Source: Candidatus Eisenbergiella stercoravium
GTDB lineage: Bacteria; Bacillota; Clostridia; Lachnospirales; Lachnospiraceae
Length of the DNA: 64,000 nt
Assembly: GCA_019113175.1 (NCBI GenBank)
Contig: DXHY01000016.1
Span: forward strand, 1 to 64,000
Reading direction: 5' to 3'
Position 1 is the first letter of the stretch; every line of letters begins with the position of its first letter. Of the stretch, positions 1 through 64,000 are shown piece after piece. The notes beneath the pieces are model-generated. The model saw only the letters and a program-made list of their open reading frames with translations, was not told the origin of the DNA and searched no databases. The translations under genes were made by a program, and so were the position numbers.

Positions 1-159
1 GTTACATTTGTTCTGGAATCAAGCATAGAGCTTCTGAATGAAATGTCAGATTTGACAGACGGCGGAAAATCCGCCAGCAGCCGAACGGCTTACAGAATTT
101 TTATGCTTAGCTGTATTTTATCATCCCGGTTCTCCGGTTTCAATATCATTTTTCCCAGT

Positions 160-288
160 TTATGCAGCATCAAACTGTTTTTGTTCGTCTACCAGTTCCT
201 TATATAGCCTGTTATCACCATAAAGTAACACATGTGTCCCTTCTCCCCCAAAACACACATCGCTGAATATGACAATTTCATCTGCCGT
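160..288 (-). pseudogene. Relic of the C-terminal end of an ABC exporter ATPase domain
   Basis: Minus-strand translation of 288..160 reads T-ADEIVIFSDVCFGGEGTHVLLYGDNRLYKELVDEQKQFDAA-stop, matching the typical C-terminus of ABC exporter NBDs (ADEI..L..G...E.GTH.ELL....YKEL...Q). An in-frame stop (TGA at 289-291) lies just upstream and no Walker motifs precede it. Confidence 0.7.
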
Positions 289-1657
289 TCAGAGAAATAT
301 AAAACGTCTCCGCCTCATCCAAAAGCGGCTCCAGCGTGTTTTCATTATAGGATTCCATTGAAGGATACACCACATCCAGGAGGTAATACGTCCAGTATTC
401 CGAAAAATCCTCACATACCCGTTCTCCGATCCGGTCGTTTCCAAGGCGGAATTCATCATAAGCTGCAGTATGCAGCTTTTCTATGGCAAGTGAAATCCTG
501 TAAAGCTCTCTGCAATCCTGCAGATACTGTTCACAGGTAGTTCCGCATTCTTTCAGAGTCGTTTCAATCTCCACAAAATTGGACGCTTCTCTCAACCAGG
601 CAATTATCTCTTCAATCCTGCCATCTATTTCTTCTTCTGTGGGCGCATATCCATTCTGCACCGCATAGTGATACCGGTCCATCCGCCACGTCAGTTCCCT
701 TGCTGCCGCTTCGACCGCATCCTGCTCCTTTTCCCACAGTTTCATCTGAATCTGCATTTCTCTGATAAAAAGCGCACGCATATCCACTGTGCTGAAGGAA
801 ACGCCCATTTCTTTCAGGCGTCCGATAAGCTCCGCCGATCTCTTCAGTTCTTCCGGTTCCATGGGCAGCACAAAAATCTCCTGCGGCTCCGTAGCGGAAA
901 CCGCCTCTCCGGTACTCACATAGTCCGTGATAAAGCCGGCTCCTCCAAATATTCTTCCATCTCCGATCTGCAGGTACCAGTTTTCCCCGTCCTTCTCCGA
1001 CTGGAAAAAGAAAAGATTCGCTTTCTCTCCGTCCTCGTAGCCGAACGTCACCACCAGATAATCCTTCCCCCTCTGTATTTCTCCGCTTTCTATCTGGTCT
1101 GTCCAGGCGATGCTTTTCAGATCTTCCAGAAAAGCTTCAAAATCAGCCGTACCGCCGGGCGGATAATCCTTTATCCCATTCATCTGAATCGTTTCCACAG
1201 TCTTTTGCGGGAGGTACATAAAAACTGGCGGAAGGGGATAATGCACCTCTGCCCCATCCTGCGTCATCCCGCCCGCAAGATAATCATTGATCGCCCGATT
1301 ATAGGAAGCCATCTGCCGCCGTCCAGGCTGGTATCCATCCATACAGCAGATACACATAATCGACACAAAAAGGCTGTAAACGCATATCAGCAAAACGATG
1401 GCAAGCTGAACCCATGCAACAGCTCCCGGAACATTCTTATAGGTATACAGGCAGAAACATATCAGTGATATAACCAGGGTCACGGCCAACAGCAGGAAAG
1501 ATAATGTCGTTCCTTCCCTGATATACTCCGGGATTATTCCGGCCGTACTGTACATGTCCGAAAAAAGTCCCAGGTCATTATTGACTCTTCCGGAAATAAA
1601 CAGACAGACCAGCGTGAACAGAATACAAAATACGCCCATGCTTTTTTTCTTTTTCAT
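278..1657 (-). CDS. Hypothetical membrane protein: N-terminal TM segments plus a large soluble C-terminal domain
   Basis: ORF with an ATG at 1657 (MKKKKSMGVFCILFTLVCLF...) preceded by GAGGGGGAAAAAG; hydrophobic N-terminal segments. The longer ORF start at 1738 is less likely. Confidence 0.75.
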   Translation of the reverse strand: MKKKKSMGVFCILFTLVCLFISGRVNNDLGLFSDMYSTAGIIPEYIREGTTLSFLLLAVTLVISLICFCLYTYKNVPGAVAWVQLAIVLLICVYSLFVSIMCICCMDGYQPGRRQMASYNRAINDYLAGGMTQDGAEVHYPLPPVFMYLPQKTVETIQMNGIKDYPPGGTADFEAFLEDLKSIAWTDQIESGEIQRGKDYLVVTFGYEDGEKANLFFFQSEKDGENWYLQIGDGRIFGGAGFITDYVSTGEAVSATEPQEIFVLPMEPEELKRSAELIGRLKEMGVSFSTVDMRALFIREMQIQMKLWEKEQDAVEAAARELTWRMDRYHYAVQNGYAPTEEEIDGRIEEIIAWLREASNFVEIETTLKECGTTCEQYLQDCRELYRISLAIEKLHTAAYDEFRLGNDRIGERVCEDFSEYWTYYLLDVVYPSMESYNENTLEPLLDEAETFYISLNGR

Positions 1658-1734
1658 CTTTTTCCCCCTCGTATTAAACTTTATCCATCGTCCTGAGAAG
1701 CATGCCCTGCGCCCTGAATGATAGACAAAGTATA

Positions 1735-2709
1735 TCACAGAGAATCCTTCCCGGTATAGATATCCTTAATGATCTCTTCGATCGGCACTCCGACCACCTC
1801 CAGATCTATGAGCTCCGCATGCTCCATGACATAATGAAGAAAATCCTTCATGGACACGTCTTCCAACAAAAAGGAAACCTTTTTCTTCCTTTTTTCATTG
1901 TTTATCACTTCAACGCCCGGATAATCTATGTCAAAATCCGTTCCCAATTCCATCTGTATATATCTTCTTTTCCCACGGATGTCTCTGATCCGGTCTTTTT
2001 CTCCATCATAGACGATTGTTCCCTTATCAATGATAATAATCCTTCCGGCAAGAGTATCGATATCTTCCATGTCGTGCGTTGTCAGCAGTACCGTAACCTT
2101 TTTCTCCCGGTTGATCTCTCTGACGAACTTTCGGATATTGTCTTTGGCGACAACGTCCAGTCCGATGGTCGGCTCATCCAGGAATACAATGGAAGGGTTA
2201 TGCAGAAAGCTGACCGCCACTTCACAACGCATTCTCTGCCCCAGGCTCATCTGCCGGACCGGCCTGCGAAGCAGCTCCCCAATCTTCAGGACCTCATGAA
2301 ACAGTTCCATATTATCCTGATACTGTTGTTCTGTCAGGTTGTATACATATTTATACAGCCGAAAGGTATCCTCCACGGGAAGATCCCACCACAACTGGCT
2401 TCTTTGTCCGAAAACCACTCCGATACTCTTGTTATACTGCTTTCTTTTCTGCCACGGAGCTATCCCGTCAACAAAGATTTCCCCTTCCGTCGGCGTCAGG
2501 ATTCCTGTCAGCATCTTTATCGTAGTTGACTTACCGGCGCCGTTCGGACCGATGAGTCCGACAATTTCCCCTTTTTCAATGGAAAAACTGACATGATCGA
2601 CCGCACGAAACTTCGTTTTCCGCGGTTTCAGAAATCCCCTGACGGATTTTTCCCTCTTTACAATATCAAATTCCTTGACCAGGTTTTTTACCACCATATT
2701 ATTTTCCAT
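1735..2709 (-). CDS. ABC-2 type transporter ATP-binding protein
   Basis: Walker A GPNGAGKSTT, signature MSLGQRMRCE, Walker B IVFLDEPTIGLD; adjacent to two permease genes. Confidence 0.95.
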   Translation of the reverse strand: MENNMVVKNLVKEFDIVKREKSVRGFLKPRKTKFRAVDHVSFSIEKGEIVGLIGPNGAGKSTTIKMLTGILTPTEGEIFVDGIAPWQKRKQYNKSIGVVFGQRSQLWWDLPVEDTFRLYKYVYNLTEQQYQDNMELFHEVLKIGELLRRPVRQMSLGQRMRCEVAVSFLHNPSIVFLDEPTIGLDVVAKDNIRKFVREINREKKVTVLLTTHDMEDIDTLAGRIIIIDKGTIVYDGEKDRIRDIRGKRRYIQMELGTDFDIDYPGVEVINNEKRKKKVSFLLEDVSMKDFLHYVMEHAELIDLEVVGVPIEEIIKDIYTGKDSL

Positions 2710-2724
2710 AGCTTATCCACTCCA

Positions 2725-3516
2725 TCAGCTTCCCGAACTCGTATAGTGCTTACATGAAATCTTCCATAATTTACAGATCAGAACGGAAATGACCAGACTT
2801 ACGGGCAGCGTCATAAAATTGATCAGGGCATCCTTATTTTCCTTTTCCAAAATATATCTGGCCGGGTAATAATTTACAAATGCCAGCGGAAGGACGCATG
2901 TCAGGAACAGCAACATCTTTTTCCCGAATATCACCAGCGGATAACTCAGAAAATCGCGGAACGCATAATACAGATCGCCAAGCCAGCTCGAATTAAACAT
3001 AAATATCGACGTACAGCCGATGAAAACAAATATGCCCGCCTGTATCAATGTTCCACCTGCAATCCCGGCTGTCAGGATCAATACTTTAAACAGATTCCAG
3101 CGGGCAGAAATCTGAAAGCACGCCAAGATCAGGATAATCAATGACGGAACCAACTGGGAAAAAATTTCCATGATGTGGATGTTATAAAAGATCAGGCTGA
3201 AAAGCACCGGCTGCGGTTTTGTAAAAAATTTGTCCAGTTCTCCGTGTGTAATGAGCTTGTCCAGATTGCGGAAAGGCTTGAAAAAAATCTGCGCAAGGCT
3301 GTAGGAAACGACGTACATCCCGTAAAGAAAGGCAATATCCCATGCATTCCAGCCATACAGGGCTTCGATTTTCGACGATAAAACAAGGGCAAAGAGAAGA
3401 AACATCAGACGCAGCGGCGCGACACTCACACATAAAAGAATAAAATTTAATTTATATTCCGTCTCCCGCTTAAAACACATGTAAAATAATCTTCTGATCA
3501 GCATAACTGCACTCAT
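2725..3516 (-). CDS. ABC-2 family transporter permease
   Basis: Multi-TM protein (MSAVMLIRRLFYMCFKRETEYKLNF...); start overlaps the stop of the upstream permease; operon with the ATPase. Confidence 0.85.
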   Translation of the reverse strand: MSAVMLIRRLFYMCFKRETEYKLNFILLCVSVAPLRLMFLLFALVLSSKIEALYGWNAWDIAFLYGMYVVSYSLAQIFFKPFRNLDKLITHGELDKFFTKPQPVLFSLIFYNIHIMEIFSQLVPSLIILILACFQISARWNLFKVLILTAGIAGGTLIQAGIFVFIGCTSIFMFNSSWLGDLYYAFRDFLSYPLVIFGKKMLLFLTCVLPLAFVNYYPARYILEKENKDALINFMTLPVSLVISVLICKLWKISCKHYTSSGS

Positions 3517-4289
3517 CCTCCCTGAACGGCAAGCTTTTTTCTTCCGCGGCTCCATATGATACCAACCAGGATCACCAGAAAAATGATCCATGCAAATTGC
3601 AGCAGGAAAACAGAAAGAATGTTCACATTCGAGATCTCATTACTTTCCAGCAGGATCCTTAACGGCATTTCAAAAATCCAGATGAAAGGCAGCGCCTCCA
3701 TAACCGTCTGCATCCATGCGGGCATAAGGAAGCTGGGAATAAAGCTTCCTGAGAAGATCCTTATGATCACATCCGCCAGGAATACCAATGACCAGGCTTC
3801 AATAATCCAGAAGCAGCTCAGTTCCACCAAAATCCGGATCAGATACATGATCAGAAAAGCGAGCAGTACAGAAATTCCAAAGTAAAGCAGATTCGCCCAG
3901 TTAACACTTTCAAACCCGATCGCAAGGAAACAGATAAAAAAGACCGGCAGCCCGACCAGAAACAGATCTCCCATCATCTTCCCGATATTTTCCTGCAGCA
4001 TCACAAACAGGTAATTCCACGGCTTCAGCAGGGCAATCACAATATTTCCGGTGCGTATATCATCCGCAAGCTTACTTTCCACATTATAAATGATAGATAA
4101 TATTTGCGACAATGCAGCATATCGGATCATATACTTCTGCATTTCAACATCTTCCGGATACAGGGCTTTCCAGAAAAGGGTCAGGATGAGGACACTGAAC
4201 GCAGAGACCGCTATTTTCAGCAGCGCGCCGCCCCGATATGCAAATTTTGTTTTTATCCCCATCCCTATCATTGCACAGAACTTTTTCAT
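3513..4289 (-). CDS. ABC-2 family transporter permease
   Basis: Multi-TM protein MKKFCAMIGMGIKTKFAYRGGALLKIAVSAF...; paired with the 2725-3516 permease. Confidence 0.85.
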   Translation of the reverse strand: MKKFCAMIGMGIKTKFAYRGGALLKIAVSAFSVLILTLFWKALYPEDVEMQKYMIRYAALSQILSIIYNVESKLADDIRTGNIVIALLKPWNYLFVMLQENIGKMMGDLFLVGLPVFFICFLAIGFESVNWANLLYFGISVLLAFLIMYLIRILVELSCFWIIEAWSLVFLADVIIRIFSGSFIPSFLMPAWMQTVMEALPFIWIFEMPLRILLESNEISNVNILSVFLLQFAWIIFLVILVGIIWSRGRKKLAVQGG

Positions 4290-4316
4290 CTCTGTCTCCC
4301 CTGTTTTTTTGTCTTT

Positions 4317-5612
4317 CTACTTTATCATTTCCCTGTATAATACGAGAGTCGTCCTGAAAATATGGTTTTCCCTTTTCTGATCCAAAAAACCATTGTACTT
4401 TTGGATTGCATAGCGCACACTCTGAAGCCCTGTTCCGTGACGAACCCCTCTCCTTTTCGGTTTTGTCTCCGTCCGGTCATCCTGCGGATCCGGGCAGGTA
4501 TTTTCAATCACCCATACCATTCCAAAGGGCCTGTTCTCCAGCCGGACCCTGATCCAGCCTTTTCCTTCCATTTTCCCGCATGCTTCAATCGCGTTATCCA
4601 GCAGATTGGACAGAATGCTGCACCAGTCTCTGTCCGAAACAAAAGAATCCGACAGGTCATCCGATACTATTTTGAAACGGACGCCTGCGTTTTCCGCCTG
4701 GTATGTCTTACTTCCCAGTATGGCGTCCACGACCACACTGCCCGTGTGGAAGCTTTGCCTGATATTACAGTAATCCTCCTGTAATTTATCGATATAATTC
4801 CGCGCCCTGTCCGCTTCCCCATTTTGTAATATGCTGTCGATCACGATCAGATGATTCCGGATATCGTGAACCAGAATGTCCCGTTCCCTGTCTCCCTCTA
4901 TCCTCTCCTGATATTTCTGTTCTGCGGCGTCGGCACGTTTTTCCAGCTCGTTGACTTCATATTTTCCTTTTTTTAAAATATAGGATATGGCAAGGATGAG
5001 AAGTATACAGATGTAGCCAAGCATTCCGAAGAATCCCTGCTTTAACACGAACAGCCTGTCCGGTTCAAAAAAGACCTGATCACAGAAGCCCAGGAGCAGA
5101 TGCTGGATAACCGGAACGATGACCAGCCTGTTTTCCATCATTCCATTTACCTCCAGACTTTGTTTCTGAACTCTGTATATTATCCAAAAGGCAACGGAAA
5201 CCAGCAGCAGCGACACTGCTGTGATTCGTATTTGAGGATAATTGATACCAAAATGTATCTTTATCATGGCATCATATCCGGCGCTGTATTCCACCGCAAT
5301 GAGCGCCATCAGATATAAAAAGTAAAGGCTCTCATAAAAGATACCGGCGACAGCAAAAGCGTCCCTCCATCTGATACGGTATCTCCATTTTGCCAGCAAA
5401 ACAGTCCCGGCAATTTCAAACAGCAAATACCAGCGTGAATAAAAAGCGATACTACACTGACAATATAACAGCCCAATCCATATCAATAAACAGATATTCC
5501 ACAGGACTTTTATGCCGCGCCGTAATTCTCTTTTTTCCGCCAGCTTTCCTGTCCACCAATAGGGAATGCAGATTTCCAGACAGCAGACAAATATCTCCAA
5601 GATTTCCTTCAT
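4317..5612 (-). CDS. AgrC-like sensor histidine kinase (GHKL)
   Basis: N-terminal multi-TM region; phosphoacceptor-like LVHDIRNHL; NLLDNAIEAC N-box; GTGLQSVR G-box. Confidence 0.92.
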   Translation of the reverse strand: MKEILEIFVCCLEICIPYWWTGKLAEKRELRRGIKVLWNICLLIWIGLLYCQCSIAFYSRWYLLFEIAGTVLLAKWRYRIRWRDAFAVAGIFYESLYFLYLMALIAVEYSAGYDAMIKIHFGINYPQIRITAVSLLLVSVAFWIIYRVQKQSLEVNGMMENRLVIVPVIQHLLLGFCDQVFFEPDRLFVLKQGFFGMLGYICILLILAISYILKKGKYEVNELEKRADAAEQKYQERIEGDRERDILVHDIRNHLIVIDSILQNGEADRARNYIDKLQEDYCNIRQSFHTGSVVVDAILGSKTYQAENAGVRFKIVSDDLSDSFVSDRDWCSILSNLLDNAIEACGKMEGKGWIRVRLENRPFGMVWVIENTCPDPQDDRTETKPKRRGVRHGTGLQSVRYAIQKYNGFLDQKRENHIFRTTLVLYREMIK

Positions 5613-5615
5613 TTT

Positions 5616-6176
5616 TCATCCCTGCCTGTCCGCCGCCTGATTCGCGCAATACATTCCCAGACGTTCTCTCACTTCCTGGATATGCTCTTTGCTTATGGTC
5701 AGTACGCTGCCGTTGCTCAGAAGCACCTGACGCGCATTGATCCTGTCTATATGCTCCAGATTGACGATACAGCCCCTTTCCACAAGCATGAATACGTTTC
5801 CGTCCAGCTCTTCCAGCACCTTACTGATTGCCTTCCTCTCCTGCTTTTCCTCCGTTTTCAATACAAAACGTACATTCTGATTCTGCTTGTAAATACAGAT
5901 GATATCATGGTACGGTACTTTTTCATATCTGGAATGGGTTCTTATCGTATAGAACTTCTTCTCATCCCTCTCCAGCTTTTGTAGAAGCCTGTCCATGACG
6001 TCCGGTATTTCTTCTTTAGCCATATCCTTCGTGATAAAATCAAACGCCCTGACCCGGTATCCGACTTTTATGAACTCTTTATGGACAGTCAAAAACACGA
6101 TATTCGTGGAATCGCTCAACTCCCGGATTTTTTCCGCAAGCTTCCTGCCGTCCATCTGCGGCATCTCGATATCCAA
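5616..6176 (-). pseudogene. LytTR-family response regulator lacking the N-terminal half of the receiver domain
   Basis: Begins LDIEMPQMDGRKLAEKIREL (the phospho-acceptor Asp loop) after a TGA seven codons upstream (HYSRKLDIEM). The upstream receiver half with the acidic pocket is absent. The C-terminus looks like LytTR (YHDIICIYKQNQNVRFVLKTEEKQERKAISKVLEEL...VERGCIVNLEHIDRI). Confidence 0.8.
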
Positions 6177-6211
6177 TTTGCGGCTATAATGTCATAAAAA
6201 GACCATTTTTG

Positions 6212-7242
6212 TCATTCAATCCTGTCGTCAGGTTTCGGATTTGACATGGGATCGGAAGATTCTGACCACTGCTTTTCAAGTGATATTCCCTTTACGACCT
6301 GAAGAATGCATTTCTTACTTTTTTCATGTAGATATGCCTTATTCAATTTTGCTTTTCTATATTGCAGATAGGACTCTTTTGTTACATCCATTAATAATTT
6401 TGTAAAAAAACGTTCCCAGCTTAAAAACTCTCTGCTGTCAATAAAGTTTTCAGGCTGTTCCAGAATATTCCTGACATTTTTTCTTCGATCAAACCTGAGT
6501 TTAAAATCAACCATTCAAAGGATTCCGGAAGATATAAGCATATATTTTTCTTTTCTTCCGCCTGCTTATGCAGTCGGTTCATCTCCGGACCGATTGCCGG
6601 TACATCTGCAATAACACAGACTTTTTCATCCCGTTTTTTTGCCAGAAGGCTGAACAGATTGGACTTACCCTTCGCGCTTTCGCAGGCGATTCCCTTATCT
6701 CTGCCAACAGCCGCAAAAAATTCGTATCCGGAATTAGAATCTTCTGTAATAATTATTTGGGGATTGACCGGCAAATTCCGTGTATCAGAATAAATTCGGT
6801 ACATCTGCTGATATACTTTTCTGGTATTCTGGTATTTTCCGGAAGAATGCAGGCCATAGATTTCCTCAACACTGTATGGCAGATTATACAGGTTTTCTCT
6901 GGTAATCAGGACAAAATAATTGTCCGATCCCTGAACGGACTCCGCAAATTCTTCTGTATTTATGAAAGCATTCTCCTCGTCTGTAAAAAATATATTTCCC
7001 GACGCATTTTCCAGAATCAGCTTCCAGTTCTGTCCCTCCAGCACTCTGCACTGCACATCGCAGATCACATCGACACCGCTGGAAGCTCCAAGATTTTCCG
7101 CCTGCCGCAGCATATTGATCAGGGTGGTTTTTCCCGTCGCGCTGTCTCCGAGAATCACCGTAATGTTCCGTCTGATCTCAAATTCATAGCGCAGTCTGTT
7201 ATTTTGTACAATGACTCTATGCTTCCCTTTCATCCGTTTCAC
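6212..7242 (-). pseudogene. P-loop ATPase partner of DUF4869 (similar proteins are often mis-annotated as 'translation initiation factor 2'); frameshifted near 6474-6485
   Basis: ITVILGDSATGKTTLINML Walker A and GNIFFTDEENAF Walker B-like motif. The frame at 6421..7242 continues in another frame (6212..6514: NVRNILEQPENFIDSREFLSWERFFTKLLMDVTKESYLQYRKAKLNKAYLHEKSK) with the switch at an A6 run. Confidence 0.75.
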
Positions 7243-7683
7243 CTACACGTATCTTCCCGCAATTTCAACAAATTCCGACATATTATGAACCATTTCTCCA
7301 GTGTTCAGAATTTTCGCCTGAAATTCCTCTTTTCCGAAATCCATGATATGTCGGAGATTGATGGTCAGGTCTTTCTGTTGGGCGATTCTTAAAATCCACT
7401 TTGCGCAGTTATCTCCGCATGCAGAGGCATTAAAGATTTTATTCGACTCATCAAACGCCATAAGAATCAGCGTCTTAACGCCTCCGGATAGCTCTTTGAC
7501 GGAAATGGGGCCCAGAACCGGACTGTCGATCAGGCGGCAGCTCACCACAGTTGACTTGTCCACATCCTTTATCATTTCCACAGAAAGCTTCTCCGTAATC
7601 CATTCATCCTCATATCGATTGTCAAACCAGGCAGGCGGATAATAGATCGCCTCATCCATTTTTCCCAGATAAATACTCAGCAT
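7243..7683 (-). CDS. DUF4869 domain-containing protein
   Basis: MLSIYLGKMDEAIYYPPAWFDNRYEDEWI...SPVLGPISVKELSGGVKTLILMAFDESNKIFNASACGDNCAKWIL...LRHIMDFGKEEFQAKILNTGEMVHNM, recognised from memory as the DUF4869 pattern. Its stop directly abuts the start of the ATPase gene. Confidence 0.85.
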   Translation of the reverse strand: MLSIYLGKMDEAIYYPPAWFDNRYEDEWITEKLSVEMIKDVDKSTVVSCRLIDSPVLGPISVKELSGGVKTLILMAFDESNKIFNASACGDNCAKWILRIAQQKDLTINLRHIMDFGKEEFQAKILNTGEMVHNMSEFVEIAGRYV

Positions 7684-7887
7684 ATCATCCTCATTTTCCT
7701 GCCGCCGCAGGCGGCATTTCTCCCGATACGGCCCGAAGCTTCCGGTTCGGACCAGGCTCCTTTTCCTTTTTCTCAGTATAGCATATCCGCTCTGTCCCGG
7801 ACAGTCAACCTCCGGAAATTTCTTTCAGTGCATTTTCCCTGCCCATAATCCGCCTGCCTGATTCTTTTTCTTTTTCAAAATATGCAC

Positions 7888-7943
7888 AGCCCGCCGGACC
7901 ATGGAGCGAACGTTTCCGATCTGCTCCACAGTCCCGGCGGGCT
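7888..7943 (-). terminator. Long GC-rich hairpin immediately downstream of spoIIIAH
   Basis: AGCCCGCCGG...TGGAGC(loop)GCTCCA...CCGGCGGGCT stem. T-rich sequence on the plus side (TTCTTTTTT), weaker on the minus side. Confidence 0.55.
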
Positions 7944-7957
7944 TTCTTTTTTCCTGC

Positions 7958-8743
7958 TCATCCCCCGGAAACCGGGCTGATAATGATGTTTTCCGGGGTG
8001 ATCCCGGTTTTTCTGGTGACGATGTCCTCAATCTGGGCGCGCTGGGCGTCGGTGAGGGTGGTGGCGTTCACGACCACGTCCACCATGGTGCCGCTGATGC
8101 TGACCACAACATCGGAAAAGCCCTTGGCTTCCAGAAGGATCTCGGCGGCGGTTTCTTTTTCGGCCATATCGGTGAGGTTGATCATGCCGTTGATGGCGTC
8201 CTGCTTCTGCTCTTCGCTGATGTTTTCATTATTGATGATATCCAGCAGGGTTTCCTTGTTTCTCGCCCTGGTCTGCTCCTTCTGGAGCTTGGCGCCGGCA
8301 AGGGAGCTGATTCCGGAGGAGCTGGTGAAAACCGCCTCACCCGGAGTGCCGCTGTCAGATACGCTCTCTCCCTCCTGCGCGAGCTCCGCACTGGCTTCAT
8401 CGATAGCCTCGGCAGCCACAGCCACGTCCGCCTCCACCTCTCCGGAAAGCGCTCCGTCCGCAGACATGCTTTCATCCAGATAATTTTCAACAGCAGCGGC
8501 TTCCTGATCGGAATCCAGGCTTTCGATATCGGACACATTTCCGCTGTCCAGATCGGATACGATGTCCTCCTCCGAAAGATCCAGAAGGGCGGTCATATCC
8601 TCTTCCTCTGCGTTTTGCGCATCCGCACTCGCAAGCTGCTCCTGCCCTGCTTTTGTTCCGGCGAAATTCAGATATCCCGCCACGGCGATCATAATCGCCA
8701 GAGCCGTAATCATAATCTGATTGCGTTTCAACACATTTTTCAC
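7958..8743 (-). CDS. spoIIIAH: Stage III sporulation protein AH
   Basis: Last gene of the spoIIIA operon; single N-terminal TM and C-terminal ring-building domain (AAEILLEAKGFSDVVVSISGTMVDVVVNA). Confidence 0.92.
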   Translation of the reverse strand: MKNVLKRNQIMITALAIMIAVAGYLNFAGTKAGQEQLASADAQNAEEEDMTALLDLSEEDIVSDLDSGNVSDIESLDSDQEAAAVENYLDESMSADGALSGEVEADVAVAAEAIDEASAELAQEGESVSDSGTPGEAVFTSSSGISSLAGAKLQKEQTRARNKETLLDIINNENISEEQKQDAINGMINLTDMAEKETAAEILLEAKGFSDVVVSISGTMVDVVVNATTLTDAQRAQIEDIVTRKTGITPENIIISPVSGG

Positions 8744-8764
8744 TCCTGTTCCCTCTGCTTTCTG

Positions 8765-9412
8765 CTATTTCATCTTAACTACTTTAATCTTATGAGCCTC
8801 TATATCAAATAATGCCTGAATCACCTCGGTTATGTTTTTCTGGATCAGGGCGTCTCCTCCTCCCTGGGCAACCACGGTCACGCCCTCGATTTCCGGCTGT
8901 GTGGTCTGAGAAATATAGGGAGTCCGGCTTCCGTCCGAATCCGTAATGTACACCGTGCTTTCCTCCTGCCTGGCGCTTTCCGATTCCCTGGTTCCGCCCG
9001 CGCTGTCTGTCTCGCTCATCCGTTCTGATTCCGAAGGCACATCCTTCTCCACCACCTGCTGGCCCGAGGCGCGGACGGTTACCATCACCTTTGTCTCTCC
9101 CACCCCTTCCATGGAGGATAGAAGCTCCTCCAGCTGCTTTTCCATTTCTTTTGCATATCCCGCCTCCCATTCCGTGCCGCTTCCCGCGCCTGCAGTACCG
9201 GCTCCCGGCTCCTGCTGTTCAGAAAAGATTTCTTCCGGAAGGGGTTCCTCCGCGTTCTCTTCCCGCCGTCCTCCCGTGGGGATGGCAATCACCATGATCA
9301 GGAGCCCGAGAAGAGCAACCACCGCCATGTTTTCCCGGGTGAGCTTTTTCTTCCATTTTTCCAGGCCTTTTGTCAGACCTGTTTCCCTGCCCCCTGTCCT
9401 GCGTTCATCCAT
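8765..9412 (-). CDS. spoIIIAG: Stage III sporulation protein AG
   Basis: LEELLSSMEGVGETKVMVTVRASGQQVVEKD...PEIEGVTVVAQGGGDALIQKNITEVIQALFDIEAHKIKVVKM; operon position. Confidence 0.93.
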   Translation of the reverse strand: MDERRTGGRETGLTKGLEKWKKKLTRENMAVVALLGLLIMVIAIPTGGRREENAEEPLPEEIFSEQQEPGAGTAGAGSGTEWEAGYAKEMEKQLEELLSSMEGVGETKVMVTVRASGQQVVEKDVPSESERMSETDSAGGTRESESARQEESTVYITDSDGSRTPYISQTTQPEIEGVTVVAQGGGDALIQKNITEVIQALFDIEAHKIKVVKMK

Positions 9413-10157
9413 CCCAGATCACCTCCAGCTTTTCCGGTTCCATGCCCAGCTCCTTTGCGAAGGCAGTCTGAAGACTGCTGCCTTCCTCCGCCTGCACCGC
9501 GGCATCATCCCCCTGTTCCTTCTGTGTCTCCATCCGGCTATCCGGCATTTCCACCCCGGCGTTATCCAACTCTCCGCTGTCCGTTTCTCCATCCGTCGAC
9601 TCCGCCTTCCCCCTGTCCTCTCCCGCCCGGATCTGCCCCACCTCGATTCTGTCGATGGATATTTCATCTTCCATTCCATTTTTCCCTCCATCCCTGCTCC
9701 TCACAGTCAGGGAAAGAACGCCGTTCTCATCCAGGGAGGCAGATACCAGACGGACGTTCCATTCCTCACAGAGTCCGGAAAGACGTTCGGAAAGCGCCGC
9801 TTCCAGGCCATCCTGCGCATAGCCTCCTTCCTTCAGTTCTGCCTGCTCCACCTGGTTTTCAATGCGCTGCATTTCCTGTTCATATTCTGCCAGGGCGGCG
9901 GAAAAAACCGTCTCCGCGTCAAAGCCTCCCAGCGAAAGCAGTGGCAGGGCGAGCCGGGAGAGCACCATGACGCCGATGATGATCCGCGCATACTTTTCAT
10001 AGCCGCCCTCCGGCAGGAAGCGCAGGATCACCTGAGCGGCCAGGAGAAAAATGGTAATGCTTTTTAACAGTTCCAGAAAACCGCTTCCCAGAAGTCTCCC
10101 TCCTTTTCCCGCCGGATGATGTGCAGCACGGCCTGCGGCAGCCGGACAATCCCGCAA
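9405..10157 (-). CDS. spoIIIAF: Stage III sporulation protein AF
   Basis: FLELLKSITIFLLAAQVILRFLPEGGYEKYARIIIGVMVLSRLALPLL; operon position. The exact start codon is uncertain. Confidence 0.85.
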   Translation of the reverse strand: MRDCPAAAGRAAHHPAGKGGRLLGSGFLELLKSITIFLLAAQVILRFLPEGGYEKYARIIIGVMVLSRLALPLLSLGGFDAETVFSAALAEYEQEMQRIENQVEQAELKEGGYAQDGLEAALSERLSGLCEEWNVRLVSASLDENGVLSLTVRSRDGGKNGMEDEISIDRIEVGQIRAGEDRGKAESTDGETDSGELDNAGVEMPDSRMETQKEQGDDAAVQAEEGSSLQTAFAKELGMEPEKLEVIWDG

Positions 10158-10169
10158 ACGTGATTTTTA

Positions 10170-11240
10170 TTACCGAAGCGTTCCCGCCAGGCAGGTGATG
10201 ATGGCAAACAGAATCAGAAAGCAGGCCAGCGCGGTGAAAACGATCCGCAGCAGCACGAACACCGCGTCGCCCGCCCTGTCGATACAGCCCGTCAGCCTCT
10301 TATCCGCGCTCAGCCCAAGCAGTCCGGCGCACAGCTTCAGAATCGCTCCGTACAGAAAAAGCTTTAAAAAAGGAACGATACATAAAGCGAGCAGAAGCAG
10401 GATGGCGGCGGCGCCAAGCCCGTTTTTAATGAGGACCGCAGAACCCAGCAAAAGCTGGGCTGTCCCTTCCGCCAGCCCGCCAAGGCCTGGAATGGAGGAA
10501 AGAAGCCTTGTGGCTGAGCTGATTTTCAGGCCCTCCAGCACGGGAGACACCATGGACTGCAGGACGCCGATCCCCGTAATACAGGTCAGCAGAAATTTCA
10601 GGCCTCCGGACAACGCCTTTTTCATGAGATCGATGAGGGAGGAAAGCTTTTCTTCCTCCCACAGGCCATTCATCACCACCAGCATCATGTAAACATCCGC
10701 AGCGGGCAGACCGACGCTCATCAAAAGCTGCTCCACTCCGTAGATCAGAAGCAGGATCAGCTCATAGTACCCGGCCGCCGTCATGGTTCCCGCAGAAAAA
10801 CCCAGCGCAATCATAAAAGTCGGAAGAAAAAGGCGGACGAAAAGGAGGATTTTATCAAGCAGGTCCTCCGCGATCCCGGCCGCCTGGGAAAAGGTGGCAA
10901 GCACAATGAGGAGTATCAGCAGACAGGCGACAAAATGTGCGATATCCGCGATCTGGTGGTTTTTAAACGCCTGTGCCGCCACCGTAAACAGGGACGACAG
11001 GATTCCTGCCAGAAGAAGCATCAGAAACAGATTTTTCATTCCCGCAGCCTCTCCGGTTATCCCGTCCCGCAGTGAAGTGACAAGCAGGGTGACGGCATCC
11101 TTCCAGTTTCCCGCAAGGAGCTGTCCCAGAAAGCCTGAAAAATCTACGGAAAATCCGGGAAACAGCTCGTTCATCCGCTCCGACATCGCGTCCAGATTCA
11201 GTTCCCCAAGCAGCCCGTCCTGTTCCACTTTTACCTCCAT
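10170..11240 (-). CDS. spoIIIAE: Stage III sporulation protein AE
   Basis: Large multi-TM protein with SpoIIIAE-like sequence between AF and AD. Confidence 0.93.
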   Translation of the reverse strand: MEVKVEQDGLLGELNLDAMSERMNELFPGFSVDFSGFLGQLLAGNWKDAVTLLVTSLRDGITGEAAGMKNLFLMLLLAGILSSLFTVAAQAFKNHQIADIAHFVACLLILLIVLATFSQAAGIAEDLLDKILLFVRLFLPTFMIALGFSAGTMTAAGYYELILLLIYGVEQLLMSVGLPAADVYMMLVVMNGLWEEEKLSSLIDLMKKALSGGLKFLLTCITGIGVLQSMVSPVLEGLKISSATRLLSSIPGLGGLAEGTAQLLLGSAVLIKNGLGAAAILLLLALCIVPFLKLFLYGAILKLCAGLLGLSADKRLTGCIDRAGDAVFVLLRIVFTALACFLILFAIITCLAGTLR

Positions 11241-11251
11241 GTCGAAGCGTT

Positions 11252-11638
11252 TCAGCTCATAAAGCCCGCGATGGTTTCAACCAGAGAAAGAAAAACGGGC
11301 ATTCCCGCCAGCAGCACCGCCGTTTTTCCAAACAGCTCCACCTGCGCCGCGATGGACGAAAAGCCCGCGTCCCGGCACAGTCCGGCGCAAAACTCGCTCA
11401 GCCAGGTGATTCCCACCACCTTAAACAGAATTCCCAGATACTCTCCGCTGCCGGACAGGCGGTTTCCAAAAGCGGAAACCGCTTCCTTCATCTGCCCCAG
11501 ATAAGCGCCTGCATGGGAAAAAATCAGGACCGATACGGCTATCCCAAGCAAAATGCCATATTCCTGCTTCCCGCTTTTAACCAGAAGCCCGGTCAGCACT
11601 CCCACAATTCCCAGCAGGGCAACTCTCACCACATCCAT
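11252..11638 (-). CDS. spoIIIAD: Stage III sporulation protein AD
   Basis: MDVVRVALLGIVGVLTGLLVKSGKQEYGILLGIAVSVLIF...; operon position; start refined to the internal ATG at 11638. Confidence 0.92.
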   Translation of the reverse strand: MDVVRVALLGIVGVLTGLLVKSGKQEYGILLGIAVSVLIFSHAGAYLGQMKEAVSAFGNRLSGSGEYLGILFKVVGITWLSEFCAGLCRDAGFSSIAAQVELFGKTAVLLAGMPVFLSLVETIAGFMS

Positions 11639-11706
11639 GCCGCACCTCCCTCCTGCCGCCGGGGGCAGTATTCCTTCCTGCAAGCCCCGCTTTCCCGTCA
11701 CACGGC

Positions 11707-11913
11707 TCACAGATCAAACAGATTCTGCACGGAAACGAACAGATCATAAATATAAGGGATGATCCAGGTCAGCACCAGAATCAGCCCGGCGAGGGAAAGC
11801 AGAAAGGCATGCTCTTCCCTCCCGCTGTGCTTCAGGATCTGGCTCAATATGGTGACCAGAATGCCCACGGCCGCTATTTTAAAAATCAGACCTATTTCCA
11901 TTCCTACCTCCAT
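11707..11913 (-). CDS. spoIIIAC: Stage III sporulation protein AC
   Basis: 68 aa, two TM segments: MEVGMEIGLIFKIAAVGILVTILSQILKHSGREEHAFLLSLAGLILVLTWIIPYI. Confidence 0.93.
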   Translation of the reverse strand: MEVGMEIGLIFKIAAVGILVTILSQILKHSGREEHAFLLSLAGLILVLTWIIPYIYDLFVSVQNLFDL

Positions 11914-11964
11914 GCCGAAGTGTTTTACGCTGAGGCTCGCGCGCCGGCCGCTCCCGTCCCTTTT

Positions 11965-12483
11965 TCAGAAAAGCAGGATGGCGAGCAGAAGCCCCGCCGC
12001 TGCGCTGATGGACAGAATCGTTTTTTTCCCGTTTTCCGCGGCGTGCTGCGCCGCTTCCTTTGCCTGTGACATCTCACCCGCAAACTGCTCCAGCGCTGCG
12101 AGCTGCATTCGTCCGTCCACAAATCCCGTATACTCCGGAAATGTCATCACAAGCGCCTTTTCCCGTCCTCCAAGGACAGTCTGTTTCAGATATTCCGGCA
12201 TCAGCTCCTCCCATGCCTCCTTCAGGGTAATCCCCGGCTCCGCGCGCACCTGCGTTCCGATTCGGCGCAGGCAGTTCCCCAGCGTCCCTTCCAGACGGCT
12301 TCCTACCCGGAGGAGCCCGTCCGGCAGAGTCAGGCGGCTGTATCCCACCTCGCTCTCCAGCATGACGAAGGCTCTCTCCAGAAGCTTCAGCTGTTCCGCC
12401 CTCCGTTCCAGATCCCTCCAGATGCACCAGCCGAATCCGGAGGAACCTGCGATGAGCAGGCAGGCGCCGACAAACCTCAGCAT
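11965..12483 (-). CDS. spoIIIAB: Stage III sporulation protein AB
   Basis: MLRFVGACLLIAGSSGFGWCIWRDLERRAEQLKLLERAFVMLESEVGYSRLTLPDGL... Confidence 0.92.
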   Translation of the reverse strand: MLRFVGACLLIAGSSGFGWCIWRDLERRAEQLKLLERAFVMLESEVGYSRLTLPDGLLRVGSRLEGTLGNCLRRIGTQVRAEPGITLKEAWEELMPEYLKQTVLGGREKALVMTFPEYTGFVDGRMQLAALEQFAGEMSQAKEAAQHAAENGKKTILSISAAAGLLLAILLF

Positions 12484-13529
12484 ACCTCTCTCCAGAGGGG
12501 ATTTCCATCCCCATCCAGCACGGAAACGCTTCTCCCCTGCCCGTTTCTTTCGGAACGGCCTTCTCTATCGCAGCAGTCTTCGCTTTCGAAGCGTCCTCCT
12601 GCTCCGGCGCATTCTCTTCGTTCCGGGCGGCCTTCTCCGGCGCGGCCCCTTCCGGAAAGCAGCACGTATCTGGAAAATACGGAGGCTCCCGTCCCGAACA
12701 GCCTCTCCTGCGCCTCGCGGATATTTCCCGCGTGCATGGTCGCAAGGACCGCGCAGCCGCATTTCAGGGCCTGTCGGACAGACCGGAGCTCCTCCTCTCC
12801 TCCCAGCTCATCCACGGCGATCACCTCCGGCGCCATGGAACGAAGCAGAAGCATCATTCCCTCCGCCTTCGGACAGCCGTCCAGCACATCCGTCCGCATT
12901 CCCACGTCATTCTGCGCCATGCCATGAAAGGAGCCCGCAATTTCCGACCGTTCATCCACCACGCCCACCGTTCTGCCCGGGCTGAAACAGTTTCCGTCGG
13001 AAATCTGCCGCACCAGGTCCCGAAGCAGCGTGGTCTTCCCGCAGCCGGGCGGGGAAAGAATCAGAACGTTCAGCGGCCTTGCGTCCTCGTAAACCCAGGG
13101 CAGCAGGCTGTCCGCCGCTCCTTTGATTTCATGGGAGATCCGGATGTTCATTCCGGATACGTATTTCAGATTTCTCACCTTTCCTCCGTCAGTCAGAACC
13201 GCCTCGCCCACCAGCCCCATCCTGTGCCCGCCCGGCAGGGTCAGATAGCCCCTGCTGATCTCCTCCTCATACGCGTACATGGAGCTGCTGCACACATAGG
13301 ACAGAAGCTCCTCCAGCTCTGCGCGGTCTGCCCGAACTGCCTGTCCCTCCCGTTCCGTCAGCCCGCCGTTGACGGTCAGGAAATATTCTCTTCCTTCCAT
13401 ATATAAAAGAACCGGCCGACCGGCGCGCAGCCGGATCTCCTGAAGCCGCTCTCCCTGCTCTGCCGCCTGCTTCCACCGGTTTCTCATGGCCTCCGGAAAA
13501 ATCCGGAGAATATCCTCTCTGACCGCCAT
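12477..13529 (-). CDS. spoIIIAA: Stage III sporulation protein AA (ATPase), expanded C-terminus
   Basis: GMNIRISHEIKGAADSLLPWV...LNVLILSPPGCGKTTLLRDLVRQIS...VDERSEIAGSFHG...DVLDGCPKAEGM. Start taken at MAVREDILRIFPEAM. Confidence 0.92.
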   Translation of the reverse strand: MAVREDILRIFPEAMRNRWKQAAEQGERLQEIRLRAGRPVLLYMEGREYFLTVNGGLTEREGQAVRADRAELEELLSYVCSSSMYAYEEEISRGYLTLPGGHRMGLVGEAVLTDGGKVRNLKYVSGMNIRISHEIKGAADSLLPWVYEDARPLNVLILSPPGCGKTTLLRDLVRQISDGNCFSPGRTVGVVDERSEIAGSFHGMAQNDVGMRTDVLDGCPKAEGMMLLLRSMAPEVIAVDELGGEEELRSVRQALKCGCAVLATMHAGNIREAQERLFGTGASVFSRYVLLSGRGRAGEGRPERRECAGAGGRFESEDCCDREGRSERNGQGRSVSVLDGDGNPLWREVC

Positions 13530-13639
13530 TTTCATTCCTCCCTTTCCGTCTGTTTCTGACTGCTTTGCCAGCCGGTGATTCCGGACCACGGTCTGCTTCC
13601 GTTACGGCCCGGATTCTTCTGAACCGTAATCTGCTTATC

Positions 13640-13832
13640 GTTACTATTCCCAGCACCCACCCTCATTCGCACCCGTCGCCTCTTCGAGGCTCCAGTCCCG
13701 CGCCTTACGGCGCTAAGGCTGCTCATGTGGGTGGGGTGACTGCTTCGCAGTCCAGATTCAGAATGGATAACACTTGCTTACGTGCAGGCACGACGCGCGT
13801 GTGTCCATCCTGAATCGGATGTGAATAGTAAC
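13640..13832. mobile_element. MITE-like element, about 193 bp, with 10-bp terminal inverted repeats and an 8-bp flanking duplication
   Basis: Terminal GTTACTATTC (13640-13649) and GAATAGTAAC (13823-13832), flanked by TGCTTATC (13632-13639 and 13833-13840). The interior is a series of short hairpins (GCCTCTTCGAGGC, GCGCCTTACGGCGC, GACTGCTTCGCAGTC, GATTCAGAATGGA...TCCATCCTGAATC). No ORF. Confidence 0.7.
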
Positions 13833-13890
13833 TGCTTATCTCAATATATGAGGACGGGCGGTCAGATAGAATTGTATTCTGCCGGGGGAT

Positions 13891-13929
13891 GAAATATAAT
13901 GATTGCGTAAAACGTAATCATTATATTTC
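13891..13929. promoter_or_regulatory. 17-bp inverted repeat upstream of the response regulator gene (candidate operator or hairpin)
   Basis: GAAATATAATGATTGCG-taaaa-CGTAATCATTATATTTC, one mismatch, 30 bp upstream of the start at 13959. Confidence 0.6.
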
Positions 13930-13958
13930 TAACCCGCGGTTTCAGGAGAAAATACTGT

Positions 13959-14651
13959 ATGAACAAAATTTTGATAATTGATGATGATAAAGAGCTCTGC
14001 GATCTGATTCAGCGATACGTACTGACGGAAAACATGGAAGCCGACTGCTGCGGCAGCGGCAGAGAGGGGCTGGAAAGGCTGAAAAAAAGAGACTACCAGC
14101 TTGTCGTTCTGGATGTAATGCTGCCGGGCATGGACGGCTTTGAAACAATGGAAGGGATCAGGAAGGAAAGCAGCCTTCCCATTTTGATGCTCACGGCCAA
14201 AAACGACATTTCCTCCAGGGTGCGCGGTCTGCGGGCCGGCGCTGACGATTATCTGGCAAAACCCTTCGATATGGACGAGCTGATCGCCCGCATCCTCGCT
14301 CTGGTCCGTCGTTATACCCGGTTGAATCAGCCGGAAGGTTCTCCCCGGCGGCTTGCCTTCGACGGCCTGACCATTGATGCGGACGCCCGTTCCGTCACCT
14401 CCGTTCATGGAACCTTTGAGCTTCCCCCGAAGGAATTTGATCTGCTCTGGCTTCTTGCATGCCATCAGGGAAAAATTTTTACAAAGCAGAAAATCTATGA
14501 ACTCGTCTGGAAAGAGGACTACTGCTACGACGACAGCAATATCATGGCGGTCATCAGCCGCCTGAGAAAGAAGCTGGAGGCCAATCCCGGCAGGCCCGTA
14601 TATATCCAGACGATTAAGGGCGTGGGATACCGCTTCAACAGGGAGGTCTGA
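13959..14651 (+). CDS. OmpR/PhoB-family response regulator
   Basis: MNKILIIDDDKELCDLIQRY...LDVMLPGMDGFE...MLTAKND...GADDYLAKPF plus a C-terminal winged helix. Confidence 0.95.
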   Translation: MNKILIIDDDKELCDLIQRYVLTENMEADCCGSGREGLERLKKRDYQLVVLDVMLPGMDGFETMEGIRKESSLPILMLTAKNDISSRVRGLRAGADDYLAKPFDMDELIARILALVRRYTRLNQPEGSPRRLAFDGLTIDADARSVTSVHGTFELPPKEFDLLWLLACHQGKIFTKQKIYELVWKEDYCYDDSNIMAVISRLRKKLEANPGRPVYIQTIKGVGYRFNREV

Positions 14652-14655
14652 TGGA

Positions 14656-15573
14656 ATGGAACCGCTTACTCTCATTTCAGTCATAACTGCCTCCGCTTCC
14701 GTTCTGATCTGCGTTTTGATAATCAGGCGTGTAAAATCGCGGCTGAAGGAAATGCTTGACGCGCTTGAGGATATCAGAACGGGGAATGGCAACCGGCGCA
14801 TTTTGTCCGCGGCGGACGAGCTTACCGCGCCTATCGCCTATGAAATCAATGAGATCGTCTCCTCCTACGAGAAAAAGCTGTCCGCGTTCCGCCGGACGGA
14901 TGAAGCCAACAGACAGCTCATGACCAGTCTTTCCCATGATGTAAGGACTCCGCTGACCACACTGATCGGGTATCTTGACGCCGCTCACAGGGGGCTTGTC
15001 ACAGGCGGAGAAAAGGATGCATATATTGGGACCGCCTGCCGGAAGGCCCATGAGCTGAAGGAATATATCGACGCGCTGTTCGACTGGTTCAGGCTGAATT
15101 CCGATGAATTCACTCTGACTGTGGACACAGTCGAAGCCGCGGAGCTGACGAGGAGCATCCTGATCGACTGGATCCCGGTTCTGGAAGAAAAGCGGATCGA
15201 TTACAATGTTTCTATTCCGGAACAGCCCTTCCGGGTTCGTCTTGACCCCGACGCATATCTTCGGATTCTGAACAATCTCATACAAAATGTGATCATTCAC
15301 AGCCATGCGGACAGGATGGAGCTTTCTCTGTCAGCCCGGAACGGAAAGCTGAACATTCTTGTGGCTGATAATGGCGTTGGAATGGAAAGGGACGATCTGA
15401 AGCATATCTTTGAACGCCTGTATAAATGCGATAAGGGTCGATCCGAAAGGGGCAGCGGTCTCGGTCTGTCCATCGTCCGCCAGCTCGTCGAGAAAATGGA
15501 TGGCACAATAAGCGTGGAAAGTACGCCGGGAGAGGGAACCACATTTACCCTGCGCTTCCCTCTGGCCGTTTAA
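14656..15573 (+). CDS. Sensor histidine kinase
   Basis: H-box SLSHDVRTPLTTLIGYLDA; NLIQNVIIHS; DNGVGM; GSGLGLSIVRQLVEKM. Confidence 0.95.
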   Translation: MEPLTLISVITASASVLICVLIIRRVKSRLKEMLDALEDIRTGNGNRRILSAADELTAPIAYEINEIVSSYEKKLSAFRRTDEANRQLMTSLSHDVRTPLTTLIGYLDAAHRGLVTGGEKDAYIGTACRKAHELKEYIDALFDWFRLNSDEFTLTVDTVEAAELTRSILIDWIPVLEEKRIDYNVSIPEQPFRVRLDPDAYLRILNNLIQNVIIHSHADRMELSLSARNGKLNILVADNGVGMERDDLKHIFERLYKCDKGRSERGSGLGLSIVRQLVEKMDGTISVESTPGEGTTFTLRFPLAV

Positions 15574-15614
15574 GCTTCTCCTCTCCATAAATTCCCGAGG
15601 CAGGGTTTTAAATT

Positions 15615-15654
15615 GCAAGGTTTCTGCAAGGTTTTCGCAAGGTTCCCACAAGAC
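15615..15654 (+). promoter_or_regulatory. Iteron array: three GCAAGGTT repeats at 11-bp period, plus one degenerate copy
   Basis: GCAAGGTT at 15615, 15626 and 15637, with degenerate ACAAGACC at 15648; lies directly between the kinase gene and the ABC transporter operon. Confidence 0.65.
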
Positions 15655-15784
15655 CGCAGTGGTATGATAACAGGTGAAACAGGAAAACAGATTCCGCAGG
15701 ATGGGCGCTGTTCCCGCGCCGGGCCGGAAATTCGGGCATGGGCTTCAGGGGCAGATGCTCCTGCATGGAGGTATGGAGAAATAT

Positions 15785-16708
15785 ATGGAGGAATTTATCA
15801 TTGAAACCAGACATCTGACCAAACGGTATGGCTCGCAGAAAAGCGTTTCGGACCTGAGCATCCATGTAAAAAGGGGCAGGGTCTACGGCCTGCTCGGAAG
15901 AAACGGGGCCGGAAAGACAACGACCATGAAAATGCTTCTGGATTTGACGAAGCCCACGTCCGGAGAAATCAGAATCTGGGGAAAGCCCCTCCAGGGAAAT
16001 GAAAGAAAGGTGCTTCCCCGCATCGGCAGCCTGATTGAATCTCCCGGCTTTTATCCGAATCTCACGGCGACGGAGAATCTGCGCATTTTTGCCGCTCTGC
16101 GGGGCATACCGAACCGGCACGCGGTCAAAGACGCCCTGGACCTGGTGGGTCTGCCTTATCAGGATAAAAAGCTGTTTTCCCAATATTCTCTCGGAATGAA
16201 GCAGCGGCTTGCGATTGCCCTTGCTGTGATGCACGATCCGGAGCTTTTCATTCTGGACGAACCGACCAATGGGCTTGATCCCATCGGGATTGCGGAGATC
16301 CGCTCCTTTATCCGGCGCCTGTGCGATGAAAGCGGAAAAACCGTTCTTATTTCCAGCCACATTCTTTCCGAAATTTCCCTGATGGCTGACGATATCGGAA
16401 TCATCGACCATGGAGTGCTGCTTGAGGAAGAAAGTCTGTCCGAACTGGAAAGGAAAAACGGGCGCTATATTCATCTGGGAGTCTCCGACTCCGCACAGGC
16501 CGCCCGCCTGCTGGAAACAGCGCTTCATACGGAGCAGTTCCGGATTGACGATGACCGGAGCATCCGCATTTTTGACACCTCCCTGCCGCTCCCGCTCTTA
16601 TCTGAAACCATGGTAAAGGGCGGCGTAGCCCTGTATGATCTGCATCTGTACGAGGATACTCTGGAGGATTATTTCAAGCGTGTGACAGGAGGTGAGGGAA
16701 TTGCGTAA
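15785..16708 (+). CDS. ABC transporter ATP-binding protein, BcrA/lantibiotic-protection type
   Basis: GLLGRNGAGKTTTMKMLLDLTKPTSGEI, YSLGMKQRLAIALA, LFILDEPTNGLDPIGI; followed by two overlapping permeases. Start refined to the ATG at 15785 with GGAG upstream. Confidence 0.9.
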   Translation: MEEFIIETRHLTKRYGSQKSVSDLSIHVKRGRVYGLLGRNGAGKTTTMKMLLDLTKPTSGEIRIWGKPLQGNERKVLPRIGSLIESPGFYPNLTATENLRIFAALRGIPNRHAVKDALDLVGLPYQDKKLFSQYSLGMKQRLAIALAVMHDPELFILDEPTNGLDPIGIAEIRSFIRRLCDESGKTVLISSHILSEISLMADDIGIIDHGVLLEEESLSELERKNGRYIHLGVSDSAQAARLLETALHTEQFRIDDDRSIRIFDTSLPLPLLSETMVKGGVALYDLHLYEDTLEDYFKRVTGGEGIA

Positions 16709-17498
16709 GCTGGTTTTTTGCGAGCTTTTCAAGTACAGGCGCAATAAAATCATTCCCGCCTTAACCTCTCTGGCGCTTCTCTTTCCTGCCGCCCTGATTT
16801 TTCTTACAAAATCTTCCCTGAACGGTGCGGAGACACTGACAGAATTTCATGCTTATTATGACAGCCTGTTCAACAACAACCTGGTATACAGCTCCATGCT
16901 GCTTTTGCCAGGTCTGACCGGCTGCGTCGGCGCGGTCCTCTTTTTTACGGAACGGGACTGCGGCGCCTTTAAGAATCTGCGGGTCATCCCCGTAACGGAG
17001 AAGGAACTGATCTTCGCCAAGCTGATTACGCTGTACCTGTGGTCCGTATTTTACTCGGTATGCTCCACAGCCGCAATGACGCTGTTCTGCTTCCTTCTGG
17101 AACCTGCTGCCCTCTATGACGTTTTTTTCAAGCTATTATGCGGCATCCTCACCGGCATTACCATGACGACCGTGTCCCTGCCCGCCGCCGTAATCGTCAT
17201 TTATATAAATCAGGGCAGGTTTCTGTCGCTTTTGCTGTCATTTCTGTATTCTGTCGTGAATTGGCTCCTTCTCATCCTTTTTGCGTCAAATGACGGTGTC
17301 CTCCGCTGGCTTCCGCTGCTGAACGGGCTCTTGCTGTCTTCCCGCCTTTGGGGCTGGAGGAAGGCATCCCTTGGAATGGGGGAGGAGCTGACGGCTCTGC
17401 CGTTCCAGGAATATGTATTTACCGCGCTGTATCTTTTGTTTTCTTTTCTGATATGCACCTTTCTGATTATCCGCTTTTATAAAAAATGGTCGAGGTAA
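16692..17498 (+). CDS. ABC transporter permease, lantibiotic-immunity-like
   Basis: Six-TM ABC-2-type protein overlapping the ATPase gene; likely start is the TTG at 16701 behind AGGAGG. Confidence 0.8.
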   Translation: MRELRKLVFCELFKYRRNKIIPALTSLALLFPAALIFLTKSSLNGAETLTEFHAYYDSLFNNNLVYSSMLLLPGLTGCVGAVLFFTERDCGAFKNLRVIPVTEKELIFAKLITLYLWSVFYSVCSTAAMTLFCFLLEPAALYDVFFKLLCGILTGITMTTVSLPAAVIVIYINQGRFLSLLLSFLYSVVNWLLLILFASNDGVLRWLPLLNGLLLSSRLWGWRKASLGMGEELTALPFQEYVFTALYLLFSFLICTFLIIRFYKKWSR

Positions 17499-18295
17499 TG
17501 ATGATGAAGATTCACATGTATGCTGTTATATTGACTGAAATGGAAAAACTGAAGCGATATTCCATCCTGAGAGCCGGCCTCATAGTGGTCCTGCTGTCCG
17601 ATCTGTTTTCCTTTGTCCCCGTCTTCGCGGACGATGGGGTAAGGAAAAATTTTACGCTCGTCATGAATAACATTCTGGAAAGCAACTGTACTTATTTTTT
17701 CCCCGCATTGATCCTGCTGACCGGAGGCTTCATTGCCCGCAGAGAATATACGGACGATACCCTTAAAAATATTCTGACCGTTCCCGTTTCGCTTCGGAGG
17801 CTGTTGCTCGGAAAAATGACCGTTCTGCTTTTTCTAACCATTTTCTTCAGCATACTGAGCGGACTGCTTGGGATCTTTCTGTGTCTCGCCGCCGGCCTGC
17901 CGGATCTGACGCTTCCCTTCATCGCTGAATGGATGGGCAGAATCGTTCTGGGGAATGTCCTGCTGTTTGCCGCCCTGCTTCCCCTTACGATTGTTTCCGC
18001 CTTTTTTGTGAATGCCGTTTATGTATGTACCGCGGCAGGGTTTGTTTACGGCTTTCTCGCAACGATGGAGGGGTCGCCCATGAATTATTATCCGGTCAAG
18101 GCGGCGCTCATTCTGTTCGATCCGCAGTGCGGCGCCGGATATGATTTTGTCCGTTACTCGAAAGAAGGCGCCTGCCTTTCCCTGCTTGCCGTATTCCTGA
18201 TATCCATCGTTCTTTTTCTCTTTCTGCGGCCGTCCGGAATGGAGGCCAGTATGAAAAAAGCATCCGCAAAGGCCGCCCGGAGAAAAGGATGGTAA
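17486..18295 (+). CDS. ABC transporter permease, lantibiotic-immunity-like
   Basis: Second ABC-2-type permease in the same overlapping operon. Confidence 0.8.
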   Translation: MVEVMMMKIHMYAVILTEMEKLKRYSILRAGLIVVLLSDLFSFVPVFADDGVRKNFTLVMNNILESNCTYFFPALILLTGGFIARREYTDDTLKNILTVPVSLRRLLLGKMTVLLFLTIFFSILSGLLGIFLCLAAGLPDLTLPFIAEWMGRIVLGNVLLFAALLPLTIVSAFFVNAVYVCTAAGFVYGFLATMEGSPMNYYPVKAALILFDPQCGAGYDFVRYSKEGACLSLLAVFLISIVLFLFLRPSGMEASMKKASAKAARRKGW

Positions 18296-18433
18296 ACCTG
18301 CACTCCATGCGGCTGCTCTACGGGCTTATCGATCCGGCTCGCAGCAGGCTGCTCGCTGTCCGTTGCCCGTCGAATATCCGCATGTCAGTGCAGGTAAACC
18401 TGCACTCCATGCGGCTGCTCTACGGGCTTATCG
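18291..18433. repeat. Two perfect 41-bp direct repeats offset by 102 bp
   Basis: GGTAAACCTGCACTCCATGCGGCTGCTCTACGGGCTTATCG at 18291-18331 and 18393-18433. Confidence 0.85.
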
Positions 18434-18438
18434 CACAA

Positions 18439-18478
18439 AATGCCCCGCAGCGGTGATAAATTGCCGCTGCGGGGCATT
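18439..18478. terminator. Convergent intergenic hairpin between the permease gene (+) and pnp (-)
   Basis: Perfect 15-bp stem AATGCCCCGCAGCGG/CCGCTGCGGGGCATT with a 10-nt loop. Confidence 0.75.
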
Positions 18479-18546
18479 CATCGTTCCAGGTCATGCCGGC
18501 CCGGAACCGGAATTTTCATTTGTCGGAATCAGACCCTATCTGATGC

Positions 18547-20637
18547 TCAGATCTGCGCCACGTCCTTCATGGAGAAGCTGGTTCTTCCCATCTTGTCCTT
18601 GCCCAGGCAGACAACCGTTACCTTGTCGCCAAGGGTCAGAACATCCTCAACGCGGTTGATTCTCTGCTTTGCGATCTTGGAGATGTGAACCAGGCCTTCC
18701 TTGCCGGGAGCGAATTCGATGAAGGCGCCGAAATCCTTGATGCTCACAACGGTACCCTGGAAGATCTGGCCCTCCTGGAAGTCCGTGGTGATGATCTTGA
18801 TCATTTCCATCGCCTTATTCATCATTTCCTGATCGGTTCCGCAGATCGATACCTTTCCGTCATCCGTGATGTCAATCTTCACGCCGGTACGGGCAATGAT
18901 CTCATTGATGGTCTTACCTCTCTGTCCGACCACATCGCCGATCTTCTCCGGATCGATCTGCATGGAGATGATCTTGGGAGCGAAAGGTCCCACCTGCGGT
19001 CTGGGATGAGCGATGCAGGGCGTCATGATCTCATTCAGGATATATTCTCTCGCCTCTTTGGTTCTTGCAATGGCTTCCTCCACGATGGGTCTGGTCAGAC
19101 CGTGGATCTTGATATCCATCTGGATGGCGGTGATTCCGTCATGGGTTCCTGCCACCTTGAAGTCCATGTCTCCGAAGAAGTCCTCAAGTCCCTGGATATC
19201 CGTCAGCACGATGTAATCGTCATCGGTTTCACCGGTCACAAGGCCGCAGGAAATGCCTGCCACCTGCTTTTTAATCGGAACGCCCGCCGCCATCAGGGAC
19301 ATGGTGGAAGCACAGATGGACGCCTGAGAGGTGGAGCCGTTGGATTCAAAGGTTTCAGATACGGTACGGATTGCGTAAGGGAACTCCTCCTCGGAAGGAA
19401 GCACCGGTACCAGAGCCTTCTCCGCCAGCGCACCGTGTCCGATCTCACGTCTTCCCGGCCCTCTGGAGGGCTTGGTCTCTCCTACGGAATAGGACGGGAA
19501 ATTATAGTGATGCATATATCTCTTGCTGACTTCATTTTCATCCAGGCCGTCGATCCTCTGCATCTCGGAAAGCGGAGCGAGAGTGGTCACGGTACAGATC
19601 TGGGTCTGTCCGCGGGTGAACATGGCGGAGCCATGCACTCTGGGGATGATATCCACCTCTGCTGCCAGAGGACGGATCTGGTTGATGGCACGGCCATCCG
19701 GACGCTTGTGATCCTTCAGAATCATCTTGCGGACCGTTTTCTTCTGGTACTGATAGATTGCCTCACCCAGAAGCGGAAGCCATTCTTCCTTATCCGCGAA
19801 CGCCTCCTCCAGCTTCTCCGTGATCTGACGGATATTTTCCTCACGAACCTGCTTTACGTCCGTGAATACTGCCTCTTCCATCTCTGCGGGCGGAACGATC
19901 TCACGGATGGCTGCGAACAGCTCCTCCGGAACTGCACAGCTGGTATAGGAATGCTTCGGCTTTCCAACCTCAGCGACAATGTCATTGATGAATGTGATCA
20001 GCTTCTGGTTCACATCATGAGCCAGGTAGATCGCCTCGATCATCTTCTGTTCCGGAATCTCATTGGCTCCGGCCTCGATCATGATCACCTTCTGCGCGGT
20101 GGAAGCAACAGTCAGATTCAGATCCCCGTTTTTCCACTGTTCCTGGGAAGGATTGATAACGAATTCACCGTCGATCATTCCCACCTGGGTCATGGTGCAG
20201 GGACCATCAAAGGGGATATCCGAAATGCATGTGGCGATTGCGGAACCGATCATGGCAACCAGCTCGGGCCTGCAGGCAGGGTCCACGGACATCACCAGGT
20301 TATCCAGGGTCACATCATTGCGGTAATCCTTCGGGAACAGAGGGCGCATGGGACGGTCGATGACACGGCTTGTAAGAACCGCGTTCTCGCTGGCCTTTCC
20401 CTCTCTCTTGTTAAAGCCGCCGGGAATCTTTCCCACGGCATACATCTTTTCTTCATATTCTACGCTGAGGGGGAAGAAATCAATACCCTCCCTCGGCTTC
20501 TCGCTTGCGGTTGCGGTGGACAGCACGGTGGTATCCCCATAGTGCATGAAAGCCGCTCCATTCGCCTGTGCGGCCACTCTGCCGATATCCACGCTCAGCG
20601 TGCGTCCGGCGAGCTCGATGGAAAATGTCTTGTACAT
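18547..20637 (-). CDS. pnp: Polyribonucleotide nucleotidyltransferase
   Basis: Full-length PNPase with RNase PH, KH (GDVVGQRGKTINEIIARTGVKIDI) and S1 domains; RBS AAAAGGAG upstream. Confidence 0.98.
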   Translation of the reverse strand: MYKTFSIELAGRTLSVDIGRVAAQANGAAFMHYGDTTVLSTATASEKPREGIDFFPLSVEYEEKMYAVGKIPGGFNKREGKASENAVLTSRVIDRPMRPLFPKDYRNDVTLDNLVMSVDPACRPELVAMIGSAIATCISDIPFDGPCTMTQVGMIDGEFVINPSQEQWKNGDLNLTVASTAQKVIMIEAGANEIPEQKMIEAIYLAHDVNQKLITFINDIVAEVGKPKHSYTSCAVPEELFAAIREIVPPAEMEEAVFTDVKQVREENIRQITEKLEEAFADKEEWLPLLGEAIYQYQKKTVRKMILKDHKRPDGRAINQIRPLAAEVDIIPRVHGSAMFTRGQTQICTVTTLAPLSEMQRIDGLDENEVSKRYMHHYNFPSYSVGETKPSRGPGRREIGHGALAEKALVPVLPSEEEFPYAIRTVSETFESNGSTSQASICASTMSLMAAGVPIKKQVAGISCGLVTGETDDDYIVLTDIQGLEDFFGDMDFKVAGTHDGITAIQMDIKIHGLTRPIVEEAIARTKEAREYILNEIMTPCIAHPRPQVGPFAPKIISMQIDPEKIGDVVGQRGKTINEIIARTGVKIDITDDGKVSICGTDQEMMNKAMEMIKIITTDFQEGQIFQGTVVSIKDFGAFIEFAPGKEGLVHISKIAKQRINRVEDVLTLGDKVTVVCLGKDKMGRTSFSMKDVAQI

Positions 20638-20691
20638 CTCGTCACTCCTTTTCCTGAATTCTTATCATTTTTGCGGTTCAGGCAGAAGATG

Positions 20692-20744
20692 CCGAAACTA
20701 CTGACAGGGACACTTTTCTCAAATGCCTCTGTCAGTGGTCTCGG
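20692..20744 (-). promoter_or_regulatory. Long hairpin in the pnp leader
   Basis: CCGAgACcACTGACAG...CTGTCAGTaGTtTCGG on the minus strand, 55 nt upstream of pnp. Confidence 0.5.
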
Positions 20745-20780
20745 AAAATCTTTCTGTCCTGAACAGCCAGTGTGCAGAAT

Positions 20781-20822
20781 AAGGCGGCCGGTTCTGGCAT
20801 ACGCCAAAACCGTATCCGCCTT
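20781..20822 (-). terminator. Hairpin downstream of rpsO (partial terminator or processing site)
   Basis: AAGGCGG...GGTT.TGGC-loop-GCCA.AACC...CCGCCTT, just after the rpsO stop; short U-tract. Confidence 0.55.
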
Positions 20823-20830
20823 GTTTGTCC

Positions 20831-21097
20831 TTACTTTCTCAGTCCAAGTCTCTCGATCAGGGAACGATATCTCTCAATATCCTTCTTCTTCAGATAATCA
20901 AGCATGCCTCTTCTCTGTCCTACCATCTTCAGAAGTCCTCTTCTGGAATGATGATCCTTGGGGTTGTTCTGCAGGTGCTCAGTCAGCTCCCTGATTCTCT
21001 CGGTGAGAACTGCGATCTGTACCTCCGGTGAACCGGTGTCACCCTCGCATCTCGCATACTCTTTGATGATTGCTGTCTTCTTCTCTTTGGAAATCAT
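20831..21097 (-). CDS. rpsO: 30S ribosomal protein S15
   Basis: [88 protein letters not shown]. Confidence 0.98.
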
Positions 21098-21189
21098 CTG
21101 TAGTTTCTCCTTTCTTTGTTTAACTGCCGCATACCAGGACGAGGCCGGAGTATCCATCACCCGGGCATGGGCTGAATCCATACGGTAGC

Positions 21190-21218
21190 AGTATAGCATA
21201 CTTCCGTCAGGATGTAAA
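21190..21218 (-). promoter_or_regulatory. Predicted sigma-A promoter for rpsO
   Basis: TTTACA - 17 bp - TATACT on the minus strand, followed by a leader of about 95 nt. Confidence 0.7.
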
Positions 21219-21231
21219 TCACAAAAAAATT

Positions 21232-22020
21232 TTATTCCGCTTCGAGCTTTTTCAGGTATGCCGGGAGCTCCGACAGGTTCCGAAGCACCGCTGTAGCACC
21301 GGCGGCTAGAAACTTTTCTTCCGCCCTGCGGCAGCAAAGCTCCTTCTCCTCCGATGAAAGCGCAGCATATTCTTCTTCGGTCAACCCCAGGACGGAGCTT
21401 CCTTCCACGACGCCCAGGGAAGGCATCCCCGCTGCAAGCCCCTCTCTGATATCCGCAGCCGTATCTCCGATCTTAACAGCCGCAGAAACGGAGGTTATCT
21501 CAAGCTTTTTCAGATTTTCAAAAATCATATAGGGATAGGGCCTGCCAAAGTTTCCCACGCTGTTCGGCGAAAACCAGCAGTCCGGGCAATACCCTTTTTC
21601 GGCCGCCGCCGGAGCCACAATCCGCATCATTTCGTCCGTATACCCTGTGGTAGATCCCACTTTAATCCCCTTTTCGCGCAGATACCTCATCGTTTCCGGT
21701 ACATGGGGCTTCGGGTCTGTAAACCGGTGGACAATCTTAAGGATGCTCGCTTCCGAAGTCTGATAGACTTTTTCCACATCCGCTTCCGTAAAATCTCTGC
21801 CATGAATCCGCTTCCATTCGCTTCGGATGCGGTCCATGTTCATCATGGTCCGGACATGATCCCTCTTCAGCATTCCCATGGGCTCTCTCACCTCTGCCAG
21901 CGTGGGGGTGATGCCATATTCCTCAAAGGCCGTAATGAATGCCTGTACCGGCGCCAGACAGCCGTAATCCACAGTTGTTCCTGCCCAGTCAAAAATTACG
22001 GCTTCAATTTTCTTTCCCAT
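21232..22020 (-). CDS. phnX: Phosphonoacetaldehyde hydrolase
   Basis: [37 protein letters not shown]...[15 protein letters not shown] family; adjacent to phnW. Confidence 0.95.
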
Positions 22021-23128
22021 TCTGTTCTGCCTCCCTGTCATATTCCTTCAGAAAGTCCCTGATGATATCGCATACCCGTTCGATGTCCTCCAGGTAAATC
22101 TCACCGATATTCCCAATGCGGAAGGTATCCGCATCCGTCACCTTACCGGGATAAATCGCGTATCCTCTCTCCTTAATATAGCGGTACATCTCGTCGAAGG
22201 AAAATTTCTTTCCTTCGGGATAGAAAAATGTGGTGATAATCGGACCCTGGTATTTTTCATCGACATAGGTTTTAAATCCCATCTCCTTCATCCGCCGGAT
22301 CAATTCCCTGTTGTTTTCCCTGTAACGCTTCGCGCGGGCGGCGATTCCGCCTTCCTCTTTCAGCTCTTCCAGCGCTTTTGCAAAAGCCAGCACAGAATGC
22401 GTTGGCGAAGTAAAACGCCATTTTCCATCCTTTTCCATCGTCACCCACTGGTCATACAGATCCAGCGAAAGGCTTCTGCTCTTTCCTTCACAGGCACACA
22501 GAGCGTCCCTCCGGCAGATGATATAGGAAAAGCCGGGCACTCCCTGTACGCATTTATTCGCGCTGCTGATCAGAAAATCAATACCGGTCTCCGGCACATC
22601 GATGTCCACGCCCGCAAAGGAAGACATGGCATCCACAATAAATGTTTTCCCCGCCGCCTTTACCACTTTTCCCACAGCGGCAATATCGTTCAGTATTCCG
22701 GAGGTGGTCTCGCTGTGAATCATACCCACGTGGGTGATTTCCGGATCCTCCTCCAATATCCGCGCGACCCGCTGCGCATCGGGGATCCGGTCATATTTTT
22801 CCCGATATACGGATACCTTTTTTCCCATCCTGCGGGCGATCTCCGCCATCCGTTCTCCATAAGCCCCGTTTGCGCATACCAGAAGCTTTTCCCCATCTCC
22901 AAGAGTACTGCCCAGCACGGCTTCCACCCCAAAGGTACCGCTCCCCTGCATGAGCACGACCGTATACGTTTCCTCCGGTGCATGCGCAAGGGCGAGCAGC
23001 TCTTTCCGGATTTTCCGGGTGATCTGCTTATAATCCTCATCCCAGGTGCAGTGGTCAAACATCATTTCCCTTTTTACGGTATCGGTTGTCGTCAGCGGTC
23101 CCGGCGTCAACAGCTTGTAATTCAGCAT
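22004..23128 (-). CDS. phnW: 2-aminoethylphosphonate--pyruvate transaminase
   Basis: MLNYKLLTPGPLTTTDTVKREMMFDHCTWDEDY...MQGSGTFGVEAVLGS...DAMSSFAGVDID...SSANKCVQGVPGFSY. Confidence 0.96.
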   Translation of the reverse strand: MLNYKLLTPGPLTTTDTVKREMMFDHCTWDEDYKQITRKIRKELLALAHAPEETYTVVLMQGSGTFGVEAVLGSTLGDGEKLLVCANGAYGERMAEIARRMGKKVSVYREKYDRIPDAQRVARILEEDPEITHVGMIHSETTSGILNDIAAVGKVVKAAGKTFIVDAMSSFAGVDIDVPETGIDFLISSANKCVQGVPGFSYIICRRDALCACEGKSRSLSLDLYDQWVTMEKDGKWRFTSPTHSVLAFAKALEELKEEGGIAARAKRYRENNRELIRRMKEMGFKTYVDEKYQGPIITTFFYPEGKKFSFDEMYRYIKERGYAIYPGKVTDADTFRIGNIGEIYLEDIERVCDIIRDFLKEYDREAEQNGKEN

Positions 23129-23352
23129 AATCTCCTCATTTCTGCGCGGCTTCTCTTCTGTCAAAAGCCTCTGAACACCGCGCTGAAACAGGCTTTTGCT
23201 CCGGAAACCATTCCGGTTTTCGGCATATTTCTCCGAAAGCAGCGCCATTATAGCATTCTGAAATTTTCATCGTCAACCCGTCCCGGAACGGCATTCCCGC
23301 TTCACCACCGCAGAATTTACAGAGATTTTACACAAAAAAGGATGTAGAAAAC

Positions 23353-24258
23353 CTACACCCTTTTCCTCTTTTCATCCGTTCTTTCCTGCACAGGATATTC
23401 CTTATCCCGCACGATCCGGCTGTTTCTGTTCAGACTCTGTATATAACGCTTAAAAGCGGAAGCGAGAAGTCCCATATAGATCATATCTACAAGCATCAGC
23501 TGGGTCGTTCTGGAAAAAATCGCATCACCATAAAATGCCTGCTCCTGGCTCGTACACAGGACGAAATCCGCATAGTGTGTGATCAGGGAATTCTGAAAAT
23601 TCGTGATCACAATCGTCGAAGCGCCTGCCCTTTTTGCCATTTTCACCGCTTCTACCGTATCTCTGGAATTGCCGGAATAGGAGATACCGACCGCCGCATC
23701 TCCCTTTTCCAGATTTCCGGCGCTGATCCTCTGATGATAGCCATCGTCAAAATGTCTGCAGTCAAGCCCAAGGTATAATAGCTTTGTCAGCAGATCCTGG
23801 GCGGTTACATTGGAATTTTCCACGCTGTAAAGATCCACCCTCCGGGCCCTGCTCAATGTTTCAATCACCTTGCAGAAGATCCTGCCGGAAACATTTTTCA
23901 GCATTTCCTCTGCCATTTTTCCCGTAGCGGCAACGATCCTGGCGGGGATATCTTCTGTTTTCTCTTCACCGGTCAGGGAATAGCCATACATCGCCCGGAA
24001 GCCGTCTTCCTTCCTCCTGCCCTGCTGTGCCAGCTGCTCTACCACAGCATAACGGAAATCCCTGTAGCCGTCATATCCCAATGCCCGGACCGTACGCATT
24101 ACTGTGGGCTGGCTGACCTGACAGCAGGCCGCAAGCCGGTCAATCGAAAGCGTCCTGAGCTCCTCCATATGTTCCAGAATATAATCCGCGACCTTCTTCT
24201 CTGAAGGCCGCAGTTCCCCGTAATGTGCCTTTATCCAAAGACCGATCTCTCTTTCCAT
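23353..24258 (-). CDS. MurR/RpiR-family transcriptional regulator
   Basis: N-terminal HTH (SEKKVADYILEHMEEL...QVSQPTVMRTVRALGYDGYRDFR) plus SIS domain. Confidence 0.92.
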   Translation of the reverse strand: MEREIGLWIKAHYGELRPSEKKVADYILEHMEELRTLSIDRLAACCQVSQPTVMRTVRALGYDGYRDFRYAVVEQLAQQGRRKEDGFRAMYGYSLTGEEKTEDIPARIVAATGKMAEEMLKNVSGRIFCKVIETLSRARRVDLYSVENSNVTAQDLLTKLLYLGLDCRHFDDGYHQRISAGNLEKGDAAVGISYSGNSRDTVEAVKMAKRAGASTIVITNFQNSLITHYADFVLCTSQEQAFYGDAIFSRTTQLMLVDMIYMGLLASAFKRYIQSLNRNSRIVRDKEYPVQERTDEKRKRV

Positions 24259-24375
24259 CCGACATTCCCTGTACTTTCTCTACAAAAACCGGAACTATCC
24301 CTGTCTCAAAGGTTCGTTTCATGCGCTCCCGTTTCTGCGGATACCCGCTTCGATTCCAAAATGTAAAATCTTTGT

Positions 24376-24419
24376 AAAAGGCTTCCGAAAAACCTTCTGC
24401 GGTCTCCCGAAAGCCTTTT
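24376..24419 (-). terminator. Terminator downstream of the NlpC/P60 gene
   Basis: AAAAGGCTT...AAGCCTTTT stem on the minus strand. Confidence 0.6.
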
Positions 24420-24457
24420 AACTGCTCAACAGCCTTTTTTATGAAATATTGTCTTTA

Positions 24458-25489
24458 TCAGGTGCTCAGAACGCGCTTTACCGCATAGGGAGTACGATAG
24501 GAAGCGTTGGAAATCTTGATACCGGTTCTCGCGTTGCTGGCATGGATCACCTGGCCGTTTCCGATATAAATCGCCACGTGGTTGACCCTTCCGTTCTTCG
24601 CATAGAACACCAGATCACCAGGCTGCGCCTCGGAAAGGCTCACCTTCGTTCCCACCGTGCTCTGCGCCGAAGAGGTTCTCGGCAGGGAAACACCATAGTT
24701 TTTGAAAATACTCTGCACAAAGCCGGAGCAGTCCGCTCCGTTGGTCAGGCTGGTGCCGCCCCATACATATGGATTGCCCAAAAACTGCTTCGCGTAGTTG
24801 ACCAGATCCACCCTCACGTCGGACACGCCCTTGCCGTAGATCAGCTCAGTCTGCGTCACCGCGCGGTCAAGCTTCTTCGCGATATTCACATAATCCGCGG
24901 AAACATAGGCTTCCTCATCGTCCAGCATGATCTTCACCCAGCCGTCCAGCTGCTCTACGACCTCCAGCTCCTCGCCTTCCGCCACCAGCGTGATGACCGG
25001 ACTTTCCGTACTGGGCTCCTCACGCACGCGCAGGCCGCCGGAGTTGCAGACCGCCATATCGGTGGCCACTTCGTCCGCCCTGTCTCTCGCTTCCTTTCCG
25101 GTCAGCAGATATTCCGCCTTCACATAACCGGTCACCTTTCCGGATTTGATATAGGCCCATCCGTCCTTGATCTCGTAGACCTCGCAGCCGCTGTTTTTGC
25201 TCATCTTACCGACCAGCTTGCCGTCCTCGGAGGGCTCCTCTCTCACATTCAGATAATTGGATACATTGGCGATACCCAGATTGCTGAAGCCGTAAATCGC
25301 TTTCCGTACGTTTTTTGCTTCTTCCGCAGCGGCAAGATAATCTTCCTCCGCGAGATCAGCCTCAAGAATCTGACCTACGCCGGCGGAGGGCACCGAAGTG
25401 GTCCCGCTCGCCAGAACCGGCCTGGACCAGCCGAGACAGAGCGCCATACCGACAACAGCTATTCCCATCGCTTTCGTTCCCTTGATCAT
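24458..25489 (-). CDS. C40 (NlpC/P60) peptidase with bacterial SH3 domains
   Basis: Signal peptide; SH3-like repeats (NVREEPSEDGKLVGKM..., RVREEPSTESPVITLV...); catalytic YVWGGTSLTNGADCSGFVQSIF, HVAIYIGNGQVIHAS. Confidence 0.94.
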   Translation of the reverse strand: MIKGTKAMGIAVVGMALCLGWSRPVLASGTTSVPSAGVGQILEADLAEEDYLAAAEEAKNVRKAIYGFSNLGIANVSNYLNVREEPSEDGKLVGKMSKNSGCEVYEIKDGWAYIKSGKVTGYVKAEYLLTGKEARDRADEVATDMAVCNSGGLRVREEPSTESPVITLVAEGEELEVVEQLDGWVKIMLDDEEAYVSADYVNIAKKLDRAVTQTELIYGKGVSDVRVDLVNYAKQFLGNPYVWGGTSLTNGADCSGFVQSIFKNYGVSLPRTSSAQSTVGTKVSLSEAQPGDLVFYAKNGRVNHVAIYIGNGQVIHASNARTGIKISNASYRTPYAVKRVLST

Positions 25490-25649
25490 TAACAATCCTT
25501 CTCCTGACATGTAAAGGAACTGCAGAATACAGCAAAATTCGCATTCATTACAGAACCCTTTCAAAATATTACAAATATGTTACATCTTCATTCATTATAT
25601 GGGAATCTTACCGCCATGTCAATCCGTTTTTTCAGGATACCGGCGGCGC

Positions 25650-26579
25650 TCACATTTTCTCAGGATACCAGTAACGCCGGCCTTCTTCGATATCGTGCGC
25701 CATATTCTGCTTCAGCTCCTCCACTCCCGAAAACTTCCGTTCCGGCCGGCAGAAGGAATACAGGCTCACCTCCACGTATTCCCCGTAGATCTCGCTGTCA
25801 AAGTCATACAGATAGGTTTCCACGCTCATTTGCCCCGAATCGCTCACGGTAGGTCTGCATCCGATGTTGGTAATTCCGGGAAAGCTGACGCCGCCAAAGC
25901 TCAGCCGTGAGAGATAGACGCCGTTTGGAGGAAGCAGCTTGTCCTTCTCCGGAAGCAGATTGATCGTGGGCATTCCCAGCGTTCTGCCAAGCCTTTTTCC
26001 GTGCATCACATGGCCGGATACGACATAGGGCGCCCCCAGCAGCTTCGCCGCCAGTTCCATCTGTCCCTTCTGAATCTCCTCCCTCACATAGGTGGAGCTG
26101 ATTTCCCGGCCGTTATACAGAATTTTGTCAATGATCTCCACCTGATAGCCCAGCTGCCCTGACAGAGCGAGGAGAAGATGCCAGTCTCCCTTTCCCCCGT
26201 CTCCAAAGGAAAGGTCGGTTCCGGCAGCCAGATATTTCGTGTGCATTTTTCCGCAGAGAACCTCTCTCACGAAATCCTCTGCGGGGATTGCCGCGGTGCT
26301 GACATTCAGCGGGAATTCGATCAGCACGTCCACCCCCATTTCCTCAAAGCAGCGGCGCTTTTCTTCCCTTGTCATAAGGCCTGCCTGCGGCTTTCCTGAA
26401 AAAAAAACGCCTGGCGGCGGATCAAAGGTGAATACGGCGGCAGCCAGACCATCCTCTTTCGCTTTCAGGATTCTGTCCAGCAGCTTCCTGTGTCCCAGAT
26501 GGACGCCGTCGAATTTTCCGATCGCCGCCGCCGTATTCATATCACATTCAAATTCCATCGTTCCTGAAATAATCTGCAT
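25650..26579 (-). CDS. ribF: Bifunctional riboflavin kinase/FAD synthetase
   Basis: AIGKFDGVHLGHRKLLDRI; LGMPTINLLPEKDKLLPPNGVYLSRL. Confidence 0.95.
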   Translation of the reverse strand: MQIISGTMEFECDMNTAAAIGKFDGVHLGHRKLLDRILKAKEDGLAAAVFTFDPPPGVFFSGKPQAGLMTREEKRRCFEEMGVDVLIEFPLNVSTAAIPAEDFVREVLCGKMHTKYLAAGTDLSFGDGGKGDWHLLLALSGQLGYQVEIIDKILYNGREISSTYVREEIQKGQMELAAKLLGAPYVVSGHVMHGKRLGRTLGMPTINLLPEKDKLLPPNGVYLSRLSFGGVSFPGITNIGCRPTVSDSGQMSVETYLYDFDSEIYGEYVEVSLYSFCRPERKFSGVEELKQNMAHDIEEGRRYWYPEKM

Positions 26580-26611
26580 CCTAATCCTCATTCCGGAGCG
26601 TCGCAAACTGC

Positions 26612-26649
26612 TGTGTGAGAAATAAGCCTGATGGTTTATTTCTCACACA
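26612..26649 (-). other. Perfect 14-bp inverted repeat in the truB-ribF intercistronic gap
   Basis: TGTGTGAGAAATAA - 10-nt loop - TTATTTCTCACACA. Confidence 0.8.
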
Positions 26650-26665
26650 ATCATTCCTGTTCCGC

Positions 26666-27574
26666 TCATGTCAAAAACATTTTTACCGGACGGTACTTTC
26701 CTGTTTTTCCCTCTGAAAAAAAGGCATACAGGCCGTAGAACGTTCCGTCGGTTCCACAGACCCGGAAATTTTCCATTCCGTCTCCGTCCTGATTCAGGAT
26801 CACCTGATCCGGATAAAGCTCATTTCCGTTTCGGACCAGCCGCTCGAATTCCGGCTTTACGATCAGACGGGGGCTGTCGGAAAACAGCTCCTCCACAGGA
26901 ATAAGCACTTCCTCCAGCCGGTCCTCCTTCGCAAGGCTCTCCAGTTCGCCGAGAGTCCGCGCCTCCTCCACTCGGAAACGTCCCACACGCGTTCGCTTCA
27001 GGCTCTTCATCGTACCGCCGCAGCCGAGTTTCTGTCCGATGTCATGACAGAGCGTCCGGATGTAGGTTCCCTTTGAGCATTCCACCCGGAAGGTGATCTC
27101 CGGAAGCTCCGTTTTCAGGATTGTGATGGCAGAAATCTGTACCGGCCTGGGCTTCCGTTCCACCTCTCTGCCTGCCCTTGCGAGCTCGTACAGCTTCTTC
27201 CCATTTACCTTAAGAGCGGAATACATGGGAGGAATCTGGTCATAGGTTCCAAGGAAAGAGAGGACCGCTGTCTCCGCCTCCTTTTCCTCCACCGTCACCT
27301 CATGCTCCTCAAGAACGGTTCCGGAAAGGTCCTGGGTATCCGTCACCTTCCCCAGAAGCAGAACAGCCTCGTACTCCTTCGTTTCTCCCGCGAGCAGGTC
27401 GCACAGCTTTGTCGCGTTTCCCAGACAGACGGGAAGTACCCCGACCGCATCCGGGTCCAGGGTACCTGTATGGCCGATTTTCTTCTGTCTGCATATGCCG
27501 CGCAGCTTTGCCACCACATCGTGGGATGTAAAGCCCGCTTCCTTATATACATTCAGCACGCCGTTTTTCATCAT
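26666..27574 (-). CDS. truB: tRNA pseudouridine(55) synthase
   Basis: GVLNVYKEAGFTSHDVVAKLRGI...KIGHTGTLDPDAVGVLPVCLGNATKL. Confidence 0.97.
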   Translation of the reverse strand: MMKNGVLNVYKEAGFTSHDVVAKLRGICRQKKIGHTGTLDPDAVGVLPVCLGNATKLCDLLAGETKEYEAVLLLGKVTDTQDLSGTVLEEHEVTVEEKEAETAVLSFLGTYDQIPPMYSALKVNGKKLYELARAGREVERKPRPVQISAITILKTELPEITFRVECSKGTYIRTLCHDIGQKLGCGGTMKSLKRTRVGRFRVEEARTLGELESLAKEDRLEEVLIPVEELFSDSPRLIVKPEFERLVRNGNELYPDQVILNQDGDGMENFRVCGTDGTFYGLYAFFSEGKTGKYRPVKMFLT

Positions 27575-27576
27575 TC

Positions 27577-28536
27577 CTAAGCTTCTCCACCGTCCAGCTG
27601 TCTTTCAATATGTAAGGACAGGTTATTGATCACATCATGGGCAGTTCCCGTCATCGTACAGCCTGCTGCACGAACATGGCCGCCTCCTCCAAAATAGGAA
27701 GCGATGGCTGCCACATTCACCTTTTCACTGGAGCGCAGGCTTACCTTATATTCCTGAGCTCCTGTTTCATACAGGAAAATGGCGCATTCCACACCCTTGA
27801 TACTTCGCAGCTGGCTCACGATTCCTTCCAGATCCTGCGGACCCGCCCCGTAGAAATCGAGCGTTTTGCGGTTCAGGACACTGACCACGCAGCGGTCGTC
27901 CATGAAACGGATGCTTTCCAGCAGTGCGCGCCCCAGAATCTGCATCTGCAGATAGGTCTTTTCAAAAAAGGTTTCCTCAATCAGGCGGCTGAAATCGAAG
28001 CCGTAGGAAATCAGATCCGCTGCAGCCCTGAGCGTTTCAGGGGTGGTGCAGGAATACTGAAAGCACCCGGTATCATGCGCGATTCCCATATAAAGCGCCT
28101 TTGCGATCTCCTGATCCAGTCCGTCGTTTCCGATCAGCCGGTAGACCAGCTCACTGGTAGAGCTGGCCTGGGGATCCACATAATTCACATTTCCACAGCC
28201 GTTCGCATTACTGATATGATGATCGATGTTAATCCTCTTTTTCGCGTTCTCAAAATAAGGCTGGGCCTTTCCAAGCCGGTCAGCCACAGAGTCCAGGGCA
28301 AAAAATACGTCGAAGTTCTTCTGTTCTCCATAAGCGCTGTCCACATCCTCAATCCGGCTGATGCAGCCGTAGATATCCGCAGGCTTTTCCAGAAACACTC
28401 TGATCTCTGCCTCCGGAAGCTCTTTTTTCAGATACAGATACAGTCCCATACAGGATCCGATGCAGTCTCCATCCGGGCGGATATGCCCGCTGATGCCAAT
28501 TCTTCCTGCTCCCCTACATTCTTCCAGAAGATTCAT
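27577..28536 (-). CDS. nrnA: DHH/DHHA1 phosphoesterase (NrnA-like oligoribonuclease/pAp phosphatase)
   Basis: GHIRPDGDCIGSCMGLYLYL, RINIDHHISN, FGGGGHVRAAGCTM. Confidence 0.9.
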   Translation of the reverse strand: MNLLEECRGAGRIGISGHIRPDGDCIGSCMGLYLYLKKELPEAEIRVFLEKPADIYGCISRIEDVDSAYGEQKNFDVFFALDSVADRLGKAQPYFENAKKRINIDHHISNANGCGNVNYVDPQASSTSELVYRLIGNDGLDQEIAKALYMGIAHDTGCFQYSCTTPETLRAAADLISYGFDFSRLIEETFFEKTYLQMQILGRALLESIRFMDDRCVVSVLNRKTLDFYGAGPQDLEGIVSQLRSIKGVECAIFLYETGAQEYKVSLRSSEKVNVAAIASYFGGGGHVRAAGCTMTGTAHDVINNLSLHIERQLDGGEA

Positions 28537-28542
28537 AGACGC

Positions 28543-28914
28543 TTACTCCTCCCCTTTGTGCTCTTTTTCCATAACCTCGTCAATTTTATGCGACATGTTC
28601 ACACCATATGCGATGGACTGATCCATAACAAAGGTAATCTCCGGCGTAATGCGGAGATTGATCTCCTTCGCCAGACGGCTCCTGAGGAAGCCTTCCGCAC
28701 TCTTTAATCCCTCCAGCGTATCCGCCTGTGCCTTTTCATCCCCCAGCACGCTGATCCACGCCCGGCAGGTTTTCAGATCCGGAGCGACCTCCACCGCCAC
28801 AACGGAGGTGAGAGGCGCGATTCTGGGATCCTTGATTTCCCCGCGGATCGTTTCCGCAAGCACCTGCTGTACCTGGGCATTGATCCGCGTATTTTTAATG
28901 CTGTTTTTTCTCAT
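28543..28914 (-). CDS. rbfA: Ribosome-binding factor A
   Basis: Size, RbfA-like sequence (INAQVQQVLAETIRGEIKDPRI) and operon position. Confidence 0.95.
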   Translation of the reverse strand: MRKNSIKNTRINAQVQQVLAETIRGEIKDPRIAPLTSVVAVEVAPDLKTCRAWISVLGDEKAQADTLEGLKSAEGFLRSRLAKEINLRITPEITFVMDQSIAYGVNMSHKIDEVMEKEHKGEE

Positions 28915-28949
28915 ATAATCGTTCCGCCTTTCCGGCGAAGCCAGAAGCC

Positions 28950-31900
28950 TTACCTGGGCACCTCCACCATGATATAGGCCTCCACGATATCGCCTTCCTG
29001 AATCTGGTCGAAGCCGTCAAACACAAGACCGCACTCGAAGCCCGAACGGACCTCCTTCACGTCGTCCTTAAAGCGCTTCAGGCTCGCCAGCTTTCCTTCA
29101 TAGATCTGGTCGCCGTCTCTGGTGATGCGGACCTTGCAGTCACGCTGGAACTCTCCGTCCAGAACATAGGAGCCGGCAATGTTTCCGATCGCGGACGCAT
29201 GGAAGATCTGACGGATCTCCGCATGGCCGATGACCTTTTCTTCAAATACAGGATCCAGCATGCCCTTCATGGCCGCCTCGATATCTTCAATCGCCTGGTA
29301 AATCACCTTATACAGCCGGATATCCACGCCTTCCCGCTCCGCAGTCGCCTTGGCAGTCGCGTCAGGACGCACATTGAAGCCGATGATGATGGCATTGGAT
29401 GTCGCCGCCAGGGTCACGTCGGACTCGTTGATCGCGCCGACGCCGCCATGGATACACTTCACGACCACTTCCTCGTTGGACAGCTTCAGAAGGCTCTGTC
29501 TGACCGCCTCCACGCTGCCCTGTACATCCGCCTTGATGATCAGATTCAGCTCCTTCAGCTTGCCCTCCTGGATCTGGTTGAACAGATCGTCCAGCGACAT
29601 CTTGGATCTGGTCTCCTCCAGCTTCTTCTCCTTGTTTTGTGCGATGAAGGTCTCCGCGTAGTTTCTCGCTTCCTTATCGTTATCATGGGCGAGGAATACC
29701 TCTCCCGCTCCCGGTACATCCGAAAGTCCGAGGATCTCCACAGGTGTGGAAGGCCCTGCTTCCTTCACCCTTCTGCCCTTATCGTCGATCATGGCGCGCA
29801 CCTTTCCGTGGCTTGCTCCTGCGGAAATGAAATCTCCCACATGCAGGGTTCCCTTCTGTACCAGAACGGTAGCCACCGGGCCGCGTCCCTTATCCAGCTG
29901 CGCTTCAATCACAAGGCCTCTCGCCTTCCGGTTCGGATTGGCCTTCAGCTCCAGGATCTCTGCCGTCAGCAGGATCATCTCAAGCAGCTGATTGATACCT
30001 TCTCCGGTCTTGGCTGATACGGGAGCAAATACGGTGCTTCCGCCCCATTCCTCCGGAATCAGGTCATATTCCGCAAGCTCCTGCTTCACGCGGTCAATGT
30101 TTGCGTTGGGTTTATCGATCTTGTTCACCGCAACGATGATCTCGATTCCCGCAGCCTTGGCATGGCTGATGGCCTCCACGGTCTGGGGCATTACGCCGTC
30201 GTCTGCTGCCACCACCAGAACCGCGATATCCGTGGCATTCGCACCTCTCATACGCATGGCCGTAAACGCTTCATGGCCGGGCGTATCCAGGAAGGTGATC
30301 TTCTGTCCGTTGATCTGGACGGTATAAGCGCCGATATGCTGCGTGATGCCGCCGGCCTCCTTATCCGTCACATTGGTCTTACGGATAGCATCCAGAAGGG
30401 AGGTCTTACCGTGGTCAACGTGTCCCATGACGCAGATAACCGGCGGTCTGGGAACCATATCCTCTTCGTTCTCCTCATCTTCCTTCAGGAGCTCCTCGAT
30501 CACATCGACCTTGACTTCCTTCTCACAGATGATGTCGTATTCAATGGCAATGCTCTCCGCCTCTTCATAGGAAATCTCCTGATTCAGCGTCACAATCTTG
30601 CCTTCCATAAACAGCTTCTTAATGATCCCTGCTGCCGGAACCTTCATCTTGTCTGCGAGCTCTTTAATAGTAATATTCTCCGGAAGAGTGATCACCTTGA
30701 TCTGCTCCTCCTCAGGAACAGCCTTCACCGGTTCCGGCTTGATGAACCTGCCCGGCTTATTCTTCAGCCTGCTCTTCGATTCGTCCTCTTCGTAGATGTG
30801 ATCCTTCTTCGAGCGTCTGTCTCTCTCCTGACTGTTGCGGCGCTTCTCTTCCTCTTTGCGCTTCTCGTTCTCCTTGATGGGAGCCTCCGCAGCAAAGCCC
30901 TTGCCCGGCGCAGGCCTGCGGGATCTATTATCCTGCCTTCCGCCCGCGCCCTGTCCACGTTCTCCATTAGAACGCTCATTATTCGAGCCAGGTCTCGCCC
31001 CGCCCGCACGGCCGCCGAAGCCCTGTGCACTTCTCTGAGAACCGCCAGAGCGGCTGCCGGAACGATTCTGGCCATCCGTACTGTGCTGTCCTCTTGCGCC
31101 CTGACCATTCCGGCTGTCGCGTCCGTCGCGGCTGTCACGGCCCTGCTGCCTGCTTCCCTGCTGCTGCCTGCCTTCCGTTCTCGCTGTCTGCGTTCTCTCC
31201 GGTCTTTCATTTCCAGCATTTCCAGCAATTCTGCCTCCTCTGTCCGCTGCCTGCGAAGCTTCCTTTGCTGCCTGCTCCTGTGCAGCCTTCTGGGCGGCGG
31301 CCTTTTCTTCCATCGCCTTCTGTTCTCTCGCTGCTCTTTCCGCCGCTTCCTGGCGTCTCTTCTGCTCCTCGAGCCTCTCATCCGGCATCTGCGGCTGGGA
31401 CGGCTTCGTAAGAGGCTTGATCAGCTTTGGCTGTCCGGTCAGAATTCTTCCTGTGGAACGTCCCTGACCCGTGCCCGGCCTTCCTGCATTTCTGCTTCCC
31501 GCCTGAGAAGCGTTCTGGCGGCCTGCTCCTGTCTTCACTCCGGCATTTCCTCTGCCGCCGGCGGCCGTTTTTCCGGCTGCGCCCTGATGCCCCTTCTGGG
31601 ACTGCATCTTGCTGTTATGCGGATTGCTCACGAAAATGATATTCTTCTTCTTTTTTACCGGCGCCTGAGCCGTGCCTTCCGCCTGCTTTTCCCTGGCGGC
31701 ACCCTCATGAGCTGCCTCCGCCGCAGTCTTTGCGGCTTCAGGCTTTGTCTCTTTCTGAATTTCCTTCTGAACTTCCTTCTTTTCAGGCATATCGCCCATT
31801 CTCATCTCTCCCTCTGTCACTATACGCTTTTCTCCTTCGCTCTTTCCAAAATGTTTCCTGACTCTCTGTACTGTCTCTTCCTCTATTGAACTCTGGGCAG

Positions 31901-31997
31901 CTTTTGCTTCCACACCTTCCTTCTGCAGAAATGTGATAATGTCCCTGCTCTGCAGCCCTAACTCCTTCGCCAGTTCAAAAATCTTCGTTTTTGCCAT
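28950..31997 (-). CDS. infB: Translation initiation factor IF-2
   Basis: [44 protein letters not shown]; long low-complexity N-terminal region. Confidence 0.98.
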
Positions 31998-32009
31998 GCT
32001 GCGCCTCCT

Positions 32010-32330
32010 TTACCCGGCTGTTTCCAACTTCCCGATCAGGTTCTTTGCAAAACCTTCATCTGTCACTGCCAGAGATGCTCTCATCTCCTTTCCGATCGCA
32101 TGGCCCAGCTCCTCCTTCGTTGCATAGAAAAAGCAGGGGACATGATAGTATGTGCACATGTTCAGGAAATTTTTTTTCGTATTATCGGAGGCATCATTTC
32201 CTACGATTACAAGCCTGGCCCTGCCTTCCTTCACCGCTTTTTCCGTCATGAACTCGCCGCTGGAGACGGCCGATGCCCTGGCCGCAAGGCCGAGCAGGGA
32301 AAGAATCTTATTCTGCTTCAAACTCCTCAA
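32010..32330 (-). CDS. L7Ae-family RNA-binding protein (YlxQ-like)
   Basis: KILSLLGLAARASAVSSGEFMTEKAVKEGRARLVIVGNDASDNTKK; between ylxR and infB. Confidence 0.92.
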   Translation of the reverse strand: MRSLKQNKILSLLGLAARASAVSSGEFMTEKAVKEGRARLVIVGNDASDNTKKNFLNMCTYYHVPCFFYATKEELGHAIGKEMRASLAVTDEGFAKNLIGKLETAG

Positions 32331-32580
32331 ACTCCTTTTCCAGATGATCGTAAACCTCGTTCGGAATGCTCATTTTGAAGGAGCGCTCCAGTCCTTTGCT
32401 CTTCCGCGCCTTTTTCAGGCAGTCCATTGACCTGCACAGGTACGCGCCTCTTCCGTTCTTTTTTCCGGTCATATCAAGCATGATTTCACCCTCCGTTGTC
32501 CGGAGGACGCGCATCATTTCTTTTTTCCCTTTCATCTGTCCGCAGCCGATACACTGCCTCAACGGAACCTTTTTATTCAT
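32308..32580 (-). CDS. YlxR (DUF448) family protein, RnpM-like
   Basis: MNKKVPLRQCIGCGQMKGKKEMMRVLRTTEGEIMLDMTGKKNGRGAYLCRSMDCL. Confidence 0.95.
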   Translation of the reverse strand: MNKKVPLRQCIGCGQMKGKKEMMRVLRTTEGEIMLDMTGKKNGRGAYLCRSMDCLKKARKSKGLERSFKMSIPNEVYDHLEKEFEEFEAE

Positions 32581-32617
32581 CCAGCACCACGCCTTTCCTT
32601 CGGCTTACCGGAACCGG

Positions 32618-33961
32618 TCACTCCTGTCCGGCGTCTTCCTCTGCCGGAGCCTCTCCGTCTTCCGGAGCTTCCTGCTCAAAATCTTCTTCCCCGGGGTCCG
32701 CTTCCGCGGGTTCCTCCTCAGGGGCCGCTTCTCCTTCCGGCAGGCCTTCCTCCTCCGGGATCATATCCTCTTCGGAAAAGTCCTCTTCTCCGCCGGACAT
32801 ATTCTCGTCGGAAAGCATCTCTCCATCAGCAGGCGCTTCCTCATAGCCGTCGTAATCTTCCTCGTAATCCTCATCCTCGAAGTCGTCCAGATAATCCTCA
32901 TAACGGAAGCCTGGCGCATCCTTGGCCTGCGTTTCGCTCTTGATATCGATCTTGTATCCCGTCAGCCTTGCCGCCAGTCTGGCGTTCTGTCCTTCCTTAC
33001 CAATGGCGAGGGACAGCTGGTAATCGGGAACGACAACCTTTGCCGTCTTTTCATCCGGATCCGCAAACACCGCCACGATCTTGGCCGGGGACAGGGCGTT
33101 CTGGATCAGGTTTCCGGGATTCTCATCCCAGTTGACGATGTCGATCTTCTCACCGCGGAGTTCATCCACAATCGCATTCACTCTGGCGCCGTTCATACCC
33201 ACGCAGGCACCCACCGCGTCCACGTTGGGATTGTTGGACCATACCGCCATCTTGGTACGGCTTCCGGCCTCTCTCGCAATGCTCTTGATCTCAACCGTAC
33301 CGTCGCGGATCTCCGTCACCTCCGCCTCAAACAGCCTCTTGACCAGCTCCGGATGTGTCCGGCTCACCAGGATTCTGGGGCCCTTCGGCGTGTTCTTCAC
33401 CTCCAGAATGTAGACCTTGATTCTCTCGGTGGGACGGAATACCTCGCCCTTCACCTGCTCGCTTTCATTTAACAGCGCATCCGCCTTGCCCAGGTTAATG
33501 CTGATATTTCTTCCGATATAACGCTGCACCACGCCGGTGACAACATCCTTTTCCTTCTCATAATACTGATTGAAGATGGCGCTTCTTTCTTCCTCGCGGA
33601 TCTTCTGAAGGATCACGTTCTTCGCGTTCTGGGTAGCGATACGGCCGAACTCCTTGGACTTGATCTCCACATGAATGATGTCTCCCACCTCGGCGCGTTT
33701 GGAAATCTCCTTCGCGTCCTCCAGAGCGATCTGCAGGCAGTCATCCTCCACATCGTCCTTTGTGGGAACAACCTCCTTTTCCGCATAGACCAGAAAATCA
33801 CAGGTTTCCCTGTTGATCTCCACCTTCACGTTGTCCGCCTTTCCGAAATGGTTCTTGCAGGCGGTAAGCAGGGATGTCTCAATGGCGTCGAAGAGGGTTT
33901 CCTTGCTGATCTCCTTCTCCTTCTCCAGAATATCCAGTGCTTCCATCAATTCCTTGTTCAT
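32618..33961 (-). CDS. nusA: Transcription termination/antitermination protein NusA
   Basis: MNKELMEALDILEKEKEISKETLFDAIE...S1 and KH domains (IDIVNWDENPGNLIQNALSPAK); acidic C-terminal tail. Confidence 0.97.
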   Translation of the reverse strand: MNKELMEALDILEKEKEISKETLFDAIETSLLTACKNHFGKADNVKVEINRETCDFLVYAEKEVVPTKDDVEDDCLQIALEDAKEISKRAEVGDIIHVEIKSKEFGRIATQNAKNVILQKIREEERSAIFNQYYEKEKDVVTGVVQRYIGRNISINLGKADALLNESEQVKGEVFRPTERIKVYILEVKNTPKGPRILVSRTHPELVKRLFEAEVTEIRDGTVEIKSIAREAGSRTKMAVWSNNPNVDAVGACVGMNGARVNAIVDELRGEKIDIVNWDENPGNLIQNALSPAKIVAVFADPDEKTAKVVVPDYQLSLAIGKEGQNARLAARLTGYKIDIKSETQAKDAPGFRYEDYLDDFEDEDYEEDYDGYEEAPADGEMLSDENMSGGEEDFSEEDMIPEEEGLPEGEAAPEEEPAEADPGEEDFEQEAPEDGEAPAEEDAGQE

Positions 33962-33976
33962 GATTACCTCCACCTT

Positions 33977-34441
33977 TTAAAAATCTAACGCAAGTCTGAT
34001 CAGCGCAATATCCGACTTTGCAAATTTTCTTTCCTCTTCCTGTATCTCCAGGGTCACCGAATCCTTATCATAAGCCTTCAGGATTCCCTCAAATTCCTTC
34101 TGTTTCTCCTGCGGGCGGTACAGCCGCAGCTCCACCTCTTTCCCCAGGCTCTTTTCCAGATGCCGGTCCTTTTTTAACGGCCTCCCCAGTCCGGGGCTGC
34201 TCACCTCGAGGATATAGGCCTCTTCAATGAAATCCTCTTCGTCCAGCCGGTCGGACAGCTTCCTGCTCACGTTCTCGCAGTCCTGAATGTTCACGCCGTC
34301 CTCCCTGTCAATGTAGGCGCGCAGGTACCATTCCCCGCCTTCCTTCACATATTCCACATCGTAGATCTCCACGCCGTTTTCTTCCGCGATCGGAAGCAGC
34401 AGTTCCTCCGTGCGCGCTTCGATTTCCTTTCCCTTCGGCAT
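33977..34441 (-). CDS. rimP: Ribosome maturation factor RimP
   Basis: MPKGKEIEARTEELLLPIAEENGVEIYDVEYVKEGGEWYLRAYIDREDGVNIQDCENVSRKL...EVSSPGLGRPLKK. Confidence 0.95.
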   Translation of the reverse strand: MPKGKEIEARTEELLLPIAEENGVEIYDVEYVKEGGEWYLRAYIDREDGVNIQDCENVSRKLSDRLDEEDFIEEAYILEVSSPGLGRPLKKDRHLEKSLGKEVELRLYRPQEKQKEFEGILKAYDKDSVTLEIQEEERKFAKSDIALIRLALDF

Positions 34442-34468
34442 CCGTTCACCAGTCCCTTTCCTTCTGCC

Positions 34469-34498
34469 AAAAATAAGAGTGGGCGAAGCGCCCACTCT
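34469..34498 (-). terminator. Intrinsic terminator/attenuator in the leader of the rimP-nusA-infB operon
   Basis: AGAGTGGGCG-CTT-CGCCCACTCT followed by TATTTTT on the minus strand, just upstream of rimP. Confidence 0.8.
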
Positions 34499-34563
34499 AG
34501 TCTGATAATCCTATTAACCATAACCCAGTATAGCACCAATCCTCCGGAAACGCAAGGGCTTTC

Positions 34564-35022
34564 TTAAACTCCTTCCAGGTTTCGGATGATTTTCTGTGCA
34601 CAGGAGAGAAATTTCTCCATTTCCTCCTCGCTGATCCCCTTCCAGATCTGGTTATCCATGCCGGAAAAATTCTCGTGAACCTCCGCCGCTTTTTTTCTCC
34701 CTTCCTCCGTCAGGACGATGAGAAAGGAACGGCGGCAGTCCGGATGCTTCTGTCTGCTTAAGAATCCCGCCTCCTCCAGCTTATCCAGGCTTCTGGAAAG
34801 CGTCGCCACATCCATATTGCAGCGGTCGGCCAGCTCTCTCTGGCTGACATGATCCTCTTCATACAGCTTGTTCAGAATTCTTGGCTGCCCCGGCGTCAGG
34901 CCGAGCTTCTGAAAATATGGATGGAGGATCCTCTTTCTGGCCGCTTCCATCCTGACCATTGCTTCCCTGATCTCCTTTTTTTCCATATCTGCCTCATTTC
35001 TATTCCAACTATTCCAGTTCAA
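34564..35022 (-). CDS. MarR-family transcriptional regulator
   Basis: LTPGQPRILNKLYEEDHVSQRELADRCNMDVATLSRSLDKLEEAGFLSRQKHPDCRRSF. Confidence 0.95.
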   Translation of the reverse strand: MNWNSWNRNEADMEKKEIREAMVRMEAARKRILHPYFQKLGLTPGQPRILNKLYEEDHVSQRELADRCNMDVATLSRSLDKLEEAGFLSRQKHPDCRRSFLIVLTEEGRKKAAEVHENFSGMDNQIWKGISEEEMEKFLSCAQKIIRNLEGV

Positions 35023-36826
35023 ACTGTCCGGTGTAAAGCTTGTAGTACCGCCCTTTCTGAGCGAGGAGCTCCTCGTGGTCGCCGCGTTCGATCACCTCGC
35101 CCTTCTCCAGCACCATGATGGCCTTGGAATTTCTGACCGTGGAAAGCCGGTGGGCGATCACAAATACGGTGCGTCCCTCCATGAGCTGATCCATGCCCTT
35201 CTCGATCAGACGCTCGGTACGGGTATCGATGGAACTGGTCGCCTCATCCAGAATCAGCACCGGCGGTCTGGAAATGGCCGCCCTTGCGATGGCGAGAAGC
35301 TGTCTCTGTCCCTGGGAAAGGTTGCTTCCATCGCTGTGGAGCATGGTCTGATATCCATCAGGAAGGCGCCGGATGAAGGAATCCGCATTGGCAATCCGAG
35401 CGGCTTCTTTCACTTCCTCATCCGTAGCATCCAGACGTCCATAGCGGATGTTATCCGCAATGGTACCAGTGAACAGATGGGTATCCTGAATGACCATGGA
35501 AAGGGAATGGCGCAGATCATCCTTTTTAATCCGCCGGATGTCCAGACCGTCATAGGTGATGGTTCCGGACTGAATTTCATAAAACCGGTTGATCAGATTT
35601 ATGATGGTGGTCTTACCCGCTCCCGTAGAGCCCACAAAGGCGATCTTCTGGCCCGGCTTCGCGTACAGGCTGATGCCGTTCAACACCTTTTTTTCCGGTG
35701 TGTAGCCGAATACCACATCATAAAAACGCACGTCCCCCTTCAGGGGCACCAGAGAAAAGCTGCCGTTCTCCGGCACCTTCCAGGCGAGCGTCCCGTCCTC
35801 CGCTTCCGTCAGCGTCACGTCGCCTTCATCCGGTTCCGGTTCCTCATCCATCATTTCAAAGATGCGCTCCGCGCCGGAAAGGGCCGCCAGCAGAAAATTG
35901 ATCTGCTGGGTGAACTGGTTCATGGGCATGGCGCTCTGGCGCACATAAACCAGATAGGAAGCAAGGCTTCCCAGATCCATCAGGCCGGAAAGAACAAACA
36001 TGCCTCCCACGCAGGCCGATACCGCATAATTAAAGTAGGAAAGGCTGACGATGGTGGGCACCATCATGCCGGAATAGGACATGGCCTTGGTGGCTGACTG
36101 GCGCAGCGCTTCGTTTCTTCTGCAGAACTCTTCAAAATCCTGTTCCTCATGGTTGAAAATCTTTTCCACCTTCGCTCCGGCAACCATTTCCTCCACGAAA
36201 CCGTTGATGCTTCCCAGGTATTGCTGCTGCTCGATGAAATATTTTCTGCTTTTCTTTCCATTATACTGGATAAACAGGAACATGAGAAGCAAAAAAAGGA
36301 TAACAATGAGAGACAGCCTGAGATTTAACACTACCAGCATGATAATGGTTCCGCTTACCACAATAAAGCTCTGGATCAGCAGAGTGAAGCTGTTGTTCAG
36401 CGCCTCCGTCAGAGTATCCACATCGTTCGTGAAGCGGCTCATCAGCTCCCCATGAGTATGGGCGTCAAAATAGGAAAGGGGCAGCTTCTGGGTATGTTCA
36501 AACAGATCCCTTCGGATCCGCCCCACGATTTTCTGGCAGGTGATCACCATGAGCTGATTGTAGCCCAGCGTGGCGAACGCGCCGGCTCCGTACATGAGCG
36601 CCATCAGAATGATGGTCCGGATCAGGCCCGGAATATCGCCCGGCAGGATATAGGTATTGATCACCGGTTTGAGCATATAGGTGCCGAGAATGTTCGCCAG
36701 GCTGCTGATGCAGACCAGAAGGGCAACGAGCAGGACGGACCACCTGTATATGCCCATGTAATGGAGCAGCCGCTTCATCGTTTTTGTGCCGTCCTTCGGT
36801 CTGGCATATCCGTTGTATCTTGCCAT
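35009..36826 (-). CDS. ABC exporter (fused TMD-NBD), half of a heterodimer
   Basis: VGSTGAGKTTIINLINRF, LSQGQRQLLAIARAAISRPPVLILDEATSSIDTRTE. Confidence 0.95.
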   Translation of the reverse strand: MARYNGYARPKDGTKTMKRLLHYMGIYRWSVLLVALLVCISSLANILGTYMLKPVINTYILPGDIPGLIRTIILMALMYGAGAFATLGYNQLMVITCQKIVGRIRRDLFEHTQKLPLSYFDAHTHGELMSRFTNDVDTLTEALNNSFTLLIQSFIVVSGTIIMLVVLNLRLSLIVILFLLLMFLFIQYNGKKSRKYFIEQQQYLGSINGFVEEMVAGAKVEKIFNHEEQDFEEFCRRNEALRQSATKAMSYSGMMVPTIVSLSYFNYAVSACVGGMFVLSGLMDLGSLASYLVYVRQSAMPMNQFTQQINFLLAALSGAERIFEMMDEEPEPDEGDVTLTEAEDGTLAWKVPENGSFSLVPLKGDVRFYDVVFGYTPEKKVLNGISLYAKPGQKIAFVGSTGAGKTTIINLINRFYEIQSGTITYDGLDIRRIKKDDLRHSLSMVIQDTHLFTGTIADNIRYGRLDATDEEVKEAARIANADSFIRRLPDGYQTMLHSDGSNLSQGQRQLLAIARAAISRPPVLILDEATSSIDTRTERLIEKGMDQLMEGRTVFVIAHRLSTVRNSKAIMVLEKGEVIERGDHEELLAQKGRYYKLYTGQFELE

Positions 36827-38550
36827 TACAGTCCCGCTCCTTCCTGCTGTGAATAATAGATTTCCTGATAAACGGAATCGTTTTTCAGAAGCTCCTCATG
36901 GGTACCCACAGCGTGTACCCTTCCGTCGTCCAGAATGATGATCTGATCCGCATGCATGACGGAGGTGATCCTCTGGGCGATGATGATCTTCGTGCTGCCG
37001 GGCAGGCTCCTGGCAAGCCCCTCCCTGATCTTCGCCTCTGTGGCCGTGTCCACCGCGCTGGTGGAATCGTCCAGGATCAGCACCTTCGGCTTCTTCAAAA
37101 TCGCCCTGGCGATGCAGAGCCTCTGTTTCTGACCGCCGGATACGTTCACGCCGCCCTGGCCCAGATCCGTCTCATAGCCGTTTTCCAGCCGGTCGATGAA
37201 TTCGTCCACACAGGCGATCCGGCAGGCCTCCTCAATTTCCTCCCGCGTTGCGTCTTCCTTTCCCCAGCGGAGATTGTCGATCACCGTGCCGGAAAACAGC
37301 GTATTTTTCTGCAGCACCATGGCGATGGAATCCCGCAGGGGCTTTAAGGGATACTCCTGTACCCGGTGCCCGTCGATACGTACCTCTCCCTCCGTCACAT
37401 CATACAGTCTGGGAATGAGCTGCACCAGAGTGGACTTGGCGGAACCCGTCTGACCGATGATACCCACCGTCTGCCCCGCCCCGATGTGCAGGTTAATATC
37501 GGAAAGCACATATTCCTGCGCGTTTTTGCTGTATTTGAAAAAAACATGGTCGAAAACAATGTCTCCTTTTTCCACCCGGATGTCCTTCGCTTCCTCCTCC
37601 GTGATGTCAGGGCGCTCCTGCATCACCTCTTCAATTCTCCGCCAGGAGGTCAGAGAACGGGTGAACATCATGAACACGTTGGAAATCATCATCAGGGAAT
37701 TCAAAACCTGGAGCACGTAGCTTAAGAAGCCGGTCAGTTCACCCACCTGCATCTCGCCCACCTGAATCAGATTGCCTCCGAACCAGAGGATGCACAGGAT
37801 GGTAGCGTACATCACGAACTGCATCGCGGGCATGTTCAGGGATGCCACCCGGAACGCCTTCTCCGAAGTGGTGAGAAGCTCCGTGTTGACTTCGCCGAAT
37901 TTTTCCATCTCGTAGTCGCCCCGGACGTAGGACTTCACCACGCGGATAGCCGTCAGATTTTCCTGAATGATCCTGTTGACCAGATCCACCGCCTTCTGCA
38001 TCCTGCCATACAGCGGCCGGACATGGGTAACGATTGCAAACAGCAGGATTCCAAGCACCGGCGCGGCAATCAGGAACACAACCGCAAGTTCGCTGTTGAT
38101 CTGAAAGGATACCGTGATGGCGGTCAGCATCATTACCGGCGCACGGCAAGCAGGCCGCAGACCGTTGGCAATGGAATTCTGGATGTTGGTCACATCTCCG
38201 GTCAGTCTGGTGACCAGAGAAGAGGTCCTGAACCGGTCCGTATTGGAAAAGGAAAACTGCTGCAGCTTTCTGTATTCCTCCTTCCGGATCTGCGCGCCGA
38301 TTCCCTGGCCGCAGACCGCGGCAAATCTTGCGCTTCCGGTTCCCAGAAGCATGGCAGCCACCGCACAGGCCGCCATTTGAAGCCCTTTCGTGAAAATGTA
38401 GGGCTTATTTCCGTTCGCCACGCCAATATCCACCATATCGGCCATGATCATGGGAATGATCAGCTCCAGAAAGGCCTCCGTCACAATGCAGATCACCGCA
38501 AGGATGGTCGCCGCCCGGTAGGGTTTCGCATAGGATAACAATCGTTTCAT
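36826..38550 (-). CDS. ABC exporter (fused TMD-NBD), half of a heterodimer
   Basis: MKRLLSYAKPYRAATILAVICIV...; GQTGSAKSTLVQLIPRL, VSGGQKQRLCIARAILKKPKVLILDDSTSAVDTATE. Start refined to 38550. Confidence 0.95.
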   Translation of the reverse strand: MKRLLSYAKPYRAATILAVICIVTEAFLELIIPMIMADMVDIGVANGNKPYIFTKGLQMAACAVAAMLLGTGSARFAAVCGQGIGAQIRKEEYRKLQQFSFSNTDRFRTSSLVTRLTGDVTNIQNSIANGLRPACRAPVMMLTAITVSFQINSELAVVFLIAAPVLGILLFAIVTHVRPLYGRMQKAVDLVNRIIQENLTAIRVVKSYVRGDYEMEKFGEVNTELLTTSEKAFRVASLNMPAMQFVMYATILCILWFGGNLIQVGEMQVGELTGFLSYVLQVLNSLMMISNVFMMFTRSLTSWRRIEEVMQERPDITEEEAKDIRVEKGDIVFDHVFFKYSKNAQEYVLSDINLHIGAGQTVGIIGQTGSAKSTLVQLIPRLYDVTEGEVRIDGHRVQEYPLKPLRDSIAMVLQKNTLFSGTVIDNLRWGKEDATREEIEEACRIACVDEFIDRLENGYETDLGQGGVNVSGGQKQRLCIARAILKKPKVLILDDSTSAVDTATEAKIREGLARSLPGSTKIIIAQRITSVMHADQIIILDDGRVHAVGTHEELLKNDSVYQEIYYSQQEGAGL

Positions 38551-38829
38551 GACTTCCTCCGTCGCTGTGGAAATTTTCTTATGAAAATCTGCGTTACTGC
38601 CGGCAGTCAGAGCAGTCTGAAATGCCACCGATATTGCAAGTTCAATAATATCATCATCAACAGTATGCAGTGCAATCATTGTATTCCCCACAGCAGCGAA
38701 AGTCAAGGGTGGATTTGAGATTCCACACTATAAAAATGTAGACGGGCAAAACGCATTGTGATACACTTTATTCAGTAAGTTGTGTCAGAGGATGGGAAAT
38801 CCGCCGGAAGCGCGGAGGCAGGAGGAATT

Positions 38830-39105
38830 ATGAGCATACTTGATGAAATTGCGGACTGTGTGATATCCGGAAGGCTGCAGGAGATTTTTCTCTCCGACCC
38901 GGAATATCAGGAGCTGAGCAGAAAGCAGGAACAGGCATCCGAGGAATGCTACAGCAGTGTGCCGGAGGAATATCATGAGAAGATCGAAGAACTGACCGAC
39001 TGTCAGAATGAATGCTCCGGACGGCTCATAGAAATGGCTTACAGACAGGGAATGATCGACAGCGCCAACCTGCTTCGGGAACTGAAAATTCTGAAAACAG
39101 GCTGA
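38830..39105 (+). CDS. Small hypothetical protein (about 91 aa)
   Basis: ATG preceded by GGAGGAATT; MSILDEIADCVISGRLQEIFLSDPEYQELSRKQEQASEECYSSVPEEYHEKIEELTDCQNE.... Confidence 0.75.
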   Translation: MSILDEIADCVISGRLQEIFLSDPEYQELSRKQEQASEECYSSVPEEYHEKIEELTDCQNECSGRLIEMAYRQGMIDSANLLRELKILKTG

Positions 39106-39150
39106 TGACTAATCCTTTTTTCCACCGCCTGTTTTATATGTTTAGATCTT

Positions 39151-39199
39151 AAAAAGCGCCAGTCATAAGGTTTTAAGCCTATGATCCAGCGCTTTTTTT
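39151..39199. terminator. Bidirectional terminator between the small plus-strand gene and hicB
   Basis: AAAAAGCGC...GCGCTTTTT with inner paired bases; T-tracts on both sides. Confidence 0.75.
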
Positions 39200-39207
39200 C
39201 ATATCTT

Positions 39208-39417
39208 TTATACTTTTTCAGCGTATAAGGCAGGTTTAGGAATTTCCCGCCCTGATTCTTTTGCCGTTTCAATCCATAATTCGCAGGCTATTTCCAACTC
39301 TTTCAGCGCCTGCTCTTTCGTCTCCCCATGTGCCATACAGCCTTGCAATTCAGGAATACTTGCAATATAGATTTTATCTACATCGTCATACTGAATATAT
39401 ACAGAATACTGTGCCAT
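39208..39417 (-). CDS. hicB: HicB-family antitoxin
   Basis: YIASIPELQGCMAHGETKEQALKELEIACELWIETAKESGREIPKP. Confidence 0.9.
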   Translation of the reverse strand: MAQYSVYIQYDDVDKIYIASIPELQGCMAHGETKEQALKELEIACELWIETAKESGREIPKPALYAEKV

Positions 39418-39421
39418 ATTA

Positions 39422-39682
39422 TCAACTCCTTTCCTGGTTTTCCGTCAAGCCATATTGTAGAATAATGTTTCTTAACTGTCTGACCTCATATCCTTTTGCT
39501 TTCGCCCCATCTTTCTGGATGTTCAAGAAAGCATTGACGCCACTATGATAATACATAGTGTGAGAGCCTTTCTGTCGCTTAAACTCAAAGCCCAATCTTA
39601 AAATCAGACTCTGAAAATCAGCATATCTGATGTTATAGTCGGCCTTGCCATTTATAACGTCATTATATGTATTACTTGCCAT
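39422..39682 (-). CDS. hicA: HicA-family toxin (mRNA interferase)
   Basis: YADFQSLILRLGFEFKRQKGSHTMYYH...LRNIILQYGL; immediately upstream of hicB. Confidence 0.85.
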   Translation of the reverse strand: MASNTYNDVINGKADYNIRYADFQSLILRLGFEFKRQKGSHTMYYHSGVNAFLNIQKDGAKAKGYEVRQLRNIILQYGLTENQERS

Positions 39683-39767
39683 TTTATTTCCCCTCCCTTT
39701 ATTATAGGGACTTTTTCATTTTTAGCAATCCCCTGTTTGAGCCAGATAGATAAATAAAATTCAAAAA

Positions 39768-39804
39768 GCCTATCTTAAAACATAAAATATGTTCTAAGAT
39801 AGAC
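39768..39804 (-). terminator. Strong AT-rich terminator hairpin
   Basis: 17-nt near-perfect arms (GCCTATCTTAAAACATA/TATGTTCTAAGATAGAC) with TTTTTGAATTTT on the minus strand. Confidence 0.75.
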
Positions 39805-39930
39805 TCTTTAAAATCATATGTGCAAGAATTTTATCCCTTACATTTTCACAGAACGCCTGTCTGATACCTTTTTTTGATACCCTGACGCTTTGTCACGCTC
39901 CAGAAACCCATATCTGCCACACATTTTTAA

Positions 39931-40002
39931 CAGCTCGTAGGGGAATCGAACCCCTGTTTCCGCCGTGAGAGGGCGGCGTCTTAACCGCTTGACCAACGAG
40001 CC
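39931..40002 (-). tRNA. tRNA-Glu (anticodon CTC)
   Basis: Minus strand GGCTCGTTGGTCAAGCGGTTAAGACGCCGCCCTCTCACGGCGGAAACAGGGGTTCGATTCCCCTACGAGCT; cloverleaf with anticodon loop CTCTCAC. Confidence 0.95.
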
Positions 40003-40129
40003 ATTTCTTTCTCTGTCCCGGGCGGTCACCCGTGCGACTCGTTTATAATACAACAGCTTTCCCTAAAATGCAAGTACTTTTTTAAATTTTTTCAAAAATT
40101 TTTTTTGTTCATTTTTTATCGTCAAAACG

Positions 40130-40831
40130 TTATGCATTTACAAGCGCCCGAAACAGAGAAAGGCTCCCCTCATCCTTCTGGAAGGAATGCTCCGGATGCC
40201 ATTGAACCGCAAGGAAAAAGCGCTTTCCGGGCATCCAGACGGCCTCGATCAGCCCGTCCGGCGATACCGCCATGGGCTTTAGGGATGGCGCAAGTTCCTT
40301 TATCGCCTGATGGTGACGGCTGTTAACGCCAAGCGTTCTTTTTCCAAGGAGATCATAAAGCGGCGTGTTTTCCAGGATCTCCACCTCGTGGGCGCTTCTG
40401 TCAAAGGGCGGCTTCATCTCATGCTCCACCCCGGACGGATGCTGTGTGGGTAGGTCCTGGTAAAGAGTTCCTCCCAGCGCCGCATTGAAAAACTGCAGGC
40501 CCCGGCAGATTCCCAGCACGGGCATATCTCTCTCAAGCGCAGCGTCAAGCAGCAGCTTTTCCATTGTATCCCGCTCCGGGATGCTTCGTCCGCACTCCGG
40601 GACGGGTGTTTCTCCGTAAAGGGAAGGGGAAACGTCGTGTCCACCGGTAAAGATAAGACCGTCCAGACGGTCCATAAGTTCGGGAATGTTCGCATTTTCT
40701 TCCGTAAGCGGCAGCATGACGGGAATTCCGCCCGCTGCAAGGACGCCTTCCATATAGCCCGGAAGCATCCACAGGCTTTCCCGGTCCAGGTCTACTAAGG
40801 GAACGAGTCCGATCCATGGTTTCTTTTTCAT
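40130..40831 (-). CDS. Class I glutamine amidotransferase-like (gamma-glutamyl-GABA hydrolase/PuuD family)
   Basis: KPWIGLVPLVDLDRESLWMLPGYMEGVLAAGGIPVMLP...FTGGHDVSPSLYGE...PVLGICRGLQFFNAALGGTLYQDL...QWHPEHSF. Confidence 0.93.
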   Translation of the reverse strand: MKKKPWIGLVPLVDLDRESLWMLPGYMEGVLAAGGIPVMLPLTEENANIPELMDRLDGLIFTGGHDVSPSLYGETPVPECGRSIPERDTMEKLLLDAALERDMPVLGICRGLQFFNAALGGTLYQDLPTQHPSGVEHEMKPPFDRSAHEVEILENTPLYDLLGKRTLGVNSRHHQAIKELAPSLKPMAVSPDGLIEAVWMPGKRFFLAVQWHPEHSFQKDEGSLSLFRALVNA

Positions 40832-40847
40832 TTTCTGTCTCCTTATA

Positions 40848-41267
40848 TCATTGATGTCGAAATATCTGTTCAAAAATACTTCTGGTCTGTTTTTCATCTC
40901 CGTATTCCAGAGGTTCATCCACGTAGCACAGGGCGAAAAATGGTTCGATATTTTGAAGGTTCTCCGGAAGGCTTTTCCATAAGCCGTACATTCGGGCGGC
41001 GAATACTTTTATGTCCGGAGAGTGTTCGTAGCTTTCCTGAAGCTTTCGGAGGAAAACTTTTCCGATTTTTTGCCGGTCAAAGCTTGCGGGATTGATATGG
41101 GTTCTCAGATAAGCAACGGCTTTGCCGATGTCGTTTTCCCACTCCAGGTAAAGGTAGTCGTCGTTGGATGGATCACTGAGGAAGCATTCGTTGAGTTGAC
41201 TGCTGTATGTGTTTTCATCTGCCAATCCGTGAAAAAACAGGATTGCGGTGGCTAGTAATTTTTCCAT
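40848..41267 (-). CDS. Hypothetical protein (139 aa)
   Basis: Open reading frame downstream of the tandem repeat array; no family recognised. Confidence 0.6.
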   Translation of the reverse strand: MEKLLATAILFFHGLADENTYSSQLNECFLSDPSNDDYLYLEWENDIGKAVAYLRTHINPASFDRQKIGKVFLRKLQESYEHSPDIKVFAARMYGLWKSLPENLQNIEPFFALCYVDEPLEYGDEKQTRSIFEQIFRHQ

Positions 41268-41290
41268 GATCTATAAAAATGCACGTTGGG

Positions 41291-41700
41291 ATGGGAGTGG
41301 CCTCTCTCTGCTTGGTGGAGCCCCCATTTGGAAGTCGCCCTTTACAGGGCTCCTTCCTCTGGAGGCGGGGAGATGGGATGGCCTCTCTCTGCCTGGTGGA
41401 GCCCCCATTTGGAAGTCGCCCTTTGGGGGCTCCTTCCTCTGGGGGCGGGGAGATGGGAATGGCCTCTCTCCGCTTTCCGAAGCCCCCATTTGGAAGTCGC
41501 CCTTTGCAGGGCTCCTTCCTCTGGGGGGCAGGGGGATGGGAGTGGCCTCTCTCCACTTTCCGAAGCCCCCATTTGGAAGTCGCCCTTTGGGGGCTCCTTC
41601 CTCTGGGGGCGAGGAGATGAGATGGCCTCTCACTACAGATGATGCCCCCTGGGATTTCTTTGAAATCCCAGCCCATTCGGAATCCGCCCTTCGGGCTTCT
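41291..41700. repeat. Tandem array of four units of about 81 bp (82, 80, 83, 81) plus a diverged fifth; each unit can form a hairpin
   Basis: Units begin ATGGG at 41291, 41373, 41453, 41536, with a partial from 41617; core GGAGCCCCCATTTGGAAGTCGCCCTTTGGGGGCTCC. Confidence 0.9.
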
Positions 41701-41711
41701 TCCTCATGGGA

Positions 41712-41772
41712 GGCGGGTGCCAAGGGCAGCCGTTCCTCCATGCAAGCATGGGAACGGCTGTCTTTGGCACCC
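41712..41772 (-). other. Long hairpin downstream of polC
   Basis: TGCCAAgGgCAGCCGTTCC...GGAACGGCTGtctTTGGCA around a CATGC/GCATG inner stem; no clear U-tract. Confidence 0.6.
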
Positions 41773-41779
41773 TGGGGCA

Positions 41780-44700
41780 TCATATGGCAAAATCAAATAA
41801 ACTGATCTGGTTGGATTCGGGGAGGTCTCCGAGGAGACCGAGGGAATCCATCAGGTCTACGATTGTTTTGGAGACCTTGGTGCGGTCGCGGAAGTCGTCT
41901 TTGGAGAGGAAGGGGCCGTCTTTGGCCGCTTCCACGATGGCGTCGGCGGCTTTTTCGCCCAGGCCGTCGATGCTGTTTAAGGAGGGCATGATTTTATCGC
42001 CCACGATCTGGAAGCTCCTGGACTGGGCCTGGAAGATGTCGATGGGCACGAATTCATAGCCTCTGGCATACATTTCCTGTACCACCTTCATGTCCTTCGC
42101 GGTGTCCTGTTCCTTCTTGGAGAGGCTGTCGGAGCGTTTTTTGTAATCCGCCATGACCATCTCCAGATGCTGGCGCCCCTGGCACATGATCTCGTAGGAA
42201 AAGGCCGAGGCGCGGATGCTGAAGTAGGCCGCGTAATAAGCGAGGGGATAATTCACCTTGCAGTAGGCGATTCTCCAGGCCATCATGACGTAGGCCGCCG
42301 CATGAGCCTTGGGGAACATGTATTTGATTTTTTTACAGGACCAGATGTACCAGTCGGGGACGCCCGCAGCCTTCATAGCCTCCTCCATCTCCGGCTTCAG
42401 GCCCTTGCCCTTTCGGACGCTCTCCATGATGGTGAAGGCAAGGCTGCTCTCCACTCCCATGCTGATCAGATAGATCATGATGTCGTCACGGGTGCAGATG
42501 GCAGTGGAAATGGTTGCCTTTCCTTCTTTAATCAAAGTCTGGGCATTTCCCAGCCACACATCCGTTCCGTGGGCAAGGCCCGCGATACGGACCAGATCGG
42601 AAAAGGAGGTGGGCTTTGTATCCAGAAGCATCTGCATGGCGAACTCTGTACCGAATTCGGGCACGCCGAGGTTTCCCAGAGGCCAGCCATCAATGTCGTC
42701 CGGCGTGATGCCGAGCGCCGAGGTATTCTGGAACAGAGACATTACCTGCTTGTCGTCCAGCGGAATCTTCGTGGGGTCCAGCCCGGTCAGGTCCTGCAGC
42801 ATGCGGATCATGGTGGGATCATCGTGTCCCAGTATATCCAGCTTCAGCAGGTTGTGGTCGATGGAATGGTAATCGAAGTGGGTCGTTACCGTATCCGTGG
42901 TCATATCGTTTGCGGGATGCTGCACCGGGGTAAAGGAATTGATTTCCTCTCCCAGCGGCAGCACGATGATACCGCCCGGATGCTGTCCTGTGCTTCTGCG
43001 GATTCCCGTGCAGCCCGTGACAATCCGGTTGATCTCGCAGGTACGCTTTTTATTTCCGCGCTCCTCGTAATAATTTTTCACATAGCCGAAAGCGGTCTTA
43101 TCCGCCAGCGTAGCGATGGTTCCGGCGCGGAATGTCTGTCCGGCGCCGAAGATTACCTCCGTATATTTATGAGCCTTACTCTGGTATTCACCTGAGAAAT
43201 TCAGGTCAATATCCGGTTCCTTGTCGCCCTTGAAGCCCAGGAAGGTCTCAAAGGGAATATCAAAGCCATCCTTCTTTAACAGCTCTCCGCAGACCGGACA
43301 GTATTTATCCGGCATGTCGCAGCCCGCCCGGCCCGAATAGGCCTTCACCTCCGGTGAGTCAAAATCGCTGTAATGGCATTTCATACAATAATAGTGAGGG
43401 CTCAGGGAATTTACCTCCGTAATTCCCGCCATATATGCCACCAGAGAAGAGCCCACCGAGCCTCTGGAACCCACCAGATAACCATCCTCCACCGACTTCC
43501 ACACCAGCTTCTGGGCAATAATGTACATTACGGCAAAGCCGTTGGTGATGATGGAATGCAGCTCCTTCTGCAGCCGCTCCTCTACGATGGAGGGGAGGTT
43601 TTCCCCGTACAGGGAGTGAGCCTTGCTGTAGCAGATATCGGTCAGCGTCTTGTCGCTGTCCGGAATCACGGGAGGGCACTTATCCGGCCGCACCGGAGAA
43701 ATGGTCTCGATCTGATCCGCGATCAGGTTGGTATTGGTGATCACCACCTCTTCGGCCTTATCGCTTCCCAGATAGTCAAATTCCTTCAGCATCTCCTCCG
43801 TGGTGCGCAGGTACAGCGGGGCCTGATCCTCGGAATCCTTAAAGCCCTTTCCTGCCATGATGATCCGGCGGTACACCTCGTCCGCAGGATCCAGAAAATG
43901 CACGTCACAGGTTGCCACCACAGGCTTGCCATACTGCTCTCCCAGCTTCACGATTCTGCGGTTGATATCCTGGATGTCCTCGATGGAATTCACCAGACGG
44001 ATTTTTTCATCATTGATCATGAAGGCGTTGTTTCCCGTGGGCTGAATCTCCAGATAATCGTAAAAATCCACGATCCGCGCGATATCCGCCTCACTTTTTT
44101 CATCCAGCAGGGCGCGGTACAGCTCACCCGCTTCACAGGCGCTTCCCAGGATCAGCCCCTCCCTGCACTTTAAGAGCAGGCTTTTGGGAATTCTGGGCCG
44201 CTTCGCATAATAAGTCAGGTGGGACTCGGAAATCAGCCGGTACAGGTTTACCCGTCCGGTGTTGTTCTTTGCCAGAATGATGGCATGGTAGGTGGGAAGG
44301 CGTTTAACGATGTCCGGGTTGGAATCGCCCAGCGCGTTCACCTTTTCCAGGGTATCCTTTCCGTCCTCATGAAGCATCCTGCTGAAGCGGACAAAAATCT
44401 CCGCCGTCGCCTCCGCGTCGTCCACCGCCCTGTGATGGTTTTCGAGGGAAATACCCAGAGTCTTTGCCACTGCGTCCAGGGTATGCTTCGCCTGGTGGGG
44501 AAGCAGAACTCTTGCGATTCCCACCGTATCCACATAGGTATAATCAAAGGGAAGCGACTGCCTGGCCGTATTCTCCCGAATAAAGCTGGTATCAAAGCCC
44601 GCATTATGCGCCACCAGCACACAGCCCTCGCAGAAGGACAGAAACTCCGGCAGCACCTCCTCGATGGGAGCCGCTCCCGCCACCATTTCATCGTTGATGC

Positions 44701-46609
44701 TGGTGAGTTTTTCTATTTCAAAAGGGATGGGCACCTGGGGATTTACAAACGTGGAAAACCGGTCCGTGATCTTCCCCTCGCCGTTTTCCACCTCCACCTT
44801 GACGGCTCCGATTTCGATGATCCTGTTTTTCACCGGTGAAAAACCTGTGGTCTCAATATCAAACACCACGTAGCGTCCGTTCAGCGGCTGGCCTTTGCCA
44901 CCCGTAACGATCTCCTTCAGATCGTCCACCAGATAAGCCTCCACGCCGTAGATCACCTTGAAAAAATCGTTCCTGTCCGGATGCTCATCCCCGGCCTCCT
45001 GCCGTTTCTTCTTCTCCGCCTTCCACAGATCGTCCACCAGATGATTGGCGTCGGGGAACGCCTGAACCACGCCGTGGTCCGTGATGGCAATGGCAGGATG
45101 GCCCCATTCATAGGCCCGCTTCACGATATCCTTCACCTCGGAAACGCCGTCCATGTCGCTCATCTTGGTATGGCAGTGCAGCTCCACCCGCTTGCGCAGA
45201 CTATGGTCCTGGCGGCTGTGGGTGAAATCGCTGATCTTTTTCAGACCCACCAATGAGCCGATGGTCAGTTCTCCGTCAAACCGGTCAATCATGGTAATGC
45301 CCTTAAGCTTCACAAAGGCGCCCGGCTTAATTCCCTCACAGAGCTCCGCAACCTGATCGTTTTTGGCAAACATTTTGATGGTAAAGGTATCCGTATAGTC
45401 TGTCACGTCAAAAATCAGAATGGTACGCTCATTCTTGATCTCCCGCTTGTCCAGCTTCAGGATACGGCCGCGCACCGTCACCTCGCCCATCTCTCCCACG
45501 ATCTCTTCCATGGGAATGGCCTCGTCCTCAAAATCTCTGCCGTAGATCACATCCGGATTGTCAGACCGCTTCGGAGAGCGGTAAAAATCGCCGTCCCCTC
45601 CGCCTCTTCTTCTGGAAAAGCCGCCGGAACGCTTTCCGGCAAAGCGTCCCTCCCGGCTCTCGCCGAAGCCGCTCTTCGTAAAGCCTCCCTTTGCAGCTCC
45701 GCCGCTGTTCTGTCCGCCGGAAGCGCCATCCCCGCCTGCTTTTCCAGCCCCGGACGCTGTCTGAGCGCCGCCTCCAAAGGCTGCACCATCTCCTGCGCCG
45801 CCGTCCATGCCAAAAGCCGCAGCATCCTGTGCCATGCCCGCAAGATAAGCCTCATAGGCGGTATCCGCCATGGGGCTTTGCGGCAGTCCATCCGGCCCGG
45901 CAGGAACTCCGCCCACAGCCGTACGCCCTGCCGGGGTTCCTGCGCTTTTTTTGTTTCCCGGGAAAGGACGGACATTGGATGCGCCGCCGTCTGCCGTCTC
46001 ACCAAAGGCGGACTGATGCCCGCCGCTCCCCCGGTAACGGGCGGCGATCTCCGCCACCCGGCGGGAAATGAGGACTTCATCCTCCTCCCGGAACCGTCCG
46101 GCCTTTGCCTCCTTATAGTCAAAATGGACGATCAGCGGAAGGCCGCAGCGCTCTCCGAAAATCTTCTCCAGGATCCGGCCAAGTTCATCGCTTTTGGAGC
46201 GGGCCAGCACCGTGTCCTCGATCAGAAGATGCATCCGGTCCTCCTGTGGGAAGCTGATTTCCGCATTTTTGAACATGTTGTATAAAAGATGGCTGTAGCG
46301 GGAGAGCTCCAGCAGGATGCTGTCCCGATAGACCTCAAGAAGGGTTTCCCGGTTAAACTGAGAGGAAAGATGGAATCTTTCATAGAACCGGACCGTAATG
46401 TTCACGCCGGGAAAAAGCTGTTTCTGAATCTCTTTCTCGACAGCGAACACATCCTCTTTCAGGATCAGGCGGCTGCTCTCCAGATAGACGCGCACGAAGT
46501 CCTTCGCACGCGTTGCGGTCACCCGCTCCACCTGCGTCTGCTCAAACAGATCCTTTCGTTTTCCTTCCAGCTTCAGCCCCGGAAACACCTCAAAAAAAGC
46601 CTTTGCCAT
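41780..46609 (-). CDS. polC: DNA polymerase III PolC-type alpha subunit
   Basis: 1609 aa; PHP domain VELHCHTKMSDMDGVSEVKDIVKRA; exonuclease YVVFDIETTGFSPVKNRIIEIGAV; polymerase motifs. Confidence 0.98.
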   Translation of the reverse strand: MAKAFFEVFPGLKLEGKRKDLFEQTQVERVTATRAKDFVRVYLESSRLILKEDVFAVEKEIQKQLFPGVNITVRFYERFHLSSQFNRETLLEVYRDSILLELSRYSHLLYNMFKNAEISFPQEDRMHLLIEDTVLARSKSDELGRILEKIFGERCGLPLIVHFDYKEAKAGRFREEDEVLISRRVAEIAARYRGSGGHQSAFGETADGGASNVRPFPGNKKSAGTPAGRTAVGGVPAGPDGLPQSPMADTAYEAYLAGMAQDAAAFGMDGGAGDGAAFGGGAQTASGAGKAGGDGASGGQNSGGAAKGGFTKSGFGESREGRFAGKRSGGFSRRRGGGDGDFYRSPKRSDNPDVIYGRDFEDEAIPMEEIVGEMGEVTVRGRILKLDKREIKNERTILIFDVTDYTDTFTIKMFAKNDQVAELCEGIKPGAFVKLKGITMIDRFDGELTIGSLVGLKKISDFTHSRQDHSLRKRVELHCHTKMSDMDGVSEVKDIVKRAYEWGHPAIAITDHGVVQAFPDANHLVDDLWKAEKKKRQEAGDEHPDRNDFFKVIYGVEAYLVDDLKEIVTGGKGQPLNGRYVVFDIETTGFSPVKNRIIEIGAVKVEVENGEGKITDRFSTFVNPQVPIPFEIEKLTSINDEMVAGAAPIEEVLPEFLSFCEGCVLVAHNAGFDTSFIRENTARQSLPFDYTYVDTVGIARVLLPHQAKHTLDAVAKTLGISLENHHRAVDDAEATAEIFVRFSRMLHEDGKDTLEKVNALGDSNPDIVKRLPTYHAIILAKNNTGRVNLYRLISESHLTYYAKRPRIPKSLLLKCREGLILGSACEAGELYRALLDEKSEADIARIVDFYDYLEIQPTGNNAFMINDEKIRLVNSIEDIQDINRRIVKLGEQYGKPVVATCDVHFLDPADEVYRRIIMAGKGFKDSEDQAPLYLRTTEEMLKEFDYLGSDKAEEVVITNTNLIADQIETISPVRPDKCPPVIPDSDKTLTDICYSKAHSLYGENLPSIVEERLQKELHSIITNGFAVMYIIAQKLVWKSVEDGYLVGSRGSVGSSLVAYMAGITEVNSLSPHYYCMKCHYSDFDSPEVKAYSGRAGCDMPDKYCPVCGELLKKDGFDIPFETFLGFKGDKEPDIDLNFSGEYQSKAHKYTEVIFGAGQTFRAGTIATLADKTAFGYVKNYYEERGNKKRTCEINRIVTGCTGIRRSTGQHPGGIIVLPLGEEINSFTPVQHPANDMTTDTVTTHFDYHSIDHNLLKLDILGHDDPTMIRMLQDLTGLDPTKIPLDDKQVMSLFQNTSALGITPDDIDGWPLGNLGVPEFGTEFAMQMLLDTKPTSFSDLVRIAGLAHGTDVWLGNAQTLIKEGKATISTAICTRDDIMIYLISMGVESSLAFTIMESVRKGKGLKPEMEEAMKAAGVPDWYIWSCKKIKYMFPKAHAAAYVMMAWRIAYCKVNYPLAYYAAYFSIRASAFSYEIMCQGRQHLEMVMADYKKRSDSLSKKEQDTAKDMKVVQEMYARGYEFVPIDIFQAQSRSFQIVGDKIMPSLNSIDGLGEKAADAIVEAAKDGPFLSKDDFRDRTKVSKTIVDLMDSLGLLGDLPESNQISLFDFAI

Positions 46610-46615
46610 TTATAC

Positions 46616-47674
46616 TCATTCCTTCCAGTTTAAAAGCTCCTCCCGAAGCACATTCAAAAGCTCGCTCTCCGGCACCTTCCTGATAATCTGCCCTTTTTTG
46701 ATCAGAAGACCCTCTCCGATGCCGCCCGCGATTCCGATATCCGCTTCCTTTGCTTCACCGGGTCCGTTCACCGCGCAGCCCATGACCGCAACCTTCACGC
46801 CGTCCAGGGGAATGTCTGCCACCATTTTTTCCACCTGGTTGGCAAGACCGATCAGGTCGATTTTGGTCCGGCCGCAGGTAGGACAGCTCACCACCTCGAT
46901 GCCTCCCTTTCTTAACCCCAGCGTGCGCAGAAGCAGCTTTGCCGTGCGCACCTCTTCCACCGGATCTCCGGTCAGAGATACCCGGATGGTATCGCCAATG
47001 CCCTCATACAGAATGATTCCCAGACCGACGGAGGATTTGATATTGCCGCTCCAGAGGGTGCCGGACTCGGTAATTCCCACATGCAGCGGATAGTCCGTCC
47101 GCTGTGCCAGAATCTCATGCGCCTTCACGCACATGAGAACATCGGAGGATTTGATACTGATCACCAGGTTCTCATAACCCAGTTCCTCGATCATCCTCAC
47201 CTTGTCCAGAGCGCTTTCCACGATTCCCTCTGCGGTCACGCCCCCGTATTTTTCCACCAGATCCTTTTCCAGGGAGCCGCTGTTGACCCCCACCCGGATG
47301 GGAATGTCTCTCTCCTTCGCCACCTTCACCACGGCCGCCACATTCTCCCGGGAGCCGATATTGCCCGGATTGATGCGGATCTTATCTGCCCCGTTTTCCA
47401 TGGCAGCGATCGCCATCTTATAATCAAAATGAATGTCCGCCACCAGCGGAATATGGATTCTCTTTTTGATCTCCCGCAGCGCCTCCGCCGCTTCCCGGCC
47501 TGGCACCGTACAGCGGATGATATCGCAGCCAGCCTCCTCCAGCCGGAGGATCTGCGCCACCGTTCCCTCCACGTCCTCCGTGCGCGTATTCGTCATGGAC
47601 TGGATCAGAACAGGGCTTCCGCCGCCGATCACCCTGTCCCCGATCCGGATCTTTCTTGTATGCTCTCTGTACAT
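46616..47674 (-). CDS. ispG: 4-hydroxy-3-methylbut-2-en-1-yl diphosphate synthase (flavodoxin)
   Basis: [42 protein letters not shown]...[13 protein letters not shown]...[22 protein letters not shown]. Confidence 0.97.
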
Positions 47675-47688
47675 ACTTTCCCCTTCCC

Positions 47689-47780
47689 GCCGCCAAAGGC
47701 GGCTCTTCATTTTGTAAGAAGAATGGTGCCAGCCATTCTTCGGCATGAATCTTTGATTCATGCTGCCGCCGGAGGCAGCA
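47689..47780. repeat. Intergenic structured element, same architecture as 54167-54280
   Basis: GCCGCCAAAGGCGGC; AAGAATGG-tgccag-CCATTCTT; GCATGAAT-ctttg-ATTCATGC; TGCTGCC-gccgga-GGCAGCA. Confidence 0.65.
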
Positions 47781-47800
47781 TTTTTATTTCACCTGCAAAA

Positions 47801-47828
47801 AGAGCGGAGCGAAAAGCCGCTCCGCTCT
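47801..47828 (-). terminator. ftsZ terminator
   Basis: AGAGCGGAGCG..CGCTCCGCTCT followed by TTTTTG on the minus strand. Confidence 0.8.
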
Positions 47829-47914
47829 CTATGAACTGTATGTATGAATGTATGAATATTAAATTCATAAATTCTTCTTATGCTCTGTGAAAATCAGTCA
47901 AACCGCTGCTGTCA

Positions 47915-49147
47915 TTATTTTTTCTGAAGGAAATCCGGAATCTTCAGCGTCTTTTCCTCCACGTTGCTTCTCAGGTTTCCGGGTCTGCGGATTCCATTCA
48001 GCCCCTGGCCGGACTGAGGCTGAGCCGCCGGTCTGGGCTGCTGCGTCTGTGCCGGACGGGACTGGGATGCCGCCACTCCGGGCGTGGGATGGTAAGGTCT
48101 TGCCGCCGCATTCGGCTGAACCTGCTTTACACCGCCCACAGAAGGCTTCACGCTGAAGGAGGAACCAAGCCTTCCCGCCTGAGGCTGATTCAGGGCCTTG
48201 TCCTCCAGGCCTGTTGCAATCACCGTGATTGTACAGGTATCAGGCGTGGAATCATCGTACATCGCGCCGAAGATGATATTCACGTCATCACCGGTGAGCT
48301 GCTGCACATAGCTTGCCGCATCGTCCGCGTCGTACATGGAGATATCTCCGCTGACATTGATGATCACATCCGTCGCACCTGCGATCGTGGTTTCCAGAAG
48401 CGGGCTTTCCACCGCCATCTTGACCGCATCGGAGGCCTTGTCGTCGCCCTTGCCGTGACCGATGCCGATATGGGCGATTCCCTTGTCCTTCATGACGGTC
48501 TGCACATCCGCGAAGTCCAGGTTGATGACAGCGGGCACATTGATCAGGTCCGTGATACCCTGCACGCCCTGCTGCAGAACCTCATCCGCCTTCTTCAGAG
48601 CTTCCGGCATGGTGGTTCTGCGGTCAACGATCTCAAGAATCTTATCGTTCGGTATTACAATCAATGTGTCAACATTATTTTTCAGTCGCTCTATGCCGCC
48701 CAGCGCATTGGTCATTCGGGTTCTCGCTTCAAAGCGGAAGGGCTTCGTCACAACACCCACGGTCAGGATTCCCATATCCTTTGCGATTCCGGCAATCACC
48801 GGAGCCGCACCGGTTCCTGTTCCGCCTCCCATACCGCAGGTTACAAATACCATATCCGCACCGGTAAGAGCATTGGTAATCTCATCCGTGCTCTCCTCCG
48901 CCGCCTTCTGTCCCACCTCGGGCTTCGCGCCGGCGCCGAGTCCCTTCGTCAGCTTCTCTCCGATCTGGAGCAGTTTGGGCGCCTTGCACAGCTGAAGGGC
49001 CTGCTTGTCCGTATTCACGCCGATAAACTCCACACCGTCAATTTTCTCATCGATCATTCTATTCACAGCATTGTTGCCCGCTCCGCCGACACCGATGACG
49101 ATGATTCTTGCGGACGACTCAGCATCGTTTGACTTGATTTCCAGCAA
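47915..49147 (-). CDS. ftsZ: Cell division protein FtsZ
   Basis: [33 protein letters not shown]...[24 protein letters not shown]. Confidence 0.99.
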
Positions 49148-49367
49148 AGGTATTTCCTCCTTTTTCAGCTGTCTGCGGCGGCCTCAGCCGCAGACGGCAT
49201 TCTTTCTGATTTCAGATAAACTTCACATTTCCTATCATATAATTATTTTCCGGATAACGCAACCTCTTTTTTCACTTTTCTGGCCCACGGCGTGCTCATC
49301 CAGAGCATTTTCCAGATTTTGGATGAAGCAATTCCTCATGGAGGATTCTCCGCCCGTCCCTGTACGG

Positions 49368-50228
49368 TCAGCCGTCCAGTTCAAAAGATACGTTTTCCCC
49401 GCTTCCGGAATAATTTTCCAGCCGGAATACTCCCTTTTTCCCTTCCGCGCTGGGCAGAAGCTGCTGCAGCCTCGCCACCTTTTCTTCCATGTTGTCCTCG
49501 CTTCCCAGTCTTGCCCGGACATCTCCGAAGTAAAGGGTCATTTCCCCGGTATCGTCAAAATAAATCTTGTCCGCGCTGAGCCCATATTTGGAAAGGATCT
49601 GGGTAATGGAAAGAATTTCCCGGAAAATATCCTGATTTTCCACGGGCAGAGCCTCATACAGCACCACCTGGCTGAAATCAATTCCCGTGATTTCCGGTAT
49701 TCCCTCCGTTTTGGTCACGGAAGCCTCCACCACGATGCCGTCCCGGTCAAAATACATATACCGGTCCAGATATTTTACATACCCTGCCACGGATTTTTCG
49801 TATACTGTGATTTTTATTGTATCAGGCGACAGGACATCCACGTCCATGGTCTGAATAAAGGGAATATCCTGAATTCCTCTGTCCCGGTATTTCAGGGCAA
49901 GATAGAGGGAATTGTCTCCAAACCGCTGTCCGGTCACCATCTGGATGATCTCGTCGCTCGTATAATGAAGATTTCCTTCCACATAAATATTTTCCACATG
50001 AAAGTACTGAAGGATAAACAGGAAAACGGCTGCAAGCACGGCAGCAATCGCAAGAAGAACTGCAGGAAGAAGAAACCTTCTTCTGCCGCTCTTTTCTCTC
50101 AGTTTTTCCAGACTGTTTCTTTTTCCGAAGGACGTGCTGCGGGCTCCATAGACGACCCGGAGGCCGCTTCCGGCGAACGAAGCACCAGTTCCTGCCCTCG
50201 TTTTCCTTTTCATCGTTTTCCTGTCCAT
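49368..50228 (-). CDS. ftsQ: Cell division protein FtsQ/DivIB
   Basis: Single TM then POTRA-like YFHVENIYVEGNLHYTSDEIIQMVTGQRFGDNSLYLA; dcw context. Confidence 0.9.
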   Translation of the reverse strand: MDRKTMKRKTRAGTGASFAGSGLRVVYGARSTSFGKRNSLEKLREKSGRRRFLLPAVLLAIAAVLAAVFLFILQYFHVENIYVEGNLHYTSDEIIQMVTGQRFGDNSLYLALKYRDRGIQDIPFIQTMDVDVLSPDTIKITVYEKSVAGYVKYLDRYMYFDRDGIVVEASVTKTEGIPEITGIDFSQVVLYEALPVENQDIFREILSITQILSKYGLSADKIYFDDTGEMTLYFGDVRARLGSEDNMEEKVARLQQLLPSAEGKKGVFRLENYSGSGENVSFELDG

Positions 50229-50252
50229 ACCTGTCTGTCCTTTTCCGGATGT

Positions 50253-51503
50253 CTAACCATCCTGTACGCACGCTCCCAGCAGCCGCAGATCACGGCAGAT
50301 ATCCTCATACCCCCTGTCCACATAGGAACGGTTTTCCACCAGCGTATCCCCTTCCGCGCACAGGCCGGCAACCACAAGAGCAGCACCGCCCCTCAGCTCC
50401 GCCGCTCTTACACGTCTTCCCGTAAGCCTCCGGCCTCCCGGCACCCTGGCCGTATCCTTCTCCACTTCAATTCCGGCTCCCATACGGTTCAGCTCCGCAA
50501 CCACCCCGAAGCGTCCGTTAAAAACCGTTTCCCGCATGCTGCTTTCCCCTTCCGCCTGCGCCATGGCCACAAGAAAGGGAGACTGCAGATCAGTGGGAAA
50601 TGCCGGAAAGCTTCCCGTCTCCACTCTGCCCGGAGACAGCAGCGGGCCGGCGCGCTTCACCCGGAGGGCATCTCCGGTCCGTCTCAGCTTTGCCCCCATC
50701 CGTTCAGCCATTCCTTCCAGCGCATCGTTTTCTCCCTCCGGAGCTCCCTTCAGGAGAACCTCCCCGCCTGCGGCCAGACAGGCGCACAGATAGGTTCCAG
50801 CCACAATGCGGTCCGATGGAATCGTATAGATACAGGGATGCAGGTCTCTCTGACCGCGGATCAGAAGCCTTCCGGTTCCCTGCCGCGTAATGGAGGCTCC
50901 ACAGTGAATGAGGAAATCGCAGAGCCATCCGATCTCCGGCTCCTGCGCGCAGTTTTCCAGGCAGGTCACCCCGTCAGCCATCACGGCTGCCATGATCACA
51001 TTTTCCGTTGCCCCCACGCTGGGATAATCCAGCCGCAGAGAAGTTCCCCGTAGGCCGCCGGAAACGGCGGTAAGTCCTGTTCCATCGTCCCGGCAGGCAG
51101 CTCCCATCCGGGAAAGCGCCTTGATGTGCAGATCGATGGGCCGGTCCCCGATCACGCAGCCGCCCGGATGATTCAGAGATACCTCCCCTATCCTTCCAAG
51201 GAGGGGGCCCATCAGCATGACCGAAGAACGCATCCGGGTCACATATTCCTTCGGCAGACGGCCATCCGTCAGACCGGACGCGTCGATTCTGATCTCTCTT
51301 CCTTTTCTGTCCACCCTGCACCCGATACTGACAAGAATCCGGCACATGTATTCCACATCCGCGATGCGGGGACAGTTCCTGAGTACACATACTCCCGGCA
51401 CCAGAAGAGCGGCCGCCATGATCGGCAGAGCCGCATTCTTGGAACCCTGGATCGTCACTTCGCCGTACAGAGACGCGTTTCCGCGGATATAAACAGACTT
51501 CAA
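50253..51503 (-). CDS. murA: UDP-N-acetylglucosamine 1-carboxyvinyltransferase
   Basis: VYIRGNASLYGEVTIQGSKNAALPIMAAALLVPGVCVLRNCPRIADVEYMCRIL...; EPSP-synthase-type fold. Confidence 0.95.
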   Translation of the reverse strand: MKSVYIRGNASLYGEVTIQGSKNAALPIMAAALLVPGVCVLRNCPRIADVEYMCRILVSIGCRVDRKGREIRIDASGLTDGRLPKEYVTRMRSSVMLMGPLLGRIGEVSLNHPGGCVIGDRPIDLHIKALSRMGAACRDDGTGLTAVSGGLRGTSLRLDYPSVGATENVIMAAVMADGVTCLENCAQEPEIGWLCDFLIHCGASITRQGTGRLLIRGQRDLHPCIYTIPSDRIVAGTYLCACLAAGGEVLLKGAPEGENDALEGMAERMGAKLRRTGDALRVKRAGPLLSPGRVETGSFPAFPTDLQSPFLVAMAQAEGESSMRETVFNGRFGVVAELNRMGAGIEVEKDTARVPGGRRLTGRRVRAAELRGGAALVVAGLCAEGDTLVENRSYVDRGYEDICRDLRLLGACVQDG

Positions 51504-51640
51504 ATGTCCACCTTCCCGGTTTTTTTCAAGATAGAGCTATTCTATCCTATGCCGGGGCAGAACCACTGGTGTCTGGCCTCCGGCTCCATCCGGCCGTGAT
51601 CCGGATCCGCCTGTGAAAAATGGACGGACCCGCTTCGGAA

Positions 51641-52804
51641 TCAGACCGATTTGAGCCGGATTCCTCTTGCCACACTCAGCACCAGGCCGATCTCAATGAG
51701 CAGAAACATCACCGAAGAGCCTCCATAGCTGATGAAGGGCAGAGAAATTCCCGTATTGGGAATGGTATTGGTGACAACCGCAATGTTCAGGATCACCTGG
51801 ATTGCGATGTGCCCCATTACTCCCACCACAAGCAGAGCTCCAAACAGGTCCGGCGCATTGTTGGCGATGACCATGAAGCGCCAGCAGAGCAGGATGAAAA
51901 GCAGGATGACGGCGATTCCTCCGAAAAGCCCCAGTTCCTCACAGATGATGGAAAAAATCATATCGTTCTGCGCCTCGGGCAGAAAGCCCAGCTTCTGGAT
52001 GGACTGTCCAAGTCCCTTTCCAAAAATTCCTCCCGATCCGATGGCATACAGAGACTGCAGCGTCTGAAAGCCTGTTCCCGTAGCGTAATCCTCCGGATTC
52101 AGCCAGGCCAGAATCCGGTTGCCTCGGAAATCCAGGCTGGAGCTGTCCATTTGAAGGATCACAAAAACAAGCAGCGCCGCTCCGGCAATTCCCGCCGCGC
52201 CCATGAGAAGGAACCGCTTATATTCCGGACTCGCCACAAACAGCATCAGGAACGCAATTCCGAAAATGATGATCGCGGAGCTTAAGTTATCCGTGATCTG
52301 CCAGACCATGACACAAATGGGTACAGGAATCAGCAGCACCAGCAGAAATCCCTTAAAGGACCTGATGCCCTTTCCCATCTTGCAGATAAAACTGGCGAGA
52401 AACAGGATCATACACAGCTTTGCGATTTCGGCAGGCTGAACGGAAACACCCAGGTTCAGCCATCTGGTCGCACCGTTCGCCGTAATGCCGAGCGGAGTCA
52501 TAACCAGCGCGATCAGCACGGCGGAAACCAGATATCCCAGCAGGGCAAATGGCTCCCAGAAATGGTATGGAATACGCGAAACCACCATCATCGCCACCAG
52601 CCCCAGCGCTGCGGCCGCAGCCTGATGTTTCAGGTAATATGCCTCGTCATAGTTTAAGCTCGCCGTCATCGAAGCCTCGTAGGAACTGGTGGAATAGACC
52701 ATGATCAGTCCGAAGCCCAGCAGAAACAGGACGATAAACAGCAGGGTATAGTCAAAAAAATATTCCGCTTGCTTTTTCCTTCTTCGGATCGCCACGCTTT
52801 TCAC
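51641..52804 (-). CDS. ftsW: FtsW-type peptidoglycan glycosyltransferase (SEDS)
   Basis: FGLIMVYSTSSYEA...GATRWLNLGVSVQPAEIAKLCMILFLA...PNTGISLPFISYGGSSVMFLLIEIGLVLSVAR. Confidence 0.95.
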   Translation of the reverse strand: MKSVAIRRRKKQAEYFFDYTLLFIVLFLLGFGLIMVYSTSSYEASMTASLNYDEAYYLKHQAAAAALGLVAMMVVSRIPYHFWEPFALLGYLVSAVLIALVMTPLGITANGATRWLNLGVSVQPAEIAKLCMILFLASFICKMGKGIRSFKGFLLVLLIPVPICVMVWQITDNLSSAIIIFGIAFLMLFVASPEYKRFLLMGAAGIAGAALLVFVILQMDSSSLDFRGNRILAWLNPEDYATGTGFQTLQSLYAIGSGGIFGKGLGQSIQKLGFLPEAQNDMIFSIICEELGLFGGIAVILLFILLCWRFMVIANNAPDLFGALLVVGVMGHIAIQVILNIAVVTNTIPNTGISLPFISYGGSSVMFLLIEIGLVLSVARGIRLKSV

Positions 52805-54156
52805 TCCTTCAGATTTTTCACATACTCCTTGAACATTTTTCCCCTTACCTCATAATTGGGAAACATGCCCCAGCTGGCGCAGGCAGGCGAGAGCAGGACC
52901 GCGTCCCCAGGCTCCGCGCTTTTGGCACAGAGATCCATGCATTCCTCAAAGGAATCCGCAAAAACATAATCGGTAAAACCATGCCGGGCCGCGCAGGCCG
53001 CGATCTTTTCCCTGGTCTGGCCGATCAGCACCAGGCGTTTCACCTTTCCGTCAAAAGCCTCGATCCATTCGTCATATTCGTTCCCCTTGTCGTATCCGCC
53101 GCCGATCAGGATGGTGGGACGGTTCATCGCCCGGATCCCCCGGATGGCCGCATCCGGATTGGTTCCCTTGGAGTCATTGTACCAGGCAACCCCATTCACT
53201 TCTGCGACAAATTCAATTCTGTGCTCCACGGCCGGAAAGCTTTTTACCGTATTCAGTATATTCTCCATGGGCACGCCGAATGCCAGGGACATGGCGATTG
53301 CCGCCATCACATTTTCCACGTTATGGACGCCCAGAAGCTGCATCTCATGGATATTCATAATGCGCTCCCTCTTTCCGCCCTCCGTCCTCCAGATCTCCTC
53401 TCCTTCCAGATACAGCCCTTCCGGCGGCTGTTCCTTAGAGGAAAACCAGACTACGTGTGCCGGGCAGCGCTCTCCCATGGCCCTTGTGTATGGATCGCTG
53501 TAATTCAGGACACAGGTGTCCTCCTTCGTCTGATTCTTTGTGATAGATTCCTTGACTGCCGCATAATTTTCCATGGTATGGTGCCGGTTCAGATGGTCCG
53601 GCGTGATATTCAGTACCGCGGATACCTGCGGATGGAAAGCGTGCGTCGTTTCCAGCTGAAAGGAACTGATTTCCGCAACCGTCACGCTGTCATCCCTGGT
53701 TTTCAGGACCTCCGCCGTGATGGGATCACCGATGTTTCCCACGACGAACACGGAATCGAAATAATCCCGCATGATCTGTCCGGTCAGCGCGGTGGTAGTG
53801 GTCTTTCCATTGGTTCCCGTAATGGCAATCAGCCTGCCCTTCAGAAATGCATATCCAAGCTCTATCTCACCCCAGATGGGAATTTTCCGCTCACGAATCC
53901 GGTCTGCAAAGGGCGTGTCCACAGGAACTCCGGGACTGAATACTGCAAGGGAGATTTCCTCAAGCTCCTCCTGCGGAAGCTCTCCCACAAGGACCTTTAC
54001 ACCGGCTCCATCCGGAAGCTTCTTTCTTACCTCTTCCGGATCAATTTTTTCATTTCCGTCAAACAGCACCGGAACCGCCTTCACCGCAAGAAGAAGCTCC
54101 GCCGCCGCAAGACCGCTCTTTCCCGTACCTACAATCAGAATCTTTTTTCCTTCCAC
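52801..54156 (-). CDS. murD: UDP-N-acetylmuramoyl-L-alanine--D-glutamate ligase
   Basis: ITGTNGKTTTTALTGQIM; FSPGVPVDTPF; GTG start at 54156. Confidence 0.97.
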   Translation of the reverse strand: MEGKKILIVGTGKSGLAAAELLLAVKAVPVLFDGNEKIDPEEVRKKLPDGAGVKVLVGELPQEELEEISLAVFSPGVPVDTPFADRIRERKIPIWGEIELGYAFLKGRLIAITGTNGKTTTTALTGQIMRDYFDSVFVVGNIGDPITAEVLKTRDDSVTVAEISSFQLETTHAFHPQVSAVLNITPDHLNRHHTMENYAAVKESITKNQTKEDTCVLNYSDPYTRAMGERCPAHVVWFSSKEQPPEGLYLEGEEIWRTEGGKRERIMNIHEMQLLGVHNVENVMAAIAMSLAFGVPMENILNTVKSFPAVEHRIEFVAEVNGVAWYNDSKGTNPDAAIRGIRAMNRPTILIGGGYDKGNEYDEWIEAFDGKVKRLVLIGQTREKIAACAARHGFTDYVFADSFEECMDLCAKSAEPGDAVLLSPACASWGMFPNYEVRGKMFKEYVKNLKE

Positions 54157-54166
54157 GTTCCTACTC

Positions 54167-54280
54167 CTGTTTCCGCCGCCGCAGGCGGCATTTATTAAAA
54201 GGAAGAACGGCATCAGCCGTTCTTTGGCACGAAGGCACTCGTGCCGGCCTCTGTTTCCGCCGCCGCAGGCGGCATTTATT
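54167..54280. repeat. Intergenic structured element bounded by two perfect 30-bp direct repeats
   Basis: CTGTTTCCGCCGCCGCAGGCGGCATTTATT at 54167-54196 and 54251-54280; between them hairpins AAGAACGG-catcag-CCGTTCTT and GGCACGA-aggcac-TCGTGCC. Confidence 0.85.
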
Positions 54281-54285
54281 TTGCT

Positions 54286-55242
54286 TCAGACTGCGATCAG
54301 CGCCACAAGGCACAGGATCGCCGTAAGGATGGAGAATACGGCAACGATACGCGTTTCCGACCATCCGCACAGTTCAAAATGGTGGTGCAGCGGTGCCATC
54401 CTGAAGAGCCTTTTCCCACCTGTCAGCTTAAAATACGCCACCTGAAGGATGACCGAAACCACCTCTATCAGATAAATAAAACTGATGATGGGAATAAAAA
54501 GCTGCATCCGCATCATATAGGCCGAGGCGGCAACAAAGCCCCCCAGCGCAAGGGAACCGGTATCTCCCATAAATACGCTCGCAGGGTAAACATTAAACAG
54601 AAGAAACCCCAGGAGCGCTCCCGCCACCGCACATGCCACCGGTTCTATCCTGGACCCGGTCCCAATGGAGGCGGCTGCCAGGAAGGTTGCCGTCATTACC
54701 GTAACGCTTGCGGCGAGCCCATCCAGTCCGTCAGTAAAATTGGCCCCGTTCACAGTGCCCAGAATGATGAAAAAGGCGAGCGGAATGTTCATCCATCCCA
54801 GATCCAGTACCAGATCCGGGAAAAAAGGGATCCTTGCCGCAAGGCCGATTCCCGCCACTCTTACCAGATAGTAAATAAACAATCCGGTAATCACAAGCTG
54901 TGCAGAAAACTTCTGAAGCGGCGTAAGGCCCATGGAACGCCGCAGCAGCACTTTCAGCAGATCATCCAGAAAGCCGATCAGTCCGAAGCCCAGCGTCAGA
55001 AGCAGCACGGGCATGATCTGGGGATAGTCCTTCAAATAGAGCAGGGATGCTGTCACCACGGCGGACAGAATCAGAATTCCGCCCATGGTCGGCGTACCGT
55101 TTTTCTTTAAATGGCTTCTGGGCCCTTCCCCTCTGACGGTCTGCCCAGCCTTGAGTCTCTTTAGAAAAGGGATGATCACCGGTCCAAGCGATACGCTCAC
55201 GAAGAAGGATATCAGAACCGGCAGGTAAATGGATAGACTCAT
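54286..55242 (-). CDS. mraY: Phospho-N-acetylmuramoyl-pentapeptide-transferase
   Basis: GPRSHLKKNGTPTMGGILIL...NFTDGLDGLAASV...FMGDTGSLALGGFVA...HHHFELCGWSETRIV. Confidence 0.97.
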   Translation of the reverse strand: MSLSIYLPVLISFFVSVSLGPVIIPFLKRLKAGQTVRGEGPRSHLKKNGTPTMGGILILSAVVTASLLYLKDYPQIMPVLLLTLGFGLIGFLDDLLKVLLRRSMGLTPLQKFSAQLVITGLFIYYLVRVAGIGLAARIPFFPDLVLDLGWMNIPLAFFIILGTVNGANFTDGLDGLAASVTVMTATFLAAASIGTGSRIEPVACAVAGALLGFLLFNVYPASVFMGDTGSLALGGFVAASAYMMRMQLFIPIISFIYLIEVVSVILQVAYFKLTGGKRLFRMAPLHHHFELCGWSETRIVAVFSILTAILCLVALIAV

Positions 55243-55255
55243 CTGACCTTTCCTT

Positions 55256-57007
55256 TCACTGCTCTGCACGCTGTACATTATAATCCATGTCTTCCAGATA
55301 TGGAAGGATGTTTTCAAAGAGCTGGCGCACCACCGGGGCAGCAACCTGGCCGCCGTAATAGGTGCCCTGCGGATTCGTTATGATCGCCATGGCGAGAACC
55401 TTCGGGTTATCCGCCGGAGCGAAGCCCATAAAGGAAGCGATGTAGCGGCCCGTTCCTCTGGGAAGGGTCTGGCTGGTCGCCGTTTTGCCGCCCACCCGGT
55501 AGCCCTCAACATAGCCGTTGTGTCCGCCGCCGTTTTCCACCACCTGCTCCAGCATATATCGGAGCTTTTCCACAGTATCCTCAGATACCACGCCTTCCCG
55601 GACCGGATATTCGAAACGGTTGGTCACGTTTCCCTGCGCATCCACGGTTTTCACCCCGAAATGAGGTGTGACGGCATTGCCTCCGTTGATGAGGGAGGAA
55701 ATCGTCGCCGCAAGGCGGATCGGCGTCACCTGAAAGGACTGCCCGAAGGAAATAGTCGCAAGCTCCACCGCTCCGATGTCCTCCAGCTTATGCATGATCG
55801 TTCCCGCTTCCCCGGGCAGATCCACTCCTGTCTTTTCCAGCAGGTTGAACTGTTCAAAATAGCGGTAGTAGTTTTCCGCGCCCAGTCTCAAACCCACCGT
55901 GACGAACACCGGGTTGCAGGAATTCATGGTCGCCTCCACAAATGTCTGCGTTCCATGGCCCGTGATCTTGTGGCAGCGGATTCTCCGGTCCTCCACCATC
56001 ACGTATCCCGGACAGTTAAAGGTGTCCTCCATGGTCACCACGCCTTCCTCCAGCGCGGCCGCCGCGGTGATGGTTTTGAAAACCGAACCCGGCTCGTAGG
56101 TATCGCTGATACAGGGATTGCGCCACATCTGATTCAGAAGATCCTGCTTTTCTTCCTCCGAAAGTCCGGCCGTATCCGTGCCCTCCGGCAGGGTAAACGG
56201 GTCATTCAGGTTGAATTCCGGCACGTTCACCATCGCCAGAATCTCCCCGTTGTCCGGCTTCATCACCAGGATGGAGACGCTTTCCGCCTCCTTCGCTGCC
56301 ATCACCTGCTCCGCAAGCTGTTCTGCATACTGCTGAATGTTGAGATCCATGCTGATGTACAGATCATCTCCGTCCACCGGCTCCAGGCGCGACTCGCCCT
56401 CTTCATCCACTTCAATGCCTCTGGCGTCCGTCACCGTCAGGATGGTGCCCGGCTCGCCTTCCAGATATTCTTCATATTTCACCTCCAGACCGACAATGCC
56501 CTGATTGTCCGCTCCTGTAAAGCCCAGCACTCTGGATGCCAGACTGTCAAAGGGATAATAGCGCTTATAATCCTCATCCACCTTCACTCCGGAAAGCCCA
56601 CAGGCGCGGATCGCATCGCCTGTTTCCTTATCCACGTTGCTTTTGATCCGTTCGATGGCGGAATATTTTTCCACACGCGCTCTGACATAATCTTCCTCAA
56701 GCTCCAGTTCTCTGGCCAGAACCTCCACCACCGCGTCCGGATCTGTAATCTGATTGTGTATGACGGAAACCGTGCATACCGTCCGGTTATCCGCCAGCAC
56801 GTTTCCGGCCGCATCCAGAATCCTGCCCCGCTTCGCCTTAATGCTTCTCTCCCTCTGATGCAGCGAATCCGCCGCATCAGAATAGTATGCGGAGCTGTAT
56901 ACCATCAGATAGACCAGCCTTCCGGCAAGCCCGAGAAAAGCGGCCAGACAGATCAGGAAGGCCGTAAATGTCTTTTTTCTGTGGAAGGTTTTATGCTTCT
57001 CCTCCAT
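55256..57007 (-). CDS. Class B penicillin-binding protein (FtsI/SpoVD-like)
   Basis: EPGSVFKTITAAAALEEG (SxxK), YRVGGKTATSQ; no PASTA domains evident. Confidence 0.92.
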   Translation of the reverse strand: MEEKHKTFHRKKTFTAFLICLAAFLGLAGRLVYLMVYSSAYYSDAADSLHQRERSIKAKRGRILDAAGNVLADNRTVCTVSVIHNQITDPDAVVEVLARELELEEDYVRARVEKYSAIERIKSNVDKETGDAIRACGLSGVKVDEDYKRYYPFDSLASRVLGFTGADNQGIVGLEVKYEEYLEGEPGTILTVTDARGIEVDEEGESRLEPVDGDDLYISMDLNIQQYAEQLAEQVMAAKEAESVSILVMKPDNGEILAMVNVPEFNLNDPFTLPEGTDTAGLSEEEKQDLLNQMWRNPCISDTYEPGSVFKTITAAAALEEGVVTMEDTFNCPGYVMVEDRRIRCHKITGHGTQTFVEATMNSCNPVFVTVGLRLGAENYYRYFEQFNLLEKTGVDLPGEAGTIMHKLEDIGAVELATISFGQSFQVTPIRLAATISSLINGGNAVTPHFGVKTVDAQGNVTNRFEYPVREGVVSEDTVEKLRYMLEQVVENGGGHNGYVEGYRVGGKTATSQTLPRGTGRYIASFMGFAPADNPKVLAMAIITNPQGTYYGGQVAAPVVRQLFENILPYLEDMDYNVQRAEQ

Positions 57008-57011
57008 CGGA

Positions 57012-57060
57012 AAACCTCATAAAGCGGTATTTATACAATTTATTACCGGATTTATGAGGT
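57012..57060 (-). other. Inverted repeat between the two PBP genes
   Basis: AACCTCATAAA-g-CGGTA-loop-TACCG-ga-TTTATGAGGTT. Confidence 0.7.
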
Positions 57061-57108
57061 TATTCACGTTTGTCTTTTCTTTTGCCGTCCAAAATGTATC
57101 CGTGCGGA

Positions 57109-59430
57109 TCAGAACGGAGAATCATCTTCTTCATCTGCTTCCCCCAGAGGGAGATTCGATTCCGGAAGGTTCAGTTCCACATTTCCGATCACCTCTCCGG
57201 TATCCGGGTTCACCCGGGTGCCATCGGGAAGAATGCCTTCTCCGGTTTCCGGATCTATTGTAATATCATCCGCAGTATAGCCGCCGGTGTCACCCGCATC
57301 TTCAGGCGCGCTGCCGTCGCCGTCCGCCCCGGAGCCTCCGCCATCGTCCATGCCGCTTCCTCCCGTACCATCCGTTCCGGTTCCCTCTGTGTCTCCGGAA
57401 GCAGTTCCTCCCTCCGGTGTTTCTCCATCCTCCGGAGAAGCTTCCTCATCGTTTCCGCTGACGTCGTTCCCGCTTACCAGCTCCTGCTGATAGGCAATCT
57501 GGGCTTCCTCAAGCTCCTGCTGTTCAGCCTCGCTCAAGGGCTCAGTCATGAAAATATCAAGATAGGGAAGAACCTCGGTCAGAATGCTTCTTACAATTCT
57601 GGTTGCGTATTTCGCATCGTCCTGATTCTGAGCATTCGGCCGGTCCACCACCACATAGATGGCGATCTCCGGATCATCCGCCGGAGCATATCCCATAAAG
57701 GATACCACGTATTCATTATTTCCTCTGGGCTGGGTTTCCGCAGTTCCCGTTTTTCCGCCGATCAGATAGCCGGCCGGTCTTGCCGTATGGCCCGTTCCTT
57801 TTTCTCCGATAACCACCTGCAGGCAGTAGTCGCGGATTTTTTCAGAAGTTTCCTCCGATATTACCTGTTTTAACAGCCTTGGCTCAATGTTTCTCACCAC
57901 GGAGCCATCCGATGAGGTGATCTGGCTTACCACGTGCGGCTCATAATAATAGCCGCCGTTGATCAGGGCGCAGAAGCCCGTGATCATCTGGATCATGGTC
58001 ACGTTGAAGCCCTGCCCGAAGGTGGTAGTAGCCAACTCCACCGGTCCCATGGTATCCTCTGTAAATACCAGAGAAGCAGTCCTGGCCTCTCCCGCCAGAT
58101 CGATATTGGTTTTCAGTCCGAAATTGAAATCCTCCATGTACTTCAGAAGGGTAGTCTTTCCGATTGCCTGTCCCATCTTCATCAGTGCCACATTGCAGGA
58201 CCGCTCGATGGCCTGGGAGATGGTCAGTATTCCGTCTCCGTACACATTATGGCATTTGATGGGCTTCTGTCCCTCCGCCACGACCAGGCTTCCTCCGCAG
58301 TCATAGGTCTCATTTCCGGTCAGCGCTCCGCTCTCCAGTCCGGCCGCCGCCGTGAAGGGCTTCATGGTGGAGCCCGGCTCATAGGTATTGGAAATACAGT
58401 AGTTTCTCCAGAGATAATTCAGCTGGCGGTAAAGCGTATCGTCATCCATCTGGGCAAGCGCCGCCTCGTTGATAACCTCTTCCAGCACAGTACCGTCCGT
58501 ATCCACCATATTCTGCCCGATCAGCGCGTCCGTATTTCGCGGATCATTCAGATCAAAATTCGGATAGCTGGCCATGGCAAGCACCTCGCCGCTGTCCACA
58601 TCCATGATAACGCAGCCCACATTTCTCGCTCCGTTTCCCTCCCGGACCGCGTCCTTATAAGTATCGTTGAATTCCTTAAGCTTTCTCTCCACAATGCTCT
58701 GGATATTTACATCCAGCGTGCTCACCAGATTGTTTCCATCCACGGCAGCCTTCGTCGTCCGCTCCAGATTAGCGTCATCGTTCATATAGCCATATTCCCG
58801 GCCATTGATTCCGCTCAGCTCGTCGTTATAGTATTCCTCCAGGCCATAGCTTCCCACATTGTCGCCGCTGGTAAATCCGATCACATCGCTGGCAAGGCTT
58901 CCCATCGGATAGCTTCTGCGGTATTCCTCTTCAAACCACACGCCCTGGATGTTTTTTCCTGTTTTCTCATCATTCATCATCTCCTGGAAAGGAGCAATCT
59001 CATCATAGGTAAGCTGTCTTGCCAGAACATAGTACTGAGAATCGGGATTCGCTTCGTTATAGCTCCGGATCTTTCCCTCATCCACATCAAAACACTGTGT
59101 CAGCGCGGAAATGGTAGCATCCACAAACTCCTCTTCTTCATTCATCAGCTTGCAGTCGAGCACCACATTGTACACCTTTTCGCTCACCGCCAGCTTCGTT
59201 CCCTTACGGTCCGTGATCTCTCCCCGCTTATAGGGAAGGGTACGGCTGGAATACTGCTGCTGGGATAGCACCTGTTTCTCATACTGTTCTCCGTTGTCCC
59301 GGTTGATCAGGATCAGCCGGACGCTTAATCCGGTAAAAGCCAGCAGTACGCACAGATACAGTACCACCAGCTTTTTCTGCATTTTTGTTGTGAATCTGTT
59401 ATAACGCTTTTCTTTTCTTTCCTTTTCCAA
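57109..59430 (-). CDS. Class B penicillin-binding protein with long acidic/Gly-rich C-terminal tail
   Basis: EPGSTMKPFTAAAGLESG, YLIGGKTGTAETQ; C-terminal DEEASPEDGETPEGGTASGDTEG... tail. Confidence 0.92.
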   Translation of the reverse strand: MEKERKEKRYNRFTTKMQKKLVVLYLCVLLAFTGLSVRLILINRDNGEQYEKQVLSQQQYSSRTLPYKRGEITDRKGTKLAVSEKVYNVVLDCKLMNEEEEFVDATISALTQCFDVDEGKIRSYNEANPDSQYYVLARQLTYDEIAPFQEMMNDEKTGKNIQGVWFEEEYRRSYPMGSLASDVIGFTSGDNVGSYGLEEYYNDELSGINGREYGYMNDDANLERTTKAAVDGNNLVSTLDVNIQSIVERKLKEFNDTYKDAVREGNGARNVGCVIMDVDSGEVLAMASYPNFDLNDPRNTDALIGQNMVDTDGTVLEEVINEAALAQMDDDTLYRQLNYLWRNYCISNTYEPGSTMKPFTAAAGLESGALTGNETYDCGGSLVVAEGQKPIKCHNVYGDGILTISQAIERSCNVALMKMGQAIGKTTLLKYMEDFNFGLKTNIDLAGEARTASLVFTEDTMGPVELATTTFGQGFNVTMIQMITGFCALINGGYYYEPHVVSQITSSDGSVVRNIEPRLLKQVISEETSEKIRDYCLQVVIGEKGTGHTARPAGYLIGGKTGTAETQPRGNNEYVVSFMGYAPADDPEIAIYVVVDRPNAQNQDDAKYATRIVRSILTEVLPYLDIFMTEPLSEAEQQELEEAQIAYQQELVSGNDVSGNDEEASPEDGETPEGGTASGDTEGTGTDGTGGSGMDDGGGSGADGDGSAPEDAGDTGGYTADDITIDPETGEGILPDGTRVNPDTGEVIGNVELNLPESNLPLGEADEEDDSPF

Positions 59431-59449
59431 AATGCTCCTCCGAACCGGG

Positions 59450-59983
59450 TCATTTGTCGATATCCGTAATCTGCCTTACATAATCATTCCCCTCGTCCGG
59501 AACGGTCACAATCTGATTCTCGTCCGGGTATACCATGCCGAGCTCGGTAATGGCAATTCTGCGGATCTCATCCAGGTCCACAGAGCTTTCAATTCTGCTG
59601 TACTCCTCATCGTTTGCCGTCCTGAGGCTGTTGAGCGTGCTTTCCATCGTGGAAATATGCTTCACGCTTGCCGTAATCTCCGACTGCAGACGGATATAGC
59701 CGATCAGGACAAATCCTGCCACCAGAAGAGATGCTGTCAGAAACAGCACATAACCAAGGTTCATATAAACCGCCCGGTCCCGGTTCTTCTTCACGGTATG
59801 AGTCAGCTCTTTCGGACGGCCCGGCTTCTGAAGCTCCGTCACCACATCAAGCTGCCTTGCCGTATTTCCGTCGGTCATCCTGCCATAGACACCGCGTCCC
59901 CCGGTTCTTTCATATTCTCTTCTCCCGGTATTCCCATATCCGCTTCTGTGTGCTCTTAGTGTGTTCTGTGCATTGTGTGCCAT
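59450..59983 (-). CDS. ftsL: FtsL-like cell division protein
   Basis: Single TM followed by a coiled coil (YIRLQSEITASVKHISTMESTLNSLRTANDEEYSRIESSVDLDEIRRIA), between rsmH and a PBP gene. Confidence 0.8.
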   Translation of the reverse strand: MAHNAQNTLRAHRSGYGNTGRREYERTGGRGVYGRMTDGNTARQLDVVTELQKPGRPKELTHTVKKNRDRAVYMNLGYVLFLTASLLVAGFVLIGYIRLQSEITASVKHISTMESTLNSLRTANDEEYSRIESSVDLDEIRRIAITELGMVYPDENQIVTVPDEGNDYVRQITDIDK

Positions 59984-60036
59984 GGCAATTCTCCCTGTTT
60001 ACGATTCTGAAAATACTGTTCTATGATTCTGCGGAG

Positions 60037-61011
60037 TCATCCGGCTCCGTCATCTGTCCGTTCCTCCGCTTCAGCCTTTTCAAAAATTCTGAGCTTTGCG
60101 CTTTTGGAACGGGGATTTTCTTCCATCTCTTCTTCTGACGGAAGGATGGGCTTTCTTGTGATTACCCTGCCCAGGGACTTTTTTCCGCATATACAGACCG
60201 GAAAATCCGGCGGACAGGTGCAGGGATTTTCATTCCTGCGGAATGCCGTCTTCACGATCCGGTCCTCCAGGGAATGGAAGGTGATGATGCATATCCTTCC
60301 TCCCGGATTCAAAAGTCCGATCAGACCATCTATGGAATTCTTCAAAACCTCAAGTTCCCGGTTACATTCGATACGAAGCGCCTGAAACGTCCGTTTTGAA
60401 GGATGTCCGCCCTTCTTCTGTATCTTTGCCGGTATGGCCGCGCTGATCAGTTCATTCAGCTGGCCCGTCGTCTCGATGGGCCCCTTCTGTCTGGCCTGTA
60501 CAATATGCTTCGCAATATTTTTGGCAAACTGTTCCTCGCCGTAATCCCGGATCACCCGGTAAAGCTCGTTTTCCGGATAGTCATTCACGATTTCCTTCGC
60601 GGTGAGGGTCTGTCTGTTATCCATCCGCATGTCAAGAGGCGCATCATAGCGATAGGAAAAACCGCGTTCCGCATTGTCAAGCTGATAGGAGGAAACCCCC
60701 AGATCGAGCACAATGCCGTCCACGCCCCGATACCCCAGCGACCTGACTGTCTCTGCCGCATTGCAGTAGTTGTCCCGGATGAGCGTAAAATTTTTTCCTT
60801 CCTCTCCAAATTCGGAAAGCCTTCTTCCCGCCGCCTCAAGAGCCTCCTCATCCTGATCAATTCCGATCAGGTGTCCTCCCTGTAAGCGCCGCAGGATCTC
60901 GCTGCTGTGGCCTCCTCCGCCCAGCGTACCGTCCAGATAGATTCCATCCGGCTTTATCTTCAGTCCTTCAATTGTCTCTTCCAGCAGTACTGATCTGTGC
61001 CTGAACTCCAT
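60037..61011 (-). CDS. rsmH: 16S rRNA (cytosine(1402)-N(4))-methyltransferase
   Basis: [43 protein letters not shown]...[29 protein letters not shown]. Confidence 0.98.
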
Positions 61012-61032
61012 TCCGGCCGCATCCTTTCCGCA

Positions 61033-61470
61033 TCAGATTCCCAGCCCCAGCTCGGACATGCGTTCCGCGATATCCTCCATGGCTTCGTCTTCATCCTCCT
61101 GCAGGGCTTCCCACTTCTCCCGGCTCCAGATCTCAATGCGGCTGGCCACGCCGACCATGACCACATCCTTCTGAAGTCCGGCAAATTCACGGAGATTTCC
61201 GGGGATCAGAATTCTCCCCTGCTTGTCCACCTCCACCTGGGCGGCTCCTGCCAGAAAGAACCTGGCGAACTGACGGTTATCCTTCCTGCTCAACGGAAGG
61301 GCCTTCAGCTTTTCCTCAAAGGCGTTCCATTCCTGATTGTCATAGACGAACAGGCAGCCATCCAACCCCTTGGTAATCACAAATTCTTCTCCGAGACTCT
61401 CTCTGAATTTGGAGGGTATGATCAGCCTGCCCTTCGCATCGATTGTATGATTGTACTCACCCATAAACAT
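61033..61470 (-). CDS. mraZ: Transcriptional regulator MraZ
   Basis: [43 protein letters not shown]. Confidence 0.97.
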
Positions 61471-61553
61471 GACAATCACCGCCCTGAAAAAGCAGCATGT
61501 TTGTGATTCCTTATGGAAATGCCCCACAAAAGCGTCCGCCTTCTGGAGCTTTC

Positions 61554-61628
61554 CTCCACTTTAAACCACTTCGAACCACTTTCCGCCACTTTTATATTGA
61601 TTTTAGTATAAGTCAGGGCATTTTGCAA
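61554..61628 (-). promoter_or_regulatory. mraZ promoter with four MraZ-box repeats
   Basis: Minus strand: TTGCAA-17-TAAAAT then four AAGTGG repeats at exactly 10-bp spacing (CCACT at 61556, 61566, 61576, 61586 on plus). Confidence 0.8.
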
Positions 61629-61654
61629 GAAAAAATCAGCAGATGGATAAAAAA

Positions 61655-61690
61655 AGAGATCCGGGAAGCCAAAAAACTTCCCGGACCTCT
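61655..61690 (-). terminator. Terminator downstream of the PAS-CPBP gene
   Basis: AGAGGTCCGGGAAG...CTTCCCGGATCTCT followed by TTTTTTTA on the minus strand. Confidence 0.8.
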
Positions 61691-61700
61691 CTTCAGTCCG

Positions 61701-62732
61701 TTATACAAAATTCAGAAAGCTGGCGACCGTACCCAGCGCGAAATGAGGAATTGTAAGTCCCCATACGGATCTCTGCTTCTGGTAAATCAGGCAGAGAATG
61801 CAGGAAAGCAGCATGGCACAGATCATATATGCCAGCCCCTTATGAATATGAACCGCCCCAAAGAACAGAGAAGAAACAGCGACTGAAATCCATTCTCTGT
61901 ATTTTCCCACAAAGAGCCGGTCCAGACTCTCCTGTATGATTCCGTGGGAGATAAATTCCTGGGCAAATGCCGTAACCGGATAAATCCATTGTGCCCAGGT
62001 CAGCGCCCGCCAGTCCCAAAAGGGCATCTCAGGATCAAAAAAGCCGGGCCAAAAGCGGAGGATGGCCGCCTTAACAGCCAGAAGCAGAAAAATGCCGGCC
62101 ACAGTAATCGTGCCGTTGACGGGCAATGATTTTTTTAAGCTTCTCCCGTCCAGTCCGATATCCGCAATGGAAAGGTTGGTATACCGGATCAGAAGGAAGC
62201 CCGCAGCCAGTCCAGCGATCTCCAGAACTATGGTGAGCGTGCTGCTGTCAATGCTTCTTCCTGAAGCATCCCAGACAGCGTACAGAAAGATCCATCCGCA
62301 GAGAATGGAAACCATCGCCGTGAAGGCAGCCATAAAATCCTTCTGCTTCTTCTGCAGCATCGTTCGTTCCGTCACATCGGTAAACTGGACAATAATGCCC
62401 GCCGGTGCTGAATGTCCGTCATCCTCATACAGGAAGGAGGTCCGGACCTGCAGATACAGCCTGGTTCCCCCGGGCTGCGTATAGCTTACCTCTTTTCTGT
62501 GCACTCTGTCCTTATCATAGATGGAATCCAGAATAAGCTGATGGAAGTCATCGTTATCCGGGGAGGAGGACGCTTCCATCAGCGCCGCATATTTCCGGTT
62601 CTGAAATTCCTCCGGAATTCCCAGCAGGCGCAACCCGCTGGGGTTCAGAAAGGCTACCGTTCCATCCGGATTCAGAACCATCACTCCATCAGACACATCC
62701 CGCAGCACCCGGGATACAAAAAGCTGTTTCAT
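61701..62732 (-). CDS. PAS domain fused to a CPBP/CAAX-protease-like membrane domain
   Basis: N-terminal PAS (VLRDVSDGVMVLNPDGTVAFLNPSGLRLLG...IVQFTDVTERTMLQKKQ); then multi-TM with AFAQEFISHGIIQESLDRLF, VSSLFFGAVHIHKG and IPHFALG. Confidence 0.75.
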   Translation of the reverse strand: MKQLFVSRVLRDVSDGVMVLNPDGTVAFLNPSGLRLLGIPEEFQNRKYAALMEASSSPDNDDFHQLILDSIYDKDRVHRKEVSYTQPGGTRLYLQVRTSFLYEDDGHSAPAGIIVQFTDVTERTMLQKKQKDFMAAFTAMVSILCGWIFLYAVWDASGRSIDSSTLTIVLEIAGLAAGFLLIRYTNLSIADIGLDGRSLKKSLPVNGTITVAGIFLLLAVKAAILRFWPGFFDPEMPFWDWRALTWAQWIYPVTAFAQEFISHGIIQESLDRLFVGKYREWISVAVSSLFFGAVHIHKGLAYMICAMLLSCILCLIYQKQRSVWGLTIPHFALGTVASFLNFV

Positions 62733-62768
62733 CCTCTGACAGCACCTGCCTTTTTGCCGTTCCCCATA

Positions 62769-63866
62769 TCAGACGTTAAACCGGAAGAGGATCGTATCCC
62801 CGTCCTGCACCACGTAATCCTTTCCTTCCATGCGGACAAGGCCCTTCTCCCTCGCGGCGGCAAGAGAACCCTGCTCCAGCAGATCCTTGTAGTTTACCAC
62901 TTCGGCCTTGATGAAGCCCCGTTCAAAATCGCTGTGAATCTTGCCGGCGGCCTGGGGTGCCTTCGTTCCCCGCCTGATGGTCCACGCTCTCGTCTCGTCC
63001 TCTCCGGAAGTCAGAAAACTGATCAGGCCCAGCAGATGGTAGCTGGCCTTCACCAGCTTGTCAAGTCCGGACTCCTTCAGGCCCAGATCCTCCAGGAACA
63101 TGGCCTTCTCATCGTCGTCCAGCTCGGAAATCTCCTCCTCGATCTGGGCGCAGATGACGAATACCTCGCTGCCGTTTTCCGCTGCATAGCTTCTGACCGC
63201 CTGCACGCCCGGATTGGAAGCGCCATCGTCGGCAAGATCATCCTCTCCCACGTTTGCCGCATAGATCACCGGCTTTGCGGTCAGAAGATTCAGAGAGGAA
63301 AAGATCGCTTCCTCATCCTCATCGGCAGGCTGGAATTTCGCCGCAAGAGCGCCCGTCTCCAGAAGCTCCTTCACCCGCTGCAGAAGATCCGCTTCCTTCG
63401 CCAGCGTCTTGTCCATTCTGGCCTGCTTGCCCACCTTGGCGATCCTTCTTTCCAGGATCTCGATGTCGGAGAAGATCAGCTCCAGATTAATGGTCTCGAT
63501 ATCCCGGAGGGGATCGATGCTTCCGTCCACATGCACCACGTTGGGATCTTCAAAACAGCGCACTACATGGATAATCGCATCCACCTCACGGATGTTGCTT
63601 AAAAACTGGTTGCCAAGTCCTTCTCCCTTCGAGGCTCCCTTCACCAGTCCGGCGATATCCACAAACTCAATCACGGCGGGCGTCACCTTTTTGGAATGAT
63701 ACATATCCCCCAGAAGCTTCAGCCGCTCGTCCGGAACGGATACAATTCCCACATTGGGATCTATGGTGCAGAACGGATAGTTTGCCGATTCCGCTCCCGC
63801 TTTGGTCAGTGAATTAAATAATGTGCTCTTGCCCACGTTCGGCAGGCCGACGATTCCTAATTTCAT
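62769..63866 (-). CDS. ychF: Redox-regulated ATPase YchF
   Basis: [49 protein letters not shown]...FNV. Confidence 0.98.
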
Positions 63867-63907
63867 AGTCTGTTCTGTCTCCTTTATCTATCAGTGTTTC
63901 CGGGCGT

Positions 63908-64000
63908 TCAGTATTTCCTCCTGTCCTTCAGCTCCCCGTAAAGCTGGCAGTAATTTTCATATCTGCTTCTGCTGATCTCTCCGCGCTGAAGGGCTTCCTT
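63908..64000 (-). CDS. rsgA: Ribosome small-subunit GTPase RsgA, C-terminal fragment (runs off the window)
   Basis: Minus-strand translation ...KEALQRGEISRSRYENYCQLYGELKDRRKY-stop resembles RsgA C-termini. Confidence 0.65.
   Translation of the reverse strand, partial: KEALQRGEISRSRYENYCQLYGELKDRRKY

Follow-up and report, generated by a model that had tools for sequence, protein, structure and literature searches.

The DUF4869–ATPase cassette of gut Clostridia, a candidate ABC-type ATPase divided between two genes

Layout and decay of the window copy

The window, a stretch of 64,000 nucleotides from Candidatus Eisenbergiella stercoravium, carries on its minus strand a small gene (7243..7683) whose 146-aa product is a member of Pfam family PF16163 (DUF4869), which it matches over residues 13-141 with an E-value of 2.9e-59 and 199 bits, the gathering cut-off being 28.9. 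The ORF of an ATPase starts at 7242, the base right after the end of the DUF4869 gene, with no gap between them. This 273-aa ORF (6421..7242, minus strand) is the 5' part of the ATPase gene up to a frameshift, and comprises a P-loop module and the first part of a C-terminal module (C-module). The Walker A motif GDSATGKTT (7123..7149, minus strand) and, about 45 residues past it, the Walker B motif IFFTDEENAF (6964..6993, minus strand) both lie upstream of the frameshift. The abutting genes and the two Walker motifs had been recognized in a preliminary description of this DNA, and they were located here as described.

Within the C-module, ITEDSNSGYEFF (6715..6750, minus strand) contains the invariant E-D of this acidic module and may correspond to motif 1 of Toprim domains. 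The second acidic motif, IADVPAIG (6589..6612, minus strand), reads D-V-P instead of the D-G-A that is invariant in 75 ATPase relatives. The reading frame breaks beside a run of A (6477..6482, minus strand), and the conserved C-terminal part of the gene, SWERFF ... YRKAKLN, is found in another frame as a separate 100-aa ORF (6212..6514, minus strand), identified by phmmer comparison with relatives. Where the gene is intact, in relatives, it is one uninterrupted ORF of about 309-343 aa. The ATPase copy in the window is a decaying pseudogene, and with this gene broken the two-gene cassette occupies the span 6212-7683 as three ORFs; the preliminary description had the span right, and the gene it placed there is not intact. 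Programmed frameshifting was considered and rejected, as other copies are broken at differing places by diverse frameshifts, stops and deletions. A second DUF4869–ATPase pair lies on another contig of the same genome (C82), and its ATPase match has no internal stop.

Next to the cassette, at 4317-6176, is the gene of a LytTR response regulator that lacks its first ~47 residues through a deletion; a GHKL sensor kinase and an operon for an ABC transporter are its neighbours. The deletion junction maps to 6176..6189 (no strand), and positions 6189-6219 match the cassette-end scar in a genome of the same genus (L181), where spoIIIAH is followed by the scar and then by an intact regulator. Truncation of the regulator by insertion of the cassette was rejected on this comparison, and since the regulator of L181 is intact beyond the scar, the truncation is attributed to a deletion of its own (junction 6176/6189). 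Two other loci of the genus retain part of the ATPase gene (L182) or part of the DUF4869 gene (L183), and these differing remnants indicate that decay set in independently several times, the window copy being one case; the cassette has decayed or been deleted repeatedly at one site across sister species. Protein identity of the remnants is slightly higher than DNA identity (93.7 vs 91.0; 87.0 vs 85.6), which suggests that decay came after a period of purifying selection. The earlier view of a degenerated stretch beside a truncated regulator is upheld, with the additions that the truncation is the regulator's own and that the decay reaches the ATPase gene, which had been missed.

Pairing, distribution and mobility

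The association of the two genes was assessed at 80 loci picked by the ATPase profile alone, DUF4869 not being used in the selection. A DUF4869 gene adjoins the ATPase gene in 79 of them, and the remaining locus (L123) starts at a contig edge; at L088, DUF4869 lies at 5548-5994, just upstream of the ATPase match at 6001-6951. Across 200 genomes of the family, a comparison by eye of ATPase places with DUF4869 places showed DUF4869 near every one of the 33 ATPase places that were strong and testable, at a distance of ~1.6 kb in one case (G130:C33). Pairing is obligatory for the ATPase, far beyond chance and close to absolute, and the recurrence proposed in the preliminary description, including the adjacency it suggested counting, is borne out. 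Both gene orders were seen, and no natural fusion of DUF4869 with the ATPase was found among the 80 loci. In a mirror-tree comparison the distance matrices of the two proteins correlated with r 0.77, against a null maximum of 0.15, a coefficient to which shared descent adds. DUF4869 genes occur by themselves in a few cases (L044, L058, L061), and broken ATPases lie next to readable DUF4869 genes in the window and at L052, L054, L057 and L066.

PF16163 was detected in 39 of the 200 family genomes (~20%), in up to 13 copies per genome. The genome with 13 matches (G111) holds fused as well as three-gene types (see below), as if collecting variants (L040, L054, L057, L068, L223, L230, L234, L235, L238, L240, L246, L247). 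Relatives of the ATPase occur in Lachnospiraceae, Oscillospiraceae, one Selenomonadaceae and one Treponema genome, and no cassette match was obtained in 198 other genomes sampled across the phylum.

Cassette copies are present on the Ruminococcus albus plasmid pRUMAL02, typed as conjugative, and on two more records listed as plasmids, one of them from Agathobacter, which may be chromosomal or a chromid since it has proS and sporulation genes aboard. On pRUMAL02 (L250:2593-6996), a short DUF4869 gene is followed ~3 kb on by an ATPase deposited as 'translation initiation factor 2', with an IS21 transposase pair between them and recombinase genes in the vicinity. On an IMG/VR contig (L249:8700-12055), a cassette is flanked by two fragments of tyrosine recombinases that share 86% identity over 108 residues, and it lies next to apparent phage head genes, according to our reading of the ORFs of this contig; a stop interrupts the ATPase of this cassette. 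The cassette is an accessory, mobile element, as the preliminary description had supposed.

The 133 immediate neighbours scanned are diverse, and no recurrent third neighbour gene of the fused-type cassette was found among them. Defence genes make up a few percent of these neighbours, as a raw count: type I restriction-modification genes (HsdS, HsdM), one JetD and one reverse transcriptase. Enrichment in defence islands is not claimed on such a raw count of few genes. The preliminary description had proposed tabulating genomic contexts; plasmid and prophage-like carriage came out of this, and the neighbours are mostly ordinary genes. Cassettes lie beside HsdS (type I restriction specificity) genes at L083, L146 and L222, and in the set L072-L151 four neighbours belong to PF09820 (AAA-ATPase_like) and four to PF08011 (PD-(D/E)XK), among the commonest families there. 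No family in the PADLOC models matched beyond weak P-loop similarity. The patchy, multi-copy, plasmid- and prophage-borne and repeatedly decaying occurrence of the cassette does suggest a role in conflict.

Complementary motifs and predicted folds

ATPases of the ABC/SMC type normally have Walker A, signature and Walker B on one chain. In the cassette these motifs are distributed in a complementary manner between the two proteins. Walker A is present in all 75 ATPases and a matching Walker B in 74, at a spacing of 45-46 residues as opposed to 104-119 in ABC domains; none of the 75 has an ABC signature within 60 residues after Walker A, and the combination of the three motifs that defines a single-chain ABC ATPase is lacking in these proteins. 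Conversely, LSxGxK occurs in 61/61 close DUF4869 proteins and Walker A in 0/61, and of 50 diverse DUF4869 proteins one matched a loosely defined Walker A pattern. The LSGGxK element, which is similar to the signature of SMC and Rad50, is represented in the window by LSGGVKTL (residues 65-72; 7468..7491, minus strand), resembling ABC/SMC signatures and located at the start of a predicted helix (67-77). The most conserved positions over the 50 diverse proteins are F20, D42, S66, G68, K70, C89, G90 and N92; the family-wide conserved G90 and N92 fall in ACGDNC (residues 88-93; 7405..7422, minus strand).

Since no sequence homology of DUF4869 to solved structures was found, fold and profile comparisons were used. 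The AlphaFold2 model of DUF4869 has a pLDDT of 95.9 and a pTM of 0.89, and all 50 PDB matches listed by Foldseek are ABC transporter domains, ABCE/ABCF proteins, an SMC head or Septu PtuA, each of them weak (E 0.006-0.06, TM 0.29-0.41). In a viral library, the top named matches of the model were ABC, SMC, Rad50 or ATP-dependent endonucleases. When DUF4869 was compared with ABC domains by hhalign, ELSGGVKTLILM (ELSGG) fell on the ABC signature and LRHIMDF (residues 110-116; 7336..7356, minus strand) on the H-switch region, with a score of 28.7 that none of 300 column shuffles exceeded (maximum 27.3; reversed profile 12.8). A broader DUF4869 alignment scored 27.3 against ABC domains, above all 200 shuffles (maximum 21.0), and scores against OLD/AAA_21 sets were not outstanding. 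Taken as scores, with an hhalign probability of 11-20%, these results hint at homology to an ABC half-domain; the case is made chiefly by their agreement on the region of the signature, where a motif present in all DUF4869 proteins coincides with the ABC signature. Taken together, the model and the profiles make it likely that DUF4869 is an ABC half-domain bearing the signature.

For the ATPase, the model of the Eubacterium sp. An11 protein (L075) has a pLDDT of 83.5 and a pTM of 0.80, with mostly low values at residues 120-151, and the P-loop module is ABC-like by profile comparison (Prob 94). The modules of this protein are separable: in the window type the P-loop module is fused to the C-module, whereas distant PF16163 members are found in sets of three separate genes, in more than one gene order, encoding a DUF4869-like protein (~150 aa, with LSTGCKT), a P-loop protein (~130-165 aa) and a C-module protein (~190-275 aa). 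The Walker B glutamate is absent from the three-gene relatives (IDNAD).

Acidic residues of the C-module are conserved across fused and separate forms: E164 and D165 in 34/34, E240 and E274 in 33/34, and D210 in 30/34, with N in the other 4. Acidic motifs of Toprim domains come in a set order after beta strands, and those of the C-module follow beta strands in the same order in the model; the E and first D of Toprim are kept, and the second D of DxD is not conserved. From this motif order and predicted topology we infer that the C-module may be a Toprim domain. Profile comparisons with AriB and OLD Toprim sets gave weak matches, for which reason the Toprim/DUF4435 match was kept as an indication only, and no Pfam match to DUF4435 was found in fused or separate C-modules. 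In a structure search with the whole ATPase model, the OLD nuclease 6p74 was the second match, with a poor TM, and several other weak matches were receiver domains and designed Rossmann folds.

Proposed mechanism and comparison with known systems

We propose, with a probability of roughly one half, that the two genes of the cassette each encode part of one ABC-type ATPase, the signature being supplied in trans, and that this ATPase drives an effector that is possibly Toprim/OLD-like. The larger protein would be the P-loop half, with Walker A and Walker B and without helical subdomain or signature, and DUF4869, itself without a P-loop, would give the LSGGxK signature. The two would pair head-to-tail to form a composite site in which Walker A of the larger protein and the signature of DUF4869 enclose ATP, and a trigger of some kind would open or close the pair. 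The likely output would be the acidic C-module, with its conserved E, D, D-or-N, E and E, most probably as a metal-dependent Toprim/OLD-like nuclease; a nuclease activity is, in our judgment, somewhat favoured. In outline, the unit would work as PARIS AriA/AriB or the OLD nucleases do, in conflict with phages or of another kind. The cassette is probably an accessory or anti-phage device, and the chances of a defence role appear evenly balanced. More tentatively, the cassette may represent a conflict system of gut Clostridia that as yet has no name and comprises two or three genes: a P-loop subunit and a signature subunit, DUF4869, would together make up a minimal ABC ATPase, accompanied by an acidic effector module, and the nucleotide site would exist only when the subunits meet. 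Instead of the plain sensor/effector pair envisaged in the preliminary description, the evidence favours a single ABC-type ATPase in two halves that complement each other, plus a putative effector module.

The close pairing could also be that of a toxin-antitoxin-like system, in which the ATPase with its C-module is harmful and DUF4869 neutralizes it, with no need to complete an ATP site. In keeping with this explanation, the ATPase never occurs without DUF4869 (79/79, and 33/33 testable places), some DUF4869 genes do occur without the ATPase, and broken ATPases lie beside readable DUF4869 genes. However, the most conserved element of DUF4869 is a motif resembling the ABC signature and its fold search returns ABC ATPases, features that a plain antitoxin would not need, which makes this alternative unlikely as it stands; it would fit our favoured explanation if DUF4869 restrained the enzyme as well as completing it. 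Somewhat doubtful is an ATP-driven switch without a nuclease, in which the C-module would be a signalling domain, similar to receiver or Rossmann domains, and something else would be regulated by the cassette. The unconvincing Toprim profile matches, together with the receiver domains and designed Rossmann folds among the whole-model matches, agree with such a switch, whereas the conservation of E164, D165, D210, E240 and E274 in fused and separate forms, the Toprim-like order of the acidic motifs and the match to 6p74, though poor in TM, argue for the nuclease.

That the pair does chromosomal housekeeping, in translation for instance, is highly improbable. The one pointer to it is the name 'translation initiation factor 2' deposited for one member, a label that the preliminary description had called unsupported by the sequence; no IF2 domain is among the Pfam families matched by 20 cassette members. 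A housekeeping role is also at odds with presence in ~20% of the family genomes, with up to 13 copies, and in 0/198 other genomes of the phylum, with carriage by a plasmid typed as conjugative and by a prophage-like contig, and with repeated decay or deletion at one site in sister species. If the divided-ATPase proposal is true, DUF4869 would gain its first mechanistic role, a misleading database name would be corrected, and attention would be drawn to a defence-like system of two or three small proteins outside the PADLOC models. As the ATP site would form only when the halves meet, the cassette could also provide a simple means of studying how effectors driven by ABC ATPases are kept in check and triggered.

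The literature searched for DUF4869 or for a divided ABC ATPase gave nothing relevant, and the Pfam entry PF16163, of which the small protein of the window is a clear member, assigns no function and leaves the partner out. Septu PtuA and SMC heads are among the fold matches of DUF4869, and LmuB of Lamassu and PtuA gave weak P-loop matches to the cassette; however, in PtuA, LmuB and the SMC/Rad50 heads one chain makes up the ATPase, coiled coils or helical domains are present, and the effectors differ. In the OLD nucleases, including GajA of Gabija, the ATPase likewise precedes an alpha/beta domain that bears acidic motifs. In contrast to them, the cassette ATPase is about half as long, its chain lacks the signature and the helical subdomain, it has an obligatory small partner, and the second Asp of the Toprim DxD is not conserved.

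PARIS consists of the ABC ATPase AriA and the Toprim tRNase AriB, which are sometimes fused (PMC12409363, PMC10568477). AriA is one complete ABC ATPase chain, whereas the ATPase of the cassette would be divided, with the signature on DUF4869; AriA matches the cassette weakly, at the P-loop (E 0.21), the C-module has no significant profile match to the AriB-like set, and by sequence the cassette does not belong to PARIS, which is defined by AriA and AriB (DUF4435) homologues. Nevertheless, PARIS and the cassette are alike in combining an ABC-type ATPase with an acidic effector module, fused or in separate genes, and in being accessory.
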